A stretch of DNA of 64,000 bases from Candidatus Saccharimonadota bacterium (GTDB lineage: Bacteria; Patescibacteriota; Saccharimonadia; Saccharimonadales; Saccharimonadaceae): positions 1-64,000 of the forward strand of contig WRHJ01000004.1 in assembly GCA_009783305.1 (NCBI GenBank), read 5' to 3'. The notes beneath the pieces are model-generated. The model had not been told where the DNA came from. It did no database searches and saw only the letters and a list, made by a program, of their open reading frames with translations. This document shows positions 1-64,000 of the stretch, piece after piece. Position 1 is the stretch's first letter, and each line of letters starts with the position of its first letter. The translations under genes were made by a program, and so were the position numbers.

Positions 1-201
1 GTAAAAAAAAAGAAAGAAAAAATATGAATTAAGAGAAAAAAAAATTCAGAGAAAAATAACAATCAAAAAGAAAGAAATTTCATCCCCCCCCCCCCCCCCA
101 TTTTTTGACCTGATGAAAAACGCATGCTTATGGTTTATTTTAACATAAAGACTAAGGTAAAAGAAGTCTTTTGCCCCTTTGTGCTACAATAAATATTGAT
201 T
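1..201. other. Low-complexity intergenic region with C16 tract
   Basis: No gene is visible. Bases 1-83 are almost pure A/G on the plus strand, with the block AAAAAGAAAGAAA occurring twice. A run of 16 C follows at 84-99, then T6. A short imperfect stem (about 146-172, arms AAAGACT/AGTCTTT) precedes a putative extended -10 box TGCTACAAT (182-190) for dnaE. The homopolymer could be a slippage site or an assembly artefact. Confidence 0.6.
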
Positions 202-3200
202 ATGAGTGAACTGCGAGCGAGCGATTTTGTGCATCTGCACAACCATACGCATTATTCCCTATTGGATGGCCTGACAAAAGTTGATGAGTTGGTGGATTTT
301 GTGAAATCGCAGGGGATGGAGGCGGTGGGGATTACGGATCATGGCACGATGTCTGGACTGATTGATTTATATAGAACCGCGAAGGAAGCTGGCATCAAAC
401 CGGTCTTGGGCGTAGAGGCATATGTGGCGGCGCGGACGATGGATGACCGTGATCCGACTAAGGATAAAGAGCGATTCCACATAACCTTGCTGGCGATGAA
501 TAATGAGGGGTTTGAGAATATGTGCCGCTTGATGACGGAGGCAGAAACGCGGGGGAAGTATTATAAACCGCGGGTTGATCACGAAACGATGAAAAAATAT
601 AGCGGAGGGATCATCTGCCTTTCGGGGTGTGCTGGTTCGGAGATTTCGGAGAAGTTGAAGGCGGGAGACGGCAAGGGCGCACGTAAACTGGCAGACTGGT
701 ATTCTAAAACTTATCCGGGCAGGTTTTATCTAGAGATGCAAGATCATGGCCATCCGAAGTCGCCGACGCATTGGCCGGATCAGAAGAAGGTAAATGAAGG
801 CTTGCAGAAGATTGCGGCGGAGACTGGACTACCGCTGGTGGTGACTTGTGATGGACATTATTTGCATTTGGAAGATCAGGAAGCGCATGAAGTTTTACTG
901 TGTATTGGGACTGGGAGTAATGTTTCGGACGAGAATCGGATGAGTTTGAAGGACTTTGAGCTGCATGTTATCCCGCCACAAGATATTATTGGCCGCTGGG
1001 GTAAGGATTTTCCAGATGCGGTGAGGAATACAAAGAAAATTGCTGACGATTGTAATGTTGAGTTGGATTTGGATCGGATTTTGATTCCAGAATTTCCGGT
1101 ACCGGAGGGCGAGACGGAAAAAACTTATTTGGATAAATTGATTTTTCGCGGTTTGGCGGAACGTTACGGTGTGATGACAGCGAAGCAGGCGAAGACGGCG
1201 GAAATCAAAGAAATTCGTAAACTACTACCTAAAGAGTTGTTGGATAGGATTGATTACGAGATTGAGACTGTGAATAAGATGAAATACAATGGGTATTTCT
1301 TGATTGTGCAAGATTTCATTAATTGGGGGAAGGATCGCGGAATTGTGTTTGGACCAGGGCGAGGTTCGGCAGCAGGGTCGCTGTTGGCGTATGCGTTGCG
1401 TATCACGGATTTGGACCCGTTAAAATATGATCTGCTGTTTGAGCGGTTTTTGAATCCGGATCGGATTTCGATGCCAGATATTGATACGGATATTCAGGAT
1501 ACGCGCCGTGATGAAGTGATTGAATATTGCAGCCAGAAATATGGCGAAGGCAGGGTTTCGAATATTACTACTTTTGGTAAGATGATGGCGAAAAACGCGG
1601 TGCGGGATGTGGCGCGGGTGTTGGAGGTGCCGTACGCGGAAGCGGATCGATTGGCAAAATTGGTGCCGGATCCGGTGATGGGGCGCCATGTGAAATTGAA
1701 AGATGCGATTATTGATGATCAAGATTTGAAGAACGAATATGCGACGAATCAAACGAGCAAAGAAGTGATTGATTTTGCGATGCGGCTGGAGGGGACGATT
1801 CGAAATCACGGGCTACATGCTTGCGGTGTGGTGATTGCGCCAGATGATTTGGTGAAGTTTATGCCGCTGGAAGTTTCGGCAAAGGGGCCGATTGCAACGC
1901 AGTTCCCGATGGGCGAGGTAGAGGCTCTAGGGCTGTTGAAGATGGATTTTTTGGGGCTGTCAAACCTGTCTGTGATTCAGGCAGCGATTCGGATTATTAA
2001 GAAGGTTTATGGCGAGGAAATAAATGTTTCAGAGTTGCCGCTGGATGACAAAAAGACCTTTGAATTGTTTCAGAGGGGCGATACGACGGGCGTGTTCCAG
2101 TTTGAATCGGCGGGGATGAAGCGGTATCTGCGCGAGTTAAAGCCAACGCAGTTTGACGATTTAATTGCTATGAACGCTTTGTATCGACCGGGACCAATGC
2201 AATTTATTGAAGATTTTATTCGCCGGAAAAATGGATTGGCGCCGATTCGATATTTGCACCCTGGCTTGAAAAATTCTTTGAAAAGCACATATGGGATTTT
2301 GATTTACCAGGAACAGTTTATGCAGGCGAGCAAAGAGTGGTGCGGATTTACAGGCGGCCAAGCGGACACGCTGCGCAAGGCGGTGGGGAAAAAGCTGCCG
2401 GAAATGATGAAAAAAGTGAAGCCGGAATTTATTGATGGCGCGATGAAAGTTGGCGGGGCGACGAAGGAAATTGCTGAGACGTTTTGGAATCAATTGCTGG
2501 AGTTTGCAAATTACTGTTTTAACAAGTCGCACGCGGCATGTTATGCGATGATTGCGTATTGGACAGCGTATTTGAAGGCGCATTATCCAGATGCGTTTAT
2601 GGCAGCATTGATGACATCTGACATGAAGTGGACAGATCGGTTAGCGATTGAAATGTCAGAGTGTAAGCGCATGGGACTGACAGTTTTGGGACCGGATATC
2701 AATGAGTCATATCCAGATTTTGCGACGGTAGGCAAGACGGGGACGATTCGATTTGGGTTGGCGGCGGTGAAAAATGTGGGGAAAGCTTTGGTAGAGGAAG
2801 TGATTGAGGAGCGCGATAAGAACGGGAAGTTTATGAGCGTTTGCGATTTTGCACGGCGAGTGAACTCGACACGGTTTAATAAGAAGTCTTGGGAAGCGGG
2901 AATTAAAACTGGCGCATTTGATAAGTTTGGCGATCGTTCGGACTTGCTGTTTAATTTGGAAAAAATTCAGGCGTATGGTTCGAAGATTCAAAAGGAAGCG
3001 GCGAGCGGGCAGACAGATTTGTTTGGAGCTTTGGGGGAGGCGGCGGCAGTGCCAGAGGTGGAGATTGAACCGGCACCAACGAAGTTTTCGGAAAAAGATC
3101 AGTTGTTATGGGAACGAGAGTTGTTGGGATTGTATATTTCGGCACATCCATTGGACAAGTTTGGAGCTTATTTTACGGAACAAACAGTGCCGCTGGATGA

Positions 3201-3858
3201 ACTAAAGTTGGAAATGGACGGGGGCAAGACGACGGTGGGCGGGATTATAACTGCGGTGCGGACAATTACGACTAAATCGGGGGCGAAAATGGCGTTTGTG
3301 CGAATTGAAGATAAGGTGGCGGATGTGGAGATTATTGTGTTCCCGAAAATTTATGAAGTGGTGGGGGCGAAGTTGTTGCAGGATGCGGTGGTGAAGGTGA
3401 CGGGGAGAATCAATACGAAAGATGCGAGCGGGAATAATTCGGGTGAAATAAAGATTATTGTAGATGAAATCGTGCCGGTAACGGACGATGAATTGGCAAA
3501 TTACAAATCTACGGGAGCGAAGGTTGAAGCGCCGAAGGGTGCAAAAACGCGCAAGGTTCCGGCATGGGTTAAGCCTAAAGGTGAAGCGCAGGTCAAACCT
3601 CCGGTAACAGAGGTGGTGAGTCCGGTGGAAACGGTTAAACCGAAGAAGATTTTTGTGCTAGTGAAGGACCCGTCTGATCATGAGGCGCTAACGCAGTTGA
3701 AACAAGCTTGCAATGTGCATTTGGGGTTGTCGGATGTGATTTTAGTGTTGGGCGAAGAAAAGCGGCCAATTAAATTGCCCTTGAAATGTGATGCGGATTC
3801 GGAATTGATTGGCAAACTGAGTAAGATTTTTGGTGCAGAGCAAGTAAAAGTTAAATAG
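202..3858 (+). CDS. dnaE: DNA polymerase III subunit alpha
   Basis: Replicative DNA polymerase catalytic subunit, 1218 residues and close to the usual length of a DnaE1-type enzyme. An N-terminal PHP domain begins with the H-x-H-x-H cluster (His11, His13, His15). The polymerase acidic motif PDIDTD lies at about residues 425-430, and an OB-fold-like segment around residues 1010-1070 precedes a low-complexity linker and a short C-terminal domain. The ATG at 202 is chosen; a TTG at 196 in the same frame lies only 5 nt after the putative -10 box, so a leaderless TTG start cannot be excluded. The 3' end overlaps the convergent LOG gene by 8 nt. Confidence 0.96.
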   Translation: MSELRASDFVHLHNHTHYSLLDGLTKVDELVDFVKSQGMEAVGITDHGTMSGLIDLYRTAKEAGIKPVLGVEAYVAARTMDDRDPTKDKERFHITLLAMNNEGFENMCRLMTEAETRGKYYKPRVDHETMKKYSGGIICLSGCAGSEISEKLKAGDGKGARKLADWYSKTYPGRFYLEMQDHGHPKSPTHWPDQKKVNEGLQKIAAETGLPLVVTCDGHYLHLEDQEAHEVLLCIGTGSNVSDENRMSLKDFELHVIPPQDIIGRWGKDFPDAVRNTKKIADDCNVELDLDRILIPEFPVPEGETEKTYLDKLIFRGLAERYGVMTAKQAKTAEIKEIRKLLPKELLDRIDYEIETVNKMKYNGYFLIVQDFINWGKDRGIVFGPGRGSAAGSLLAYALRITDLDPLKYDLLFERFLNPDRISMPDIDTDIQDTRRDEVIEYCSQKYGEGRVSNITTFGKMMAKNAVRDVARVLEVPYAEADRLAKLVPDPVMGRHVKLKDAIIDDQDLKNEYATNQTSKEVIDFAMRLEGTIRNHGLHACGVVIAPDDLVKFMPLEVSAKGPIATQFPMGEVEALGLLKMDFLGLSNLSVIQAAIRIIKKVYGEEINVSELPLDDKKTFELFQRGDTTGVFQFESAGMKRYLRELKPTQFDDLIAMNALYRPGPMQFIEDFIRRKNGLAPIRYLHPGLKNSLKSTYGILIYQEQFMQASKEWCGFTGGQADTLRKAVGKKLPEMMKKVKPEFIDGAMKVGGATKEIAETFWNQLLEFANYCFNKSHAACYAMIAYWTAYLKAHYPDAFMAALMTSDMKWTDRLAIEMSECKRMGLTVLGPDINESYPDFATVGKTGTIRFGLAAVKNVGKALVEEVIEERDKNGKFMSVCDFARRVNSTRFNKKSWEAGIKTGAFDKFGDRSDLLFNLEKIQAYGSKIQKEAASGQTDLFGALGEAAAVPEVEIEPAPTKFSEKDQLLWERELLGLYISAHPLDKFGAYFTEQTVPLDELKLEMDGGKTTVGGIITAVRTITTKSGAKMAFVRIEDKVADVEIIVFPKIYEVVGAKLLQDAVVKVTGRINTKDASGNNSGEIKIIVDEIVPVTDDELANYKSTGAKVEAPKGAKTRKVPAWVKPKGEAQVKPPVTEVVSPVETVKPKKIFVLVKDPSDHEALTQLKQACNVHLGLSDVILVLGEEKRPIKLPLKCDADSELIGKLSKIFGAEQVKVK

Positions 3859-4576
3859 AGCTGTGCTCTTTGCTGAAGTTTTGGTAAATATTGTCGTTGA
3901 CGCTGGGGTGGCCGATTTTTTCGGCGGCACGGACAATTTCATGAATATCGTCAGTAATCTTGTAAATTTTGCGATCCTTGGGCTTGATGGTTTTGAGACT
4001 TTTCTGCATCTTATTTTTGTAAAATTTATCGAGCGGAGACCAGAAACTTTTGCCAAATAGGAAGAGGGGCATGACGGGCATTTTTTCTTCTTGCATAAGA
4101 AGGAGAATTTCAGTTAATTCGTCCATGGTGCCAAAGCCGCCGGGGAAAAAGACAAAGACTTTGGAGCTGAAAGTGAGCATGACTTTGCGGGCGAAGAAGT
4201 AACGGAATTCGATGGCGTCGGTAAGATATGGGTTGGGATGTTGTTCGTGCGTAAGTTTGATGTTGAGGCCGATGGAACGGCCGCCGTGCTCGTAACAGCC
4301 GCGGCTGGCAGCTTCCATCATGCCAGGACCGCCGCCGGTGACGACGGGGTGGCCGTTTTTGGCTAGTTCTTTGCCAAGTTCGTAGGCTGCTTTGTACCAT
4401 TTATTGGTTTCGGGGATGCGGGCGGAGCCAAAGATGCCAACACCTTGGGCGTAAGTTTGAAGTTGGGCAAGCCCGCGTTCTAGATCTTGGGCGTAGCGGA
4501 GGGAACGCTCGACGTTTTCCGGGTTGAGTTGGCCGACTTCAATTTCTTTGAGCCATTGTCGGATTGCTTCGTTCAT
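3851..4576 (-). CDS. LOG family (TIGR00730-type) Rossmann-fold phosphoribohydrolase
   Basis: 241 residues. The family signature PGGFGTMDE is at residues 145-153 and the nucleotide-binding GGGPGMMEA at 81-89, both typical of LOG proteins, which hydrolyse nucleoside 5'-monophosphates to free base and ribose 5-phosphate. An N-terminal extension of about 45 residues precedes the core. It is the last gene of the gap-rpiB-rpe-pfkB-LOG operon, and its ATG overlaps the pfkB stop by 4 nt, which suggests translational coupling. The neighbours (sugar/nucleoside kinase, RpiB, Rpe) fit a role in feeding ribose 5-phosphate into central metabolism; this is inference. Lysine decarboxylase is an outdated label for this fold. 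Confidence 0.85.
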   Translation of the reverse strand: MNEAIRQWLKEIEVGQLNPENVERSLRYAQDLERGLAQLQTYAQGVGIFGSARIPETNKWYKAAYELGKELAKNGHPVVTGGGPGMMEAASRGCYEHGGRSIGLNIKLTHEQHPNPYLTDAIEFRYFFARKVMLTFSSKVFVFFPGGFGTMDELTEILLLMQEEKMPVMPLFLFGKSFWSPLDKFYKNKMQKSLKTIKPKDRKIYKITDDIHEIVRAAEKIGHPSVNDNIYQNFSKEHSSI

Positions 4577-5538
4577 TTTACCTCCTGAATAGGCATGGCA
4601 TGGAGCGGCGTGTCGATAGGGATGATGCCTTTTTTGGCGCCGAATTTTTGAATAACGGCAGTGGAATTGGCGGAAGCGAAAATGAGGGACTGGCGGAAAG
4701 ATTTACCGGCGGCATAGGCGGCGAGAAAGCCAGAACCAAAGGCGTCACCGGCGCCGGTGGAATCGACAACTTTGACATCTTCGTACATGCCAATGCGGTA
4801 AGTTTTGGCGCCGTCGGAAGCGATGGAGCCTTGACTGCCGTCGGTGACAATGGCGGTTGGAACGTAATTTTTGAGATGTGAGACAAGTTCGGTCAATAAT
4901 ACGCCTGGGACAATCATGCCGGCTTCGGTTTTGTTGACTAACAGGACATCAGTGTCTTCGAGCAGGCCGATCAGTTTGCGGCTATTTTCGAGCTCCAATG
5001 TGCCGGGATTAAACATGATGCGAGTGCCAAGTTTTTTGGCGCGAGTAAATAATTTATCGAGCATGTCCATATCGCCGCGCAGAGTGGTGACATACAGCCA
5101 ATCTGGCTGTATAAGGTCAAGATCTTTGTGGTCGAGCAGATCGAAGGTGGCGGAGGCACCGCGGCAGGTGAGGATGGTGCGTTCACCACTGGGCGCAAGC
5201 AAAATGACTGAATATCCGGTGTGAACGCCTTTGGCGTAGGTGACATAGCTAGTATCAATGCCCTCTTTGTCGAGAGCGTCGAGGACGGCTTTGCCGGCAG
5301 GGTCGCGGGCAATGCAGCCCATAAAGATGGTTTCGTGGTTGCTGCGCGCGAAAGTAGCGGCAGCATTAGTGGCACCGCCTCCAGTACTAAATAAAATTTT
5401 ATCGATATCGACTTTGACACCGAGCTCGAGACGATCAAAATAGCCGCGTCCTTTGATATTGATGTCGGTGGAAAAATCGTCGCGGTCAATCAGGTAGACG
5501 TCTTGGAGGGCGGAGCCGATGCTTACGATTCTGGCCAT
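4573..5538 (-). CDS. PfkB family carbohydrate/nucleoside kinase
   Basis: 321 residues of the ribokinase superfamily. Near the N terminus it has a GGGATNAAA substrate-side motif, and around residue 260 the TGAGDAFGSGF signature, whose Asp is the catalytic base in the family. Substrate cannot be read from sequence. The context in one operon with LOG, RpiB and Rpe favours ribose or a nucleoside over fructose 6-phosphate (inference). It is separated from rpe by 1 nt and overlaps LOG by 4 nt. Confidence 0.85.
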   Translation of the reverse strand: MARIVSIGSALQDVYLIDRDDFSTDINIKGRGYFDRLELGVKVDIDKILFSTGGGATNAAATFARSNHETIFMGCIARDPAGKAVLDALDKEGIDTSYVTYAKGVHTGYSVILLAPSGERTILTCRGASATFDLLDHKDLDLIQPDWLYVTTLRGDMDMLDKLFTRAKKLGTRIMFNPGTLELENSRKLIGLLEDTDVLLVNKTEAGMIVPGVLLTELVSHLKNYVPTAIVTDGSQGSIASDGAKTYRIGMYEDVKVVDSTGAGDAFGSGFLAAYAAGKSFRQSLIFASANSTAVIQKFGAKKGIIPIDTPLHAMPIQEVK

Positions 5539-5539
5539 G

Positions 5540-6190
5540 CTAGATCACTCCTAATTTTTCAGCTTCGGCAACCAAGTCGGTATACATTTTGGCGGGATCT
5601 TGAGCGCTGATGATGGCACTGCCAACGTTGATAACGTTGACTCCGGCTTGCGCAATAGTGCGAACATTTTTGATATTGGCGCCGCCGTCCCAGCCAAGTT
5701 CAATGGCTGGTTTGATTTTTTTGATAATGCGGACTTTTTCGAGTTGCAATAAATCTGCCGTACCACCGGTCTGACCGAGGTTGCCAGAGAAAATCATGGC
5801 ATGATCGGCAGCTTCTATGATATTGGCGATATCACCGGGATAGACATCCTTCATGATAGCAACGCCAGCTTTGATGCCATTTTTTTGCAAGGCGGCGAAA
5901 ATTGGCAAGAGATCTTCTTCGGCTTCTGGATGCAGGACAACTAAATTGGGCATGAGTTTGATAAGAGTGGGAACGTGGGAGGATGGTTGGGAAACAATCA
6001 TGTGCAAGTCGATGGTCCAACCTTTGGGCCACCAGACGGCTGTGTCCGGGACAGTTACGGAAGGCGCTAAAGAGCCGTCGGAAATATCTACCTGCGCTCG
6101 TTTGGTAAAGGGATGGTATGTTTCAATAATCAACTTATACTTAGCGGGATCATCGGTCAAAATAGTGGGAGAAATTACTAACAGCGCCAT
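5540..6190 (-). CDS. rpe: Ribulose-phosphate 3-epimerase family protein
   Basis: 216 residues, normal length for a TIM-barrel epimerase interconverting ribulose 5-phosphate and xylulose 5-phosphate. The phosphate-binding DGGAN segment and the IDLHMIV strand with a metal-ligand His are present. In the first metal motif, family members read H-x-D-x-x-DGxFxPN; here it is Gln33-Val-Asp35 followed by DGSLAPS, so one canonical His ligand is replaced by Gln. Activity is therefore likely but not certain. Separated by 1 nt from the genes on both sides. Confidence 0.78.
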   Translation of the reverse strand: MALLVISPTILTDDPAKYKLIIETYHPFTKRAQVDISDGSLAPSVTVPDTAVWWPKGWTIDLHMIVSQPSSHVPTLIKLMPNLVVLHPEAEEDLLPIFAALQKNGIKAGVAIMKDVYPGDIANIIEAADHAMIFSGNLGQTGGTADLLQLEKVRIIKKIKPAIELGWDGGANIKNVRTIAQAGVNVINVGSAIISAQDPAKMYTDLVAEAEKLGVI

Positions 6191-6191
6191 A

Positions 6192-6632
6192 CTATAAGCT
6201 GACCTCGTCTAGTTTTTTATTGCGGCGGATGTAGCGTTCGCGACCTAAAAATGCGGTCCTGAGGAAAGTTTCAACCATTTCGCCACAGTGGTGGCAATCG
6301 CCGTCAGCAGCAATGCAGATGACATTGGCGTCGTTATCTTCGCGAGTGACTTTGGCCTCGGCGGCATTGTGACAAAATGCGGCACGGATACCCTTGAAGC
6401 GGTTGGCTTGCATGCACATGCCTTGTGCTGAACCGCAGAGTAAAATTCCGAAGCTGCCGGGCGTAGCAAGAACTTCTCTGCATACCGTGACGGCGTAATC
6501 GTTGTAGTCGTCTTCGGGTATTAGTTCGTAAGCTCCTAGGTCGGTGAATTCAATCTGGTGTGACCCAAACCACTCAATGGCACGCTTTTTTAATTCGAAC
6601 CCTCTGTGGTCAGCTCCGAGATAGACTTTCAT
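6192..6632 (-). CDS. rpiB: Ribose 5-phosphate isomerase B family
   Basis: 146 residues, the usual RpiB size. It opens with GADHRGFELK and carries the catalytic-Cys loop GILLCGSAQGM, which varies slightly from the common CGTGIG form, followed by ANR and NDANVICIA. It interconverts ribose 5-phosphate and ribulose 5-phosphate in the non-oxidative pentose phosphate pathway. The start overlaps the gap stop by 4 nt and the stop is 1 nt from rpe, so it sits inside one transcription unit. Confidence 0.88.
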   Translation of the reverse strand: MKVYLGADHRGFELKKRAIEWFGSHQIEFTDLGAYELIPEDDYNDYAVTVCREVLATPGSFGILLCGSAQGMCMQANRFKGIRAAFCHNAAEAKVTREDNDANVICIAADGDCHHCGEMVETFLRTAFLGRERYIRRNKKLDEVSL

Positions 6633-7855
6633 TGTTGCTCCGGTTGGTAGTGGGCGTAATGGTCTTCGTTATGTTCATAACTTTCGTGATGTTCGTGATC
6701 GTCATGGCGTTCTTCTTCGTGTTCTTCGGTTTCTTCTTTTCCGCCTGATTCTTCTGGCTCGTGATGCTCTTCTGGTTCGGGCTGATCGCGCCATTCAGGT
6801 TTTTCATCTTGCTCTTCCGGTTTTTGTTCTGGTTCGGAGTCAGAATCGGATTTGACCATTTTTCCGAAATCGGCGGTAAGTTCGACGAGGCGGTTGCTGT
6901 AACCCCACTCGTTGTCATACCAAGCAACAACTTTGATGAGATTGCCGCCAATGACGTCGGTCAGATTGAGATCGACAATGCAGCTGTGCGAGTTGCCACG
7001 GAAATCAACGGAAACCAATTCTTCTTCAGTGATGTCGAGGATACCTTCGTAGTATGATTCTTTGGCGGCGTTTTGGAAGATTTCGTTGATCTCTTCTTTG
7101 GTGGTATCACGTTTGATAACGGCTGTGATATCGGAAAGTGAAACGACTGGGGTGGGGACGCGGACTGATAGGCCAGCGAATTTGTCTTTGAGCGAAGGAA
7201 TAGTGAGGGCGGTGGCTTTACTGGCACCGGTGGTGGTAGGAACGATGTTCTCGGCGGCGGCTCTGGCTTCACGCAGATCTTTGGCCGGGGCGTCTTGAAG
7301 ACGCTGGGACGCAGTATAGCTGTGAACAGTAGTCATCATGGCTTTTTCAATGCCGAAATTATCTTCGAGCAGTTTCATAATGGGCGCAATACAGTTGGTG
7401 GTGCAGGAGGCATTGGAAATAATCTCATCTTCGGCAGTCAGACTGTCTTCATTAACGCCAAGCACAATGGTCTTAGCGCCTTCGCCTTTAGCGGGAGCGG
7501 AGATGATGACTTTTTTGGCACCGGCATCAATGTGAGCTCTGGCCTTGTCTACTTCCGTAAATAAACCAGTAGATTCGATGACGATGTCAACGTCGAGTTC
7601 TTTCCAGGGTAAGTTGGCAGGATCTTTTTCGGCGAGAACTTTGATGTGTTTGCCGCCAACAATAATGGTTTGCTCATCGTGAGAAACAGTTTCGTCGTAG
7701 GTACCGTAGCTGGAATCATGTTTAAGCAGGTATGCTAGAGTTGCTGTGTCCGTTAAATCGTTGATTGCAACGATTTCGATGTCTGGTCGATCGAAGGCGA
7801 TCTTGAAGGCGGTGCGGCCGATGCGTCCGAAGCCATTGATTGCTACTTTTACCAT
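6629..7855 (-). CDS. gap: Type I glyceraldehyde-3-phosphate dehydrogenase with acidic/His-rich tail
   Basis: 408 residues. Residues 1-334 are a complete GAPDH, with NAD-binding NGFGRIGR and the catalytic Cys151 in SNASCTTNC, ending in the conserved WYDNEWGYSNR region. About 74 further residues follow, almost entirely Glu, Asp, His, Pro and Gln, ending in HYQPEQQ. Such a tail is not part of the family and is predicted to be disordered and perhaps metal-binding (inference). It is the first gene of the minus-strand operon, with a strong Shine-Dalgarno site (AAGGAGGAAC before ATG) and a TGCTACAAT -10 box further upstream. Confidence 0.95.
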   Translation of the reverse strand: MVKVAINGFGRIGRTAFKIAFDRPDIEIVAINDLTDTATLAYLLKHDSSYGTYDETVSHDEQTIIVGGKHIKVLAEKDPANLPWKELDVDIVIESTGLFTEVDKARAHIDAGAKKVIISAPAKGEGAKTIVLGVNEDSLTAEDEIISNASCTTNCIAPIMKLLEDNFGIEKAMMTTVHSYTASQRLQDAPAKDLREARAAAENIVPTTTGASKATALTIPSLKDKFAGLSVRVPTPVVSLSDITAVIKRDTTKEEINEIFQNAAKESYYEGILDITEEELVSVDFRGNSHSCIVDLNLTDVIGGNLIKVVAWYDNEWGYSNRLVELTADFGKMVKSDSDSEPEQKPEEQDEKPEWRDQPEPEEHHEPEESGGKEETEEHEEERHDDHEHHESYEHNEDHYAHYQPEQQ

Positions 7856-7957
7856 GTTCCTCCTTATGAAATATAAATATACTTACGGTTATTGTAGCAT
7901 ATTGTGAGCATTAGCGTTATACTAGTTGGAGTAATAAGAATAGAAAGGATATTTTTA

Positions 7958-8929
7958 ATGAATCCAGAACAGCCAATGGGTGCGCCTATGTCACCCGAAC
8001 CACAGACGCCAGCAGCACCGGATAATGCTGCACCCGCGCCATTTTTTACATCGGGAGGGACCAATGATCCTGTGCCGCCAGTAATGATGGGCGAGGAGAA
8101 ACCGAAATCTAAAAAAGGTCTATTGATTGGAATTATTATTGCTGTACTCTTGCTGGCAGCCGGCGCAATATATCTTTTCATGTTTGTATTAAATGGCGGT
8201 CCATCTAAAGATGATTATGCTGCATCACTCAAAACTGCTGATAATATTGTGGCGACTATAGATGGTGCGGCGGAGCGGATGCAATTAGAATTAGAATCCA
8301 TTAGCAGCGGTTTGGAAGATGAGTTCGACGAGGACGATCCGGATCTAGATCTTAAAAATGTATTTGGGATAATGGGAGAAAAAGCTAAGGCCATATTTAG
8401 CGGAGTTGCAACTAGCCTAAATACAGATCTCGATACCTTGGGTTCACAACGAGCGATTAAGGAAGATGCGGAAGCTAAAAAGCTTTATGATGCATTGAAA
8501 ATTTCGGTTGGAGAATACAATGCTTCCCTCAAGCTGGCTTCGGAGATTTCGGTCATATATATGCCTACGATGGCTGCAGCGATGTCGATGTTTGCTTTTA
8601 TGTCCAGTGATCCGGCTCAATGGCAGCAAGCTGTTGATACCATGGCTGCTGCTGGGGAGATTTTATCAGAAGTTAGTATTAGTAATTCTGATATACAAAC
8701 TGCCGTTCGCGCTGCTGGAGAAATCTTCACCTGCATGGCTGATGTAATCGGTGATAATCTTGACGACATCAGTGGCTTGACTGGCCTGGTGGAAGCCAAA
8801 TGCGGCGACCCAAATGAATCAATGGCGGATATGAATCTGCAGGAATTGATGAGCCCAGAAGAGATTGACAACACCAAAGCGCTGGCGGATGCAAAGGCAT
8901 TGGTTGATTATCTCAAGAAAAAAGCTTAG
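7958..8929 (+). CDS. Hypothetical single-pass membrane protein
   Basis: 323 residues, no family recognised. The N-terminal 45 residues are rich in Pro, Ala and Met. A basic stretch (KPKSKKG) and one transmembrane helix follow at about 51-75, then a largely helical outward domain of some 240 residues with an acidic patch (DEFDEDDPDLD). The ATG at 7958 is preceded by AGAAAGGAT. The layout of Pro-rich head, KPKSKKG-type basic anchor, one helix and an extracytoplasmic helical domain is the same as in the protein at 37312-38235, so they may be paralogues. A strong terminator follows. Confidence 0.75.
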   Translation: MNPEQPMGAPMSPEPQTPAAPDNAAPAPFFTSGGTNDPVPPVMMGEEKPKSKKGLLIGIIIAVLLLAAGAIYLFMFVLNGGPSKDDYAASLKTADNIVATIDGAAERMQLELESISSGLEDEFDEDDPDLDLKNVFGIMGEKAKAIFSGVATSLNTDLDTLGSQRAIKEDAEAKKLYDALKISVGEYNASLKLASEISVIYMPTMAAAMSMFAFMSSDPAQWQQAVDTMAAAGEILSEVSISNSDIQTAVRAAGEIFTCMADVIGDNLDDISGLTGLVEAKCGDPNESMADMNLQELMSPEEIDNTKALADAKALVDYLKKKA

Positions 8930-8944
8930 CGGTTATTAATAAAA

Positions 8945-8971
8945 AATCCCTGGTTTTCACCAGGGATTTTT
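8945..8971. terminator. Bidirectional intrinsic terminator
   Basis: 9-bp perfect stem AATCCCTGG/CCAGGGATT with a 6-nt loop and T runs on both sides. It lies between the convergent hypothetical gene (ends 8929) and ppa (ends 8990). Confidence 0.9.
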
Positions 8972-8989
8972 GTTGTTTATTTTTGCAGA

Positions 8990-9511
8990 TTATTTCTTAG
9001 CGCGAGCAATGGATTGTTCGATGACTTTTTTGGCGGCGGCGGCATCGCCCCAACCATTGAAGGAAACCTTGGTGCCGGTCCAGTCATTCTTCCAGTCTTT
9101 GTAATGAGAATAGAAGTGCTCGATAACTTTTTTGAAGTTTTCACCTAGGTCAGCGAGGTCTTTGATGTGATCTTTTGATACGTCTTTGGCGGGAACAAGG
9201 ATGATTTTTTCATCATTTTCGCCATCGTCTATCATATAAAGCACGCCAATGGGGCGAGCGGGAACGACAGTGTTGTGTGGGACGGATTCGTCGATGATGA
9301 GCAGGCCGTCGAGTGGATCGCCATCTTCGCAGAGAGTTTCTGGGATGTAACCGTAATCAGACGGATAACCAAGCATGGTGCCGTTAACACGATCTAGGGT
9401 AAGATAGCCGGTTTCTTTGTCCATTTCATATTTATTTTTTTCGCCTTTGCGAATCTCGATAATGAGGTTTACTACTTCTGGGGCTTTTTCGCCGTAGGAA
9501 ATACTAGACAT
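8990..9511 (-). CDS. ppa: Inorganic pyrophosphatase
   Basis: 173-residue soluble family I enzyme that hydrolyses pyrophosphate to phosphate. The metal-binding signature DGDPLDG is intact and is preceded by GYPSDYGYIPET. Length matches bacterial homologues. It has its own promoter (TGCTATACT on the minus strand) and a CGGAG Shine-Dalgarno site. Monocistronic, ending in the shared terminator. Confidence 0.96.
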   Translation of the reverse strand: MSSISYGEKAPEVVNLIIEIRKGEKNKYEMDKETGYLTLDRVNGTMLGYPSDYGYIPETLCEDGDPLDGLLIIDESVPHNTVVPARPIGVLYMIDDGENDEKIILVPAKDVSKDHIKDLADLGENFKKVIEHFYSHYKDWKNDWTGTKVSFNGWGDAAAAKKVIEQSIARAKK

Positions 9512-9567
9512 AAATACACTCCGTTTATTTATTGTTCTATCAGTATAGCAGAAAATTAGTCGGGCGA

Positions 9568-12500
9568 TTAGAGTCGTATTCTGCGGGACTGCCGACGCTG
9601 CTTGAAGATGACGAAGGAAATAATAGTAGCGGATGATATAGCTAGGCCAATGGACAGGTAACCGCCATTTAATATAAGGCCGAATATGCCAGTGCCTGGG
9701 AGACCGATGCTGGTGCCAGCAAGTATAACGATGCCTAATGGGACAACATTGCCGTTTCCGAAATCAGCCAAAAATGTATAGGTGCCAGGATTAAGGGTAC
9801 CAAGGTAGGTCTCATGAAGCGTGATGACAGTGCTGCCTTCTGAAACGTCATAATGATCGGTATGCACATCTGCTCCATCAAGAGTAAGCTTGATGAACTC
9901 ATTGAAATCTGCATTGATGATGGCGATACGATGCCCAATGCCGTTAAAATCGGCGAAGTGTTGAATTACTCGATAATTGGGTAGAGCAACTGCGATATTG
10001 CAGCTTTGGCTGGCATTGTTACGATTAAGATCACCTGGGTGCGAAGCGGTGATAGTAACTGTACCTACACCTATGAGGCTAAGGGTGTTGCTGGATACGG
10101 TCGCTATATTGGTATTCCAGCTGGTAAAGACAATGCCCGGAAGTCCGGTTGAATTGGAGGCGGAAAGAGTGATCGTGTCACCAACGTAACCGGAGACTGG
10201 GCAACTGAAAGAGATGGTTTGATCAGCTTTTAGGATGGAGAAGCTGATCTCTAGGTCGGCAACGTCGTAATCGCCGCTATCATCTGCCGAGACAACTAAT
10301 TTGTAGTTGCCGGCGTTGGTGGGAGCTTCTCCAAGAGTGATGTCCGCACTGGTTTTCCAGGTGTAAGTTGGCGAAAGAGTGTCAATTGTAGTGCCCAAAA
10401 TGGTTTCGGTGAAGATTGGGGTGCCGGAGATGGTTATGGGATTACCGTTGTATGCTCTGCTGGTAATCGAAATACCGCTAATCTCAACTGGCGTGCGTTC
10501 GGTGACATTAATGCTAATAACGGCCTCAGCGATGTTATAGTTGGTGCTGACAAAACTAATTGTTATGAGCGATTTGGCACTACCGGAAGCGGTGAGAGCA
10601 ATAGGCAGAGACAAGTAGAGATCATGGATACTTGGCGGACTAGTATAGATGTCCCCGTCGATGGATTCGATGTTATAAGCGCTGACATCGGAAGCGTTAA
10701 CATTGAAAGGCAGGAGGGTATCTAGATCGAAACTGTATACATTTGCGATTCCGGCCTTAACATTAAATTCTTGGTTGACGCCATCAGCGGAGGCTTGTCC
10801 TATCACCTGCCCCCCAACAGATAATGCGCCACTGCTAAGGATGTAGTTATTGGTTTTGCTGTTAGCAACTAAGGCGACAGTGCCAGTTACAGTTTTACCT
10901 GTGCCGGCATCGGCATTATTAAACTGAGCACTTGAGACTGTATAGTCAGTGGTAAGAGTAAGCGATTGACCACCTTCTAGACCAGTGAAGGTGACGGCAG
11001 TGACGGTGGCAGTGGTAGTTGTATCGTAAGTTTTAGGAGCAATCGTACCACTTGAGAGGCTGATAGACTTCTTGTCTATGTTATAAGTGCCAAGATTAAG
11101 TTTGACGGCAGAATAGTTAATGCCTTCAGCTATATCGGCATAGACTGTGTAGCTACCGGCATTGGTGGGAGCAGTAGTAGATTCAGCATAAGTTGTGCCG
11201 CCAGTACCAGCATAGCGAACCGTGATAGTGCCGAGTCCGATTACACCAGGTTTAGCAGCTGGCGTAGTGACGGGACGAGGCGAAGCATTGTAGATAATAC
11301 CAGTTGGGATGGAGTAGTCAATGTTGGAGGTGGTAGGGGTGGTTTTAGTTGGAGTAGGAGTAGATGTTTCTATCTTAGTAACAGCTAAACCTATGCTTTT
11401 CGTGACATTTCCGCCCTTATTGTCAGTAACAGTGGCCCTAACGGAATACGCTCCAGCTGTGGTGGGGGTCCCGCTAATGACGCCGGCGCTGGATATGGTC
11501 AATCCGGTGGGCAATCCAGTAGCGCTCCAAGTGTATGGGCCTGTACCGCCAGTTACATTTAGGGTTTGACTATACGCATCGCCGACTATACCTGATTGGA
11601 GTGAAGAAGTGGCAATTGACGGTGTGGTTTCGCTTGTTGATACAATGTAAACTCGATATGGTTTGCTGGCTATTTTGCCTGTGCTATCTATCACGGTGAC
11701 GTGGACAATTTCGCTGACGCCAGCTGCTCCAGAAGAAGCTGGAGTGCCCGATATCACACCGGTCGAGCTGTTAATGGAGAGGTCTTTGGTGAGTGTCGAA
11801 CCAACTTTAATGCTCCAGGTATAGGGGGCTGTCCCGCCAGTAGCAGCCATTGTAGCGCTGTAACTTGTCCCTTTGACCCCGCTTGGCAAAGATGGGGTTG
11901 TGATATTTAGATCGCTAGTGGTCGATGGCACTATGACTTTTATGTGCCGCACGTTCCAGTCCGAAGTATAGACTCCCATCATCACGCCAACCCAAAACTC
12001 GCCAGACGTGCTTGGCGTAATGGATAGTATGCCTGTATCTTTATCTATGGCTCTAACTATCTCGCTTGAAGTGACCGTTTTAGAGTCTGGGTAACTATGT
12101 AAATCGGTCGTAATTGAATATGGCGGGGTTGCCCCTGTAATATTTAACTGATATGTCGTAGTTTGTCCCAGTGGTGCTATTATCTCTGGAACATAGGCAA
12201 TATTGGGGCGAGAACTGTCAAATGGCGGATTTTCATGACCTTTGTCAATAGCCAGAAGCTGCAGAGAGCGATAAGCGTTCAGGACCCCGTAGCCTGACTG
12301 CACATCCCATCCTGGCCAATAAAGATCAACTGCGCCTTCTTCGAGATAATCTTGCACCTGTTTGTTGGTTAGTGTTGGATCATAAGACCATAGTAGCCCA
12401 GCTACTGCCGCTACTTGCGGGGTTGAGAACGATGTGCCACCAGCACTACCATAACCACCAGACCGTGTAGTCGTGTACCAGCCACCGGTTCCCATAATAT

Positions 12501-13569
12501 TAATCCCCTGTCCGAAACTGTGGCTAACAGTTCTGGAATATTGTGCAGACCCTACGCCGATTACGTTCGCATAGCGACCAGGATAACAAATGCCAGCTGC
12601 GCTTCCGTTGCATCCGCCGCTTCCTTGACCACCTTCGTTTCCTGCCGCCGCGACGAGTATAGCGCCCTTGCTATAGGCGTAATCGACAGCGTTCCTTTCG
12701 GTAACACTGTCCGAGCTGCCACCGAGGCTCATACTTATGATTTTTGCACCATTGTCAACAGCATAGGTAATGCCTCTTGCTACGGCTGCGGTCGATATTG
12801 AATTGTTGGCGTCGGCGCATTTGATTGGCATTATACCGACACCCCACGCTACACCAACAGTTCCCCGACCGTTGTTGCCTACTGCACCTACGGTGCCCAT
12901 AACTTGCGTGCCATGACCATGAGTGTCGGTTACGTCTGTGGTACCAGTGACTGCATTGTAAGGTTTGACTATATTGCTCTGATTGATATCGAGATGGTTG
13001 TAATAAAACCCAGTATCGATGATAGCTACTACAATATTTGAGTCGCCTATAGTGTAATCCCATGCTCTCGGCAACCCTAAATATTCTGCTGAGAATCTAT
13101 TCGACGACCAGTTTGGATCATTTGGTATGACTTCTAGTAACCTTCTCTCATAATTGGGCTCAACCAGTTCAACATCAGGGTCATTACTGTAGATTTCTAT
13201 CATTTCTTCTATGGTTTTGTCTTTGGGTATCCTGAGCTCTTTGGTGCGTAATGGTTTAATGTCGGTTACTTCAGTCGATCGAGTTCGACTATTGATACTC
13301 TTTATTCTGTCTTCCGAAACACCTTCTCTATATTTTACAATTATGGTATCTGAGGAATAGCCCCGATCAAAACTAGCCGCTTGTACGGTTGGTTGGTTGT
13401 TGAACCCGTTGAAGGCAAATAGGCCGAGAAGGATGGTTAGAGTGCTAAGAGTTAGTAGCGATAGTCTTGTTCTCTTTTGGAATTTTTTGTTGTGATTAAA
13501 AAGCAATGATCTTAATTTAGAAAAAGTGGAATGATGGATATGCACCTTACATTTCCCATTCTCTCGCAA
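9568..13569 (-). CDS. Secreted LPXTG-anchored subtilisin-like serine protease with Ig-like repeats
   Basis: Up to 1333 residues. A signal peptide (hydrophobic run about 36-50, cleavage near VQA-A) is followed by an inhibitor/fervidolysin-like propeptide (about 70-145). The S8 catalytic domain (about 150-440) has Asp185 (IIDTG), His219 (HGHGT) and Ser380 (GGTSFSTP). Then come two putative Ig (He_PIG-like) modules with GTP...SG turns, YDG/MBG-like beta modules, and at the C terminus LPGTG (1290-1294), a hydrophobic helix and an Arg-rich tail, which is a sortase signal. The start is uncertain: the first in-frame codon is TTG, no good Shine-Dalgarno site is seen, and a GTG lies at residue 9. Probably displayed on the surface and able to cut host or environmental protein. 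Confidence 0.92.
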   Translation of the reverse strand: MRENGKCKVHIHHSTFSKLRSLLFNHNKKFQKRTRLSLLTLSTLTILLGLFAFNGFNNQPTVQAASFDRGYSSDTIIVKYREGVSEDRIKSINSRTRSTEVTDIKPLRTKELRIPKDKTIEEMIEIYSNDPDVELVEPNYERRLLEVIPNDPNWSSNRFSAEYLGLPRAWDYTIGDSNIVVAIIDTGFYYNHLDINQSNIVKPYNAVTGTTDVTDTHGHGTQVMGTVGAVGNNGRGTVGVAWGVGIMPIKCADANNSISTAAVARGITYAVDNGAKIISMSLGGSSDSVTERNAVDYAYSKGAILVAAAGNEGGQGSGGCNGSAAGICYPGRYANVIGVGSAQYSRTVSHSFGQGINIMGTGGWYTTTRSGGYGSAGGTSFSTPQVAAVAGLLWSYDPTLTNKQVQDYLEEGAVDLYWPGWDVQSGYGVLNAYRSLQLLAIDKGHENPPFDSSRPNIAYVPEIIAPLGQTTTYQLNITGATPPYSITTDLHSYPDSKTVTSSEIVRAIDKDTGILSITPSTSGEFWVGVMMGVYTSDWNVRHIKVIVPSTTSDLNITTPSLPSGVKGTSYSATMAATGGTAPYTWSIKVGSTLTKDLSINSSTGVISGTPASSGAAGVSEIVHVTVIDSTGKIASKPYRVYIVSTSETTPSIATSSLQSGIVGDAYSQTLNVTGGTGPYTWSATGLPTGLTISSAGVISGTPTTAGAYSVRATVTDNKGGNVTKSIGLAVTKIETSTPTPTKTTPTTSNIDYSIPTGIIYNASPRPVTTPAAKPGVIGLGTITVRYAGTGGTTYAESTTAPTNAGSYTVYADIAEGINYSAVKLNLGTYNIDKKSISLSSGTIAPKTYDTTTTATVTAVTFTGLEGGQSLTLTTDYTVSSAQFNNADAGTGKTVTGTVALVANSKTNNYILSSGALSVGGQVIGQASADGVNQEFNVKAGIANVYSFDLDTLLPFNVNASDVSAYNIESIDGDIYTSPPSIHDLYLSLPIALTASGSAKSLITISFVSTNYNIAEAVISINVTERTPVEISGISITSRAYNGNPITISGTPIFTETILGTTIDTLSPTYTWKTSADITLGEAPTNAGNYKLVVSADDSGDYDVADLEISFSILKADQTISFSCPVSGYVGDTITLSASNSTGLPGIVFTSWNTNIATVSSNTLSLIGVGTVTITASHPGDLNRNNASQSCNIAVALPNYRVIQHFADFNGIGHRIAIINADFNEFIKLTLDGADVHTDHYDVSEGSTVITLHETYLGTLNPGTYTFLADFGNGNVVPLGIVILAGTSIGLPGTGIFGLILNGGYLSIGLAISSATIISFVIFKQRRQSRRIRL

Positions 13570-13614
13570 ATTGTTTTTAAATATTTATTTTTATGCTCTA
13601 CTGCCTTTGAGTAT

Positions 13615-13645
13615 AAGCAGAGTTGACGGAAAAGTCAACCCTGCT
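13615..13645 (-). terminator. Intrinsic terminator of the ABC transporter gene
   Basis: 12-bp stem with one mismatch (AGCAGGGTTGAC/GTCAACTCTGCT in minus sense) just after the stop codon; the T tail is short. Confidence 0.7.
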
Positions 13646-15439
13646 TTAGTCCTCGGTATCTAGGAATGCGCCGGTTTGACGGCACCAGAGTTTGGCGTAC
13701 TCGCCGTCGTTGTCGATTAGCTGTTTATGTGTGCCCTGCTCGATGATTTTGCCGTCTTTGAGAACGACAATTTTGTCGAGCGCTGCAACGGTGGAGAGGC
13801 GGTGAGCGATGACCAGCGAGGTGCGATCTTTCATTAGCTGCCGGAGAGCGCCTTGGATGAGCGCTTCGGATTCGCTGTCGAGTGCAGAGGTGGCTTCGTC
13901 TAATACGAGGATTGGAGCGTCTTTGAGGATAGCGCGAGCAATGGCGACACGTTGACGTTGCCCACCGGAGAGTTTGACGCCGCGTTCACCGACGAGGGTA
14001 TCGTAGCCGTTAGGCAGATCTTTGATAAATTCATCGGCATTGGCAAGTTCGGCAGCACGTTTGATCTGAGCGGGAGTGGCTTCTGGTTTGGCGTAGGCAA
14101 TGTTTTCGGCGATAGTGCGGTGGAAGAGCGCGGTTTCTTGAGGAACGTAGGCAATGTTCTCGCGCAATGAAACTTGGGTGACATCGCGGATGTCGGCACC
14201 GTCAATGGTGATAGATCCGCTGTCTACGTCGGCAAAGCGAAGCAGCAATCTGGTAAGGGTAGTCTTGCCGGAACCGCTGACGCCGACTAGGCCAATACGT
14301 TGGCCGGGCTTGATAATAAGACTGAAGTTTTCGAAAATGGCTTCTTTGGCGTCGGAGTGACGGAAGGAGACATCGTTAAACTCGACGAGGCCTTTTTTAA
14401 CCTTTAGCTCGGCGGCATCAGAAGCGTCTTTGACCAGGTCGACTTCGTCGAGGATTTTGGTCATATCATAGGCATCGCCGAAAGCGCGGTTAAAATCTTT
14501 GAAAACGTGATTGATGTCCCAGAGATTGCTGAGGACTTGTTGAGAATAAGTGACGATGAGGACCATGGTAGCTACAGAAATTCCGAACATGGCTGGTCCG
14601 CCGACCAAGAAAAAGATGAGAGCGGCGGTTATGCCGACGCTAACGAAGCTGAACATAATATCGCGGACGATGGTGCTGCGCAGGAGGGCCATGCCGGCAT
14701 TGAAAGATGAGCGTTGAAAGTTGGCATAGCGGCGGCGTTCGTGGGCTTCGCGGCCATAGCTTTTAACCGAAAGGATATTAGTGATGCTGTCGGCGAGCTG
14801 GCCGGTTTGCCGAGTTTGAGCAGAGGCTTCTTCTTCGTTGAGATAAGAGATACGTTTGAAGGTAACGCCGGCAATACTAGTGTAGATAATAATGAAGGCG
14901 GCGAGGAAGATGGCGAAGAGCGGCGCTAGCGGCCAGAGGATGATGAAGATAAAAATGATGGAACAGACGAGGGGGAAGGCGTTCCAAATAAAACTGTCGA
15001 CAAAGCGTTCGAAGCCGCCAATGAATTTATTGGTTTGCGAGACTAATGAACCGCCGAAACGATCATTGTGGAACTGCATAGTTTGGGTGGAAAGAGTGGT
15101 AAAGCAGGTGGCGGCCAAGTTGTACATGGCTTTGAGCTCCATTTTCCAACAGAAGTAGAGGCGAAGTTTTTCTAGCACAGTGGCCGAAAGAAGATAAACG
15201 CCTAGAAAGATGAGGGCCTCTGGCATAAGGGTGGCGAACAGTTGGTCGTTGGGGATCTCGCCAGAGCTGACTTTGCCGATGATATTGGCAAGGATGAGCG
15301 GAGCGAGGGCACTCCTAATAAAGATCACCATTGGGGTAGTGATGAGCATGCCAGCTGACCACCACTTGTAGCGGCGGACTTCCTGCAGAAAATAGTGGAG
15401 CGTGCGAAAAGCAACGCCTTTGGTTCGTTTGGTTTTCAT
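13646..15439 (-). CDS. ABC transporter, fused permease and ATPase
   Basis: 597 residues from the chosen ATG at 15439 (MKTKRTKG). A six-helix exporter-type membrane domain (about 1-310) is followed by the ATPase domain with Walker A GVSGSGKTT, Q-loop, signature LSGGQRQRVAIARA, Walker B ILVLDEATS and the H-loop. Half-transporters of this type export lipids, peptides or drugs; substrate cannot be told. The open frame extends to 15481, but TGTTATAGA (an extended -10 box) ends 6 nt before 15439, matching the leaderless pattern of this genome. Divergent from the PfkB-like gene. Confidence 0.9.
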   Translation of the reverse strand: MKTKRTKGVAFRTLHYFLQEVRRYKWWSAGMLITTPMVIFIRSALAPLILANIIGKVSSGEIPNDQLFATLMPEALIFLGVYLLSATVLEKLRLYFCWKMELKAMYNLAATCFTTLSTQTMQFHNDRFGGSLVSQTNKFIGGFERFVDSFIWNAFPLVCSIIFIFIILWPLAPLFAIFLAAFIIIYTSIAGVTFKRISYLNEEEASAQTRQTGQLADSITNILSVKSYGREAHERRRYANFQRSSFNAGMALLRSTIVRDIMFSFVSVGITAALIFFLVGGPAMFGISVATMVLIVTYSQQVLSNLWDINHVFKDFNRAFGDAYDMTKILDEVDLVKDASDAAELKVKKGLVEFNDVSFRHSDAKEAIFENFSLIIKPGQRIGLVGVSGSGKTTLTRLLLRFADVDSGSITIDGADIRDVTQVSLRENIAYVPQETALFHRTIAENIAYAKPEATPAQIKRAAELANADEFIKDLPNGYDTLVGERGVKLSGGQRQRVAIARAILKDAPILVLDEATSALDSESEALIQGALRQLMKDRTSLVIAHRLSTVAALDKIVVLKDGKIIEQGTHKQLIDNDGEYAKLWCRQTGAFLDTED

Positions 15440-15445
15440 ACCTCT

Positions 15446-15454
15446 TCTATAACA
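15446..15454 (-). promoter_or_regulatory. Extended -10 box, leaderless ABC transporter start
   Basis: TGTTATAGA on the minus strand with 6 nt between box and ATG. Confidence 0.5.
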
Positions 15455-15500
15455 CCACGGATTCATAATAATTGCAAGCATTTTAAAACTATATACCTTA

Positions 15501-15509
15501 TGTTATACT
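15501..15509 (+). promoter_or_regulatory. Extended -10 box before PfkB-like gene
   Basis: TGTTATACT with 8 nt to the ATG at 15518. No Shine-Dalgarno site fits in the gap, so the mRNA is leaderless or has a 1-2 nt leader. Confidence 0.6.
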
Positions 15510-15517
15510 GAAAGCTC

Positions 15518-16399
15518 ATGAGCGAGGTATTAGTAGTCGGCAACGTGACGAAGGACGTTTACCTGCGATTAGATAATCGTCTGAATAAGTTTGAGGTGGA
15601 CGGGGAGGGTGTAACGTGGTTGGACTTGGCATTTGATGGATCTTCGCATCAGTTTTATGCACGACATTCTGTGTTTGGCGGGGCGGCGGTAACGCTGGAG
15701 GTGTTGTCGAGGTTCGGAATTACAGCGAAGATCGCCGGGAATAAGATGGGATTTGCAAATGGACAATTGACGGAAGCAACAGATGCGATCCCAGAGATTT
15801 ATCGCTATATTCTGTCCCAAGATGACAATATAACTTATTTTGGCCCGAGCCAACAAAGGGCGGCAAAATGGCAACCGCCTTCTGACGGTATTGATTGGGT
15901 TTTTATTGACCGTTCGGCTTGCGTGTCGCGGGAGCTGGCGGAGGAGATTTTGAGCTACTTGGAATCAGCTCCGAATATTAAACTGGCATTTTTCGCTTGC
16001 AAACGAGCGCAAATGGCGGCTGGCGAAGTGCATATGTGCAAGCTAAAAGAGCGTGCAGATTTGATTTTTACTGAGGTAAAAAATGCGGCGGATTGTTCGG
16101 AGAAATGCATATGCATTGGGAGAGATTATATTCAGTTTGGTAATGAGCGGGTGGACTGGTCGCTGCAAGAGCGTCAAGATATGATGACGCATTTGACGAC
16201 CGATTCAATCATTGCGGCAAGTATTCTGGGAGCGACGGTACTGGGAAAATCGGCTGGGGAATCGCTGCTACTGGCGCGAGCAAACGTGGAAAACGCTAAT
16301 TTGGACGGGGCATTAAATCTAAACAGATTGGAGGAGATGGTCGTGGGAGAAAATTATAGGGTGGGAAAAGTAGAAAAAAAGGAGGAACAAAATGATTAG
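15518..16399 (+). CDS. Divergent PfkB-like protein
   Basis: 293 residues. The N-terminal half looks like a ribokinase-fold sugar kinase (VVGNVTKDVYLRLD, FGGAAVTLEVLSRFG). The C-terminal signature TGAGDxFxxG is degenerate: the aligned segment reads LTTDSIIAASILG, keeping the Asp but losing the glycines of the anion hole. It could be a kinase with an altered site or a regulatory pseudo-kinase. Its stop overlaps the aldolase start by 8 nt, which ties it to glycolysis. A substitute phosphofructokinase role is possible but unproven. Confidence 0.7.
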   Translation: MSEVLVVGNVTKDVYLRLDNRLNKFEVDGEGVTWLDLAFDGSSHQFYARHSVFGGAAVTLEVLSRFGITAKIAGNKMGFANGQLTEATDAIPEIYRYILSQDDNITYFGPSQQRAAKWQPPSDGIDWVFIDRSACVSRELAEEILSYLESAPNIKLAFFACKRAQMAAGEVHMCKLKERADLIFTEVKNAADCSEKCICIGRDYIQFGNERVDWSLQERQDMMTHLTTDSIIAASILGATVLGKSAGESLLLARANVENANLDGALNLNRLEEMVVGENYRVGKVEKKEEQND

Positions 16400-17354
16400 T
16401 TTTAAAGAATTGGGGTTAGTCAACACCAAGGAAATGTTTGCTAAGGCTGTGGATGGAGGGTACGCAATACCTGGCTACAATTTTAATAATATGGAGCAGC
16501 TGCAGGCGATCATCCAGGCATGTGCGGAGACTAAATCGCCGGTGATCTTGCAGGTATCGGCGGGAGCGCGAAAATACGCCAATCAGACGATGCTGCGTTA
16601 TATGGCGCAGGGTGCGGTGCAATATGCCAAAGAATTAGGAGCGGAGATACCAATTGCGCTACATTTGGACCACGGTGACAGTTTTGAGCTATGTAAGAGT
16701 TGTATTGAATACGGTTTTTCATCGGTGATGATTGATGGCTCTCACCTGCCTTATGAAGAAAATGTGGTTTTGACTAAGCAGGTAGTAGATTACGCTCACC
16801 AATACGATGTGGTGGTGGAGGGCGAGTTGGGCGTATTGGCGGGGGTAGAGGATGATGTTTCGGCGGAAGCGCATACTTATACGCGTCCGGAGGAGGTCGA
16901 GGATTTCGTGAAGAAGACTGGCGTGGACAGTTTGGCGATTTCGATTGGCACCTCGCATGGTGCTTATAAGTTTAAGCCAGGTCAAAAACCGGAGATTCGG
17001 TTGGATATTTTGTCGGAGATTGAAAAGCGGATTCCAGGTTTCCCGATTGTGCTGCATGGTTCGTCTTCAGTGCCGCAAGATTTGATTAAGATGATCAATG
17101 AATATGGCGGCAAGATGGAAGAAGCAATCGGCATACCGGAAGATCAGTTGCGCAAGGCGGCAAAGTCAGCGGTATGCAAGATAAATATTGATTCAGATGG
17201 ACGTTTGGCAATGACGGCGGCAATTCGCAAAGAATTGGCAGAGCATCCGGAAGAGTTCGATCCGCGCAAGTATTTGGGTCCGGCAAGAGAGTTATTGCGG
17301 GCGCTGTATGAGCGTAAGAATATTGAGGTTCTGGGGTCAGCCGACAAAGCTTAG
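16392..17354 (+). CDS. fba: Class II fructose-bisphosphate aldolase
   Basis: 320 residues. Cleaves fructose 1,6-bisphosphate to dihydroxyacetone phosphate and glyceraldehyde 3-phosphate. The HLDH metal/catalytic motif is at residues 91-94, the Glu segment VEGELG at 142-147, the zinc ligand His189 in GTSHG and His222 in LHGSSS. Strong Shine-Dalgarno AAAGGAGGAAC lies inside the end of the upstream PfkB-like gene, so the two are cotranscribed. Together with gap and tpiA in this window it covers the middle of glycolysis. Confidence 0.95.
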   Translation: MISFKELGLVNTKEMFAKAVDGGYAIPGYNFNNMEQLQAIIQACAETKSPVILQVSAGARKYANQTMLRYMAQGAVQYAKELGAEIPIALHLDHGDSFELCKSCIEYGFSSVMIDGSHLPYEENVVLTKQVVDYAHQYDVVVEGELGVLAGVEDDVSAEAHTYTRPEEVEDFVKKTGVDSLAISIGTSHGAYKFKPGQKPEIRLDILSEIEKRIPGFPIVLHGSSSVPQDLIKMINEYGGKMEEAIGIPEDQLRKAAKSAVCKINIDSDGRLAMTAAIRKELAEHPEEFDPRKYLGPARELLRALYERKNIEVLGSADKA

Positions 17355-17359
17355 GCATG

Positions 17360-17386
17360 AAAAAGTCCTGCTGGTGTAGCAGGACT
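17360..17386 (-). terminator. Intrinsic terminator
   Basis: 8-bp stem AGTCCTGC/GCAGGACT with 7-nt loop; the T run is on the minus strand, so it serves the gene ending at 17405. Confidence 0.85.
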
Positions 17387-17388
17387 GT

Positions 17389-17406
17389 GCGCAACGATTG
17401 CGCTTT
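17389..17406 (+). terminator. Weak hairpin downstream of aldolase gene
   Basis: Perfect 6-bp stem GCGCAA/TTGCGC with 3-nt loop and TTT. A possible plus-strand terminator; weak because of the short T run. Confidence 0.4.
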
Positions 17407-17992
17407 AGGAAGTGTGAGCATTGGGGTCCAATAAGATTGGGTAGTTTGTTTTGCGTTCTCGGCAGGAATTAGCCATAAACTTGGTAAGATTTTCGCTGCC
17501 TTCATCGGCGACAATGATGAGTTCGTCGACGGGCACCTGTTTGATGCGAAAACCGGTTTTAAACTTGTAGCCAATTTCGTATTCTTCTTCGACTTCTCCA
17601 TAACCGCGAGTGTAGATTTCTTCGGCCAACATCATGGCTTTGAAACGACGACTGCCGTTGATAGCCATGCCAAATGCCCAGCCCAGAATCAAGAACATAG
17701 CGCTGGGGAATAGGGCAATTTTTGCGGACAGTTGAAATTCGACGCCGAACATGGATCTAACAAACTGGGCGATCATGTAGTATAGGAAAAGTACGATGAC
17801 GAAGAAAAAGACTGGATTGTAGCGGCTACTGAAAACCTTGTATTCCTGCTCTGTTCGGGTTGTGCCGCGAATTTTGTGACGGATAACCAGGACTTGCAGA
17901 TTGTAGGTGCGCGTGGAAACGTAGGCACAGACTGCGAGAAATAGGCAGAGAGTTAATGCGGATACGGTCTGAAAAACTAATGCTTCAGACAT
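17405..17992 (-). CDS. Hypothetical three-helix membrane protein
   Basis: 195 residues, no family recognised. Membrane segments at about 7-27, 60-79 and 91-111, followed by a cytoplasmic or outer domain of about 80 residues with an acidic segment (GEVEEEYEIGYKFKTG). The start is firm: AAAGGAGGTGG lies just upstream. A TGGTATAAT box sits about 45 nt further up, and the leader between holds a small hairpin (CTTGG/CCAAG). It ends at its own terminator. Confidence 0.7.
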   Translation of the reverse strand: MSEALVFQTVSALTLCLFLAVCAYVSTRTYNLQVLVIRHKIRGTTRTEQEYKVFSSRYNPVFFFVIVLFLYYMIAQFVRSMFGVEFQLSAKIALFPSAMFLILGWAFGMAINGSRRFKAMMLAEEIYTRGYGEVEEEYEIGYKFKTGFRIKQVPVDELIIVADEGSENLTKFMANSCRERKTNYPILLDPNAHTS

Positions 17993-18070
17993 TAAGCCAC
18001 CTCCTTTGTAATGTGCTTGGCAATACCAAGTACGGTATATTATACCATACTAGATATTATAAAGCAAGAA

Positions 18071-18781
18071 TTACTCGACCTTGGTTTCTTCGGCGGGAGT
18101 GGCGGTTTCAGTTTCAGGAGCTGGAGTTTCAGCGGCGGGTTCGGCAGAAGCAGCAGCTTCAGCGGCGGCAGCTTCGGCAGCAGCTTTGGCTTCGGCCTCA
18201 CGCTGGGCGGCTTCGATGGCTGGGTCGTAAACGGTAACAATGGTGGTTTCGGGATCGAGTTCTTTATCGGCAAGTTCGACACCTTTTGGAAGTTTGAGGT
18301 CGGCGATAGAGAGAACGTCTTCGGCAGTAGCCAGATTGCCAGCGTCTAATTGTAGACCGGATGGAAGATCGGCTGGCTTGGCTTTGACATCGATTTCTTC
18401 CAAAACCTGAAGGAAAGCGAGATGGATCTTGTTAGCTTCGGATTGTTCGAAATTCACAATGATAATAGGCGTGGTAGCCTCAACGATTTCGTCAGCAGAG
18501 ATGGCTTGGAATTCGATATTGCGAATAGTGCGCTTGACCGGATCAATATCAACGTCCTTGACTAGGGCCATTTGCGGTTTGCCGTCAATGTCTAGATCGA
18601 TGGGAGAGTGATAGCCAGCACGGAGGAGGACTTTTTCGGTGATATTGTAAGGGGAAGCGGTCAAAATCGGATCCTGCTCGCCACCATAAACGACGGAGGG
18701 GATTTGGCCTTCGGCGCGTAATTTCTTTAATTTTTTGCCAGTTAATTGGCGCTTGCCAAGTTGTAGTTTTTCTTCGCTCAT
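18071..18781 (-). CDS. rplY: 50S ribosomal protein L25 (CTC/TL5 type) with acidic tail
   Basis: 236 residues. The L25 5S-rRNA-binding domain (about 1-95, with LRAEGQIPSVVYGG) is joined to the TL5 C-terminal beta domain (about 96-185). The last 50 residues are an Ala/Glu/Pro/Thr-rich low-complexity tail ending in EETKVE, as in many general-stress CTC proteins but longer than the core family. Shine-Dalgarno AGGAAC. Monocistronic. Confidence 0.92.
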   Translation of the reverse strand: MSEEKLQLGKRQLTGKKLKKLRAEGQIPSVVYGGEQDPILTASPYNITEKVLLRAGYHSPIDLDIDGKPQMALVKDVDIDPVKRTIRNIEFQAISADEIVEATTPIIIVNFEQSEANKIHLAFLQVLEEIDVKAKPADLPSGLQLDAGNLATAEDVLSIADLKLPKGVELADKELDPETTIVTVYDPAIEAAQREAEAKAAAEAAAAEAAASAEPAAETPAPETETATPAEETKVE

Positions 18782-18868
18782 ATAGTTCCTGTTATTTGCT
18801 CTTGAGAAGATATTATGCTAATCTGGAGATAAAATCAAGCATGAGCGTATTGTACGCGAGGGAGAAAT

Positions 18869-19903
18869 ATGGAAACCGGAGAGGTGAGTAAAAAAATGGG
18901 GAAGACGCCTAGTCGTGGGCGGTGTTTTATATTACGGTACTTGCTGTCGTTAATTTTCGGTTGGCTGTTTGTTGTCACGCTGATTGGAACAATTAGCATT
19001 GTACTGGACAACATAATGAACGGGGGCGGGAGTAGTGCGTATTATATGGGTGGGTCTTATGCCTTATTGCTGACGGTTTTAGTGGTATTTGGGGTAGCGC
19101 ATTTGGCGATGGCGTTTTCAGTAGATAAAAAGATTGCATTGGACGAAAAGGCAGAAAAGTATACAAAGGTATTTGGTACGATTTTCAATGTCGGCTTGGT
19201 AGGTATAGCGACGGGCTTTGTAGTGATGATGTTATATCCATTGTTTGGCGCAGTGACTGGTTTGACGGACATGGAATGCAAGGAAGCTTGGCAAATGGTA
19301 ATAATGGGGCTAATTGCGATAGTTTTGTTGGCAGATATGGTGCGTTATCAAACACGGGCGCTAGTGAAACTGCCAAGATGGGTATATACGGTGACGATGG
19401 GGGCCGTAACATTGTTGGTGATAATATTATTCTTGATTTTCCCGGCTGGAGAAATTCGTGGGGCGGTAAAAGATCAAAAGATTATCAATGATCTGAGTTT
19501 GATCGAGAGCAAGATTGATAATTATGTGAGCGAAAACAATAGACTGCCGAAGGGCTTGGATGTCTTGGATTTGCAGGATTTGAACAGAAATGTGCGTGAC
19601 TATGAGTTCAAAGCGGGCGACAAGTCTAGCTATTATTACTTTAACTACACGCTTTGCACGGATGGATTCGTGACTGACCAATCAGGTAGTGCAGCGACAC
19701 CTTTTGATGATGATTTATGGGGAGTTGGGATATCTGATATTGTGACAGCACGGGACTTTTGGTCGCATACGAAGGGGTATAACTGTTTTGATTTGCAGGT
19801 TTATGGCGGCGGTTATTACAATGATTACGAGGATTGTGATTATTATAAAGATTGCGTAGAGGTTGATGATGACTATGACTACGATATGGATATCTATTTG
19901 TAG
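18869..19903 (+). CDS. Hypothetical five-helix membrane protein with acidic Tyr-rich tail
   Basis: 344 residues. Five predicted membrane helices (about 22-48, 62-83, 99-123, 141-157, 168-191) precede an outward domain whose opening (SKIDNYVSENNRLPKGLDVL) resembles the head-domain start of pilin-like proteins. The final 35 residues are dominated by Tyr and Asp with a few Cys (such as DYEDCDYYKDC). ATG chosen at 18869 with GAGGGAG upstream. It ends back to back with folC. Function unknown. Confidence 0.7.
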   Translation: METGEVSKKMGKTPSRGRCFILRYLLSLIFGWLFVVTLIGTISIVLDNIMNGGGSSAYYMGGSYALLLTVLVVFGVAHLAMAFSVDKKIALDEKAEKYTKVFGTIFNVGLVGIATGFVVMMLYPLFGAVTGLTDMECKEAWQMVIMGLIAIVLLADMVRYQTRALVKLPRWVYTVTMGAVTLLVIILFLIFPAGEIRGAVKDQKIINDLSLIESKIDNYVSENNRLPKGLDVLDLQDLNRNVRDYEFKAGDKSSYYYFNYTLCTDGFVTDQSGSAATPFDDDLWGVGISDIVTARDFWSHTKGYNCFDLQVYGGGYYNDYEDCDYYKDCVEVDDDYDYDMDIYL

Positions 19904-21148
19904 TTAAGATCGGGAAAGAAGGTGGGGACGGAGATGGTCGAGCAGATAAAATGATCCTGTGATGATGACTTGTTCGGTGGACTGTTTGATGGCGGCTTGG
20001 AGGGCAGCTGGGGGGTCGTCGATATATTCGCAAGTTGTGAAACCGGCGGTTTTGGCGGCGGAGACTAAAGAATCAGCGTCGATGGAAGAGCGTTTGTGGG
20101 TTTCGAGACTTTCGTTGTGGAAGCTGGTGAGGATGAGCTGGTCAGAAATCTGGCGCAGGATATTCATGCTGTCCTGAAGGGTGGCTAATTTGTTGCTGCC
20201 GAGTGTGGCGACGAGAGTGCGCGAACTGCTGGGGTATCTTTGGTTGAGATATTTGACGAAGGCTTGGAGTTTTTGGGGGTTGTGCGAGCCATCCATGATG
20301 ATGGTTTTGCCTTGATATTTGATCTGCTCTGCTCTGGCAGGAATTTGGATGGATCGAGCTTGCTTGGTCTGCATTGGGGTGAGGGGAGGTTTGTGGTCGC
20401 GTTGCAGTAAGAACTCAACAGTGGCTTTGCTGAGATTGAAGTTGCGGACCATGAAATTTTTGGTGACGTTTTCGATAACGTGCAAGCCGCCATGCATTTG
20501 TTCAGTGCGAGCTTTGATGGAAGCCATAATTTCTGGACTTTGCGGATACATGAAGGTAGTGTTGCCTTCGTGGATGATGCCGGCTTTTTCTTTGGCGATG
20601 GCGGCGAGATTTTCGCCTAAAATTTCGGTATGGTCGTAGCCAATGTCGGTGATGATGTTGATCTTGTCTGAGCCTCTGGCGATATTGGAGCCGTCCCACA
20701 GGCCGCCGAGACCGGTTTCGATGACGGCATAATCGAGCTTCATTTTGGCGAAGAGCCAGTAGGCGAAGGCCATGTAAAATTCGAAGTATGAAGGTTCGAC
20801 GCCAGTTTCTTGCACAATGGCAAAGAATTCTTCCATTTGAGCAACCCATTTATCTTCGGGAAGAGGCGCGAGATTGATGATGGCGCGTTCGCGGACGCTG
20901 TCGACGTGCGGAGAAACAGTGAGACCGGTGGTGAAGCCGGCGGATTGAAGTAGAGAGGCAGCAAAGTAGCAGGTGGAGGTTTTGCCGCTGGTGCCAGCGA
21001 CATGGATGATTTTGAGTTGTTTTTCGGGGTTGCCGAGGGCGTTTACTAGATCTTGCATGCGGGCGAGCATGTTTTCGCCGTGGTAGACGACGTCGGTATC
21101 GTTGAGAAATTGATTGATTTGGTCTTCTAGCTCGGTAAATTTGCTCAT
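19904..21148 (-). CDS. folC: Folylpolyglutamate synthase/dihydrofolate synthase family (Mur ligase fold)
   Basis: 414 residues. The ATP-binding loop HVAGTSGKTSTC is near residue 50, followed by the ISPHV-like SPHVDSVRERA segment and DGSHNPQK in the C-terminal domain, all typical of FolC. It adds glutamate to folates. The only other folate gene here is folD. A TGTTATAAT box ends 8 nt before the ATG and no Shine-Dalgarno site is present, so the message is leaderless or nearly so. Confidence 0.88.
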   Translation of the reverse strand: MSKFTELEDQINQFLNDTDVVYHGENMLARMQDLVNALGNPEKQLKIIHVAGTSGKTSTCYFAASLLQSAGFTTGLTVSPHVDSVRERAIINLAPLPEDKWVAQMEEFFAIVQETGVEPSYFEFYMAFAYWLFAKMKLDYAVIETGLGGLWDGSNIARGSDKINIITDIGYDHTEILGENLAAIAKEKAGIIHEGNTTFMYPQSPEIMASIKARTEQMHGGLHVIENVTKNFMVRNFNLSKATVEFLLQRDHKPPLTPMQTKQARSIQIPARAEQIKYQGKTIIMDGSHNPQKLQAFVKYLNQRYPSSSRTLVATLGSNKLATLQDSMNILRQISDQLILTSFHNESLETHKRSSIDADSLVSAAKTAGFTTCEYIDDPPAALQAAIKQSTEQVIITGSFYLLDHLRPHLLSRS

Positions 21149-21212
21149 GGGGTTATATTATAACATTTTTTCTTGAGATGGGAAAAACGACTCCGGAGAG
21201 CCGACGGTTAAG

Positions 21213-22328
21213 TTAACCCTTGAATGTGTATCCGCGAGCTTCGCATGCTTTTTTGTCGGCACGGATTTCTTGGTGTATCCTCTTTTTTGTTTCGGCGAGT
21301 TTTGAATTATCTGGTCGGACTGCGCCTGTACCGGAACCAATTTCGAATACTGTTACGCTAGTTACACTACCATCAACGCCTTCTTCTGGAGTTTGCAGGC
21401 GGCTGGAGATTTGCCCTAACGCTAAATTATACCCTATCTGGATAGACGGGAATTTAAAATCTGGATCAGTTTGATGTTTTTGTAGCAAATCAACAGAGGT
21501 ACCGTTTTTCAAATCAATTAGTAGACCCTCCGCAATGATGTATTCGTTGTCAATCGTGTCGATTTTGGTCACTATGTTTTCTCTTCCGGCTCTCCTGTCG
21601 CCAGCTAAAAAGACGTCTACTGTCTGGCTGGTTTTGCCAAGCTCTATGGTGTCACGAAATCTGTTAAACGTTACGTCGCCGTATTTGTTCACTTCATATG
21701 GCGGCCGAATTTCGCGATTATCCACATTGCTCTGCGCCTCTTGTGGTTGTGGAATTTCTTCGATGGACGAAACTTTGTCGCCAAAATGTTTTGATAGGAT
21801 GTTGTATTCGGAGTTGGGATTGCCAAATGAAAACTCAAATACTGTGTCGCCCTGTTTCGGCTCAGTGCTAACGAAAACTGGAGTTTCTGATTCTTTGCCT
21901 GTTGCCTTGTCTATGATTGCAATAGCCAGATATTTGGGGTTTTTAATCTGGCTTTTGTCTCTTATGATGTCGCGAGAGTTGCTTATTGGTTTGCCTGCTT
22001 CATCAAACTCTGGCTGCACGAGGATGGGCGTGAACTCTTTGTTTTGACCGTTCATTTTCATACCTAGCTCTTGCGCTTCTTTTGTATGGATAGTGTCAAA
22101 TACTTCGCCTTTGTAATTTTTAATTTCACGTTCCGGGAAGTATGTTTCGGAGTTTATGAACAGAGTCAGATCTTCATGGTAAGTTTCACCGTTATATTTA
22201 TGGCGAATAAAAGTACCATCTGGCTGTTTGATATATTCAGATCCCCTTTCCGTCTTGAAGCTTTTGATGTGCGGCGTAAAATCTGACTTATCAGATGGAT
22301 TTGGCTCTGAGGGCACAAAATCTTCCAT
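21213..22328 (-). CDS. Hypothetical protein
   Basis: 371 residues, hydrophilic, no signal peptide or membrane helix, no family recognised. Beta-rich appearance, with repeated phrases about scaffold-like polar strands; the C terminus (NSKLAETKKRIHQEIRADKKACEARGYTF) is helical and basic. It lies 15 nt downstream of uvrA, but TGATATAAT ends 9 nt before its ATG, and the TGA of that box is the uvrA stop codon. It may therefore be expressed both from its own promoter and by read-through. Confidence 0.65.
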   Translation of the reverse strand: MEDFVPSEPNPSDKSDFTPHIKSFKTERGSEYIKQPDGTFIRHKYNGETYHEDLTLFINSETYFPEREIKNYKGEVFDTIHTKEAQELGMKMNGQNKEFTPILVQPEFDEAGKPISNSRDIIRDKSQIKNPKYLAIAIIDKATGKESETPVFVSTEPKQGDTVFEFSFGNPNSEYNILSKHFGDKVSSIEEIPQPQEAQSNVDNREIRPPYEVNKYGDVTFNRFRDTIELGKTSQTVDVFLAGDRRAGRENIVTKIDTIDNEYIIAEGLLIDLKNGTSVDLLQKHQTDPDFKFPSIQIGYNLALGQISSRLQTPEEGVDGSVTSVTVFEIGSGTGAVRPDNSKLAETKKRIHQEIRADKKACEARGYTFKG

Positions 22329-22343
22329 GATGGAATTATTATA

Positions 22344-25205
22344 TCAAAGAATTTGTTTGAGGTATTTGCCGGTGGCGGATTTGGGGTTTTTGGCGACTTC
22401 TTCCGGGGTGCCGGTGGCTATAATATTGCCGCCGTGCTGGCCGCCTTCCGGACCCATGTCGATAATATGGTCAGCACATTTGATGACGTTGAGGTTGTGT
22501 TCGATGATGATCATAGAATTACCTCCGGAGACAAGCTTGTCGAGAATTTTCATGAGGCGTTTGACGTCGTGGGTATGGAGGCCGGTGGTGGGTTCGTCGA
22601 GGATATAGAGGGTACGGCCGGTGCTGCGTCTTGATAATTCCGTGGCAAGTTTGATGCGCTGAGCTTCGCCGCCAGAGAAAGTAGTGGCGGGCTGACCAAG
22701 ATGGACGTAGCCGAGACCAACTTCTTTGAGGGTTTTTAGTTTGTTGCTGATGCTAGGCAAGTTCTCGAAGAAATCGGCAGCCTCGTCGATGGTCATTTGT
22801 AAGATATCGGAGATGGTTTTGCCTTTGTATTTGACTTCGAGGGCTTCGCGATTGTAGCGTTTGCCGTGGCAAACGTCGCAAGTGACGAAAACGTCGGGGA
22901 GGAAGTGCATTTCGATTTTGATAACGCCGTCGCCCTGACAATGTTCGCAACGGCCGCCCTTGACGTTGAAGGAGAATCGGCCGGGTTTGTAGCCGCGGAC
23001 TTGAGCTTCGGGTTGGTTGGCAAAAAGATCGCGGATGGGACCGAAGACGCCGGTGTAGGTGGCGGGGTTGGAACGCGGGGTACGGCCGATGGGTGATTGG
23101 TCGATGACGATGACTTTATCAAGGTCTTTGATGCCGTCGATACGCTCATGGAGACCGGGTACGGTTTGAGCGCGGTGGAGGCGAGCTTGGAGTTCGTTGG
23201 CGATAATATTGTTGACGAGGGTAGATTTGCCGGAACCAGAGACGCCGGAAACAACGGTGAGGAGGCCAAGCGGGAATTTGACGGTGATATCTTTGAGGTT
23301 ATTTTCGCGGGCGCCAACGACAGTTAGGAATTTATCGGATGGCTTGCGGCGTTTTTTGGGCGTGGGAAATTTTTCTTTGCCGGATAAATAGCGACCGGTG
23401 ATGGAGTTCTCATTTTTGGCAACTTCTTTGGGTGTGCCGGTGGCAACCACTTCCCCGCCCTTGATGCCAGCGCCGGGACCGATGTCGACAAGGTAATCTG
23501 ACTGCTTGATGGTGTCTTCGTCATGCTCGACAACGATGACAGTGTTTTTGAGATCACGGAGATGTTTTAGGGTGTTAATGAGTTTGTTGTTGTCGCGCTG
23601 GTGGAGACCAATGGAGGGTTCGTCCAAAACGTAGAGGACGCCTTGAAGACCGCTACCAATTTGGGTGGCGAGACGGATGCGCTGGGCTTCACCACCAGAT
23701 AGAGTATTAGCGCTGCGGCCAAGTTCAAGGTAATTTAGGCCGACAGCTTGCATGAAACCAACGCGAGCTTTGATTTCCTTGATGATGGGGCGGGCAATAA
23801 GCTCTTCGTTTTCGGTTAGCTCCAAGCTACTGTTGAGCAGTTCGAGTGCTTCGTCAACATCCATGGCGCAGATGTCCATGATGTTGAGGCCGTGAATCGT
23901 GACAGCAAGGACGGATGGGCGAAGACGGGCGCCGAGACAAGTCTGGCACTGGCGTTCGCGCATGAAACGTTCGATATCTTTGCGGATAAAATCACTATCG
24001 GTTTCTTTGTGGCGACGCTCGAGAGTAGGAATAACACCTTCGTAGGTGGTTTGGTATTCATAACCGTTGCTGAGTTTGACTTTGTATTTGTCTGAGTCCG
24101 TGCCATAAAGGATTTTATGGATGGCGTCTTCGGATAAGTCGCGAACTGGTACGTGGACGGAAAAGCCATGTCGGGCGCCGACGGCGGTGAGGCGTTTGAG
24201 CCACCAGCTTTCTTGATTGACGCGGTTGTATGGTCGGATAGCGCCCTCGGCGATGGTGAGGTTGGGATTAAAGATAAGTTCGGGGTCAATTTCCATGCGA
24301 TTGCCCAGACCAGTGCAAGTGGGACAGGCGCCTTGGGGAGCATTGAAGGAGAATAATCTTGGTTCTAGTTCCGGGATGAGCTCATCCGGATGGTCGGGGC
24401 AAGCATAGCGTTGGGAGAAAGTGATGACGTTTTCTTCTTTGGTGTTGATGTTGTTTTGGCCGAGCGCAGTGTTGTTGTCAGTAATTTGGAGGATTTGAAT
24501 AATGCCCTGTCCAATTTCTAAGGCTTGCTCGACAGATTGGCTAATGCGAGAAAGCAAGTCTTTGCTCATAACAAAACGGTCAACCACGATCTCGATGTCG
24601 TGGCGGAGATTTTTGTCGAGTTCGGGGAATTCATCTAAAGCATAGACAATGCCGTCGACCCGAGCGCGAGAAAAACCTTTAGTAAGATATTGGTCAGGGA
24701 CGTGGGCGAAAGTGCCTTTTTTGTGAGTAACGATAGGGGCGAGGAGCATGAGTTTGCTGGTTTCGGGCAGTTTCATGACTTCGTCAATGATGTCTTGTAC
24801 GGTGCGCTTTTCGACCTGCCGGTGGTCGATAGGACAATGGGGCACGCCGATGCGGGCGAATAGAAGACGCAAATAATCATAGATTTCGGTGACGGTGGCA
24901 ACGGTAGAACGGGGGTTTCGGCTGGTGGATTTTTGATCGATGGAGATGGCTGGGGATAGGCCGGTGATCATATCGACATCAGGTTTGTCCATAATGCCGA
25001 GGAACATACGGGCGTAGCTGCTAAGGGATTCAACATAGCGACGTTGGCCTTCGGCATAGATGGTGTCAAAGGCTAGCGACGATTTGCCGGAACCGGACAG
25101 CCCAGTGATGACGACTAATTTGTCGCGCGGGATATCGAGGTCGATGCTCTTGAGGTTGTTGGCCCGAGCACCGCGAATTTTAATATAATCCTGACTACCG
25201 TCCAT
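22344..25205 (-). CDS. uvrA: Excinuclease ABC subunit A
   Basis: 953 residues, full length. Damage-recognition ATPase of nucleotide excision repair. The first ATPase half has [14 protein letters not shown] near residue 35, a zinc-binding CxxC region (CPDHPDEL...CPTC) and LSGGEAQRI. The second half has GVSGSGKST near 650, a CEHC...CDVC zinc site and [16 protein letters not shown] box lies 10 nt before the ATG. Its partner uvrB is 2 kb away on the other strand. The product acts with UvrB on damaged DNA. Confidence 0.97.
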
Positions 25206-25248
25206 AAACCGCTAGATTATACTCCAAAATAAGGGAAAAATCAATACT

Positions 25249-25749
25249 CTAGGCCCAATAATAGGAGCGGCCGTTTTCGATTTTTTCGAGGATGCCGCCG
25301 TTTTTTTCGGTGATGCGGCGGGAGCCGATATTGTCGGCTCGGTTGGTGATGAGTACTTTGTCTTGTCCTAGGGATTTGACATATTCAATCAGGAGGCGCA
25401 TGGCTTCGGTGCCGACGCTTTTGCCCCTAAAATCGCTGTGGATACCGATGCCGATATGGCCACCTTTGATTCGTAATTGATCATTTAGATAGTGGCGGGC
25501 TTTGCCAATGCCGGCAAGCTGCCCGTCATACAGAATCCAAAACATGGTTTCGGGGACACGATCTTCTGGGATGTTGATGCCATTTTCAAATTCAATGCGG
25601 CGTTTAATGTAATCTTGAAATCCGGAGGGATTTTCAATATCGAAACCTTTACCGGGACGGCTAAAGCCGTTCTCCTCGAGTGGGAAAGAGAGCAAAAAAG
25701 CTTGTTCCTTGTCACCATCGGTGACACTAACTTTACGAAGGGTAATCAC
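25249..25749 (-). CDS. GNAT family N-acetyltransferase
   Basis: 166 residues with the acetyl-CoA binding fold: GGHIGIGIHSDFRGKSVGTEAM is the V/A motif region, followed by a conserved Asn (ADNIGS) and a C-terminal Tyr segment. Substrate unknown. It starts 2 nt after the rimK-like stop, as third gene of an operon with the retropepsin and ATP-grasp ligase. RimI-type GNATs acetylate ribosomal proteins; whether this one does is speculation from context. Confidence 0.82.
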   Translation of the reverse strand: MITLRKVSVTDGDKEQAFLLSFPLEENGFSRPGKGFDIENPSGFQDYIKRRIEFENGINIPEDRVPETMFWILYDGQLAGIGKARHYLNDQLRIKGGHIGIGIHSDFRGKSVGTEAMRLLIEYVKSLGQDKVLITNRADNIGSRRITEKNGGILEKIENGRSYYWA

Positions 25750-25751
25750 AA

Positions 25752-26660
25752 TTAAGCTCCGATGCGATCTTTGCGGCCGGTGCGGTGGGCATTGCGTTCG
25801 ACGTATTCAATCATTTTGAGGGCAACGTTGCGACCGGTGACTTTTTCGATACCAAATCCAGGAGAAGCATTGACTTCGAGGACGAGTGGTCCACGATTGC
25901 TGCGCATGAGGTCGACGCCAGCAACGTGCAGACCCATAGATTTGGCGGCTTTGACAGCAACTTTTTCTTCTTCGGGCGTGAGTTTGATGGTGGTGCCCTG
26001 CCCACCTTTGTGGAGGTTGGAGCGGAATTCATCATCGAGCGATTGGCGTTTCATGCTGGCGACCACTTGAGAGCCGACGACAAAGGCGCGGATGTCAACT
26101 CCGGCGGATTCGGCAATAAATTCTTGGACAAGGATATTTACACCATCTTCGTTGGTGAGGTAAAAAGCCTGGAGGGCAGATTTGGCGGTGCGGCGGCTTT
26201 CGGCGAGAACAACGCCGTTACCGTGAGTGCCGCGAGCAAGCTTGATAATGCAAGGCAGACCAATTTCGTCAATCAGGACGTCAATATCGCCGGTGTTGCG
26301 GGAAATGAGGGTGCGCGGAGTGGCAACGTCGCTGCGGCTCATAATTTGGGCAGCGCGGAGTTTGTCGCGAACGCGGCTGATGGCGAGAGATCCGGTAAGG
26401 CAATAGTAGCCTTGTGTTTCGAACTGCCGCAAAATGGCAGTACCGTAGAAGGTCATGGAATTACTGATGCGGGGGATGACAGCATCAAAATGATCAACAG
26501 GCTTACCTTTATAGATGACTTTGCTGGCTTTGCCGTCGACGGAAATATAACAGTTCTTGTACTTAATAACTTTTACGGTGTGACCGCGCTTTTCGGCTTC
26601 TTCGACGAGGCGCTTAGTGGAATAGTTGGCATTACCATTACTTAAAATAGCGATTTTCAT
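25752..26660 (-). CDS. rimK: RimK family ATP-grasp alpha-L-glutamate ligase
   Basis: 302 residues with the family start MKIAILSNGNANYSTKRL, an ATP-grasp core (TPRTLISR, CIIKLARGTHGNGV, VQEFIAESAGVDIRAFV) and the metal-binding end LEVNASPGFG. RimK adds glutamate residues to the C terminus of ribosomal protein S6 in other bacteria. It overlaps the upstream retropepsin-like gene by 4 nt, matching the known rimK/rimB arrangement. The actual target here is unknown. Confidence 0.9.
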   Translation of the reverse strand: MKIAILSNGNANYSTKRLVEEAEKRGHTVKVIKYKNCYISVDGKASKVIYKGKPVDHFDAVIPRISNSMTFYGTAILRQFETQGYYCLTGSLAISRVRDKLRAAQIMSRSDVATPRTLISRNTGDIDVLIDEIGLPCIIKLARGTHGNGVVLAESRRTAKSALQAFYLTNEDGVNILVQEFIAESAGVDIRAFVVGSQVVASMKRQSLDDEFRSNLHKGGQGTTIKLTPEEEKVAVKAAKSMGLHVAGVDLMRSNRGPLVLEVNASPGFGIEKVTGRNVALKMIEYVERNAHRTGRKDRIGA

Positions 26661-27169
26661 TTTGTACCATCCTTTTCTGTAGTTTTAGCATATTTTTGGT
26701 GAAATGCATACGGATTTTGCGCCAATTCCTTTTGCAGTTTTTTGGTGCGGGGATTTTTGGGGAAGCGCATGGTTTGGCGGTTGACATCAATGATAAATTT
26801 TCCAGCTAGAGTGCGTTTGCCCAGTAGGATGGGGAAATTTTGTTTGGAGCGGTTGGATAGACTAAAGAGAACGCGCATTCTGCGACCTTCGATTTTGATG
26901 GGGAGTTTGGTGCGGTAGCGGATTTGCTCCTGCCCCATAGCGCTGCGGACAACGGCGACATCGAAGTCGGTGCGTTTGATGATTTTGCCGCTATAAAATG
27001 GGGATTTGGGGCCGAATAGGGAGAATTTTAGGGTATTTTTTTTGTCAATCGAAATATGACTCGCCCAGATGGACGAAGCGTCTGCGCCGCTGTCAATTTT
27101 GGCTGGTACCTTTTTGCGCCCATAAATATTGACAAGCGCGCTATCACCAATAACGCTTTTTTCTTTCAT
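26657..27169 (-). CDS. RimB-like ATP-dependent zinc protease (retropepsin fold)
   Basis: 170 residues of the PF05618-type family. The aspartyl-protease-like IDSGADASS motif is near residue 22, and the ILLGKRTLAGKFIIDV strand towards the end is typical. In other bacteria the RimB protease trims the glutamate tails RimK adds. First gene of the operon, overlapping rimK by 4 nt. A complete TTGACA-17-TATAAT promoter sits 6 nt before the ATG, with no room for a Shine-Dalgarno site. Confidence 0.85.
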   Translation of the reverse strand: MKEKSVIGDSALVNIYGRKKVPAKIDSGADASSIWASHISIDKKNTLKFSLFGPKSPFYSGKIIKRTDFDVAVVRSAMGQEQIRYRTKLPIKIEGRRMRVLFSLSNRSKQNFPILLGKRTLAGKFIIDVNRQTMRFPKNPRTKKLQKELAQNPYAFHQKYAKTTEKDGTK

Positions 27170-27175
27170 CTTTCC

Positions 27176-27204
27176 ATTATAGCACGGTTGATGGTTTTTG
27201 TCAA
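27176..27204 (-). promoter_or_regulatory. Consensus promoter giving a leaderless rimB-rimK-GNAT mRNA
   Basis: TTGACA (27199-27204), 17-bp spacer, TATAAT (27176-27181), then 6 nt to the ATG. This is the clearest leaderless promoter in the window because the -35 element is also perfect. Confidence 0.85.
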
Positions 27205-27218
27205 CGTGCTACGCACTA

Positions 27219-27284
27219 GATAATCCTGCCTCGCTCGGAAAAGAAAGTAAACTTTCTTTTCGCTCGCTTCGTTGAATTATCAAT
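27219..27284. repeat. Imperfect inverted repeat between rimB and uvrB
   Basis: Outer arms GATAAT/ATTATC and a central perfect stem GAAAAGAAAG/CTTTCTTTTC with a 4-nt loop at 27238-27261. Flanking CCTCGCTCGG and CGCTCGCTTCG are related but not exact. It may be a terminator-like or REP-like palindrome; it overlaps the upstream region of uvrB. Confidence 0.5.
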
Positions 27285-27286
27285 AA

Positions 27287-27295
27287 TGTTATAAT
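27287..27295 (+). promoter_or_regulatory. Extended -10 box, leaderless uvrB
   Basis: TGTTATAAT with exactly 6 nt to ATG at 27302. Confidence 0.75.
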
Positions 27296-27301
27296 ATTAG
27301 G

Positions 27302-29266
27302 ATGAATTTTAAGCTAGTTAGTCCGTACAATCCAACGGGCGATCAGCCAACGGCGATCGAGACCCTTTCTAAGGGGTTAAATTTGGGTTTGCGGGAGCAA
27401 ACTTTGCTGGGCGTGACGGGTTCGGGCAAGACTTTTACGATGGCAAATTTGATTGCGGCAAAAAATGCGCCGACACTGGTGTTGGCGCACAATAAAACGC
27501 TGGCGGCGCAACTGTATTCGGAGTTTCGGGAGTTTTTTCCGGAAAATGAAGTGCATTATTTTGTGTCGTATTTTGATTATTACCAGCCGGAGGCGTATAT
27601 CGCGTCGACGGATACTTATATTGAGAAGGATTCAGATATCAACGAGGAGATTGATCGGTTGCGACATGCGGCGACGGAAGCATTGTTGACGCGACGAGAT
27701 ACGATTATTGTGGCTTCGGTGTCTTGTATTTACGGCATTGGCGACCCGGATAATTATGCAGGGATGGCTTTAAAATTGAAGGCTGGAGAGGCGGTATCGC
27801 AGGACGAGGCGATTCGACAGTTGATCAATATTCAGTATCATCGTAATGATATCGCTTTTGAGCGGGGGAATTTCCGAGTGAAGGGCGACACGGTAGATTT
27901 GTTCCCGGCTTCGGGCGATCGGGGGTATAGGTTGGAGTTTGGATTTGATGGGTTAGAAAAGATTCGCGTAATTGATCCGCTGACGGCGGAAGTTTTGGCA
28001 GAGCCGGGGGAGATTGGGATATTCCCGAATACGCATTACGCGACGCCGAAGGAAGATTTGGAGCGGGCGCTTAAGTTGATTCGGGCGGAGTTTGAAGATC
28101 GACTGAAGTGGTTTAATCAGAATAATAAGTGGCTGGAGGCGCAAAGATTAGGGCAGCGGACGAAGTATGATTTGGAGATGTTGGAAGAAACCGGTTTTGT
28201 GAAAGGGATTGAAAATTATTCGCGGCATTTGGAAGGGCGGAAGGCAGGGGTGCCGCCGTCGACTTTGCTAGATTATTTCCCTGACGATTTTTTAATGTTG
28301 ATTGATGAGTCGCATATGACATTACCACAGGTGCGGGGGATGCATAATGGCGACCGGGCGCGCAAGGAGGTGTTGGTGGAATATGGTTTTCGCTTGCCTT
28401 CGGCTCTAGATAATCGTCCGCTGACATTTGGCGAGTTTGAGCAGCATATTAACCAGGTAATTTATGTGTCGGCGACGCCGGGAGAATATGAGTTGAGCCG
28501 GACGCCGAAGCCGGCGGAGCAGGTGATTCGCCCGACGGGGCTACTGGATCCGGAAGTTGAAGTGCGAGGGACGGAAAACCAAATTGATGATTTGGTGGAG
28601 GAAATTGACAAACGGGTGGCGGAGGGCCAGCGGACTTTGGTGACGACATTGACGAAGCGGATGGCGGAAGATTTGTCGGCACATTTGCAGGATATTGGGC
28701 TGAAGGTGGCGTATATTCATAGCGATATTGATACTTTGGAGAGAGGGGATATTTTACGGGATTTGCGGACCGGGATTTATGATGTGTTGGTGGGAATTAA
28801 TCTGTTGCGAGAGGGGTTGGATCTGCCGGAAGTGTCTTTGGTGGCGATTTTGGATGCAGATAAAGAAGGATTTTTGCGTTCGGAGTCGGCGTTGATTCAG
28901 ACGATTGGGCGGGCGGCGCGACATGTGGATGGACGAGTGATTATGTATGCGGATAATATAACGGGGTCGATGGAGCGGGCGATTGACGAGACGAATCGGC
29001 GCCGTGAGATTCAGAAGAAATATAATGATGAAAATGGGATTACGCCGCAGTCGGTGGCGAAGGAAATTTCGCAGGGGTTACGGGCAATTATACCGGAGAA
29101 GGAAAAGGGCAAGCGGATTGATCTGCGGAAGATTCCGCGCGATGAGTATCCGACTTTGATTAAAGAACTAGAATCGCAGATGAAATTAGCGGCGGCGAAT
29201 TTGGAGTTTGAGCGAGCGGCGGAATTGCGCGATCAGATTGAAGAGATCAAAAATTTTGGCAAGTAA
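27302..29266 (+). CDS. uvrB: Excinuclease ABC subunit B
   Basis: 654 residues, full length. DEAD-like helicase domains with Walker [14 protein letters not shown] near residue 41, the beta-hairpin region YYQPEAYI that clamps damaged DNA, helicase motif V/VI region [12 protein letters not shown], and a C-terminal UVR domain ([24 protein letters not shown]) that contacts UvrC/UvrA. Start codon ATG follows an extended -10 box by 6 nt. Confidence 0.97.
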
Positions 29267-29299
29267 AAACGACCGCCTAGTTTGAGTGGCGATCGTTTT
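29266..29299. terminator. Bidirectional intrinsic terminator
   Basis: 10-bp stem with one A-C mismatch (AACGACCGCC/GGCGATCGTT) between convergent uvrB and the DegV gene, T runs on both strands. Confidence 0.8.
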
Positions 29300-29307
29300 A
29301 GTGGAGG

Positions 29308-30198
29308 TTATACTTGTTTTGGCAGCGGGCCGCGGTGATGTCCTCTGTAAAAAAAGGCGATGACGCCGTGTCCGACATGGGCGCCGATGACGTGACCGAT
29401 GCGGTAATCGGGGCCGAAACTGACTTGAGCGTGTTTGAGAGCCGGACGGTTAAGGATGAGCTCGGCGCAATATGCGGCATCGTCTGGACAAGCGCCATGA
29501 TGGATATTGATGATCCCGCTGGGATCTTCAATGTTGTTCTCGAGTTTGTCAACCATGGCGTTGAAGGTTTTCTTAGCGCCTCTTTCTTTGCTGGCCTGTT
29601 CAATGCGCCCCTCGTCGTCAATATACAGAAGGGGACGAAATTGAAGGATGTCGCCGATGACGGCGGTCCAATGGCCGATGCGTCCGCCGGCTTTCAAGTA
29701 TTTGAGGCCGTTGACGCTAAAGTCGTGGATAACGTTCAGTTTGGTGGTTTCGATGTGGTTGATGACGGAATCGAGGCTCTCGCCAGCGAGGCGCATGTTG
29801 GCAACTTCGTTGGCTAAAAAACCGGCGCCGCCGCTGACGCAGTGGCTGTCCAGGCAGACGATTCTGCGCTTGGAGTATTTGTCGGCGAGTTCCATCTGCG
29901 CGATGAGACTGCTGTTGAACGTGGCTGACAAGGCGGAGTTGAGGCCGAAATACAGAACATCTTTTCCGCCGTCAAGGACGGGTTCGAAGGCCTCCATGAA
30001 TTGGGCGGGATTAGCCGCCGCGGTCTTGGCCAGGTTGTCGAGACTAAGTTGGGCGTAGAATTCGTCGACATCATCGAGGTTACTCAGGATGGACTGTTCG
30101 AAATTGCAGCCGATGTTAACGCGCTGGATGTCCAAATTGGCGCAGTTTTCGGGCGTAATTTCGGACGAGTTGTCGGTGAAAAACACATACTCGGGCAT
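29308..30198 (-). CDS. DegV family fatty-acid-binding protein
   Basis: 296 residues. DegV/FakB proteins bind a fatty acid and present it to the FakA kinase. Family features: FFTDNSSEIT at the N terminus, FGLNSALSATFNSS in the middle and GLKYLKAGGRIGH before the second domain. A FakA-like DAK2 protein is encoded at 42237-43946. Strong Shine-Dalgarno AAAAGGAGGAACC. The promoter box TGCTATAAT is at 30264-30272, and the roughly 60-nt leader contains a terminator-like hairpin. Confidence 0.88.
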   Translation of the reverse strand: MPEYVFFTDNSSEITPENCANLDIQRVNIGCNFEQSILSNLDDVDEFYAQLSLDNLAKTAAANPAQFMEAFEPVLDGGKDVLYFGLNSALSATFNSSLIAQMELADKYSKRRIVCLDSHCVSGGAGFLANEVANMRLAGESLDSVINHIETTKLNVIHDFSVNGLKYLKAGGRIGHWTAVIGDILQFRPLLYIDDEGRIEQASKERGAKKTFNAMVDKLENNIEDPSGIINIHHGACPDDAAYCAELILNRPALKHAQVSFGPDYRIGHVIGAHVGHGVIAFFYRGHHRGPLPKQV

Positions 30199-30224
30199 GT
30201 TTGGTTCCTCCTTTTAATGTACTC

Positions 30225-30248
30225 AAAAAGCCACAAAAATTGGCTTTT
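30225..30248 (-). promoter_or_regulatory. Terminator-like hairpin in DegV leader
   Basis: 8-bp perfect stem AAAAGCCA/TGGCTTTT with 7-nt loop followed by a T5 run, between the promoter and the Shine-Dalgarno site. Possible attenuator. Confidence 0.45.
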
Positions 30249-30356
30249 CTGTAGGGTGGGTATATTATAGCATTTTTTGCGAGAAGTATCAATAGTGGTT
30301 GTGGGCGGGTTTAATTCCCTAACGCCGTAACAGTGAAGGAGGAGATAGCAGGAAGG

Positions 30357-31514
30357 TTAGATTGTTAGGACGATCAGATTTTCGATGTGGGGAGTGTGGG
30401 GAAAGAAGTTGAAGGGTTGGCAGAGTTTGATCTGATAAGTTGCAAGAAGCGGTTTGAGATCGCGGGCTTGGGTGATGGGGTTGCAGGAAAGGTAGATAAT
30501 GGTCGGGGGTTTGACCTGCGCTATTTTTTCGATCAGTTTGGGGTCGCAACCGGCACGAGGGGGGTCAAGGATGACGGTGGCATCTGGGGTGATGTAGTCT
30601 AAAACGTCTTCGGACTTGGCGAGAACTGGGTTGAGATTTTCGGCGTCGCCGCAGTTCTTGCAGAGTTCCATATAGGTAGTCTCATTGACTTCAACGAGTG
30701 TGAGTTCGCGATTGTTGGCGACAGATAGACCAATAGTACCAACGCCGGCGTAAAGGTCGAGAACTTTGAGGGTGATGGTATGTTTTTGGATTTCCTTGAG
30801 GGCCATTTCGTAGACTGGGAGATTGATTTGGAAAAAGCCGTTGGGAGAATAAAAATATTGGTGGCCAAGGAGAGTATCGGTAAGCAGAGGCATGGCGGGG
30901 TGGGGTTTGTGGTTTTCAAATAGGGCGGAACTAATAATTCCCTGCTGGTTGCAACGGACAAGGAGCGATTGAAAGTCGCGGGCGGGTTTTTGTTCGGTGT
31001 TCAATTGCTCAACGATGCGCTGGGCGGTTTGGAAAACTTCGGAGCGCTCGATGGAAGAGCTGGTGATGGGAAGTTTACGATGGGTGCCGCGGGTGTGAAA
31101 AGCGAGTTCGATTTTATTGGTGTCGTTGTTCCAATAAAGCGAATATTCCATTTTATTGCGATAGAAATATTCTTTGAGGTCGGTGACGGTGGGTTTGATT
31201 TCTGGAAGATCAATTTGATTTTGATGGAAGCACTCGGCGACGAGGGCGGATTTTTGTTCAAGTTCGTAATCGTAATTCATAATTTGCCAAGGAGAGGTCG
31301 CTAAATAACAGAGGTCGCGGGGGTTGGACCTGCGCTCGGACTTTGTGAGAATTTTAGTGGCAATGCCTTCGCAAAAAGAGGATTTATTTTTGGTGATTTC
31401 AAATTCGACAGTTTCGCCGGGAAGGGCGCCCCAAACAAAGGCTTTTTTGCCTGAGCTGAGTGTGCCGAGACCCTGCCCGCCCGGAACTAGTTTGTCGATG
31501 GTTACGGTTTCCAT
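30357..31514 (-). CDS. TrmA/RumA-type SAM-dependent RNA uracil-5 methyltransferase
   Basis: 385 residues from the chosen ATG (METVTIDKL). An N-terminal TRAM domain (about 1-60) is followed by a Rossmann methyltransferase with DLYAGVGTIGLS, the DPPRAG motif and the nucleophile Cys in YLSCNP. The four Cys of the RumA iron-sulfur cluster are not all present. Only one Cys lies in that region, so this is a cluster-less type. It methylates a uridine in rRNA or tRNA; which one cannot be told. The start lies 14 nt downstream of tRNA-Arg(UCG) on the same strand. Confidence 0.9.
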   Translation of the reverse strand: METVTIDKLVPGGQGLGTLSSGKKAFVWGALPGETVEFEITKNKSSFCEGIATKILTKSERRSNPRDLCYLATSPWQIMNYDYELEQKSALVAECFHQNQIDLPEIKPTVTDLKEYFYRNKMEYSLYWNNDTNKIELAFHTRGTHRKLPITSSSIERSEVFQTAQRIVEQLNTEQKPARDFQSLLVRCNQQGIISSALFENHKPHPAMPLLTDTLLGHQYFYSPNGFFQINLPVYEMALKEIQKHTITLKVLDLYAGVGTIGLSVANNRELTLVEVNETTYMELCKNCGDAENLNPVLAKSEDVLDYITPDATVILDPPRAGCDPKLIEKIAQVKPPTIIYLSCNPITQARDLKPLLATYQIKLCQPFNFFPHTPHIENLIVLTI

Positions 31515-31528
31515 AGTGTTATATAAAA

Positions 31529-31605
31529 TGGTACGCCCGGCAGGATTCGAACCTGCGACCCCTTGGTTCGAAGCCAAGTACTCTAATCCACTGAGCTACG
31601 GGCGC
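31529..31605 (-). tRNA. tRNA-Arg(UCG)
   Basis: 77 nt with encoded CCA. Anticodon loop CUUCGAA between fully paired stems CTTGG/CCAAG; T arm GCAGG-TTCGAAT-CCTGC. A TGATACAAT box lies in the 18-nt spacer to the next tRNA, 9 nt before the 5' end. Confidence 0.95.
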
Positions 31606-31623
31606 AATGCTTATATTGTATCA

Positions 31624-31699
31624 TGGTACGCCTGATAGGAGTCGAACCTACGACACCCAGCTCCGGAAGCTGGTGCTCTATCCACTGAGCTACAGGCGC
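31624..31699 (-). tRNA. tRNA-Arg(CCG)
   Basis: 76 nt with encoded CCA. Anticodon loop TTCCGGA between CCAGC/GCTGG stems. Only 16 nt separate its 5' end from the divergent murB start codon. Confidence 0.95.
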
Positions 31700-31700
31700 A

Positions 31701-31713
31701 TGGTATAATTATC
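31701..31713. promoter_or_regulatory. Overlapping divergent -10 boxes, tRNA-Arg(CCG) and murB
   Basis: Plus strand TGGTATAAT (31701-31709) stands 6 nt before murB. Minus strand GATAAT (31708-31713) stands 8 nt before the tRNA 5' end. The two hexamers share 2 bp. Confidence 0.65.
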
Positions 31714-31715
31714 GC

Positions 31716-32717
31716 ATGAAGATACGCGAAAATGTAAAAATTTCGGAGTTAACAACTATGAGACTGGGGGGCGAGGCGAGGTATGTAATTGAGGTCGAAG
31801 AATTTGAAGATGTGCGAAATGCATATGCATTTGCGAAGGAACACGGAGTGGCGACGTACGTGCTGGGAGGGGGCTCGAACGTAATTGGCCGGGATGAGGG
31901 GTTTGATGGGGCAATTTTGGTGAATAAGTTGCGCGGGTTTGAAGATCTAGGCGAAGGACGGTTTAAGGGGTATGGTGGTGAAATTTTTGATGACTTTATC
32001 GAATTTACAGTGGAACGCGGATATTCGGGGATGGAGGCGATGAGTGCAGTGCCGGGAACTTTGGGGGCGGCGCCGGTGCAAAATGTAGGAGCCTATGGGC
32101 AAGAGATGTCTGGGGTGTTGGAATCAGTGGAGGCTTATGGTACGCAAGAAGATGGTGTTGTAAATTTTACAACAGATAAAATGAAATTGGGGTATCGGCA
32201 GAGTATTTTTAATTACGGCGCCGATGCGGGAAGGTATTTTATTATTTCGGTGACGGTGAAGTTGAAAAAAGACGAACTGAAGCCGCCGTTTTATACTTCC
32301 CTGCAGCAATATGTGGAAGACCACCATGTGACGGATTTTTCGCCAGCTTCGATTCGACGGATGGTGATGGATATTCGGGCTTATAAATTACCGGATCCTA
32401 GGCAAGAGGCGAGTGCGGGATCGTTTTTCAAAAATGTATATTTGAAACCAGAAGAAGTTGCGGAGATGGAAGCGAAGGGGGTTCCGGTGTGGCCGGGTGG
32501 GAAAGTGCCGGCGGGTTGGTTGATTGAAAATGCTGGATTGAAAGGCAAAGAGTTCTTTGGGTTTAAAGTTTCGGATAAGGCGGCGCTGATTTTGATCAAT
32601 GAGAGTGCGAAAAGTTATGCGGATTTGGCGAAGGCGCGGCAGGCGATTGCGGATGCGGTGCGAGAGAAGTTTGGTTTGAGCTTGGAGCAGGAGCCGGTTG
32701 AGATAAGTAGTAATTGA
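31716..32717 (+). CDS. murB: UDP-N-acetylenolpyruvoylglucosamine reductase
   Basis: 333 residues. FAD enzyme of peptidoglycan precursor synthesis. FAD-binding GGGSNVIGRDEGF near residue 53, AVPGTLGAAPVQNVGAYGQE near 110, substrate Arg in YRQSIF and the catalytic Ser in ASAGSFFKN near residue 235. The TGA stop shows the standard code. Leaderless start; 15 nt upstream of folD. Confidence 0.95.
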   Translation: MKIRENVKISELTTMRLGGEARYVIEVEEFEDVRNAYAFAKEHGVATYVLGGGSNVIGRDEGFDGAILVNKLRGFEDLGEGRFKGYGGEIFDDFIEFTVERGYSGMEAMSAVPGTLGAAPVQNVGAYGQEMSGVLESVEAYGTQEDGVVNFTTDKMKLGYRQSIFNYGADAGRYFIISVTVKLKKDELKPPFYTSLQQYVEDHHVTDFSPASIRRMVMDIRAYKLPDPRQEASAGSFFKNVYLKPEEVAEMEAKGVPVWPGGKVPAGWLIENAGLKGKEFFGFKVSDKAALILINESAKSYADLAKARQAIADAVREKFGLSLEQEPVEISSN

Positions 32718-32726
32718 TGGTATAAT
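32698..32726 (+). promoter_or_regulatory. folD promoter inside the end of murB
   Basis: TTGAGA (32698-32703), 17-bp spacer, TGG-TATAAT (32721-32726), then exactly 6 nt to the folD ATG. Confidence 0.75.
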
Positions 32727-32732
32727 TGTGCG

Positions 32733-33506
32733 ATGAAAAAATTAAATGGGCAAGAGTTGGCGGACTATGTGAAAGGGCGGCAAGCTGGAGAAGCGCGGCG
32801 CTTGCGGGCTAGGGGCGTGCGGCCAAAATTGGTGATTTTTTATGATAATGATTCACCGGTGATTTTGAAATATGTGGCACTGAAAAAAGATTATGGAGCG
32901 GAAATTGGGGTTGATGTGGAGATCGTGAAGTTTTCGACTGAAGATGCTGAGGAACGGATGTTGGCGGCAGCGAAGGATCCGACGGTGCATGGGATGATTG
33001 TGCAGTTGCCATTGAAGGTGGTTGATAATGAGATTTTGACGCTGATTCCGCGCGAGAAAGACGTGGATGGGTTAAATGATGGATTTGATAGTGCGACAGC
33101 GGAAGCGATTAATTGGTTGCTGGGGGGACATAATATCGAACTGGCGGATAAACGGATTGCAATTGTAGGACAAGGTAAGTTGGTGGGCGGGCCGTTGATG
33201 AGGATGTGGGGAGATTCTGGTTATGATGTGACGGCTTTCCGTAAGGGCGATGATTTAAATAAGTTGCGAGATTTTGACTTGATTGTGAGCGGGACGGGAG
33301 TGCCGGGATTGATAAAATCGGAAATGGTGCAATCTGGTGCGGTAGTGGTGGATGCAGGTACGGCGAGTGAGGGCGAGACATTAGTGGGTGATAGCGAAGA
33401 AGCCTTGCGGGAACGCGAAGATGTAACGATGACGCTAAAAGTTGGGGGCGTGGGACCGCTGACGGTGACGGTGCTGTTTGAGCATGTGTTGAGAGCGGCT
33501 AGCTAG
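32733..33506 (+). CDS. folD: Methylenetetrahydrofolate dehydrogenase/cyclohydrolase
   Basis: 257 residues, somewhat shorter than typical (about 280). Catalytic YVALK (Tyr47, Lys51), the MIVQLPL substrate segment, DVDGLN and the C-terminal GGVGPLTVT signature are present. It interconverts one-carbon folate forms. The stop is 2 nt from the convergent VirB6-like gene end. Leaderless start. Confidence 0.93.
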   Translation: MKKLNGQELADYVKGRQAGEARRLRARGVRPKLVIFYDNDSPVILKYVALKKDYGAEIGVDVEIVKFSTEDAEERMLAAAKDPTVHGMIVQLPLKVVDNEILTLIPREKDVDGLNDGFDSATAEAINWLLGGHNIELADKRIAIVGQGKLVGGPLMRMWGDSGYDVTAFRKGDDLNKLRDFDLIVSGTGVPGLIKSEMVQSGAVVVDAGTASEGETLVGDSEEALREREDVTMTLKVGGVGPLTVTVLFEHVLRAAS

Positions 33507-33508
33507 TA

Positions 33509-36500
33509 TTACTGTTGACCAAATTTACGGCGAATTTCTGGATTATCATTTAGGAAACGATTGAGGTCGGCGTTGTCGGCTACTTGTATACGAGATTGGG
33601 GTGGATTGGCTTGAGCGGGGGGAGCGGCGGGTGGCGGGGTGGGTGGTTGTTGGACATTAAGTGTGGGGCCTTCGGACTGGATGGTAGTGGTTTGTTGTAC
33701 GGCAGGAGCGCCGCCGGGACCAAGAAGAGCGTCTCTGACTTTGGGACTCATGGCAGCAACAATGGAAGCATTTTGGGCGTCTTTTAGACCAGCAATTGCT
33801 TCCGGACTAACCCACGACTTGAGGTTTTGCTCGCCAATTGAATTCATGGTGTCGGCACTGAGCTTGGCAACTTGTGCAGCATTCATGCTCTCGATAACAC
33901 TTTGACCTTTATCGTGCATACCGGTAAGCATCTGGTTGAATTGATTAAGACTAGCTTCTTTGCCAATACCGGAAACTGCATTGCGCATCTGCTTTTCGCT
34001 AAAGGGCATTTGTCCTGATTCATAGGATGCTTTACCGTCTGCGCCTCTGGGCATTAAGCTATTGATGGCTTCGAGAGAAGTTTTGTCTTGAGTGGCGATA
34101 AGATCGTCGTTCTCCTTTTCTAGATCCTGGCGCATTAAGGTCTTGCCGGTGTCGGGGTTAACGTCGTTCGCGTAGCTTGCTAGCGACATATTATTACCAG
34201 ATTTCATCTGTTTAGACCATCCCCAGAGATGTGCAGCCTCTTTTTTCTGCGTAATGAGAGAGTTAGATAGGCGATCTCGCATGCGCGCTGAAAGTTTTGA
34301 AGGATCGACACTGCCTAAAGCTCTGGTTATTTTGTCAAAATCGCCACGTGCAGCTAAATCGCCAATTGCTGCGTCCATCATATTAGCGTCGTTGCTTTTA
34401 AGCGCTCGAGTCAAACCAGCTTCAACATCTTCACCTGCTCCCATTTTTGCAAAGTTGTCGGAGTATGTCTTGGTGTTTTGAGAATCGTAAGTGTCCATGG
34501 CTTGAGAGCGTGACCTTTGTGCACTATTGGAATTTAGCAACATGGCACGGCCAAATTTACTTTGACCGAATTTAGATTTTCCCAGTTTGGATCCAGCTAG
34601 CTTATCGGCTGTAGCGCTCGTCCAGCGCGCTCCTTGTGCACGACCTGCCATTTGTTTGTTTTTATACCAATTGCTACCTCTGACTTGACCGGTAGCACGG
34701 CCTGTCAAAGATTTTCCTATGCCAGAAATCTTGGCACCCATGTTGCCCATGGCGGCGAAGGATGCTTTGAGCAAAGTGGGTAGGAAGAAGAGCGGGATGA
34801 CTCCTAGGAGGAGGGCAATTAGCCCCATCCAGAAATCGTTGGCATTGGTAGCAAGCAAAATGCGCGATGCTAGACTAGCTCCGCCTATTAACAGGCCACA
34901 GAGTGGGAACAATAAAAGTAAGCCTTGAAATATTTTCAGCCATCTGTCAAATAATTTTTTGGTATTAGGGAGCATGTAGCAAACAATGGCTAGTGGTGCG
35001 ATGACAGTTAGTATAACCACGCCAGCTTGGCGAGCACCTAGTAGTACAAAGACGAAGAAGATAGCAATGGCGGCGCTCAGCAACCCTAAAATCAATGGTA
35101 ATAACACTGCTAGTCCAGCGTGAGCTACAAGAGCAATACCAGCACCTGTTAATAGGATAATTATCAAGACTGTTACGACATTTACGCCTGGGTCAAGTGC
35201 TCCGGCATAATCTCCGCCAGCGGTGGCGGGACTTACTCTGATGCCTTCGAATACTTGCTTAATCCCGAAGCCGATGATGTTGCTGATATCTACTGCGAGC
35301 TGGCAAATAAAGTATGATAGGTTGATTAAAATCGCTGTAATAATTAGCTTGGGGAGTATTTTCTTGATGCCGTAATTGTCAATTCCAATGCCGGTTAACT
35401 GCGAGAATATGACGACTAATAGCAAGATAATGAAAATAATGTTTGCGAAGGTTTGGAAGACTGTCCATGCTTGAAAAGTACCGTTAGAGGGGTCGCTATT
35501 GAAAAGCCGAGCGTCTACGCGCAAAAATGGGGTTAGTACTTCTTCGTAAAGTTTCCCGGCCATGTCGCCTAGTCCCATGAGAACTGGACATAGGATCCAG
35601 CCTAGTGCTCCGCCGCCGTCAAAGCAACTGGGATCACTAGCAGTAACGCCAGGATCTACATCTAAGATATTGTCGATGCCATCTAGTCCAAAATCAGGTG
35701 GGGTATAGCCATCTAAGTCGCTTACGCCATTACACTGGAAATTACTGTAGTCGTCGTTGTAGTTGTACAAGTGCGTACTACTGGGGCCGCGAGTACTAGT
35801 AATAAGACCGTTAACGCGCGTTGACTTTTCACTTAGAGTGTTTATACTAGTTTGCATATTAGTATTGTTGGTTTGCAATATATTGAGCCGGTTCTCTAAT
35901 TCTTCCCTGAATCTTTCAAACCCTTGGGGATTGGCAGACAAATTTGTAAGGTCGGTCTGTATGGTATTTAGTACTGTGTTTTGGGTTGTAAAATCTTGGC
36001 GGAAATTTCCGGCCATAGTTCCTTCTGCGCCCGATATACTAGTTAAGGCCTCGGGGAGCAGTTGTAATATTTCGGATGCTTGCGTCAGCTCGTTCTCGGC
36101 GGCACGTCCTCCTCTGACGACATCGGATATAATCAGCGCTTGTTGGTAGTAGGCACTCGAAACGGCGTGAAGCGCTCTATAGGCTGCTACCACGCCTGTT
36201 AATATGGCTTTTTGGGTTGCAAACTGAGAGCGGCAATCAGCTATTTTATAATCAATCATTTCTTGATTGATCCATTTTTGGATATTTGCAGCCTGTATGT
36301 TAGTGGCAACTACTATAGTGTCACAATATACTTGGTAGCCGCCTGATCCTCCCATTGCCAATGAAATATTTCCATACCTCCTGCCAGTTTCCTGTTCTCT
36401 GAATACTCTGTAATATTGATCCGCTAATATGATATTATTGTTCCCATCGTTTTCTGGCTGCTTGATATTGTATACCTTGCCCTGAAGGTAGTCTTGGCTG

Positions 36501-37312
36501 GCTTGCTCTGCCGTGACTGTTTCTTGACCGCAAAAACTCTTGAAGTTATATAACAAATAGTAGTACAACATGCCATTGTCCGTGTAGCCTTCCCTCCAAC
36601 GGTCTACTAGCATGGTGCCGTAACCACTGCTGGGTGCGAGCTGGGCATAGGGATTTCTTGCCTGGTAGGATCTGTATAGGTCTATGAGATATGTTCTTGA
36701 CCAACTACCATTATTGCCGTTAAAATATCGATTTTGATCGTGATAGTCATTGCAACCATAGTCTAGCTTACTATAAGACGTGGTGAGCGTCCAAACATTA
36801 AAATGAGATTCATAGCGTGCTGATACGCCGCTTCTATTGTTGTCCCGATAGTCGCAAAAGATATTGTTGGCTCCGCCAACGTAATTGGCGAGAAGTTCAA
36901 TAAGTTTATTGTTATCTCTGTTACACTTGACTTCATTGTTATCGTGAGCTGCAGGAGGGAGCCCGGTACCTTCTTGATTTAATCCAGCTAATCCTCCTCC
37001 TTTGAGAAGAACTTCCAAGAAAGAGTCATATATTGTTGTACCATTTAATGGGAACTTGGATATGTCGCCACTATTGGCTTTATAATCGTTCACTTGACCC
37101 CTTACGCTCATACAATAGTCAAAGGCGGCAAACAGCAGATCTACTGTTGCTGCTTCTTTCATCTGACCTAGGGATGTTTCGATTCTTCTGCCGATTTCCT
37201 CAGCAGTCTCGTCGGCGTGGGCCATATTTGGGAACTGTATAGTGATTATTAATAAACAAAGAACAAATATGAGTGTTTTGGAAAAAATCTTTTTAACTCG
37301 GGAAGTTTTCAC
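33509..37312 (-). CDS. VirB6/TrbL-like type IV secretion membrane protein
   Basis: About 1267 residues. The chosen start is GTG at 37312, which shares a base with the upstream stop; it gives a clean signal peptide (KTSRVKKIFSKTLIFVL then AHA-DE). An in-frame TTG at 37330 is the alternative. A long Cys-containing extracytoplasmic region (about 35-600) with coiled-coil-like helices follows. Next is a block of six or more membrane helices (about 610-860), then a basic Gly/Ser/Lys/Gln-rich cytoplasmic region, an all-helical region and a Pro/Ala/Gln-rich end. Large VirB6-like proteins of this plan are known in CPR genomes. No VirB4 is seen nearby. Confidence 0.7.
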   Translation of the reverse strand: MKTSRVKKIFSKTLIFVLCLLIITIQFPNMAHADETAEEIGRRIETSLGQMKEAATVDLLFAAFDYCMSVRGQVNDYKANSGDISKFPLNGTTIYDSFLEVLLKGGGLAGLNQEGTGLPPAAHDNNEVKCNRDNNKLIELLANYVGGANNIFCDYRDNNRSGVSARYESHFNVWTLTTSYSKLDYGCNDYHDQNRYFNGNNGSWSRTYLIDLYRSYQARNPYAQLAPSSGYGTMLVDRWREGYTDNGMLYYYLLYNFKSFCGQETVTAEQASQDYLQGKVYNIKQPENDGNNNIILADQYYRVFREQETGRRYGNISLAMGGSGGYQVYCDTIVVATNIQAANIQKWINQEMIDYKIADCRSQFATQKAILTGVVAAYRALHAVSSAYYQQALIISDVVRGGRAAENELTQASEILQLLPEALTSISGAEGTMAGNFRQDFTTQNTVLNTIQTDLTNLSANPQGFERFREELENRLNILQTNNTNMQTSINTLSEKSTRVNGLITSTRGPSSTHLYNYNDDYSNFQCNGVSDLDGYTPPDFGLDGIDNILDVDPGVTASDPSCFDGGGALGWILCPVLMGLGDMAGKLYEEVLTPFLRVDARLFNSDPSNGTFQAWTVFQTFANIIFIILLLVVIFSQLTGIGIDNYGIKKILPKLIITAILINLSYFICQLAVDISNIIGFGIKQVFEGIRVSPATAGGDYAGALDPGVNVVTVLIIILLTGAGIALVAHAGLAVLLPLILGLLSAAIAIFFVFVLLGARQAGVVILTVIAPLAIVCYMLPNTKKLFDRWLKIFQGLLLLFPLCGLLIGGASLASRILLATNANDFWMGLIALLLGVIPLFFLPTLLKASFAAMGNMGAKISGIGKSLTGRATGQVRGSNWYKNKQMAGRAQGARWTSATADKLAGSKLGKSKFGQSKFGRAMLLNSNSAQRSRSQAMDTYDSQNTKTYSDNFAKMGAGEDVEAGLTRALKSNDANMMDAAIGDLAARGDFDKITRALGSVDPSKLSARMRDRLSNSLITQKKEAAHLWGWSKQMKSGNNMSLASYANDVNPDTGKTLMRQDLEKENDDLIATQDKTSLEAINSLMPRGADGKASYESGQMPFSEKQMRNAVSGIGKEASLNQFNQMLTGMHDKGQSVIESMNAAQVAKLSADTMNSIGEQNLKSWVSPEAIAGLKDAQNASIVAAMSPKVRDALLGPGGAPAVQQTTTIQSEGPTLNVQQPPTPPPAAPPAQANPPQSRIQVADNADLNRFLNDNPEIRRKFGQQ

Positions 37313-38235
37313 TAGAAAATCTCTGTCCAAAAGGAGGATATTTCATTTTGCAGGGATTGGGTGTCGGTACTTAATGACCTAAATGTTTCACTTGAAAATA
37401 TTGGAAGTGATTTCAATAATGTTCCATCTCGTTCGCTTGCGACTTTGTCTTGGTACTCTTGGTGCAACTGCTGGCATACTAGCCTGTCATCGTTGCCGAA
37501 GTTACAAGTGTTACTAACCGCTGACATTAATAGCCCGGTTTTTTGCTTGAGATACTCATTTAATATTTGGGCACTGCTTTGGATGTTTGCATCACCAGAA
37601 TCGAGAAGACTTTGTGCCTTGGTGTTTGGTTTATAGTTTCTGACTGTAGCGAGGTCTTCAGAAGATAATGGCACGGAATTGTTGGTAGCTCGTGTTATAT
37701 TGTGGATTAATGTCAGAAAGCCTTCACTAAAATCTTCAATCATGTCTAGTGCAGAGGTATGTCTGGTTAAAATATCGTCAATTTGCTCCATGATTTGCCT
37801 GAATCTAGAATTGATGTCGAGCGAAGCAGAAGTAATGCCGTCATACTGACTAATTTCGTCGTAAGTGTCTCTGGCGTTTTGAATAGCTGATCTGCTGTTC
37901 GGTATACTGATCAGAAGATCCTCTACGGATCCGCCGTTGGTTGATAGGATTTCTGTATTTTCGAGAGGTCGAAAAAGTTGCACCCTAATGCTGTCTAATC
38001 CGCTTGCGATCGTAGTGCTGTCTGTTTTGTTGTGAAGAAATAGAAAGTACATAATGACCGCGGCGGTAATGGCCGCAACTAATAAGATACCGGAGATGAT
38101 GAGTAGGATTTTTTTGATTGAGGAACGAGGTTTATCCTGTTGCAATATGATGTCGCTGCCGATTGGGGCAACTGGGAAGACTGGGTCCGAAACAGGAGCT
38201 GGACCGCTAAAAACTGGATTATTACCCTCTTGCAT
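37312..38235 (-). CDS. Hypothetical single-pass membrane protein upstream of VirB6-like gene
   Basis: 307 residues. Pro-rich N terminus, basic RSSIKK, one membrane helix at about 42-67, then a helical extracytoplasmic domain with one Cys pair (NTCNFGNDDRLVCQQ). The architecture matches the protein at 7958-8929. The stop overlaps the VirB6-like start, so the two are translationally coupled and probably function together. TGCTAATAT ends 6 nt before the ATG (leaderless). No known family. Confidence 0.72.
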   Translation of the reverse strand: MQEGNNPVFSGPAPVSDPVFPVAPIGSDIILQQDKPRSSIKKILLIISGILLVAAITAAVIMYFLFLHNKTDSTTIASGLDSIRVQLFRPLENTEILSTNGGSVEDLLISIPNSRSAIQNARDTYDEISQYDGITSASLDINSRFRQIMEQIDDILTRHTSALDMIEDFSEGFLTLIHNITRATNNSVPLSSEDLATVRNYKPNTKAQSLLDSGDANIQSSAQILNEYLKQKTGLLMSAVSNTCNFGNDDRLVCQQLHQEYQDKVASERDGTLLKSLPIFSSETFRSLSTDTQSLQNEISSFWTEIF

Positions 38236-38241
38236 ATACTC

Positions 38242-38250
38242 ATATTAGCA
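38242..38250 (-). promoter_or_regulatory. Extended -10 box, leaderless start
   Basis: TGCTAATAT with 6 nt to ATG at 38235. Confidence 0.65.
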
Positions 38251-38285
38251 TAAACATTTTAACGCAACAATGTTTTGTGGCAACA

Positions 38286-38322
38286 AAAATACCCCCTCAG
38301 GATAATCCTTTGGGGGTATTTT
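38286..38322 (-). terminator. Intrinsic terminator of LPETG protein gene
   Basis: 10-bp stem AAATACCCCC/GGGGGTATTT with a nested AGGAT/ATCCT stem and T run in minus sense. Confidence 0.88.
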
Positions 38323-38347
38323 GTGCCACCGTGAAGCGGTCGCTAAT

Positions 38348-39613
38348 TTAACTTAACTTTTTACGGCTGAGGATGTAGTACGTACCAGCTGTGATTAAGC
38401 TGCCAGCACCGATAACGGCACCAACCACAGAGGCTGGACCAGTTTCGGGGAGCTTAGGCGGGGTAGTAGTACAGGTTTTGGAGACATTGACAACGGCGGA
38501 ATCTTGTTTGGTGTTGTTGCCACCGTTAATACCAATTTGTCCCCAGTTGGTCAAAGAGTTTGCACCACAGGCAAGATCGCGATCAACGACCTTTGCCGAG
38601 AAACGGACATAGGCATCACCGTTTGGATTATAGCCACCAATATTTACACCAACAGTGGTGATATTATCGCTGATCTTAAGACCGTTTGGATTATTGGTGT
38701 TATACAGCACGGTAGTACCGGCAATATAGTCCATATTCTTGGGCAGAATATCTTTAACCATGACGTTTGTCGAATTGACAGTACCAAGGTTGCGATAGTG
38801 AATTTGGTAGTTTACGATATCGCCAACGTTGGCGTTAACGGATTCTACCCATTCCTTGTCGCCGTCCTTGCGAACAGTTTTCTCAACGAGAAAACCAAGG
38901 TTCGTGTCAGTTGTGACAAAAGTAGGTTTGACCTCGATAGTCACGTAACCAGCATACTCAAAGCAGCCAGGCATATCACCGTTAAGTGAGTTATACCCAA
39001 GCCTAACGCCAGAGTTGGTTACGATATTGTCGCTAAGTCGTACGCCGCCATTGGCACCGATACCGTTGTTCTCAAAGAGAGCGGAACCGTTGACATATGA
39101 CAGGTAAAAGTCTTGGCTAGATGTGAAGAACGCATTGTCCCAATAACGAGATGGGTTAGCGTTGCTAGAATCGATGAAGCCGTTGACTTCGATAGACCTA
39201 CCAACAGTTGTAGGAACGTTAAACGTAGCTACAACGTCTCTGGCGATAGCATCCAGGCCTTTGGGCGAATTGTTATGGACATACATGCTGACAAGGTAGG
39301 TTTTCCCTGCTTGTACTTGCATGCTGTTATACCAAGTGTTGCCGAGGCCAGCGTTGACGCCAGTCTTTTCGCGGATACCGACGAAGCTTTTTTCATCGCC
39401 GATGTTTGGGTTATTTGAAATTGAGTTGAACGTAATTGTGTTTCCCAGGATACCATTGTTAATTTGATTAATGGTATAGCTAGGACGGCCACCGCCGTTG
39501 TCGCCCCAAGCGCTAACATTAGCGATTGGAATTGCGACCATGACGCCAGCAGCAGTCAAAACGGCAAGGCGTTTTGGCATAGCTTTGATGGCGCTAGTGA
39601 AGTTTTTAAGCAT
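38348..39613 (-). CDS. LPETG-anchored surface protein with DUF11-like domain
   Basis: 421 residues. Signal peptide (about 1-35, cleavage near VSA-W), a beta-rich N-terminal domain of about 200 residues, then a DUF11/conserved-repeat module (GDIVNYQIHYRNLG, VKDILPKNMDYIAGT), and at the C terminus LPETG (388-392), a hydrophobic helix and RKK, a textbook sortase signal. Shine-Dalgarno AAGGAGT. The leader has a small hairpin (GGACTC/GAGTCC) just before it and an A/T-rich palindrome further up. Confidence 0.88.
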   Translation of the reverse strand: MLKNFTSAIKAMPKRLAVLTAAGVMVAIPIANVSAWGDNGGGRPSYTINQINNGILGNTITFNSISNNPNIGDEKSFVGIREKTGVNAGLGNTWYNSMQVQAGKTYLVSMYVHNNSPKGLDAIARDVVATFNVPTTVGRSIEVNGFIDSSNANPSRYWDNAFFTSSQDFYLSYVNGSALFENNGIGANGGVRLSDNIVTNSGVRLGYNSLNGDMPGCFEYAGYVTIEVKPTFVTTDTNLGFLVEKTVRKDGDKEWVESVNANVGDIVNYQIHYRNLGTVNSTNVMVKDILPKNMDYIAGTTVLYNTNNPNGLKISDNITTVGVNIGGYNPNGDAYVRFSAKVVDRDLACGANSLTNWGQIGINGGNNTKQDSAVVNVSKTCTTTPPKLPETGPASVVGAVIGAGSLITAGTYYILSRKKLS

Positions 39614-39708
39614 AAAATACTCCTTATTCTGGACTCTTGATGAGTCCGGGTTTATTAATAGTTTACTATTATTAATCCGCGAGGTCAGCCGTATTGTTAA
39701 AACTAATT

Positions 39709-39734
39709 ACAGATCAGATCATTACTAGGTAAAT
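39709..39734 (+). repeat. Left inverted repeat of 2.3-kb segment
   Basis: 26 bp beginning ACAGATCAGATCATTACT and ending GTAAAT. It matches the reverse complement of 41970-41995 at 24 of 26 positions, the only differences being the two bases between those blocks. Confidence 0.85.
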
Positions 39735-39742
39735 TTGGATTT

Positions 39743-39768
39743 GGGGAGGCCTAATGAAAGGCCTCCCC
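39743..39768. terminator. Strong G/C hairpin downstream of Pro/Thr-rich protein gene
   Basis: Perfect 9-bp stem GGGGAGGCC/GGCCTCCCC with 8-nt loop, but no T run on either side. It may protect the 3' end or stop transcription weakly. Confidence 0.55.
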
Positions 39769-39786
39769 TTAAAGAACATAGGACTT

Positions 39787-41262
39787 TTAACCCGGAGGAA
39801 GCGTTAGACTTCCATTGCCGTTGCCGTCTTCGGGAGGTTGAACGGGAATATTGTCCGTAGGCGGAGGAGATGTGTTATCCTGACGCGGGGTTTCTGTGGG
39901 CTGCGGAGGTTGAGTAGTCTGAGGTCTTGGTCTAACCGTAACGCTGATTCGAACTTCTACAGATGACGGAACCCATGCGGGTCCATTTTGATTGAGCGCC
40001 TGGAGCGTAATAGTGTATGTCCCAGGCGACCCGCCATCGTAGTTGCCCCAACTTTTTATGCTGAGACTGCCATATGCCGTATTGCCGTTAGTAGCGTAAT
40101 AAGTTACCGATATCGGTAACGGTACGCTGCCGGCAGCAGTGCCGTAGTCCACGTAGACAGATGCGCCGCTGTTACCGTAGTTTACGGTATAGTAGCTGTA
40201 CTGAGTAACGGGTGGCTTGGGCGGCTGCGTGGGCTGGTATGCGTCAGGAGGCCTTGTGCCACCACCAACGTCGCCGTTATCGTTGTGTACGGGATCCTCG
40301 TAGGGATCCTTGGTCGGCTGAGGCGTTGTCGTTGGCGGCGGGGTCGTCGTTGGCGGCGGATCTGTTGGCGGCGGGGTCGTCGTTGGCGGCGGATCTGTTG
40401 GCGGCGGGGTCGTCGTTGGCGGCGGATCTGTCGGTCCAGGCGGTTTCCAATATGGAATCTTAAATGGCTGATAGCCACAATTCATACGGAATTCCACTGT
40501 GCCATATTTCGTCCTGAAGACGATGGCCCAACCTCTGGTACTGTTGGTATCGCGAACGATGACCGAAGGCTTATCACCTTCCAGTTCATTACTTTTCATA
40601 TACATCTGGGATGTGTATGAGCCAGTAATTTCTTCGATGTCGACGGTAGCCTCAGTGGTAAGATATTGATAAATCTTTGCGACAGTAGTTTCCCACTGAT
40701 CGGGATGAGCCAAGAAGCGCAAATGCGCTGCGTCGGCTCGTTGTTCCACTGATAGTCTGGCTTCGGGCTGAAGGAGAACTTCTGGTAGATCCAGAGCGTT
40801 ATCCATGTGCAACGCAACGGCTGCACACAGAGCGGGGTCTCCACCGAAAATACCGGCAGCTTCAGCTTCCTCTATTGACTCGAAAGTCACTGTCTCGAAG
40901 CCGGCAGCCGTGTAGATGGTGGTCCTGACGGTTCCATCTTCTTTAGAAACAAATACCGGAGTAATGCTCTTGAAGAAGTCGTCGAAAGTCCACCTTGGCA
41001 GCCTTTCGCTTGAAGGAAATGCCTTGTACGGCGAATCGACGGCGTTGATCGCGTCTTGACCTAAGTCATAGCGATTGGGGCCGAAGTTGTTGTTCTCAAC
41101 GTCATTGCTATAGTAATGCACCAGCAGCTCTTCTTCGCTCTCCGATGGAGGGAAGATGATGTCTGGATTGATTACGAGCATTAACGTTGCGCCCAAGAGC
41201 AGGATGGCGGCAAGAATAAAGCTCACCGCTGCACCCAAAGATTTTTGCCTTACAGTGAGCAA
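39787..41262 (-). CDS. Hypothetical membrane-anchored surface protein with Pro/Thr repeats
   Basis: About 491 residues. The TTG at 41262 is chosen because GGAGG lies 8 nt before it; a GTG at 41271 overlaps the Shine-Dalgarno site. An N-terminal membrane segment (about 8-30) is followed by a globular domain of about 225 residues, then a (TDPPPTTTPPP)3 spacer, a Gly/Asn-rich stretch and a beta domain with YYTVNYGNSGASVYVDYG, and a Pro/Thr/Gln-rich end. No LPXTG. It lies 21 nt downstream of the 203-residue protein gene and inside the inverted-repeat-bounded segment. Function unknown; a cell-surface stalk is likely. Confidence 0.7.
   Translation of the reverse strand: MLTVRQKSLGAAVSFILAAILLLGATLMLVINPDIIFPPSESEEELLVHYYSNDVENNNFGPNRYDLGQDAINAVDSPYKAFPSSERLPRWTFDDFFKSITPVFVSKEDGTVRTTIYTAAGFETVTFESIEEAEAAGIFGGDPALCAAVALHMDNALDLPEVLLQPEARLSVEQRADAAHLRFLAHPDQWETTVAKIYQYLTTEATVDIEEITGSYTSQMYMKSNELEGDKPSVIVRDTNSTRGWAIVFRTKYGTVEFRMNCGYQPFKIPYWKPPGPTDPPPTTTPPPTDPPPTTTPPPTDPPPTTTPPPTTTPQPTKDPYEDPVHNDNGDVGGGTRPPDAYQPTQPPKPPVTQYSYYTVNYGNSGASVYVDYGTAAGSVPLPISVTYYATNGNTAYGSLSIKSWGNYDGGSPGTYTITLQALNQNGPAWVPSSVEVRISVTVRPRPQTTQPPQPTETPRQDNTSPPPTDNIPVQPPEDGNGNGSLTLPPG
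40331..40429 (+). repeat. Three perfect 33-bp tandem repeats (coding)
   Basis: Units 40331-40363, 40364-40396 and 40397-40429 are identical and encode the 11-residue TDPPPTTTPPP motif on the minus strand. Confidence 0.95.
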
Positions 41263-41283
41263 TGTGCTCACCTCCTTTCTTTG

Positions 41284-41895
41284 TTAGGCGGACTCTGTTT
41301 CGTTGTTGTCGTCTGACTTGGGTTGTGGCTTGGTCGCGGCGGGTTTATCAACGGGTTTGGCGGCGGGCTTGTCGTCCGCTGCCGGCTTCTCGTTGGTAAG
41401 GCGCCTGATCTCAAAGTGGGTCTTCACATAGGTGGCGATTGCCAGGTAGGCTAAAAAGGTTGCTGCCCCAAAGCCAATGGCTACAAGCAAACCGAAGGGG
41501 CTTGCCAGTGAACCGCACAACTTGTTGACCCAGATGGCTACGCAAATAGCCAAGATGACACCAAAGCCGATGGCGAAAACTGATAATCCGCCGTGGAGCG
41601 CTTTGGTTGCGCGAAGGATGATACTGTTAGTCTTGATGTGCTCGGCGACGTTAAGATCGCGGGTCGCTTTGTGCTCGTTGGCGTTAGCCTCGATGGCAGT
41701 GATGACCGCTTTCTTGACGCCGTCCGCAGCTTCGTTAGACTGTTTCTTGGATTGCTCCAGCATTCTTTCGAGTGCGAGGTCCAATTCGGACTTCGGCTGG
41801 GTTTGGGTGGCTTGACCTTCCATAGTGCGAGTTTCCTCCTTATCTATGATTGCGCCATTACCGGTGGCGCTACCGGTTGTTTGATTGTTGGCCAT
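41284..41895 (-). CDS. Hypothetical two-helix membrane protein
   Basis: 203 residues. A hydrophilic helical N-terminal part (about 1-100) is followed by two membrane helices (about 104-123 and 131-156) and a Lys/Pro/Ala/Asp-rich tail (KPAADDKPAAKPVDKPAATK). No family recognised. Strong GGAGGGC Shine-Dalgarno site. It is transcribed from a near-perfect promoter about 150 nt upstream through a structured leader, and cotranscribed with the Pro/Thr-rich protein. Confidence 0.7.
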   Translation of the reverse strand: MANNQTTGSATGNGAIIDKEETRTMEGQATQTQPKSELDLALERMLEQSKKQSNEAADGVKKAVITAIEANANEHKATRDLNVAEHIKTNSIILRATKALHGGLSVFAIGFGVILAICVAIWVNKLCGSLASPFGLLVAIGFGAATFLAYLAIATYVKTHFEIRRLTNEKPAADDKPAAKPVDKPAATKPQPKSDDNNETESA

Positions 41896-42041
41896 TTGAT
41901 AGGCCCTCCTTTCATAAAACTAGGTATGCCACGCTTGGCGCGTGTAGTCCTAATTACTGCGCATGAAATATTTACGCAGTAATGATCTGATCTGTTAAGC
42001 AACACCTCTCGCACTAGCGTTTTAAACTAGCCAATTAGCAT
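41896..42041 (-). promoter_or_regulatory. Structured 5' leader, about 146 nt
   Basis: The transcript would hold a perfect 9-bp stem ATTACTGCG/CGCAGTAAT (41952-41982), a CACGC/GCGTG stem (41931-41945) and the right inverted repeat before the Shine-Dalgarno site. No known riboswitch class is recognised. The wider gap 41896-42236 holds no gene. Confidence 0.5.
41970..41995 (-). repeat. Right inverted repeat of 2.3-kb segment
   Basis: Inverted partner of 39709-39734 (24/26 identity), oriented inward. Confidence 0.85.
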
Positions 42042-42047
42042 GACCCC

Positions 42048-42076
42048 ATTATATCAAACTTTTAATGTTTTGTCAA
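42048..42076 (-). promoter_or_regulatory. Consensus sigma-70 promoter
   Basis: TTGACA (42071-42076), 17-bp spacer ending TGA, TATAAT (42048-42053). Perfect in both hexamers; drives 41284-41895 and 39787-41262. Confidence 0.85.
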
Positions 42077-42236
42077 CCCCTTTTACACAATTTTAAGCAT
42101 AATGCCATAAGCGGTATGGAGTAGGGGTAATTGATAAGAGGGATGGTTGATGTTATACTTTGATTTATAGGTGGCGCTCATTAAAAGTAGTGCTTTAGGA
42201 TAGATGCCCAAAAAAATTTGGAAAGAGGTGGCTTGG

Positions 42237-43946
42237 ATGAAACCTAACAACCATTGGCTGAGGGGAATTGCACCGATGATTCTAACGGTTGCAAAAGCGA
42301 TAGACACTAACCAGCTGACTATCAATGCCCTCAATGAATTCCCCGTGCCAGATGGTGATACGGGGACGAACCTGGCGAAAACGCTGGGAAAGATAGCGAA
42401 AGATGTTTCAGACTTAGTGGCAGGATTGCCGGCAGGAGAGGAGGTAGACCCACAGGCGCTGTTGAACACGATTGCGAAAAGCGCCAAAAAAGGAGCCCAG
42501 GGTAATTCTGGGATAATTTTGTCAGCGATGATTGACGGAGCAATGGAGGAGCTGAGGACTGCGGATGAGCTGAGCGTCAATTTGGTTGCGCGCTCCTTGA
42601 CTGCTGCGGACAAGAAGGCGCGTACTGCCAAGGGTCTCGATAAGGTAGTCGAGGGGACCATGATGACTGTGATTCGAGCGATGGCGGTGGCAGCGACAGA
42701 GGCAGACAAGAGAGGGGAAACCTCGATAACAGAGGTGGCCAAAGAAGTTTTGACGGCGGCAGTACGTACTGCCAATAAGACACCAGAGATGATGGAGAAG
42801 CTGAAAGGCAAGATAGACTCTGGTGCGTTTGCTTTGGCCCTGATGGCTTTATCGGTTTGCAATCAAGCAATTGATGAGGTATTGCAGTGGCCAGATCTTA
42901 GTTTGGAGGACCCATCGATGAACGCGGCGTCAATAGACAATAATCTGAATTGGCAGTCTGGTACACCCCTGTATTGCACGGAGTTTCTCTGGTATCGCGG
43001 GCATAGTCGAAAACCGACTGAGCAGGAGGCGAAGAAGTTCCTAGCTAAGATTGGGGACTCCGAAATGTATCTGGCAGATGATGAATTAGCGAGGGTGCAC
43101 GTGCATACTAACGAGCCATACAAAGTGTTGGCGTTTTTTGCTAAACATGGCGAAGTGGCAGAGTTTGAGGTGCACAATATGCGTTTGCAGACTGAGGAGC
43201 ACCAGCGTGAGTTGGCGAGAGCGGCGGCGGAAGCGTCAAGCAAGCCGCCGAAGCCGATAGGGGTAGTGGCGGTAGCTAACGGAAAAGGCATGAAGGCGTT
43301 GATGACGGAGATGGGAGCAGATGTGATTGTTGATGGCGGACAGACGTCCAACCCTAATGCTGGAACGATTGCGGAAGCGATTGAATCTGTTAATGCAGAT
43401 GCGGTAATCGTGTTGCCGAGCAATAAGAATATTGCGGCAACGGCGGAATTGGCTTGTACTCTGACAGATAAGGATTGCACGGTAATTCGTACGCTTAATA
43501 TGCCAGAGACTCTGCACATTTTGACGACCTTACATGGGCATGAATCTGATGCAGATTTTGCTACTGTATCGCAAGCGTTGGAGGATGCTTACGGCTACCG
43601 TCCAAATGTAGCAGCAGTAACGGTAGCAATCAAAGATTATGTGTCGGGGTGTGGGCTGGAAGTGAAATCTGGAGATGTGATTGCGATAGCTGATGACGAA
43701 GTCATGATGGTTTGTTCAAGCCAAAATGAGGCGGTTATCGGAATTATCGAATATCTTATCCGCGACATACCGCAAAATGACGTGGAAACCGTAACAGTTT
43801 ATACCGGGATGGATTTTAAAGATTCAATAGAAGCACTTCAGGCAGGTTTGGAAAAACTGCCGTTAGACTCGATAACAGAGAAAAGCGTGATTGATGGAGG
43901 TCAACCGGTTTTCTCGGCGATGGTCGAGGTACAGAGGGCGCTCTAA
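42237..43946 (+). CDS. DAK2 domain protein, FakA-like fatty acid kinase
   Basis: 569 residues from ATG 42237, chosen for the AGAGGTGG site before it (in-frame alternative ATG at 42204). The N-terminal DAK2 kinase domain has the nucleotide/metal motif NEFPVPDGDTGTNLAKT (Asp39, Asp41). A middle domain and a C-terminal DegV-like/FakA-C domain follow. FakA phosphorylates exogenous fatty acids bound by DegV/FakB proteins, one of which is encoded at 29308-30198. Ends in a terminator overlapping the stop. Confidence 0.88.
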   Translation: MKPNNHWLRGIAPMILTVAKAIDTNQLTINALNEFPVPDGDTGTNLAKTLGKIAKDVSDLVAGLPAGEEVDPQALLNTIAKSAKKGAQGNSGIILSAMIDGAMEELRTADELSVNLVARSLTAADKKARTAKGLDKVVEGTMMTVIRAMAVAATEADKRGETSITEVAKEVLTAAVRTANKTPEMMEKLKGKIDSGAFALALMALSVCNQAIDEVLQWPDLSLEDPSMNAASIDNNLNWQSGTPLYCTEFLWYRGHSRKPTEQEAKKFLAKIGDSEMYLADDELARVHVHTNEPYKVLAFFAKHGEVAEFEVHNMRLQTEEHQRELARAAAEASSKPPKPIGVVAVANGKGMKALMTEMGADVIVDGGQTSNPNAGTIAEAIESVNADAVIVLPSNKNIAATAELACTLTDKDCTVIRTLNMPETLHILTTLHGHESDADFATVSQALEDAYGYRPNVAAVTVAIKDYVSGCGLEVKSGDVIAIADDEVMMVCSSQNEAVIGIIEYLIRDIPQNDVETVTVYTGMDFKDSIEALQAGLEKLPLDSITEKSVIDGGQPVFSAMVEVQRAL

Positions 43947-43963
43947 GCAGGGCGCCCTTTTTC
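43935..43963 (+). terminator. Intrinsic terminator overlapping the FakA-like stop
   Basis: 7-bp stem AGGGCGC/GCGCCCT followed by T5. Confidence 0.85.
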
Positions 43964-43978
43964 TATGGTTTTATTTTG

Positions 43979-43987
43979 TGGTATATT
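43979..43987 (+). promoter_or_regulatory. Extended -10 box, leaderless start
   Basis: TGGTATATT with 6 nt to ATG at 43994. Confidence 0.7.
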
Positions 43988-43993
43988 AAGCTT

Positions 43994-44287
43994 ATGGCAG
44001 ATCAGTCAGCATTGTTGAAACGAGTGATGAGGACGCAGACGGTGGATGTGATGCATACGTCGGCGCATGCGTCAGCGCAGAATTCGGGGAATTTTGGGGC
44101 GGCGTCGACAGAGAGTTTTGCGCAGAGGCGGTCAGTTGAGGAACAGAGGAAGTTTGTACGAGGGTATCATAATTCGAAGATTATGGGCAGCGCGGGGTGC
44201 GTGGGGCGGGCGAAGACTTATACGCCGCCGCCGAAGACGTTTGGACCTAGGCCGGGCGGTGCTCCTACCCCGGGACGCCCTAGATAG
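43994..44287 (+). CDS. Small basic hypothetical protein
   Basis: 97 residues, rich in Arg, Ser, Ala and Gly, with a Pro/Gly-rich basic C terminus (PPPKTFGPRPGGAPTPGRPR). No signal peptide or membrane helix. A nucleic-acid- or ribosome-binding role would fit the charge but is a guess. The ATG is supported by the extended -10 box 6 nt upstream. The open frame reaches 18 nt further up, through the promoter. Confidence 0.65.
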   Translation: MADQSALLKRVMRTQTVDVMHTSAHASAQNSGNFGAASTESFAQRRSVEEQRKFVRGYHNSKIMGSAGCVGRAKTYTPPPKTFGPRPGGAPTPGRPR

Positions 44288-44335
44288 ATTAGTTTTGTGG
44301 TAAAATTGGGTTTGCGGGGGTTTAATGGGGGTTCT

Positions 44336-44412
44336 GGCGCCATAGCTCAGCTGGATAGAGCAGGAGACTTCTAAGCTCAAGGTCGCAGGTTCGAATCCTG
44401 CTGGCGCTACCA
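44336..44412 (+). tRNA. tRNA-Arg(UCU)
   Basis: 77 nt with encoded CCA. Acceptor GGCGCCA/TGGCGCT, T arm GCAGG-TTCGAAT-CCTGC, anticodon loop CTTCTAA. The anticodon stem GGAGA/GCTCA has mismatches at 27-43 and 31-39. A TTTAAT box lies 9 nt before the 5' end. Confidence 0.92.
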
Positions 44413-44426
44413 AAATTAGAAGGCAC

Positions 44427-44460
44427 GAAAAAGCCGGCTATAGAAACTGCCGGCTTTTTC
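44427..44460. terminator. Bidirectional intrinsic terminator
   Basis: Perfect 12-bp stem GAAAAAGCCGGC/GCCGGCTTTTTC with 10-nt loop, between tRNA-Arg and the convergent gene at 44474. Confidence 0.9.
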
Positions 44461-44473
44461 GATTTTATAACTA

Positions 44474-44989
44474 TTACTTTTCCTTTCTCGCTTTTTCAAA
44501 TTGGTTCCAAGTGCTTATGATTTGGCCGTAAATATCTTCGCTGAAATATTGGTCCGCCTCATCATATGCTGGTAAAGGAACCCCATCAATATGAGTTATT
44601 TCCGCCTGAGCCAATACGCCGCAAGTTTTGCCGCCAATGTTGTCAAAAAACATGTACTCTAGGCCGAGTCTGTTCTCGAGTATGGGCAATATGGCGCACC
44701 AACGACAGTGATCGATATCTCGATCGGAAGTCTCAAAGCAACTCCAAGTACCCCAGGGGGTTTCAATACTAATGGGCTCACCTTCAAGCAACCACAAGCT
44801 CAACCCTGAAATACCCAACGAACCGCGCGGAGTGTTGTGGTGGACGCCCCTCATAAGGGGACGACTAGTGTCGAACGGATCCTGAGTAGCATAACTCAGG
44901 ATAATCTCGGCAACCTGATGGGCAGCGGAGAAGAGGTGGGCATCGTTCACCATAGCAACATGAAGAGCAGTTGTTTGGGGCTTGGCCAT
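44474..44989 (-). CDS. Hypothetical protein
   Basis: 171 residues, soluble, no family recognised. It contains a Cys/His/Trp-rich segment (SDRDIDHCRWC) and a later Cys (GGKTCGV); alpha/beta composition. Strong GAGGAGGAACC Shine-Dalgarno site, a leader hairpin (GCCCC/GGGGC) and a near-consensus promoter. Expression signals resemble those of the genes at 45163, 50189 and 41284, all unknown. Confidence 0.65.
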   Translation of the reverse strand: MAKPQTTALHVAMVNDAHLFSAAHQVAEIILSYATQDPFDTSRPLMRGVHHNTPRGSLGISGLSLWLLEGEPISIETPWGTWSCFETSDRDIDHCRWCAILPILENRLGLEYMFFDNIGGKTCGVLAQAEITHIDGVPLPAYDEADQYFSEDIYGQIISTWNQFEKARKEK

Positions 44990-45061
44990 GATAGGTTCCT
45001 CCTCGGTAATAGTGTCAAATCGTTAAAGAACTAACGCCCCACAAAAGGGGCTCATTTTTCC

Positions 45062-45090
45062 ATTATATCACAGATTAGTGTAAAAGTCAA
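45062..45090 (-). promoter_or_regulatory. Near-consensus sigma-70 promoter
   Basis: TTGACT, 17-bp spacer ending TGA, TATAAT; followed by a leader with a CCCCTTTTGTGGGG hairpin. Confidence 0.8.
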
Positions 45091-45128
45091 TAGTTTACTG
45101 GGGCTAGAGGTGGTACTTGCAAAATGAA

Positions 45129-45157
45129 AAAAGCCGGCGGTTAGACCGTCGGCTTTT
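45129..45157. terminator. Intrinsic terminator
   Basis: 13-bp stem with one mismatch (AAAAGCCGGCGGT/ACCGTCGGCTTTT) and T run in minus sense, after the gene at 45163. Confidence 0.85.
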
Positions 45158-45162
45158 GTGAG

Positions 45163-45780
45163 TTACTCGGTAATTTTGATCATATTTCGGATGAATATGG
45201 ATCTTTCGTAGAAGAAGCCTGATAAATCTTTGATCAGACATCCCCCGTCGTCCCCGAGCCTGGTTCTACTTTGCTTCCAGTTCTCGAATGATGGGAAGAA
45301 TATGTCAGGATATTTGGCTTGCAGATATTGGCGATAATGTTCCAGGTCGCAATCATAGAGACGGATTTCGCCGCGATTTTCTTTGGATGCGAATGCAATT
45401 TCCCCTTTTTCCAATAGAAATGCCAGAATGACGACAAGGTAGCTTGAGGCGATCTCGGGTTCGGAAAAAGGAGGGTAGTTACCTGGGATGAAATCTTTTT
45501 CATCGGAAATGATGTCGGCACGATATTGTACTTCGCCCATGTCTGCGATGGTATTGCCTTGCCAACTGGTTACTGTGGTGCCAAAAGAGACAAATGTTTC
45601 GGGCATGACCTCTATGGTGTCGATGTACATTTGCATTTTTTCGCCTGCCTCTAAGGATTGAAGCTCGTCTGGCGAAAATTTTTGGGCGTAGTTTTCTGCG
45701 TTTAGACATACGTAGGTATCTGCGTAGCTTAGAACCGCATCTTGTACCTTACGAACATTTAACTGACTGACTGTTATCAT
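45163..45780 (-). CDS. Hypothetical protein
   Basis: 205 residues from the ATG at 45780, which has GGAGGGG 6 nt upstream (an adjacent in-frame TTG is less well placed). Soluble, acidic, mixed alpha/beta, no recognised family. Contains a stretch of negatively charged residues and a Trp-rich end (FENWKQSRTRLGDDGG). It has its own promoter, a leader of about 50 nt and a terminator, and lies beside the 44474 gene in the same orientation. Confidence 0.65.
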   Translation of the reverse strand: MITVSQLNVRKVQDAVLSYADTYVCLNAENYAQKFSPDELQSLEAGEKMQMYIDTIEVMPETFVSFGTTVTSWQGNTIADMGEVQYRADIISDEKDFIPGNYPPFSEPEIASSYLVVILAFLLEKGEIAFASKENRGEIRLYDCDLEHYRQYLQAKYPDIFFPSFENWKQSRTRLGDDGGCLIKDLSGFFYERSIFIRNMIKITE

Positions 45781-45837
45781 CAATTACCCCTCCAAATTAA
45801 AAAACTTAGATCGGCTAATGCGCGACCATATCTTTCT

Positions 45838-45866
45838 ATTGTATCATACTTATTCAAAAAAGTCAA
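45838..45866 (-). promoter_or_regulatory. Near-consensus sigma-70 promoter
   Basis: TTGACT, 17-bp spacer ending TGA, TACAAT. Confidence 0.75.
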
Positions 45867-45928
45867 TAGAGAGGAGGTTGAAAGGGGATATGGTATACTA
45901 TAAACACATTAATCAAAGGAGTAAGTCC

Positions 45929-47131
45929 ATGAAATTATCCGAGGAACTGGCGTGGCGCGGCTTTGTGGCTGAGCATACGCTAAACGACATATCAGACTTA
46001 GACAAGGCTCCACGAAAGTTCTATTGGGGGGTAGATCCGTCGGCCGACAGTATGCACATTGGCAATCTGGCGGCGGCAATGATGTGCGCCTGTTTTATTC
46101 GGCACGATTATCAACCGTTCTTGTTGGTAGGGGGTGCGACGGGTCAGATTGGTGATCCGAAAGATAATGGCGAGCGAGATTTGAAGTCGTTGGACGAGAT
46201 TGCGCATAATAAGGCTGCGATTCGTGACCAGATGGCGCGAGTGGTGGTGGCGCCGAATTTGACAATGGTGGACAACTACGATTGGTTCTCTGAGATGAAT
46301 TATCTGGCGTTTTTGCGCGAGATTGGCAAACAATTTTCGATGACGCAGTTGTTGGATCGACAGTTTATTCAGGCGCGGATTGGCGATGGCGGGTCAGGGA
46401 TATCTTATGCGGAGTTTTCATACACCTTGATTCAGGGCTATGATTTTTTGTATCTGTACCGAGAATACGGGGTGGATTTGCAGTTGTGCGGGGCGGATCA
46501 GCTGGGGAATTGTACCTCTGGGATTCATTTGATCAAGCGGCTGGAGGGGGCTAGTGCGGATGCGTATGCTTGCCCACTGATTATTGACAAGGTTTCGGGG
46601 CGGAAATTTGGCAAATCAGAGGGGAACGCGATTTGGCTGGATGAGAAACAGACTTCGGTGTTTGACTTCTATCAATTCTGGCTGGGGCAGGCCGATGTGG
46701 GAGTGGAAGATTATTTGAAGTTCTACACTTTATTGATGCCGGATGAATTGACGGAATTGATGGCGGAACATGAGGAGAGGCCGAGTGAGCGAGTGGCGCA
46801 GAAGCGATTGGCGTATGAAGTGACAAAGATCGTGCATGGCGAGGAGAAGGCGAAGGGGGTGGCAAAAGTGACGGAGTTGCTGTTTGGGGGAGCTGAATTG
46901 AGTGATGCAGATTTTAATCTGTTAGCGGAGTTTGTACCTGCGCTTGATCTTGGCATAACAGTGGTAGATGCGCTGGTGGATAGCGGGGTGGCGAGCAGCA
47001 AGGCTGAGGCGCGACAATTGATTAAATCTGGGGCGGTTTCGGTAGGGGGGAAGAAAATTAGTGATGATATGGTGGTAAATGAGCGCGCTGTGGTCAAGCG
47101 TGGTAAAAATAAATTTATATTAGTGAGGTAA
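45929..47131 (+). CDS. tyrS: Tyrosyl-tRNA synthetase
   Basis: 400 residues from the ATG at 45929, preceded by CAAAGGAG. Class I aminoacyl-tRNA synthetase: the HIGH motif appears as HIGN at 43-46, the KMSKS-type loop as KFGKS near residue 226, and a C-terminal S4 RNA-binding domain (about 335-400, SKAEARQLIKSGAVSVGG). A TGGTATACT box lies about 35 nt upstream. The HAD phosphatase gene follows after 3 nt. Confidence 0.95.
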   Translation: MKLSEELAWRGFVAEHTLNDISDLDKAPRKFYWGVDPSADSMHIGNLAAAMMCACFIRHDYQPFLLVGGATGQIGDPKDNGERDLKSLDEIAHNKAAIRDQMARVVVAPNLTMVDNYDWFSEMNYLAFLREIGKQFSMTQLLDRQFIQARIGDGGSGISYAEFSYTLIQGYDFLYLYREYGVDLQLCGADQLGNCTSGIHLIKRLEGASADAYACPLIIDKVSGRKFGKSEGNAIWLDEKQTSVFDFYQFWLGQADVGVEDYLKFYTLLMPDELTELMAEHEERPSERVAQKRLAYEVTKIVHGEEKAKGVAKVTELLFGGAELSDADFNLLAEFVPALDLGITVVDALVDSGVASSKAEARQLIKSGAVSVGGKKISDDMVVNERAVVKRGKNKFILVR

Positions 47132-47134
47132 AAA

Positions 47135-47905
47135 GTGAAGAAAGTATTATGTTTTGATGTTGATCAGACGCTAAATGTGGCAAAGACGCCAATCACGAAA
47201 GAGATGGCGGATGCGTTGATTGGATGCTTGGACACGTATATTGTGGCGCCGATTTCGGGGCAAAAATATGATCAATTTATTGTGCAGCTGATTGAGCCAT
47301 TGATTGCGGCAGGGGCGACGGACAAGCAACTAAGTAACGTGCATATGTTTGTAACGCAGGGGACGAGGTATTATCGTTATGATGCTAGCAAAAAAGATTG
47401 GGAGTTGGTGTACAAGTATGATCTGACGGACGAGCAGATTAAGGGGATGACTGATGCGATGGAAAAGGCGGCAAAGGAGTTGGGGTATTGGGAAGAAGAC
47501 AAATTAGCGGAAGGTGATGAGATCATTGAAAATCGCATTTCGCAGGTGACGTTTTCGGCGCTGGGGCAGATGGCGGGTACGGAGGTAAAGTATGCTTGGG
47601 ATCCGGATCATAAGAAGCGCAATGCGATTATTGAGATTGCGAAGAAGCTGACGCCGGAGTTTGAATATGAGGTGGGCGGGACAACTTCGATTAATGCTAC
47701 CCTGCCCGGTACGAATAAAAAGTTTGGTATGACGCACTTGATGGAAGAATTGAAGGTGAGCATGGATGAGGTGTTGTATTTTGGCGATATGACGCAACCG
47801 GGCGGCAATGATTATCCAGTGGTAGAGATGGGTTTTGACACGATTACGGTGCGGGATTGGGTAGAGACGGCGAACGTGTTGCAAGGGATTTTGTTTACGA
47901 ATTAG
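47135..47905 (+). CDS. HAD superfamily IIB phosphatase/phosphomannomutase-like
   Basis: 256 residues with GTG start, GAGGT overlapping the tyrS stop. HAD motif I is FDVDQTLN at 7-14 and motif IV is LYFGDMTQPGGNDYPV. The cap and KFGMTHLMEEL resemble eukaryotic-type phosphomannomutase (PMM2-like) HAD proteins. It may act on hexose phosphates; substrate uncertain. Coupled to tyrS. Confidence 0.82.
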   Translation: MKKVLCFDVDQTLNVAKTPITKEMADALIGCLDTYIVAPISGQKYDQFIVQLIEPLIAAGATDKQLSNVHMFVTQGTRYYRYDASKKDWELVYKYDLTDEQIKGMTDAMEKAAKELGYWEEDKLAEGDEIIENRISQVTFSALGQMAGTEVKYAWDPDHKKRNAIIEIAKKLTPEFEYEVGGTTSINATLPGTNKKFGMTHLMEELKVSMDEVLYFGDMTQPGGNDYPVVEMGFDTITVRDWVETANVLQGILFTN

Positions 47906-47918
47906 CCAAGCATAAGTG

Positions 47919-47927
47919 TGATACAAT
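47919..47927 (+). promoter_or_regulatory. Extended -10 box, leaderless start
   Basis: TGATACAAT with 6 nt to ATG at 47934. Confidence 0.7.
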
Positions 47928-47933
47928 TTGGGT

Positions 47934-48422
47934 ATGAAACGTGCAGCGCGGGGGTTTAGATTTATGGGGCGAGTGTTGTTGTCCGCCGGCACGGTGCTGT
48001 TGGTAGGGGCGGTGATGGTCATGCTGTACGCGATATTTGGGGGATTTAGTGATACGGGCGTAACGCCGCCGCCAGGATTTATACCTGGACCGGGGAGTTC
48101 GGAAGTGGACAATGAAGTGCGGCTGGCCGGACTGATTTGGTCGAGCTTGATCATTATGTTGGCGGTGGTGGGGTTGGCTTTGGTGTTTAAGAGGTTGAAC
48201 GCGGCTGTGAGGGGAATTATCGGTAAGATTGCGAAGTTTATGCATACGGATATCTTCTTGACGGAGTTGGCGTTGACGGCTTTGGTGTGGGTTTTGATTG
48301 GCTTAATCTTGCTATTTGTAATGCCGGTAGCAGAAATTTTGGTAGGAGTTTTCTTTGTGGTAAATGGGCTGTGTTTTATACTGGCATGGGTATTTTACGG
48401 GCGGAAAAAATATAAGCTTTAA
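47934..48422 (+). CDS. Hypothetical four-helix membrane protein
   Basis: 162 residues. Basic N terminus (KRAARGFRFMGR) followed by predicted helices at about 13-36, 63-85, 108-130 and 133-155, and a basic end (YGRKKYKL). A Pro/Gly-rich loop lies between the first two. No family recognised. The ATG is set by the extended -10 box 6 nt upstream. Confidence 0.68.
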   Translation: MKRAARGFRFMGRVLLSAGTVLLVGAVMVMLYAIFGGFSDTGVTPPPGFIPGPGSSEVDNEVRLAGLIWSSLIIMLAVVGLALVFKRLNAAVRGIIGKIAKFMHTDIFLTELALTALVWVLIGLILLFVMPVAEILVGVFFVVNGLCFILAWVFYGRKKYKL

Positions 48423-48444
48423 GTTTGCATGAGGAAAACGCTTA

Positions 48445-48453
48445 TGTTAATAT
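48445..48453 (+). promoter_or_regulatory. Extended -10 box, leaderless tpiA
   Basis: TGTTAATAT with 6 nt to ATG at 48460. Confidence 0.65.
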
Positions 48454-48459
48454 GGGCGT

Positions 48460-49251
48460 ATGGGTGACGTGCGCAAAATTTATATTGTTGGAAACTGGAA
48501 GATGAATTTTACGCCCGGTGAGGCGAGTTTGTATTTGCATAAATTGTCAAAGAAAGTGACACCGGGTAAGGATATTCAGATCATTGTGGCGCCGAGCATG
48601 ATTTCGCTACAGACTTTGAGTTTGCAGGTGAATCGAAGGGAATTTAAATTGGCGGCGCAGAACATTAATGGGCGGGATTTTGGAGCTTTTACGGGCGAGG
48701 TTTCGGCGGCACAGTTGCGCGGGATTGTGGATTACGCTCTGGTGGGACACTCGGAGCGACGTTATCTTTTCTATGAACACGATAAAATTACGAGAGAAAA
48801 GGTGGCGGCGGCTTTGCGAAATCGGATTGTTCCGATTTTGTGCATTGGCGAAACATTAAATGAGCGTGAAAATGGCGAGACCGATATGGTGATCCGTGAT
48901 CAGTTGATTGGTGGTTTGTCTGAGGTAGTGAAGGAAGATATGGATAAGGTGATTGTGGCTTATGAGCCAGTTTGGGCAATATCGAGTAATAAAGATGCGA
49001 AATTGGCGACGCCGGATGAGGTGGAAGATGCGGTGAGGCAAGTGCGCAAGCATGTGGCAGAGGTTTATGGGGAAAAGGTAGCGGAAGCATTGCCGGTTTT
49101 GTATGGTGGTTCAATAAATAACTCCAATGCCGGGACTTATTTGCGAATTGAAGGTGTGGACGGGCTGTTGATGGGGGGTGCGAGTTTGATTGCGGATGAA
49201 TTTAGTAGTATAGTGGACATAGCAAAAGAGGTAAGAGATGAGCGAGATTGA
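48460..49251 (+). CDS. tpiA: Triosephosphate isomerase
   Basis: 263 residues. Interconverts dihydroxyacetone phosphate and glyceraldehyde 3-phosphate. Catalytic Lys14 in GNWKMNF, His in ALVGHSERR, Glu in VAYEPVWAIS and the phosphate loop LYGGSINNSN; all intact. Leaderless start. Its end overlaps the following acidic membrane-protein gene by 14 nt. Confidence 0.96.
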   Translation: MGDVRKIYIVGNWKMNFTPGEASLYLHKLSKKVTPGKDIQIIVAPSMISLQTLSLQVNRREFKLAAQNINGRDFGAFTGEVSAAQLRGIVDYALVGHSERRYLFYEHDKITREKVAAALRNRIVPILCIGETLNERENGETDMVIRDQLIGGLSEVVKEDMDKVIVAYEPVWAISSNKDAKLATPDEVEDAVRQVRKHVAEVYGEKVAEALPVLYGGSINNSNAGTYLRIEGVDGLLMGGASLIADEFSSIVDIAKEVRDERD

Positions 49252-49960
49252 TTACGAAGAACTAGACAAGGAGGTGGGGAAGGTTATGGCTGATGATGGC
49301 GATGAGAAACATGTAATCACGAAGCGTATGGAAGCGGAGGAAGAGGGCGTGGAAGCGTCAGAAATGCACGTGAAGCCGCAATCTAAGCCGGCGAAACGAG
49401 GGCGATATATGGATATGGTGCATCCAACTTCGGACATGCGGCCGCCGTCTAGGAATTACTCTGTGAGCAAGGAAATTGAGGCGCCTGAGGAGATTGAAAC
49501 TGAGTCTGTTAAGGAAGAGGTTGAGGAAGAAGACGAGCCGGAATTTGGCGTAATTGAAGATGTGAACAAGGACTTGGAGGCAGAGGCAGATTTCGTGTCT
49601 AAGCCAGAGGCGATGAAGGATTTGCCGGAAAAGGAAGAGTTTGAAGATTTTGATGATGAGGAAGAGCCGGATGCGAATAATTACTCGCTGGGTGGAAAAT
49701 CGCCTTTTATTCCGGATGCGAAGGTAGAAAAGCGGCCGCTTGGAGATTATGTGCCGGAAGGCAGTGCGCGGGGCGTGCAAAGTACGAAAAATGTTTATAG
49801 TCAACGGGTGCCGATGGAAGAGATTGCGCCTGATGTGAAACCGACGGTGATTGGGACGCAGAGAAAATCAGGTTGGATTTGGGCAATAGTGACGATTTTG
49901 GTGATTGCGGCAGGCGGCGGCTTAGGCGTGTTAGCCTTCATGCTTTATACGAATCAATAG
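49238..49960 (+). CDS. Hypothetical acidic tail-anchored protein
   Basis: 240 residues. Very acidic, probably disordered from 1 to about 210, with Glu-rich runs (EEVEEEDEPEFG, EEFEDFDDEEEPD), and a single C-terminal membrane helix at about 216-237, so it is tail-anchored with the long part in the cytoplasm. It overlaps tpiA by 14 nt; GAGGT-like bases within tpiA may serve as ribosome site. No family recognised. Confidence 0.68.
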   Translation: MSEIDYEELDKEVGKVMADDGDEKHVITKRMEAEEEGVEASEMHVKPQSKPAKRGRYMDMVHPTSDMRPPSRNYSVSKEIEAPEEIETESVKEEVEEEDEPEFGVIEDVNKDLEAEADFVSKPEAMKDLPEKEEFEDFDDEEEPDANNYSLGGKSPFIPDAKVEKRPLGDYVPEGSARGVQSTKNVYSQRVPMEEIAPDVKPTVIGTQRKSGWIWAIVTILVIAAGGGLGVLAFMLYTNQ

Positions 49961-49990
49961 GTTTTATGTTATAATTTGGGGGACCTTTAT

Positions 49991-50068
49991 GGTGAGCGTA
50001 GCTCAGTTGGTTAGAGCTCTTGATTGTGGTCCAAGAGGTCGTGGGTTCAAGTCCCATCGCTCACCCCA
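49991..50068 (+). tRNA. tRNA-His(GUG)
   Basis: 78 nt including the extra 5' G opposite C73, and encoded CCA. Anticodon loop TTGTGGT. The stem CTTGA/CCAAG has an A31-C39 mismatch. Promoter TGTTATAAT 15 nt upstream. Confidence 0.93.
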
Positions 50069-50112
50069 GGTCTTTTTTGTTGTTTCAAAATATCGCGCTC
50101 CTGTTATATAGA

Positions 50113-50141
50113 TTGACGATAATTATTTTACGGTATATACT
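50113..50141 (+). promoter_or_regulatory. Near-consensus sigma-70 promoter
   Basis: TTGACG, 17-bp spacer, TATACT; a CACTC-GTAA-GAGTG hairpin and TAGGAGG follow before the ATG at 50189. Confidence 0.75.
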
Positions 50142-50188
50142 TGCCTCAACACTCGTAAGAGTGAATTTGTTCTTTAGGAGGTTCTATC

Positions 50189-50581
50189 ATGACTACATTG
50201 GAAGTATTGGCGAAGATTCAGGGCTACGTGGATGCCAGGATGCCGGCGGCGGATGCAAACTGGATCGGCGGTCTAATCGAGGAGGCGATTGACTGCTACA
50301 ACGCAGAAGCGGAGGAGATGTCCGAAGCGCTGGACAAAGCCTTCGCTGCGGGATACGAGGAAGGCCAGGATGACGCCATTGAGGTGTTAACCGAGGACGG
50401 AGACTGCGACTGCGACGACGAGGATGAAGGCGACGACGGCGAGGATGAATATTGCGATTGCGACAACGTGGTACATGTCGTCCTACACTGTTGCTGTTGC
50501 TGCGACGACGAGGATGAAGGCGACAGCGAGTCGGATGAGCCCGACGCACAGGGAGACGGCGCCGACGGTACGTCTGAATAG
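50189..50581 (+). CDS. Cys- and Asp/Glu-rich small protein, possible metal binder
   Basis: 130 residues. A helical N-terminal half (about 1-65) is followed by a low-complexity region with CDCDDEDEGDD, then YCDCD, then five consecutive Cys (CCCCC) and a second DDEDEGD block, ending in an acidic tail. In all there are ten or more Cys among dense acidic residues. Metal binding is the natural suggestion, but no known family is recognised. It has its own strong promoter, TAGGAGG site and terminator, and sits between tRNA-His and tRNA-Gly. Confidence 0.7.
   Translation: MTTLEVLAKIQGYVDARMPAADANWIGGLIEEAIDCYNAEAEEMSEALDKAFAAGYEEGQDDAIEVLTEDGDCDCDDEDEGDDGEDEYCDCDNVVHVVLHCCCCCDDEDEGDSESDEPDAQGDGADGTSE
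50410..50434 (+). repeat. 25-bp direct repeat, copy 1
   Basis: Identical to 50500-50524, 90 bp apart, in frame; encodes the CDDEDEGD block. Confidence 0.95.
50500..50524 (+). repeat. 25-bp direct repeat, copy 2
   Basis: Identical to 50410-50434. Confidence 0.95.
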
Positions 50582-50603
50582 TACTAACCTCAAATTTGAC
50601 CAT

Positions 50604-50627
50604 AAACGCCCCTACGGGGGCGTTTTT
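50604..50627 (+). terminator. Intrinsic terminator
   Basis: 8-bp stem AACGCCCC/GGGGCGTT with T5. Confidence 0.88.
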
Positions 50628-50661
50628 CTATGCTATAATTCTGGGCAGGGGAAGTAACGTT

Positions 50662-50736
50662 GCGAGTGTAGTACAACGGTCAGTATACAAGTTTTCCAAA
50701 CTTGGGACGAGAGTTCGATTCTCTCCACTCGCACCA
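50662..50736 (+). tRNA. tRNA-Gly(UCC)
   Basis: 75 nt with encoded CCA. Acceptor GCGAGTG/CACTCGC, anticodon stem CAAGT/ACTTG fully paired around TTTCCAA. Promoter TGCTATAAT 22 nt upstream. Confidence 0.95.
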
Positions 50737-50753
50737 TTTTTGTTGTGATATTA

Positions 50754-52793
50754 TTACCGCCAGAAAGGATCGAGCAATGCTAGGTCGGTGACTTGGGTGT
50801 TGCGGAATGCGAAAGTATTACGGGATGGATTAACGCCACCTATCTTATTGTCTATAAACGTTTGAGCACTACCTGTTAGTGATTTCATGCCATAAAATAT
50901 GCGGTTGAACACACTGTACGCGTTTGCCGTGGTTATTTTTCCAGCGAAATTAGCGCCGCCCCAGATATTGTTAACGTCTGTAGTCGGAGTATCGTTAGCG
51001 TAAGCATATTCCGTAAATGTATTATTAAATAATCCATTAATGGACGTAGCATTAGTTAGGTCAATAAGGTTAAAGAGATTGTTGGGGATAGTAGCGGTAG
51101 TTGAGCTGCGAGCATAGCTATCGAATGTGCTAGCAAATAGGTTTGTCATATTAGTGGCATTGGACGTGTCAATTGTATCAAATAGACCGGTGGGAATAGT
51201 AGCGGTAGTTGAGCTGCGAGCAAAATCGCGGAATGTATCGGAGAATAGGTATCTTACATCAGTCGCATTGGACGTGTCAATTGTATCAAATAGACCGGTG
51301 GGAATAGTAGCGGTAGTTGAGCTGTAGGCGCAGTAAGCGAACGTGGAGCTGAACATATATGCTACGTTAGTCACATTTGATGTATCAATTGTACTGAATA
51401 GTACGGAGGGGATAATGGCGGTAGGTGAGCTGTAGGCGTAAGCGCCGAATGCATTGCGGAAGAGATATGATGTATCGGTGGCACTGGATGTATCAACTAC
51501 GTGAAATAGATCGTTGGGAATAGTAGCGGTAGTTGAATTATAGGCGTAGAATACAAAAACACCATTAAACATGCCGGATAAATTAGCGGCACTAGACGTA
51601 TCTATTTGGTCAAATAGCCCGGTGGGAATAGTAGCGGTAGTTGAATTATAGGCGTAGTAATTAAAAATGTTGTTAAACATATCTGACAGATCGTCGTCTC
51701 CTGATGTGTCGATTAGGCTAAATACATCTGCTGGAATACCAATGGCATTACGAGCTTCATGGAACATATAAGCAAAACGATAAGTGGACCCTCTGGTGCG
51801 AGATTGCGGCGGGATTGGAGTGTCGATAGATTTGAACATATTTTTGTTGTAGGGTTGATTAGCTTCACCGTATGAGCTGCTGAAGAATCCAAATGCGTTC
51901 ATCCAGCCATCAGTAGTGACACCGTAAGGGCGGATAGTAATCTGGTACTCGCCGGGCGAGGCATAGTTGTGGATGATGCCGTCGCTAATATCAGAAGCGG
52001 TCCCAGTTACGATTTCGTATTTTGTGCCATCGCCCCAGTCAATAGCCCAGTTGTATGGATGTGGAGGGGCCTCATACGAAGTGGGGTCAAAATTTACGAT
52101 GCCGCTGGTGGGAATATAAAAAGTAGTGAAGGTATTATCGTAGTGAGATGGGTCTGTATCTGGAGTGTTTGTCATTCTGGTATCAATCGTGAACATAAAG
52201 TGCTCACCTGTCTGCTCGATGACGGCATGAGTTATGTATGCGACATAATTTCCGGCTGGTAAATCGCTGGTGATATTAATGGTATAGTCTAGAGCATGAG
52301 AGGTGTCGCTATCGTTATCTGTGAGCAATGTTACTTGGTCGGTCATGGTGTTGCTATTTAAATCGATCGTGATGCGGTTGTCTGAAACGCTTTTGAGGAA
52401 GGCGAGGTGACTGTGGGGGGACAGTTCTATTGGGACGCGGAGCGTGTCTGAGGTTGTAGCGGATAAGTCTGGCTTGGTGATTGTGACATTGAGTATTCCG
52501 GCATCAAGGGAGAGCAAAGAAGCCGCTTTGGCAAAATTTACAAATTGCAAAGCGAGCACAGTCAATAATATGAAGGTGCTGGATACGATGCCTATTTTTA
52601 TTGTGGATGCTTTGTGTGCAGATCGACGCCGCAGCCAGAAAAATGCTGCTATAAACAAAATAATCGCAATAATTCCAATAACATGGATGTTGTTATGAAC
52701 AGCAAAGTCAATAAAGTTGGTCCCCAGTCCAGTATTAGGAGGCAGAGGAGTATCGAGGACTTGGATGTTTATCTGTTGTGTTATTTCATGCAT
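50754..52793 (-). CDS. Surface protein with BspA/DUF285-like 36-residue repeats and PKD-like domain
   Basis: 679 residues. Two N-terminal hydrophobic helices (about 35-54 and 65-86) are followed by a beta domain, a PKD-like module (WAIDWGDGTKYE...HNYASPGEYQITI) and about seven 36-residue repeats of the type STTATIPTGLFDTIDTSNAT...LF, matching DUF285/BspA-like leucine-rich arrays of mycoplasma and oral bacteria. No LPXTG; anchoring is by the N-terminal helices. Shine-Dalgarno AAAGGAG. A consensus promoter and leader of about 55 nt lie upstream. Likely an adhesin or host-contact protein. Confidence 0.82.
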   Translation of the reverse strand: MHEITQQINIQVLDTPLPPNTGLGTNFIDFAVHNNIHVIGIIAIILFIAAFFWLRRRSAHKASTIKIGIVSSTFILLTVLALQFVNFAKAASLLSLDAGILNVTITKPDLSATTSDTLRVPIELSPHSHLAFLKSVSDNRITIDLNSNTMTDQVTLLTDNDSDTSHALDYTINITSDLPAGNYVAYITHAVIEQTGEHFMFTIDTRMTNTPDTDPSHYDNTFTTFYIPTSGIVNFDPTSYEAPPHPYNWAIDWGDGTKYEIVTGTASDISDGIIHNYASPGEYQITIRPYGVTTDGWMNAFGFFSSSYGEANQPYNKNMFKSIDTPIPPQSRTRGSTYRFAYMFHEARNAIGIPADVFSLIDTSGDDDLSDMFNNIFNYYAYNSTTATIPTGLFDQIDTSSAANLSGMFNGVFVFYAYNSTTATIPNDLFHVVDTSSATDTSYLFRNAFGAYAYSSPTAIIPSVLFSTIDTSNVTNVAYMFSSTFAYCAYSSTTATIPTGLFDTIDTSNATDVRYLFSDTFRDFARSSTTATIPTGLFDTIDTSNATNMTNLFASTFDSYARSSTTATIPNNLFNLIDLTNATSINGLFNNTFTEYAYANDTPTTDVNNIWGGANFAGKITTANAYSVFNRIFYGMKSLTGSAQTFIDNKIGGVNPSRNTFAFRNTQVTDLALLDPFWR
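51070..51760 (-). repeat. 108-bp tandem repeat array (coding)
   Basis: About seven units of 108 bp. The two best-conserved neighbours share an almost identical block of over 50 bp starting near 51161 and 51269. Confidence 0.85.
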
Positions 52794-52856
52794 TCACTTC
52801 TCCTTTTTGCATATTAATGCCCAAAAAACTTTGCGAATATTAAACCCTACATAAGC

Positions 52857-52884
52857 ATTATAAAAAGAGGAAGAGAAATGTCAA
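52857..52884 (-). promoter_or_regulatory. Consensus sigma-70 promoter
   Basis: TTGACA (52879-52884), 16-bp spacer, TATAAT (52857-52862), for the repeat surface protein. Confidence 0.8.
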
Positions 52885-52911
52885 GGTCGTTATAACACCA
52901 TCTGGCCCCTA

Positions 52912-53571
52912 TTATAGTGCGGCTTTGGCGGCGGCGTTATTGGGGTTGAGTTTGATGACTTTTTCGTAGTAGCTGCGAGCTTCGGTGGTGTTGCCGAGGC
53001 GATTGTATAAATTGGCCAGTTGGAGGGAGAAATTTTCTTGCTTGGTGGTGTCGGAACCGGCAGCCGTGATGGCATTTTTGAGTAATTCTATAGCTAAGTT
53101 TACTTCGTCTTTGGCTTCATAGACTTGCGACAATTGAGTAATGGCCAACATGTAGGTCGGGTCGATTTCTAAGGATTTTTTGTAATATTCAATGGCCTGG
53201 TCGGTTTCTTTGAGATCGCGATAGACGGTGGCTAAACTGGCAGCGGTGGCAGCGGTGGGGGCTAATTCATATGAGCGCTCGTACATTTCTTTGGATTTTT
53301 TGAGATCACCGGTGGCACGGAGAGCGGCGGCATAGTTGCTGTAATCTTTAGAGTCAGATGAACCAGAGGCTTTTTGCTCTAGTTCTGGCAGGGAGTTTTT
53401 GAAATTTTCTTTGGTGGATACAGCCGGAGCGGTGTTGTCGTCTGATTCGTCAGATACAGTAGTGATTAATTTGATAACTGCAAAGGTAGTGGCAGCTACA
53501 ATAATTGCGATGATAAGGAAGAGCCATTTTTGGTTTTTGTGTGATTTAGGCTTGAGATTTAATGTGTCCAT
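52912..53571 (-). CDS. Membrane-anchored TPR protein
   Basis: 219 residues. One N-terminal membrane helix (about 17-39) is followed by four to five tetratricopeptide units (DYSNYAAALRATGDLKKSKEMYE, TAASLATVYRDLKETDQAIEYYKKSLEIDP and so on), a protein-interaction scaffold on the outer face. Partner unknown. A TGGTATAAT box ends 7 nt before the ATG. Confidence 0.85.
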   Translation of the reverse strand: MDTLNLKPKSHKNQKWLFLIIAIIVAATTFAVIKLITTVSDESDDNTAPAVSTKENFKNSLPELEQKASGSSDSKDYSNYAAALRATGDLKKSKEMYERSYELAPTAATAASLATVYRDLKETDQAIEYYKKSLEIDPTYMLAITQLSQVYEAKDEVNLAIELLKNAITAAGSDTTKQENFSLQLANLYNRLGNTTEARSYYEKVIKLNPNNAAAKAAL

Positions 53572-53613
53572 GTATGGGATTATACCATACAGGGGTACAT
53601 ATCTTTAAAGAGA

Positions 53614-54093
53614 CTACTCGGCTGGTTCGGCAGAACCTTTGGGGTTCTGGGATTCGGCGACAGTTTCGGGGTCTTTGGCTTCGGCGTCTAAAACCTCTTC
53701 GGCCTCTTCTTCTACAGATAGGTCATTGACGGCGTGACGGTCAAAATCCTTGTTGGTGAGGCGGGCAGATTTACCAGAACGATTGCGGAGATAACTGAGG
53801 TTGTTGCGGCGAACTTTGCCACGGCGAACAATTTCGATTTTCTCTACCAGGGGGCTGTGCATGAGGAAGGATTTCTCAACACCAACGCCAGAGGCGACTT
53901 TGCGTACAGTGATACGAGCGGTATGAGAATCCTTGCGGTCGAGACGAATTACGGTGCCTTCAAACACCTGAATACGGAATTTTTCGCCTTCTTTAATTTT
54001 TTGCGAAACGCGGACAGTGTCACCTGAGCGAACGTCGACGACGGCTTTCTTTTTTTGGGCGTTGCCCACCATTTCTAACAGTTCAAACGACAT
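53614..54093 (-). CDS. rplS: 50S ribosomal protein L19 with acidic extension
   Basis: 159 residues; the L19 core (about 1-115, with VRVSQKIKEGEKFRIQVFEGTV and RRGKVRRNNLSYLRNRSGKSARL) is complete. About 40 extra residues rich in Glu and Asp (SVEEEAEEVLDAEAKDPE...) follow, which the typical family lacks. Shine-Dalgarno AAAGGTAA. L19 sits at the 30S-50S interface. A similar acidic tail is on L25 and GAPDH in this window. Confidence 0.93.
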   Translation of the reverse strand: MSFELLEMVGNAQKKKAVVDVRSGDTVRVSQKIKEGEKFRIQVFEGTVIRLDRKDSHTARITVRKVASGVGVEKSFLMHSPLVEKIEIVRRGKVRRNNLSYLRNRSGKSARLTNKDFDRHAVNDLSVEEEAEEVLDAEAKDPETVAESQNPKGSAEPAE

Positions 54094-54158
54094 ATTTTAC
54101 CTTTTGTTATTTAAGACTTTTGACATTTTAGCATATTTTTTAGATAAATGGAAGGGGT

Positions 54159-54186
54159 AAAAAGCGCCCTATGAGGGGCGCTTTTG
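54159..54186 (-). terminator. Intrinsic terminator
   Basis: Perfect 10-bp stem AAAAGCGCCC/GGGCGCTTTT after the gene at 54192; T run in minus sense. Confidence 0.88.
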
Positions 54187-54191
54187 CGTTG

Positions 54192-55055
54192 TCACGGTTG
54201 TGAAAGTACTTTGATGATGGCCTTGGTAGTTTCTTCGGCAGTATAAAAGGTGTCGCGGATGTTAATGGGTGATAATTGGTTGCCGGATGGATGCTGCTCG
54301 GCGAAGGAATCGAGTAGTTGGACGAGCTGCTCAAAGAGGCATTTGGATGCAAGCTTGGACTTTGGGTCGCTTTGCGTGAGCACCTTGGCTTGTTCACGAA
54401 CATCTGGCGATCGCCAGTTGCTGCTGGTTACTACTTGATGAAAGGCATCGTATGCGTTGGAATTGCCTTCGGCGGAAGTTTGATGGCGCAAGGCCAGGAC
54501 GGCTTTGGCTATGTCTTGCATGCTACGGTCAGGTTTTTCCGGCGGTGGTTTTTTGCTCCGGCCGAAGCCGTGAGTACGTGCAGATTTGGCTCGGGCCTCG
54601 TTATAGGGGATTAAATCACTGAGCGCCGAATAAGTTGGGTCGTTTCTGATGCGGGTTTTACCCTGATTGAGCTGGATTGAGGTCAGGCCGTATTGTTTGA
54701 GGATTTCGGATATAGGACGCTTGGGATTGGCAATTTGCTCTAAGAGCGCCAGTGTGATTTCTGGATTTCTTTGATTGGGGCGGTCGAGGTAAGCGCGGGC
54801 GGCTTCGGCGGCTTCGGCGCCATGTTGGGCAAGGATGGCTGCAATTAGCTGATCGTTTGCAGAAGGCTCATCTGGCGGTAACGTGTCCGTGTCGACATCG
54901 TGCTGTATTGGCGGATTGGGTGATGCTGGTACCTCTATTTTTGCGGGCTGCTCGATATTGATAAGCTCACTGAGGAATAGAGGAATTGTGATTTCGACAG
55001 TAGGGCCGTTGGGGTACGATAATTTCATGAGTATGACGTCTGGTGGTGTTGCCAT
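54192..55055 (-). CDS. Hypothetical protein
   Basis: 287 residues, soluble. Three parts can be seen: a beta-like N terminus (1-45), a Pro/Asp-rich linker, and helical regions, of which about 105-145 (RPISEILKQYGLTSIQLNQGKTRIRN) could be a helix-turn-helix. A basic Lys/Pro segment (GRSKKPPPEKP) follows. DNA binding is possible, not shown. AAGGAGG lies 8 nt before the ATG; TTGTCC-17-TATACT is upstream; a strong terminator follows. Confidence 0.62.
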   Translation of the reverse strand: MATPPDVILMKLSYPNGPTVEITIPLFLSELINIEQPAKIEVPASPNPPIQHDVDTDTLPPDEPSANDQLIAAILAQHGAEAAEAARAYLDRPNQRNPEITLALLEQIANPKRPISEILKQYGLTSIQLNQGKTRIRNDPTYSALSDLIPYNEARAKSARTHGFGRSKKPPPEKPDRSMQDIAKAVLALRHQTSAEGNSNAYDAFHQVVTSSNWRSPDVREQAKVLTQSDPKSKLASKCLFEQLVQLLDSFAEQHPSGNQLSPINIRDTFYTAEETTKAIIKVLSQP

Positions 55056-55152
55056 TTCATAGTACCTCCTTATTAAAGTGCCTAACGGGTCTTAATAGAA
55101 AAAGTATAGAGTAGGATCCTGAGATGGACAAGCATGAAAGAGATAAGTATGG

Positions 55153-56763
55153 TTAGATGACGCGGGCGATTTCGTCGAGTGTGGTGTCGCCGCGTAGGGC
55201 GGCAAGAACGCCTTTTTGCTCTAGGGTGAGCATGCCAGTATCACGGGCGGCTTTTTCGATGTCGTTGGTGTTGATATCTTCGATGTCGCCACGGATGAAT
55301 TTTTGGATGGGTTCGGTGACAACTAGTTGTTCCATAAGAGCGGTGCGTCCAGAGTAACCAAAGGGATGTTCTTCGGTAGCGATGGGTTTGAATAATTCAA
55401 AATCATCTAAGTTATAGTCGATGTCGACATCTGTCAACACTCTTTGGACGTAGTGTTTGGTAGCTTCATCTGGGGCATATGGTTCTTTGTTGTCGGCTAG
55501 TTTGCGGACTAGGCGCTGAGCGATAAGCAAACGGATACTGGAACTGAAAATCGGATTGACGCCGATGAGGTCGATCATGCGTGAGAAGGCGGCAGAGGTA
55601 GAGTTGGCGTGGAAGGAGCTAAGAACTAAATGGCCGGTGATGGAGGCTTGGATGGCGGTTTTGGCGGTATCGGCATCGCGAATCTCGCCGATCATGACGA
55701 CATCAGGGTCGAGGCGGAGGACTGAGCGCAAGCCTTCGGCAAAGGAACCGCCATCGTTGGTGTTGATGGGGATTTGGGAGATGCCAGTGATGCCATATTC
55801 AATCGGGTCTTCTAGGGTGATGATCTTGCGCGATGGAGTGTTGAGGGCGTTGATGATGGAGTAGAGCGTGGTGGACTTACCAGAACCGGTGGGTCCGACC
55901 ATGAGAACTAGACCGCGTGGATGAGAAATAATTTCTTGGATTTCACTCATTTCTTGATGAGAAAGACCGAGCAAGTCAAGGTTGAGCAAGGTTTCATCAA
56001 AATTGAAAAGCCGGAGTACTGAATCTTGGCCGTACATGGTTGGCACCATTTCGACACGAATATTGAGAAGGTGCGTGGCGCCGCCTCTAGTGATATCTTT
56101 TTGCATGTGACCGGATTGGGGCTTGTTGCTGGCGGTGGAGACATTGGCACGACTGGAAAGCTCACCAAGGAAAACACGATATTTGTCGCGGTCAATTTCG
56201 GCGACGGGGTGCAAAATGCCGTCAACGCGCATGCGGATGCGGATGACGCCGCGCAGGTTTTCGATGTGGATATCGCTGGCGCCTAGTTTGTCGGCTTGGT
56301 CGAGCAGGAAGTCGAAAACTTTGTCTGAAGCGACGGAGTTGAGCGTGCGAGAAACCTCTTCAATGGTTTCGCTATCGCCTTCGCCACCGATTTTAATATC
56401 GTCATAATGGATTTCCTGCGGCGGATCGTAGCGCAATATAAAAACTTGGTAGGCGGAATTGCTGACGAGAAAGAAATCGACGCGCTCACCTTCGTCGGTA
56501 TATTCTTTATGCATTTTGTCGATGAGGCTACGCGGCGTTTGGCTGGTAACCATGAACTGAAAATGTTTTTCGCCGCCGCCTCTTTGCAACGGGATAATGA
56601 AGCTTTTGTGCATTTCTTCCGTGTTTAGTAAATTATCAACGAGCGGAATATCATTTTCGAAGTCGCGGGTGTCAAGATAGGCCAGGCCCACAATGCGTGA
56701 ACGTTGCTGCGTGGCATCTTCTTCGTTTTGCCTACGCTTGCGCTGAATTTCAGATTCATCCAT
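55153..56763 (-). CDS. pilB: Type IV pilus assembly / type II secretion ATPase (PilB/GspE family)
   Basis: 536 residues. An N-terminal GspE-N-like domain is followed by the hexameric ATPase core with Walker A GPTGSGKST at about 289-297, the Asp box (ITLEDPIEYG), Walker B region MIGEIRDADTA and His box (GHLVLSSFHANS). The tetra-Cys zinc site of classical PilB is absent: the corresponding region reads EEHPFGYSGRTALMEQ. It powers pilin polymerisation; a candidate pilin is at 58343-58732. Other pilus genes are outside the window. Confidence 0.92.
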   Translation of the reverse strand: MDESEIQRKRRQNEEDATQQRSRIVGLAYLDTRDFENDIPLVDNLLNTEEMHKSFIIPLQRGGGEKHFQFMVTSQTPRSLIDKMHKEYTDEGERVDFFLVSNSAYQVFILRYDPPQEIHYDDIKIGGEGDSETIEEVSRTLNSVASDKVFDFLLDQADKLGASDIHIENLRGVIRIRMRVDGILHPVAEIDRDKYRVFLGELSSRANVSTASNKPQSGHMQKDITRGGATHLLNIRVEMVPTMYGQDSVLRLFNFDETLLNLDLLGLSHQEMSEIQEIISHPRGLVLMVGPTGSGKSTTLYSIINALNTPSRKIITLEDPIEYGITGISQIPINTNDGGSFAEGLRSVLRLDPDVVMIGEIRDADTAKTAIQASITGHLVLSSFHANSTSAAFSRMIDLIGVNPIFSSSIRLLIAQRLVRKLADNKEPYAPDEATKHYVQRVLTDVDIDYNLDDFELFKPIATEEHPFGYSGRTALMEQLVVTEPIQKFIRGDIEDINTNDIEKAARDTGMLTLEQKGVLAALRGDTTLDEIARVI

Positions 56764-56777
56764 AATTTCAGTATACC

Positions 56778-57302
56778 ATGAAATCGCTAACGGTTATTTT
56801 GCATAATATCCGCTCCACGTATAATGTGGGGGCGGTTTTGCGGACGTGTGAAGGGTTTGGTGTAACACGGGTAGTTTTTTCTGGTTACACGCCTTTTTGG
56901 GGGCAGGGTTTACCGCACGAGCGAGAAAAGTTACGCAGACAAATTCACAAAACGGCGCTGGGAGCGGAGGAAATGGTGAAGTGCGAATATGTGGAAGATG
57001 CGGCGGATTTTATACAGAAGATAAAGGATAATAATTGGAAAGTTTTGGCGTTAGAACAGGCGGATAAGTCGATCGAATTGCAGAATTTTCGGGCTGAGGG
57101 AGACGTGGATTATGCGTTGATCTTGGGCGAAGAAGTGCATGGGGTGCCACCGGAAATATTGGGATTGGCAGACGACATTTTGGAAATTCCGATGGCAGGG
57201 CTGAAGGAGTCATTTAATGTTTCGGTAGCGGCGGGGATTGCAATTTGGGAGCTTATGAAACTTCCGAACGGCAAAATAGGATGTCAAGATAAGCACCGAT
57301 AA
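56778..57302 (+). CDS. TrmH/SpoU family RNA 2'-O-methyltransferase
   Basis: 174 residues, the minimal SPOUT fold. Motif 1 HNIRSTYNVGAVLRTCEGFG and the knot region ALILGEEVHGVPPEIL...IPMAGLKESFNVSVAAGI are intact. It methylates a ribose in tRNA or rRNA; target not deducible. Divergent from pilB with a 14-nt gap, and its 3' end overlaps the convergent membrane-protein gene by 50 nt. Confidence 0.92.
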   Translation: MKSLTVILHNIRSTYNVGAVLRTCEGFGVTRVVFSGYTPFWGQGLPHEREKLRRQIHKTALGAEEMVKCEYVEDAADFIQKIKDNNWKVLALEQADKSIELQNFRAEGDVDYALILGEEVHGVPPEILGLADDILEIPMAGLKESFNVSVAAGIAIWELMKLPNGKIGCQDKHR

Positions 57303-57708
57303 GACCGATAACGATGACGATGCCCCTGACCGAATCGATCCAATTAGCGATGTCGCGCGATAGGTCGTCGAAATCGAAGATTTCAGAGAGTGGCCCGGCG
57401 AGGAGCATAGTCAGAAAAATAGAAACGGCAATGGTGTGGACAAGGCGCAAAATACCGTGCAGCCCTCCCCTGCCCGTGCGTGTGTAAAGCAGCATTGGAA
57501 AGCCAAGGATTAAGACAAAATAGACAACTTTTTCGATGACCCATTGGTTCCAGTCTGGCATCCAACTGTGGATTTGAGCGGCCAGATCCAGGCCGAACAT
57601 TTCGTAGACGGCGAGACCGGCAATCATGGCTAGCAGAGCGGCGCCGGAATTACGGCGAAGCAGGAAGAAAATCAGTAAAAGTAATGCTAGGGTAACGATA
57701 ATAACCAT
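57253..57708 (-). CDS. Hypothetical three- to four-helix membrane protein
   Basis: 151 residues from the ATG at 57708, supported by TGGTACAAT 6 nt upstream; the open frame extends further but through the divergent promoter. Hydrophobic helices at about 1-17, 22-40, 58-77, 88-108 and 126-145. The last 16 codons overlap the trmH-like gene on the other strand. No family recognised. Confidence 0.65.
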   Translation of the reverse strand: MVIIVTLALLLLIFFLLRRNSGAALLAMIAGLAVYEMFGLDLAAQIHSWMPDWNQWVIEKVVYFVLILGFPMLLYTRTGRGGLHGILRLVHTIAVSIFLTMLLAGPLSEIFDFDDLSRDIANWIDSVRGIVIVIGLIGAYLDILFCRSEVS

Positions 57709-57714
57709 AGGCTT

Positions 57715-57723
57715 ATTGTACCA
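57715..57723 (-). promoter_or_regulatory. Extended -10 box, leaderless start
   Basis: TGGTACAAT with 6 nt to ATG at 57708. Confidence 0.7.
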
Positions 57724-57743
57724 CGTTAGCGAAATAGACCATG

Positions 57744-57752
57744 TGGTATAAT
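57744..57752 (+). promoter_or_regulatory. Extended -10 box, leaderless start
   Basis: TGGTATAAT with 6 nt to ATG at 57759; divergent from the box at 57715. Confidence 0.75.
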
Positions 57753-57758
57753 TGCGAC

Positions 57759-58346
57759 ATGAAGGAAGATTTGGCAAAGTTGCGCCATGCTCGATCTGAA
57801 AAGGATTTTCCAGAGATTGATTTGGAAGAGGGCGAGTATGTGGAATTGGTGTTACGGAGATCAAAATGGGGACTGATTTTAATTTGGGCTGGGGAGGTGG
57901 TGGGCTTGGCCGTGTTGACGCTGATTGTGGTTTTATGGATTAATGGAGGTGAAAATAGCGGCTTATTTAATCTAAATGAGGCAGCGGTGGGCTATTTGCA
58001 CATGGCAATCGCTTTAGTATATGTGACCTTATTCGTGTCAGGATTGGTGGGGACGTTTATTTATAGAGGCAATTTGATGATTATTACAAATAAGCGCGCA
58101 ATCCAAAGAATCCGTTCCAATTTGTTAGCTAGTTCAACCAATGTTATTGATTTGAGTTCGATTGAGGACGTAAGTTCTCATAAGTCGGGAGTATTTGCAT
58201 ATTTGTTCCATTTGGGGACAATCCGGATGGCTACGGTAGGCGACGAGACTACTTATACATTTCCATATGTTGATACGCCACGCCACGAAGTGAAGACCAT
58301 TTCTAGCTTAATATATAAGGCTAAAGAGAAAAAATCCGGAGATTAA
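57759..58346 (+). CDS. Membrane protein with bacterial PH-like domain
   Basis: 195 residues. A hydrophilic N terminus (about 1-35) is followed by two membrane helices (about 41-62 and 80-103) and a C-terminal domain (MIITNKRAIQRIRSNLL...IDLSSIEDVSSHKSG...FPYVDTPRHEVKTI) of the YdbS/bPH2 type. Role unknown. It overlaps the convergent pilin gene by 4 nt. Confidence 0.78.
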   Translation: MKEDLAKLRHARSEKDFPEIDLEEGEYVELVLRRSKWGLILIWAGEVVGLAVLTLIVVLWINGGENSGLFNLNEAAVGYLHMAIALVYVTLFVSGLVGTFIYRGNLMIITNKRAIQRIRSNLLASSTNVIDLSSIEDVSSHKSGVFAYLFHLGTIRMATVGDETTYTFPYVDTPRHEVKTISSLIYKAKEKKSGD

Positions 58347-58732
58347 CGGCGGCTGCTTCTGATATAGGTGTCTTCTTTTTCCATAATGGCACGGAGGGTG
58401 TATTCTTTGCACTCCCCCTCATTGCAGTTAGCTGGTTCATAACGGTATGAGCTACCTTCATCACCGATGTTGATACCCATAGGATCAGTGAAAAGATTGG
58501 GGTCCATAGTGGTGAGGTTATCTTCGAAAATAGTTTCTGGATAGTAACCGTTCTGTTCATAAAAACCTTCTTCAAGCGAATAGAACATGGCGTTGATGGC
58601 AATTTTGCGTTGCTGGTCGCGGTTCATGGCGTCAATATTGACTTTCTGAATAAAGAACAGCACCACAAAGATGGCAACAAAGACGATGCAAACAATGAGT
58701 TCTAGGACAGTGAAACCGCGTTTAGTTTTCAT
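58343..58732 (-). CDS. Type IV pilin-like protein
   Basis: 129 residues from ATG 58732. Class III signal peptide: KRG then FTVLELIVCIVFVAIFVVLFF, with Phe+1 and Glu+5 as required by the prepilin peptidase. The head domain has a Cys pair (NCNEGEC) that could form a disulfide loop. A TGATATAAT box ends 7 nt before the ATG. Probably assembled by the PilB encoded 1.6 kb away. Confidence 0.88.
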   Translation of the reverse strand: MKTKRGFTVLELIVCIVFVAIFVVLFFIQKVNIDAMNRDQQRKIAINAMFYSLEEGFYEQNGYYPETIFEDNLTTMDPNLFTDPMGINIGDEGSSYRYEPANCNEGECKEYTLRAIMEKEDTYIRSSRR

Positions 58733-58762
58733 GTGATTCATTATATCATTAACAATTTGGTT

Positions 58763-58839
58763 TGGTAGCACCAGGTGGGATCGAACCACCGACCTTAGGC
58801 TTATGAGTCCTACGCTCTAACCAGCTGAGCTATGGTGCC
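58763..58839 (-). tRNA. tRNA-Met(CAU)
   Basis: 77 nt with encoded CCA. Anticodon loop CTCATAA. The stem TAGGA/GCCTA has an A31-G39 mismatch. GGCACCA/TGGTGCT acceptor. An elongator Met or a lysidine-type Ile tRNA cannot be fully separated by eye; elongator Met favoured. Promoter TGTTATAAT 10 nt before the 5' end. Confidence 0.88.
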
Positions 58840-58861
58840 GTGCTTGGTTATTATAACACAA

Positions 58862-58891
58862 AAAAGGACTACCTTGAGAGGTAGTCCTTTT
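58862..58891. terminator. Bidirectional intrinsic terminator
   Basis: 12-bp stem AAAGGACTACC-type arms with 6-nt loop and T runs on both strands, after the adhesin gene. Confidence 0.9.
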
Positions 58892-58910
58892 ATTTTGAAA
58901 ACGGTTTGTT

Positions 58911-61900
58911 TTAGTTTTGGAAGATACCGATGGCTTTGATAAACCAATGATCGAATCGACCTGCTTCTATCAATTTTTTGCCGAGTTCGATGGGCCCGAG
59001 TTTGATGTCTTCAAGATATTTTTTCTCGAGCTTGATGTCTTCGAGGTAGGTTTTGTCAAGTTCCTTGTCGTCAAGATAGGTTTTCTTGAGAACAATTGGC
59101 TTGAGGTAGGTCTTCTTGAGGAGCTTATCTTTGAGGTAGGTCTTCTTGAGGAAGATGGCTGGAAGATAGGTTTTATCAAGATATACCTTGTCGGCTTTAC
59201 CTTTGACGATGAGTTCGCCAAAGCTGACGGCCGCAATTTCTCTCTCTACGATGGTGACGTCTTCAGTGAATTCTTGTCCTGCGACGTTAAGAGTTACGGT
59301 GTAATCACCTGGATCAAACAGAGGCAATGAAGCGTTTTTGAGAGCAACGGTCGTTTCGAAGGTTTCTTCGTAAACAACTTCATTTAACGAGTTTGTGATG
59401 ATTAAGTTTACTGCGTCTTCGTAGGATTTGGTGAGGTGTTCGGTGTTGACTAGTTTGTTTTTGACGAAACGGTCACTGATTAGCTTGTTGCGGACGAAAG
59501 CATTTTTAACTAGCTTGTTGCGGACGAAAGCATCGGATGCAAGATCGGTGCGGATGTATTTATTGGAGACTAGGTCGGTGCGCACGTATTCATCGGAAAC
59601 TAGATCAGTGTACTTCAACTTGTCGGACAGTTTGACGCTTAATTCTTCGGCCAACTGATAACCCTTGAACTTGTAGTTGCTAGTGGTGTACCATTTGACG
59701 CCCTCCATGTGCATGTAGAGATAGATGGTGTCTGGTGTCTTTACGGTTGATTCTGTTTTTGGATAGTCGGTCACAGAAGCGGATTTGACGCCGTTGCCGT
59801 TGTATTCGACGACGACAGTGTAGCCGTCAAAGCTGTAGGTTTTCTTGGCGTTCTTTTCGTATTTCACAACTGTTACGGCAGATCCGACCTTGATAGTGAC
59901 GTTGTCGCCATTTTGGGTGGTAGTAGCAGTTGGAGCGGCAGTAGCTTTGGGTGAGTCGGTCGGAACATCAATGGTGACGGAATTTGCGGAATGTTTTGGC
60001 GCGTTGCCTGGGAAACCGAAATCTTTGTCTTTCTCGTTGATGTTGGCTACTGCGTAAGCACCAACACTGGCCGAGATGAGACGATCGTCGAAGGAAATGG
60101 TGAGTTTGCCGTCTTTGATCTTGACGTTGTACTGGTAATCAATTGGCGTATTGTATTCGTTGGGTGTCTTTTTGCCGTTGGCATTGAAGCTGGAATCGGC
60201 AATAGTGTACCAGACCCCGCCTTCTGTGCTGGCTGCGGCTACGTCTACGGCTACATAAGTGTGGCCGTTTTTGAAAGCGCCGCCATTAGTTGGGGTTGAT
60301 TTTGCGCTGTAGGGTTCTGTGTACTCCAAACGAGTAACCAAAGTACCGCTAACAGAAGAGACGTCTCCCTTTACAAATACGGGGACTGAGAATAGTTGGT
60401 AAGTCCTCTGCCAGAATGGCTGGTAGGTCCTTTGCCAGATTGGCTGGTAAGTTTTTTGCCAAACTGGTTGGAGCTCTTTTTGCCAGATTGGTTGGTAAGT
60501 CTTCTGCCAGATTGGCTGAAGTTTTTTCTGCCAGTACGGTTGGTAGGTTTTTTGATCGTATGCAGTCGTGATATCGACATCTACGGTCAATGAACCGAGA
60601 AATGCAGATTCGTCTGGAGTGTTGTTGAATAGAGCTTCGCCAGCGAAAATGGGGACAAGTTGGGGCTGGCTGTCACCAATGGTGCCGTTAAGTGAAGTAA
60701 GGTAAGCAAGACCTATGATGGTGTTGTGTCCAGTGTAGCCTTTGCTAGCTTCAAGCATTTCTAAGAATTCAGCATTGAGGGCGTCATACTGTTCGCCCTT
60801 GGCGCGAATTTCTGTTACTGTGAAATTTTCAGCATCGGCTGGAAGCAGGTACCAGACCGCCATTTGGGCGAGAATTCTAGCATCATTAGGTTTGCCGTTG
60901 AGACCGAACACTCGGGAGATATCTGCCGTTGGATGGGCATCAGCTATGTAGTTGAAGGCTGAGAGGATGTCTGCATAGGTATCTGGGTCTAACACGGCGG
61001 GTTTGTAGCCGCTTTCGCTGTATGCCCAAGAACCGACGTGAGCACAGAAAGATGCATATTCTTCAAAGTCAGAGCCCATTGAAGTGCGAACGGTAATGCC
61101 TTGGACTTCGTTGGCTTGGCTTCTGGCAGTGGCATTTTCGTGGCCGTCTTTGACGCCATCCCATACCATGCCGCCTGAAAACTCGGTGTATATAGGAATT
61201 CCGTTACCGCCCATGGCAACCCAGCTGGAATCAACATAATATTTGGCGTTAACGTCAAACTGATAGTTGCCAATTGGGTATTTATCGTTATTGCCTTTGG
61301 CGCCGATAAAGAAATACTGTGGTCCAGTTGCGTCGAAAATATCGGCAGCAAGACCACTAAGGGATTCGACTACGGCATACCAACCTGGTTCAAGATCTAA
61401 CCCAGTGAAGGTAATGGTGCCGTCAATGTCGATAATACCGTCGGTAATGAAATCGGCAGAGTCGTAAGCAGTGCCGGTAGGATTGGCTTTGTAAAGCGAG
61501 AAGTTCATGCCGGCAATAAGAGTTTCGGCGTCTACGCCAACATCTGTAGTCCACGTCCCAAACAGTTCGCCACCTACGGTCTTTTGAATTGTAATGTAGC
61601 CTGAGGGGATGCTTGGATCATTTTCCTTGCCCTTGTTGAAACCGCTGATATTGAAGTTGACATTTGATTTGTCGTTGGTAACTAAAAAGCTATCGCTTGC
61701 GTTGTTGTTGCCTTTATCTACGTAAGCAATTGACCAGTCGTATGGTGCTACGATAACCCAACCCGGGTTATTGCCGCCATTGTTGACTGAAGGGCCCATA
61801 TCCGGGGTCCAGTTGAATACTGCACCGTTGGTGAAAGTTAGTTGCATTTCGCTGACGTCGCTGAAGTCATCACCAGTGTAAACAAGGTGCCAAACGTTGG

Positions 61901-62117
61901 GATAAGTAGCGCTCTTGACTTCGTCATTGACGTAAAACACGTTGCGCCATCCCTCGTCTTTGAAGCTGCTGCCGCTACCCTTCAAATAGATGGTATTGCT
62001 TGCAGCGGCAACGTTTATTGCGGGCATTGCGGCCACGAACACCAAGGCTAGGGCACAAATGGCCGACGTTAGTCTGGTCAAGATTTTGCCCCGTTTAAAA
62101 GTTGATAATTTTTTCAT
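58911..62117 (-). CDS. Predicted thioester-domain adhesin with three short tandem-repeat arrays
   Basis: 1068 residues. Signal peptide 1-39. A beta domain (40-165) is followed by a SpaA/Cna-B-like module (about 172-275, ITIQKTVGG...GWYAVVE). A predicted thioester (TQxA-type) domain spans about 285-480, with Cys358 in SFCAH and Gln418 in AQMAVW. Then come seven 8-residue repeats of type Q(K/R)TYQPxW (522-575), two beta domains (590-715, 735-815), six 10-residue repeats (834-893, xSDxYVRTDL type), a beta domain (900-960) and six to seven 10-residue repeats (977-1046, KKTYLxxxxL type). No LPXTG or C-terminal anchor helix is seen. Shine-Dalgarno GGAGG 8 nt before ATG. Confidence 0.75.
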   Translation of the reverse strand: MKKLSTFKRGKILTRLTSAICALALVFVAAMPAINVAAASNTIYLKGSGSSFKDEGWRNVFYVNDEVKSATYPNVWHLVYTGDDFSDVSEMQLTFTNGAVFNWTPDMGPSVNNGGNNPGWVIVAPYDWSIAYVDKGNNNASDSFLVTNDKSNVNFNISGFNKGKENDPSIPSGYITIQKTVGGELFGTWTTDVGVDAETLIAGMNFSLYKANPTGTAYDSADFITDGIIDIDGTITFTGLDLEPGWYAVVESLSGLAADIFDATGPQYFFIGAKGNNDKYPIGNYQFDVNAKYYVDSSWVAMGGNGIPIYTEFSGGMVWDGVKDGHENATARSQANEVQGITVRTSMGSDFEEYASFCAHVGSWAYSESGYKPAVLDPDTYADILSAFNYIADAHPTADISRVFGLNGKPNDARILAQMAVWYLLPADAENFTVTEIRAKGEQYDALNAEFLEMLEASKGYTGHNTIIGLAYLTSLNGTIGDSQPQLVPIFAGEALFNNTPDESAFLGSLTVDVDITTAYDQKTYQPYWQKKLQPIWQKTYQPIWQKELQPVWQKTYQPIWQRTYQPFWQRTYQLFSVPVFVKGDVSSVSGTLVTRLEYTEPYSAKSTPTNGGAFKNGHTYVAVDVAAASTEGGVWYTIADSSFNANGKKTPNEYNTPIDYQYNVKIKDGKLTISFDDRLISASVGAYAVANINEKDKDFGFPGNAPKHSANSVTIDVPTDSPKATAAPTATTTQNGDNVTIKVGSAVTVVKYEKNAKKTYSFDGYTVVVEYNGNGVKSASVTDYPKTESTVKTPDTIYLYMHMEGVKWYTTSNYKFKGYQLAEELSVKLSDKLKYTDLVSDEYVRTDLVSNKYIRTDLASDAFVRNKLVKNAFVRNKLISDRFVKNKLVNTEHLTKSYEDAVNLIITNSLNEVVYEETFETTVALKNASLPLFDPGDYTVTLNVAGQEFTEDVTIVEREIAAVSFGELIVKGKADKVYLDKTYLPAIFLKKTYLKDKLLKKTYLKPIVLKKTYLDDKELDKTYLEDIKLEKKYLEDIKLGPIELGKKLIEAGRFDHWFIKAIGIFQN
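58980..59189 (-). repeat. 30-bp coding repeats (KKTYL decamers)
   Basis: Seven imperfect units encoding the 10-residue repeats at residues 977-1046. Confidence 0.88.
59433..59618 (-). repeat. 30-bp coding repeats (YVRTDL decamers)
   Basis: About six imperfect units encoding residues 834-895. Confidence 0.88.
60393..60554 (-). repeat. 24-bp coding repeats (QKTYQPxW octamers)
   Basis: Seven units encoding residues 522-575. Confidence 0.9.
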
Positions 62118-62207
62118 TTATAAAGCCTCCAATTTCTCCACCCTTTAATCTTTTTATAGTGCTCTTAACGGGCTGATATGTCAATGATTTATCGTAAATG
62201 ATCCATA

Positions 62208-62228
62208 TAAAAAGCCTCTTGCGAGGCT
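62208..62228 (-). terminator. Intrinsic terminator of tRNA-Ser
   Basis: 6-bp stem AGCCTC/GAGGCT with GCAA loop and T run in minus sense, 16 nt after the tRNA. Confidence 0.8.
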
Positions 62229-62243
62229 AGTGTTTTTTTGGTT

Positions 62244-62329
62244 TGGCGGAAGGGACAAGATTCGAACTTGCGGTGCTTTCGCACGCTGGTTTTCAAGACC
62301 AGTGCCATCAACCACTCGGCCACCCTTCC
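62244..62329 (-). tRNA. tRNA-Ser(UGA)
   Basis: 86 nt with encoded CCA and a long variable arm (GTGC-GAAA-GCAC). Anticodon stem CTGGT/ACCAG around CTTGAAA. The -10 box TGGTATAAT ends 7 nt before the 5' end, so the transcript starts at or 1 nt before the mature tRNA. Confidence 0.95.
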
Positions 62330-62336
62330 GATTGTT

Positions 62337-62345
62337 ATTATACCA
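62337..62345 (-). promoter_or_regulatory. Extended -10 box of tRNA-Ser
   Basis: TGGTATAAT, 7 nt from the mature 5' end. Confidence 0.75.
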
Positions 62346-62379
62346 TATTACTGGTGCTTTATTGGTGCAGGTGGTGCGG

Positions 62380-62385
62380 TATGAT
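62380..62385 (+). promoter_or_regulatory. -10 box, leaderless rnhB fusion gene
   Basis: TATGAT with 6 nt to ATG at 62392; no TG extension. Confidence 0.6.
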
Positions 62386-62391
62386 GGATAT

Positions 62392-63318
62392 ATGGCGATT
62401 TTGGGAATTGATGAAGTGGGGCGAGGGCCATGGGCAGGGCCGCTAGTGGTGGGGGCGTGTGTGCTGCATGGGGAAATTGAAGGTCTGACTGATAGCAAGA
62501 AGTTGAGTGCGAAGCGGCGGGCTGGATTAAATGAGGTGATTTTAGCGGAGGCGAGTTGGGGGTTGGGATGGGTGTCGGCGGCGGAATTGGATGAAATTGG
62601 ATTGGCAGCAGCATTGCGGAGGGCGGCGATTGAGGCAGTTTCGAAAGTGGATTGCAGATATGAGGAGATTATGATTGATGGGACAGTTAATTTTTTGGCA
62701 GAGACCGGGAAAGGCCGTTATGTAACTACGCTGGCGAAAGCAGATTTGTTGATACCCGCGGTGTCGGCAGCATCAATTATTGCGAAAGTAGCGCGGGATC
62801 AGTATATGACTGATGCGGCGGAGAAATATCCGGAGTATGGGTTTGAAAAACATGTGGGGTATGGGACGAAAATGCATAGACAGGCGTTATGCAAGCATGG
62901 AATTTGCCCGGAACATCGAAAATCATTTCGACCGATTGCTGAGTTGATTGGTGTTGATTTAAAACGTAATGTTGTAAAAAATACAACACTCACGGGCGGG
63001 CAGGCGGAGGAAAAAGTTGCGGAGTATTTGGAAGGGCTAGGGCACGAGGTAGTAGCACGAAATTGGAAAACGCGATGGTGCGAGATTGATATTGTATCGA
63101 TGCATGAGAGGAAAATGTATTTTACGGAAGTGAAATATCGGCGCGATTTTAAGCATGGGTCAGGATTGGAAGCCGTTGGCGTGGAAAAATTACGCAGGAT
63201 GAAGTTTGCGGCAGAAAGTTATATGAAATTTCGCGGCGGTGAGCTTGAACCACTATTGGCAGTGGCGAGTGTGAGCGGAATAGATTTTAGGGTTGAGGAT
63301 TTTCTAATCCTACAGTAG
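62392..63318 (+). CDS. rnhB: Ribonuclease HII fused to UPF0102 (YraN) nuclease-like domain
   Basis: 308 residues. Residues 1-195 are RNase HII, with GIDEVGRGPWAGPLV (Asp7, Glu8) at the start and the MIDG and ADLLIPAVSAASIIAKV segments; it removes ribonucleotides and R-loops from DNA. Residues about 203-308 are a complete UPF0102/YraN domain (GQAEEKVAEYLEGLGHEVVARNWK, CEIDIV, YFTEVKYR), a PD-(D/E)xK-like fold. The two genes are often neighbours in bacteria; here they form one reading frame with a short linker. Leaderless ATG at 62392; the longer frame upstream runs through tRNA-Ser and is not real. Confidence 0.9.
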   Translation: MAILGIDEVGRGPWAGPLVVGACVLHGEIEGLTDSKKLSAKRRAGLNEVILAEASWGLGWVSAAELDEIGLAAALRRAAIEAVSKVDCRYEEIMIDGTVNFLAETGKGRYVTTLAKADLLIPAVSAASIIAKVARDQYMTDAAEKYPEYGFEKHVGYGTKMHRQALCKHGICPEHRKSFRPIAELIGVDLKRNVVKNTTLTGGQAEEKVAEYLEGLGHEVVARNWKTRWCEIDIVSMHERKMYFTEVKYRRDFKHGSGLEAVGVEKLRRMKFAAESYMKFRGGELEPLLAVASVSGIDFRVEDFLILQ

Positions 63319-64000
63319 GTTCGTTGGGACAAGTTTGCAGGACTTTTTGCATGGCGGATTTTTCTGGCTGGGTGACCCAGAGTATATATTTGAATTTGAT
63401 GGAAATTTGACGGGCAACATATTGGCATTGGAAGGCGACGTTAGGCGGCAGCCATTCCGATGCGTCTTTGTCAGATTTTTGTTGATTGGCGGGACCATCG
63501 ACGGCAAGAAGGTTAAGCGGGTCTTGGCTGAGAGCTTTGCGTTCGGTTTTGTCTAAACGATAGGCGCCGGTGGACCAAGCGTTAGATAGCGCAACCACGT
63601 GATCGATTTGAACAGCGCTGGAGGTACCAGGACCGCGGATAAAATCGATGGTTTTGCCGGTGTATGGATCGTGTAAAATCCCGGATAAAACGAGGCAACC
63701 GTCGAGTTTAGTGTCGACGAGGTCGCGCTGGAGGATAATGTTGCGCATGTCGCAACCTTTGACGACGCTCCAATTGGAGTAAAAATTGGTACGGACATAT
63801 TTTTGTTCGGTGTAATGGGAGTTAACTTCGAGTTTCTCGAGGACAACGATAGCGGAAAATTCGGAAGGCTGCTCGATGGTGTCGGCTTCGGCGGGTTTGG
63901 GTTGGTAATTGGCAGGGTTGGCGATGAGCCAGACGACAAGGGCCAGCAGAGCGGTAATGACGATGGCGAGCCGGCGAAAGGCGGGCTGGCTAATTTTGGC
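63287..64000 (-). CDS. Secreted HNH family nuclease (DUF1524-like), 5' end outside window
   Basis: At least 237 residues; the frame is open to the last base of the window, so the N terminus is missing. The visible part begins with a membrane/signal segment (RRLAIVITALLALVVWLIA), then a linker and the nuclease domain: RTNFYSNW, CDMRNIILQRDL, IDHVVALSNAW with the catalytic His, RKALSQDPLNLLAVDG and NQQKSDKDASEWLPP. This pattern is that of secreted HNH (DUF1524-type) nucleases. An internal ATG at 63748 is not the start, because upstream residues are conserved family sequence. Its 3' end overlaps the rnhB fusion gene by 32 nt. Confidence 0.85.
   Translation of the reverse strand, partial: AKISQPAFRRLAIVITALLALVVWLIANPANYQPKPAEADTIEQPSEFSAIVVLEKLEVNSHYTEQKYVRTNFYSNWSVVKGCDMRNIILQRDLVDTKLDGCLVLSGILHDPYTGKTIDFIRGPGTSSAVQIDHVVALSNAWSTGAYRLDKTERKALSQDPLNLLAVDGPANQQKSDKDASEWLPPNVAFQCQYVARQISIKFKYILWVTQPEKSAMQKVLQTCPNEPTVGLENPQP

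Follow-up and report, generated by a model that had tools for sequence, protein, structure and literature searches.

Gene and predicted protein

The gene under study occupies positions 58911-62117 of the minus strand in the window, i.e. the entire 64,000-nucleotide stretch of DNA that was analyzed. The open reading frame given for it in the preliminary description was confirmed: it runs uninterrupted from ATG to TAA and encodes 1068 amino acids. By its anatomy, the gene is a single transcription unit, and a GGAGG ribosome-binding site is located ahead of the ATG. The features of the locus are listed below in the direction of reading. L042, L078, and L154 are related actinobacterial proteins, and G034 and G035 are two genomes of the same genus as the window.

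62244..62329, minus strand: tRNA-Ser(tga), upstream border of the inserted gene (ARAGORN; same neighbor in G034 and G035)
62001..62117, minus strand: predicted Sec-type signal peptide, residues 1-39 (MKKLSTFKRGK...AINVAAA), with a basic and a hydrophobic stretch followed by an AxA-type site
61632..62000, minus strand: N-terminal scaffold domain, residues 40-162 (identity 62% to L154, 40% to L042)
61263..61631, minus strand: SpaA/Cna-B-like (prealbumin-like) domain, residues 163-285, part 1 of the probably inserted module (PF17802)
60597..61262, minus strand: thioester-like domain, residues 286-507, part 2 of the probably inserted module (PF08341, sub-threshold)
61044..61046, minus strand: codon of Cys358, the predicted thioester Cys (FCAH) and the sole Cys outside the signal peptide
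60864..60866, minus strand: codon of Gln418, the predicted thioester Gln (AQMAVW), in the sole Q-x-A-x-W of the protein
60387..60554, minus strand: array 1, seven octamers of the type QKTYQPxW, residues 522-577 (TRF period 24, 60389-60554)
59952..60386, minus strand: middle scaffold domain, residues 578-722 (TLVTRL...PTNGG.FKNGHTYV...IADSSFNANGKKTP), compared with L042, L078, and L154 over residues 588-722
59727..59951, minus strand: second insertion, residues 723-797, a small beta-rich unit of 75 residues (missing in the relatives by alignment)
59445..59633, minus strand: array 2, decamers of the type LVSDxYVRTD, residues 829-891 (TRF period 30, 59449-59610)
59199..59426, minus strand: Ig-like scaffold domain, residues 898-973 (aligns with all relatives, 21-34% identity)
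58980..59186, minus strand: array 3, decamers of the type LxKTYLxDI, residues 978-1046 (TRF period 30, 59073-59171)
58862..58891, minus strand: intrinsic terminator directly downstream of the gene, a 13-bp stem and then a T run
58763..58839, minus strand: tRNA-Met(cat), downstream border of the inserted gene (ARAGORN)

The 16S gene (Rfam SSU) of the window's genome (0.79 Mb, 7 contigs) matches a TM7-specific primer site exactly; by this site, genome size, and gene content, the organism most likely belongs to Saccharimonadia. Several LPXTG-like proteins are encoded in the genome together with a sortase (PF04203, E 6e-24). The protein itself was found, as had been claimed, to be devoid of an LPXTG motif and of a C-terminal membrane helix; it also has no basic tail, and array 3 is followed by a short, non-anchoring C-terminus. 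In GC content and codon usage, the gene is typical of its genome (54th percentile). The sequence is best read as that of an adhesin, probably independent of sortase, that is secreted to the surface of an episymbiont-type bacterium with a small genome.

The count of seven octamers in array 1 held, although the proposed Q(K/R)TYQPxW fits only four of the seven exactly, with KL, EL, or an LFS ending in the other three. The two proposed decamer arrays were found; they lie at about residues 829-891 and 978-1046 and are tandem repeats at the DNA level. The SpaA-like domain and the 75-residue insert (residues 723-797) were absent from the preliminary description. PF17802 matched residues 160-285 with 20.8 bits (E 0.00044), just below its cut-off of 23.1. 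In the second insertion, the blocks at residues 731-780 were modeled with a pLDDT of about 90, the longest stretch of good confidence within an otherwise poor model.

Genomic site

In two same-genus genomes the site of the gene is empty: the tRNA-Ser and tRNA-Met genes are separated by 39 bp (G035) or 154 bp (G034), with no gene between them. The same pilin gene follows the tRNA pair in both of these genomes and in the window. Positions 62392-63318 of the window encode an RNase HII fused to a YraN/UPF0102-like domain. This fusion gene adjoins pilB in the relatives and the inserted adhesin gene in the window; the changed neighbor indicates that the region was rearranged. Also beside the adhesin gene, a membrane- or signal-anchored nuclease of the GmrSD_C/HNH type (PF07510, E 2e-14) is encoded on the minus strand at 63287-64000 and beyond. 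Elsewhere in the window (9571-13569, minus strand), a 1333-residue subtilase with a sortase-type LPGTG tail was noted (Peptidase_S8, Ig-like, and YDG domains); it may be an exoprotease on the surface of the same cell.

A scaffold shared with Propionibacteriaceae

Searches with the whole protein (100 relatives, the genome collection, phages, and the PDB) returned no homologue. A DNA pattern for two octamers (TYQPxxxxTYQP) was also run against the genome collection, and L042 and L078 were found among the matches listed. Most of the matches, of which there were at least 119, were rejected as DNA repeats in Bacteroidetes and Chloroflexi. The third relative was added by a search of the family of the L042 genome. 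The members are:

L042: WRFP01000066.1, Propionibacteriaceae MAG Lab288P4bin79, scaffold member
L078: WQUE01000163.1, Actinomycetes MAG Cu122P5bin14, scaffold member, its genome being in the family set of L042
L154: genome G610, scaffold member of 514 residues

Alignments and pairwise BLASTP showed all three to be colinear with the window protein in the order N-terminal domain, octamers, middle domain, decamers, Ig-like domain, decamers. By alignment, array 1 is also present in L042 and L078, and L154 has about two degenerate units of it; array 2 occurs in the relatives with differing copy numbers, and array 3 is present in them as well. The Propionibacteriaceae members thus resemble the window protein in domain order, in their three arrays, and in having no anchor. 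They differ from it in length (514-641 residues vs. 1068) and in having neither the SpaA-like/thioester module nor the second, beta-rich insert; in L154, the repeats are also fewer. The locus of L078 holds two scaffold gene copies in tandem (1-663 and 1136-3058), one of which is a C-terminal part. Around L154 lie apparent recG, coaD, pnp, RNase J, and dapB genes; the neighbors of L042 are deoA, deoC, deoD, a phosphomutase, and trpS. Such neighbors, on contigs with a GC content of 59-61%, indicate that these two genes reside on actinobacterial chromosomes.

In the preliminary description, the protein had been put forward as a candidate for an undescribed system. As stated, this was not right: the arrays belong to a family shared with Propionibacteriaceae, and the thioester part is a probable insertion into it. 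The proposal of sortase-free anchoring fits, in that the Propionibacteriaceae relatives are likewise without anchors.

Within the window's own class, the scaffold was found in 0 of 44 same-genus genomes, in 0 of 294 other sampled genomes, and in 0 of a set of 100 relatives that included the genus. On the Propionibacteriaceae side, searches of the order (344 genomes) and of the class (361 genomes) detected no further members. Scans of IMG/VR for the scaffold and for thioester domains gave nothing, and the scaffold family had no match in Pfam, NCBIfam, or the PDB as far as these were searched. Plasmid matches were confined to the octamers (ca. 30-40% identity) and were rejected as repeat composition; scaffold-profile matches in G188, G246, and G463 were dismissed as look-alikes made of simple repeats. 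Because the sampled genome sets were partial, the family may be wider than the members found.

Lateral transfer and probable insertion

Over residues 588-722 of the middle domain, the window protein is 68% identical to L042, 65% to L078, and 58% to L154, values like those between the actinobacterial members (54-67%). In the N-terminal domain, the window protein and L154 share 62% identity vs. 35-54% for the actinobacterial pairs. Between the same genomes, the housekeeping orthologues RecG, RsmD, RNase J, PNP, and TrpS are only 30-42% identical. The disparity between 58-68% for the scaffold and 30-42% for housekeeping proteins points to lateral transfer. As a rule, surface proteins diverge more rapidly than others, yet here the scaffold is the more alike, which makes vertical descent very unlikely. 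Lateral transfer of the scaffold between Saccharimonadia and Propionibacteriaceae lineages is therefore strongly supported by sequence comparison. The distribution of the family suggests that the direction was from an actinobacterium to the episymbiont. A misbinned contig was considered and rejected on the basis of GC content, codon usage, and synteny; since the gene's GC content and codon usage are typical of its genome, the transfer is not a recent one, nor is the gene a contaminant.

All three actinobacterial members align without residues ca. 163-505 of the window protein. In them, the N-terminal domain leads straight into the linker that precedes the octamers. The string FNISGFNKG is identical in L154 and the window protein, and it is after this string that the latter has ca. 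343 extra residues before the pre-octamer linker. Because the module is missing in three of three relatives, the SpaA-like and thioester-like module was probably inserted between the N-terminal domain and the octamer array in the window's lineage.

Evidence for a thioester domain

Cys358 in SFCAH and Gln418 in AQMAVW, the residues on which a thioester had been predicted, are present and lie 60 residues apart. Among 20,000 shuffled versions of the protein, none had the strict Cys...Gln pattern and 15 had a loose one. FCAH conforms to the Cys motif defined for thioester domains (TEDs), [YFL]C-hydrophobic-hydrophilic (PMC8092201). AQMAVW conforms to the (T/A)Q-x-A-(I/V)-W motif; the spacing of the family covers 60 and above, and that of the window protein is near those of two other thioester-type proteins, L157 and the one encoded in genome G054. 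A SpaA-like domain, such as the one preceding this region, is the usual companion of thioester domains.

Among 24,736 Pfam models, PF08341 was the only one to report the region, and its alignment ran from F357/C358 through the Gln motif. Its score of 15.0-15.5 bits (E 0.023 in the Pfam scan, 0.018 in the genome search) did not reach the curated cut-off of 22. Every trial alignment placed Q418 opposite the conserved Gln/Lys of thioester domains. C358 was in register with the known TED Cys in 141 of 150 subset alignments, in which the segments had been pre-cut around the motifs, favoring a match; in one multiple alignment it was out of register, and the motif was not recovered when hhalign was run against an alignment of thioester domains. 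AlphaFold2 models had pLDDT values of 32.5 and 38.5, with the thioester region predicted without an alignment. The prediction of a thioester domain is consequently upheld in part: the sole Pfam match and the register of Cys and Gln in most trials speak for it, and the score below the PF08341 cut-off speaks against it. We consider it fairly probable that the thioester-type fold is genuine, and we are less confident that the bond is actually formed in the predicted domain.

Other thioester proteins and known systems

Clear thioester proteins were found in the window genome's own family in G054 (1002 residues) and G050 (882 residues). That of G054 consists of a TED, seven SpaA stretches, and a PNTG tail. 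In an even sample of the class, 1 of 393 genomes had a clear thioester protein; among Propionibacteriaceae the figure was 24 of 148. A profile including these reference domains retrieved solved thioester adhesins in the PDB. Weak PF08341 matches in G037, G092, G082, G055, G047, and G013 were rejected, being RNA polymerase, cytoplasmic, or other non-TED proteins.

In three proteins, Lys replaces the conserved Gln while the Cys is kept (ATKVAIW, KVAVW): L015 (G050; 4179-6824, minus strand), from a Saccharimonadia-type genome, and L180 (G606) and L177 (G625), from Propionibacteriaceae. These domains may cross-link by some other chemistry, or another Gln may serve in them. The thioester-type proteins of G050 and of the Propionibacteriaceae genome G606, both with Lys, share 36% identity over 692 residues (E 2e-107); by this similarity, the pair is a second predicted thioester-type adhesin common to the same two lineages. 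The genome G610, which bears the scaffold member L154, also encodes a separate TED-like protein, L157 (2431-3759, plus strand; 442 residues; YCIE...VQLAAW), with a proline-rich stalk and a C-terminal membrane helix.

The window protein differs from the sortase-anchored proteins of G054 and G050, in which the TED is N-terminal and is followed by SpaA-type domains and a sorting-signal/membrane tail. Those proteins have no octamer or decamer arrays, and that of G050 has Lys at the Gln position. With TIE proteins (Class I/II, PF08341/PF20610: SfbI, BaTIE, TIEpLS20), the window protein shares predicted Sec export, the Cys motif, Q-x-A-x-W, and a SpaA/Cna-B-like neighbor; like TIEpLS20, it has no sorting signal. 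It differs in that its domain is internal, follows the SpaA-like domain, scores under the Pfam cut-off, and is set in a scaffold of three arrays. Such a scaffold with three arrays of short repeats is known to us from no described TIE protein. In B. subtilis, efficient contact of mating pairs requires TIEpLS20, a thioester adhesin that has no sorting signal and in which the Cys is essential (PMC8092201). Covalent binding of host proteins is reported for characterized thioester adhesins, SfbI among them (PMC4450167).

Proposed mechanism and alternatives

We propose that the protein is an adhesin with a laterally shared, Propionibacteriaceae-type scaffold and an inserted SpaA-like/thioester module, held non-covalently on a cell surface and fixing the host contact by its thioester; we judge the case for this proposal to be evenly balanced. 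The protein would be exported by Sec, and its repeat arrays would hold it non-covalently on a cell surface. As the actinobacterial relatives have no sorting signal, their surface retention, if any, would likewise come from the arrays or other domains. The Cys358-Gln418 thioester would then fix the contact by reacting with an amine on the surface of a partner, the most plausible partner being a host actinobacterium. It is from the features above that we infer the formation of the bond, the use of the repeats as an anchor, and the target. Arachnia propionica belongs to the Propionibacteriaceae. It is a host of oral Saccharibacteria, cultured members of which were isolated on it (PMC7651992). A more specific version, in which the episymbiont took a surface protein of its host's family and added the thioester module, so that the protein would dock in the host wall by means of the host's own wall-binding repeats and a covalent bond would then lock the contact, appears rather unlikely to us.

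A less likely alternative is that the scaffold is laterally shared and the insert contains no working thioester, the Cys and Gln being degenerate or coincidental; the protein would then be a non-covalent, repeat-rich wall-associated or matrix protein. The sub-threshold PF08341 score, the hhalign failure, the single out-of-register alignment, and the poor structure models, none of them usable, count in its favor, and the Lys-for-Gln relatives in G050, G606, and G625 demonstrate that a thioester-type fold can lose the canonical pair. It is harder to reconcile with the shuffling result for the strict pattern, with PF08341 as the region's sole Pfam match, with a Cys-Gln spacing close to those of G054 and L157, and with a sole mature Cys alongside a SpaA-like domain.

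Improbable, in our estimation, is transfer into Propionibacteriaceae from Saccharimonadia or from a third donor, with an ancestral thioester module that was lost in the actinobacteria. The gene's codon usage, typical of the window's genome, would suit this course of events, only three actinobacterial members are known, and the family has no rooting outgroup; against this, Propionibacteriaceae hold three divergent members (35-54% identity in the N-terminal domain) vs. a single member in Saccharimonadia, a single insertion of the module is more parsimonious than its loss from every one of the three, and the tRNA-Ser/tRNA-Met site is empty in the window's relatives. We think it very unlikely that the thioester domain is directed at an animal or plant surface or at gut matrix instead of a host bacterium. 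The covalent binding of host proteins by SfbI-type adhesins (PMC4450167) is a precedent for such a target, but a thioester adhesin acting between bacteria is also known (PMC8092201). The isolate names of the L042 and L078 MAGs, which we take to denote termite-gut samples, also count toward an animal or gut target; on the other side, cultured members of the window's lineage live on other bacteria.

Significance

In a literature search, no paper was located in which thioester domains and Saccharibacteria are both named. The type of thioester domain is already known; we know of no precedent for the combination, for its setting in an episymbiont, or for an origin across phyla. How CPR bacteria and Saccharibacteria recognize and hold their hosts is, as far as we are aware, little understood beyond type IV pili. 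A surface protein shared between phyla, with an insert of a covalent-binding type, is a concrete candidate for a host-attachment factor. Propionibacteriaceae are an actinobacterial family that includes cultured hosts of Saccharibacteria. The finding suggests a route by which the hosts of uncultured episymbionts might be guessed, i.e. by looking to actinobacteria that carry the same scaffold.
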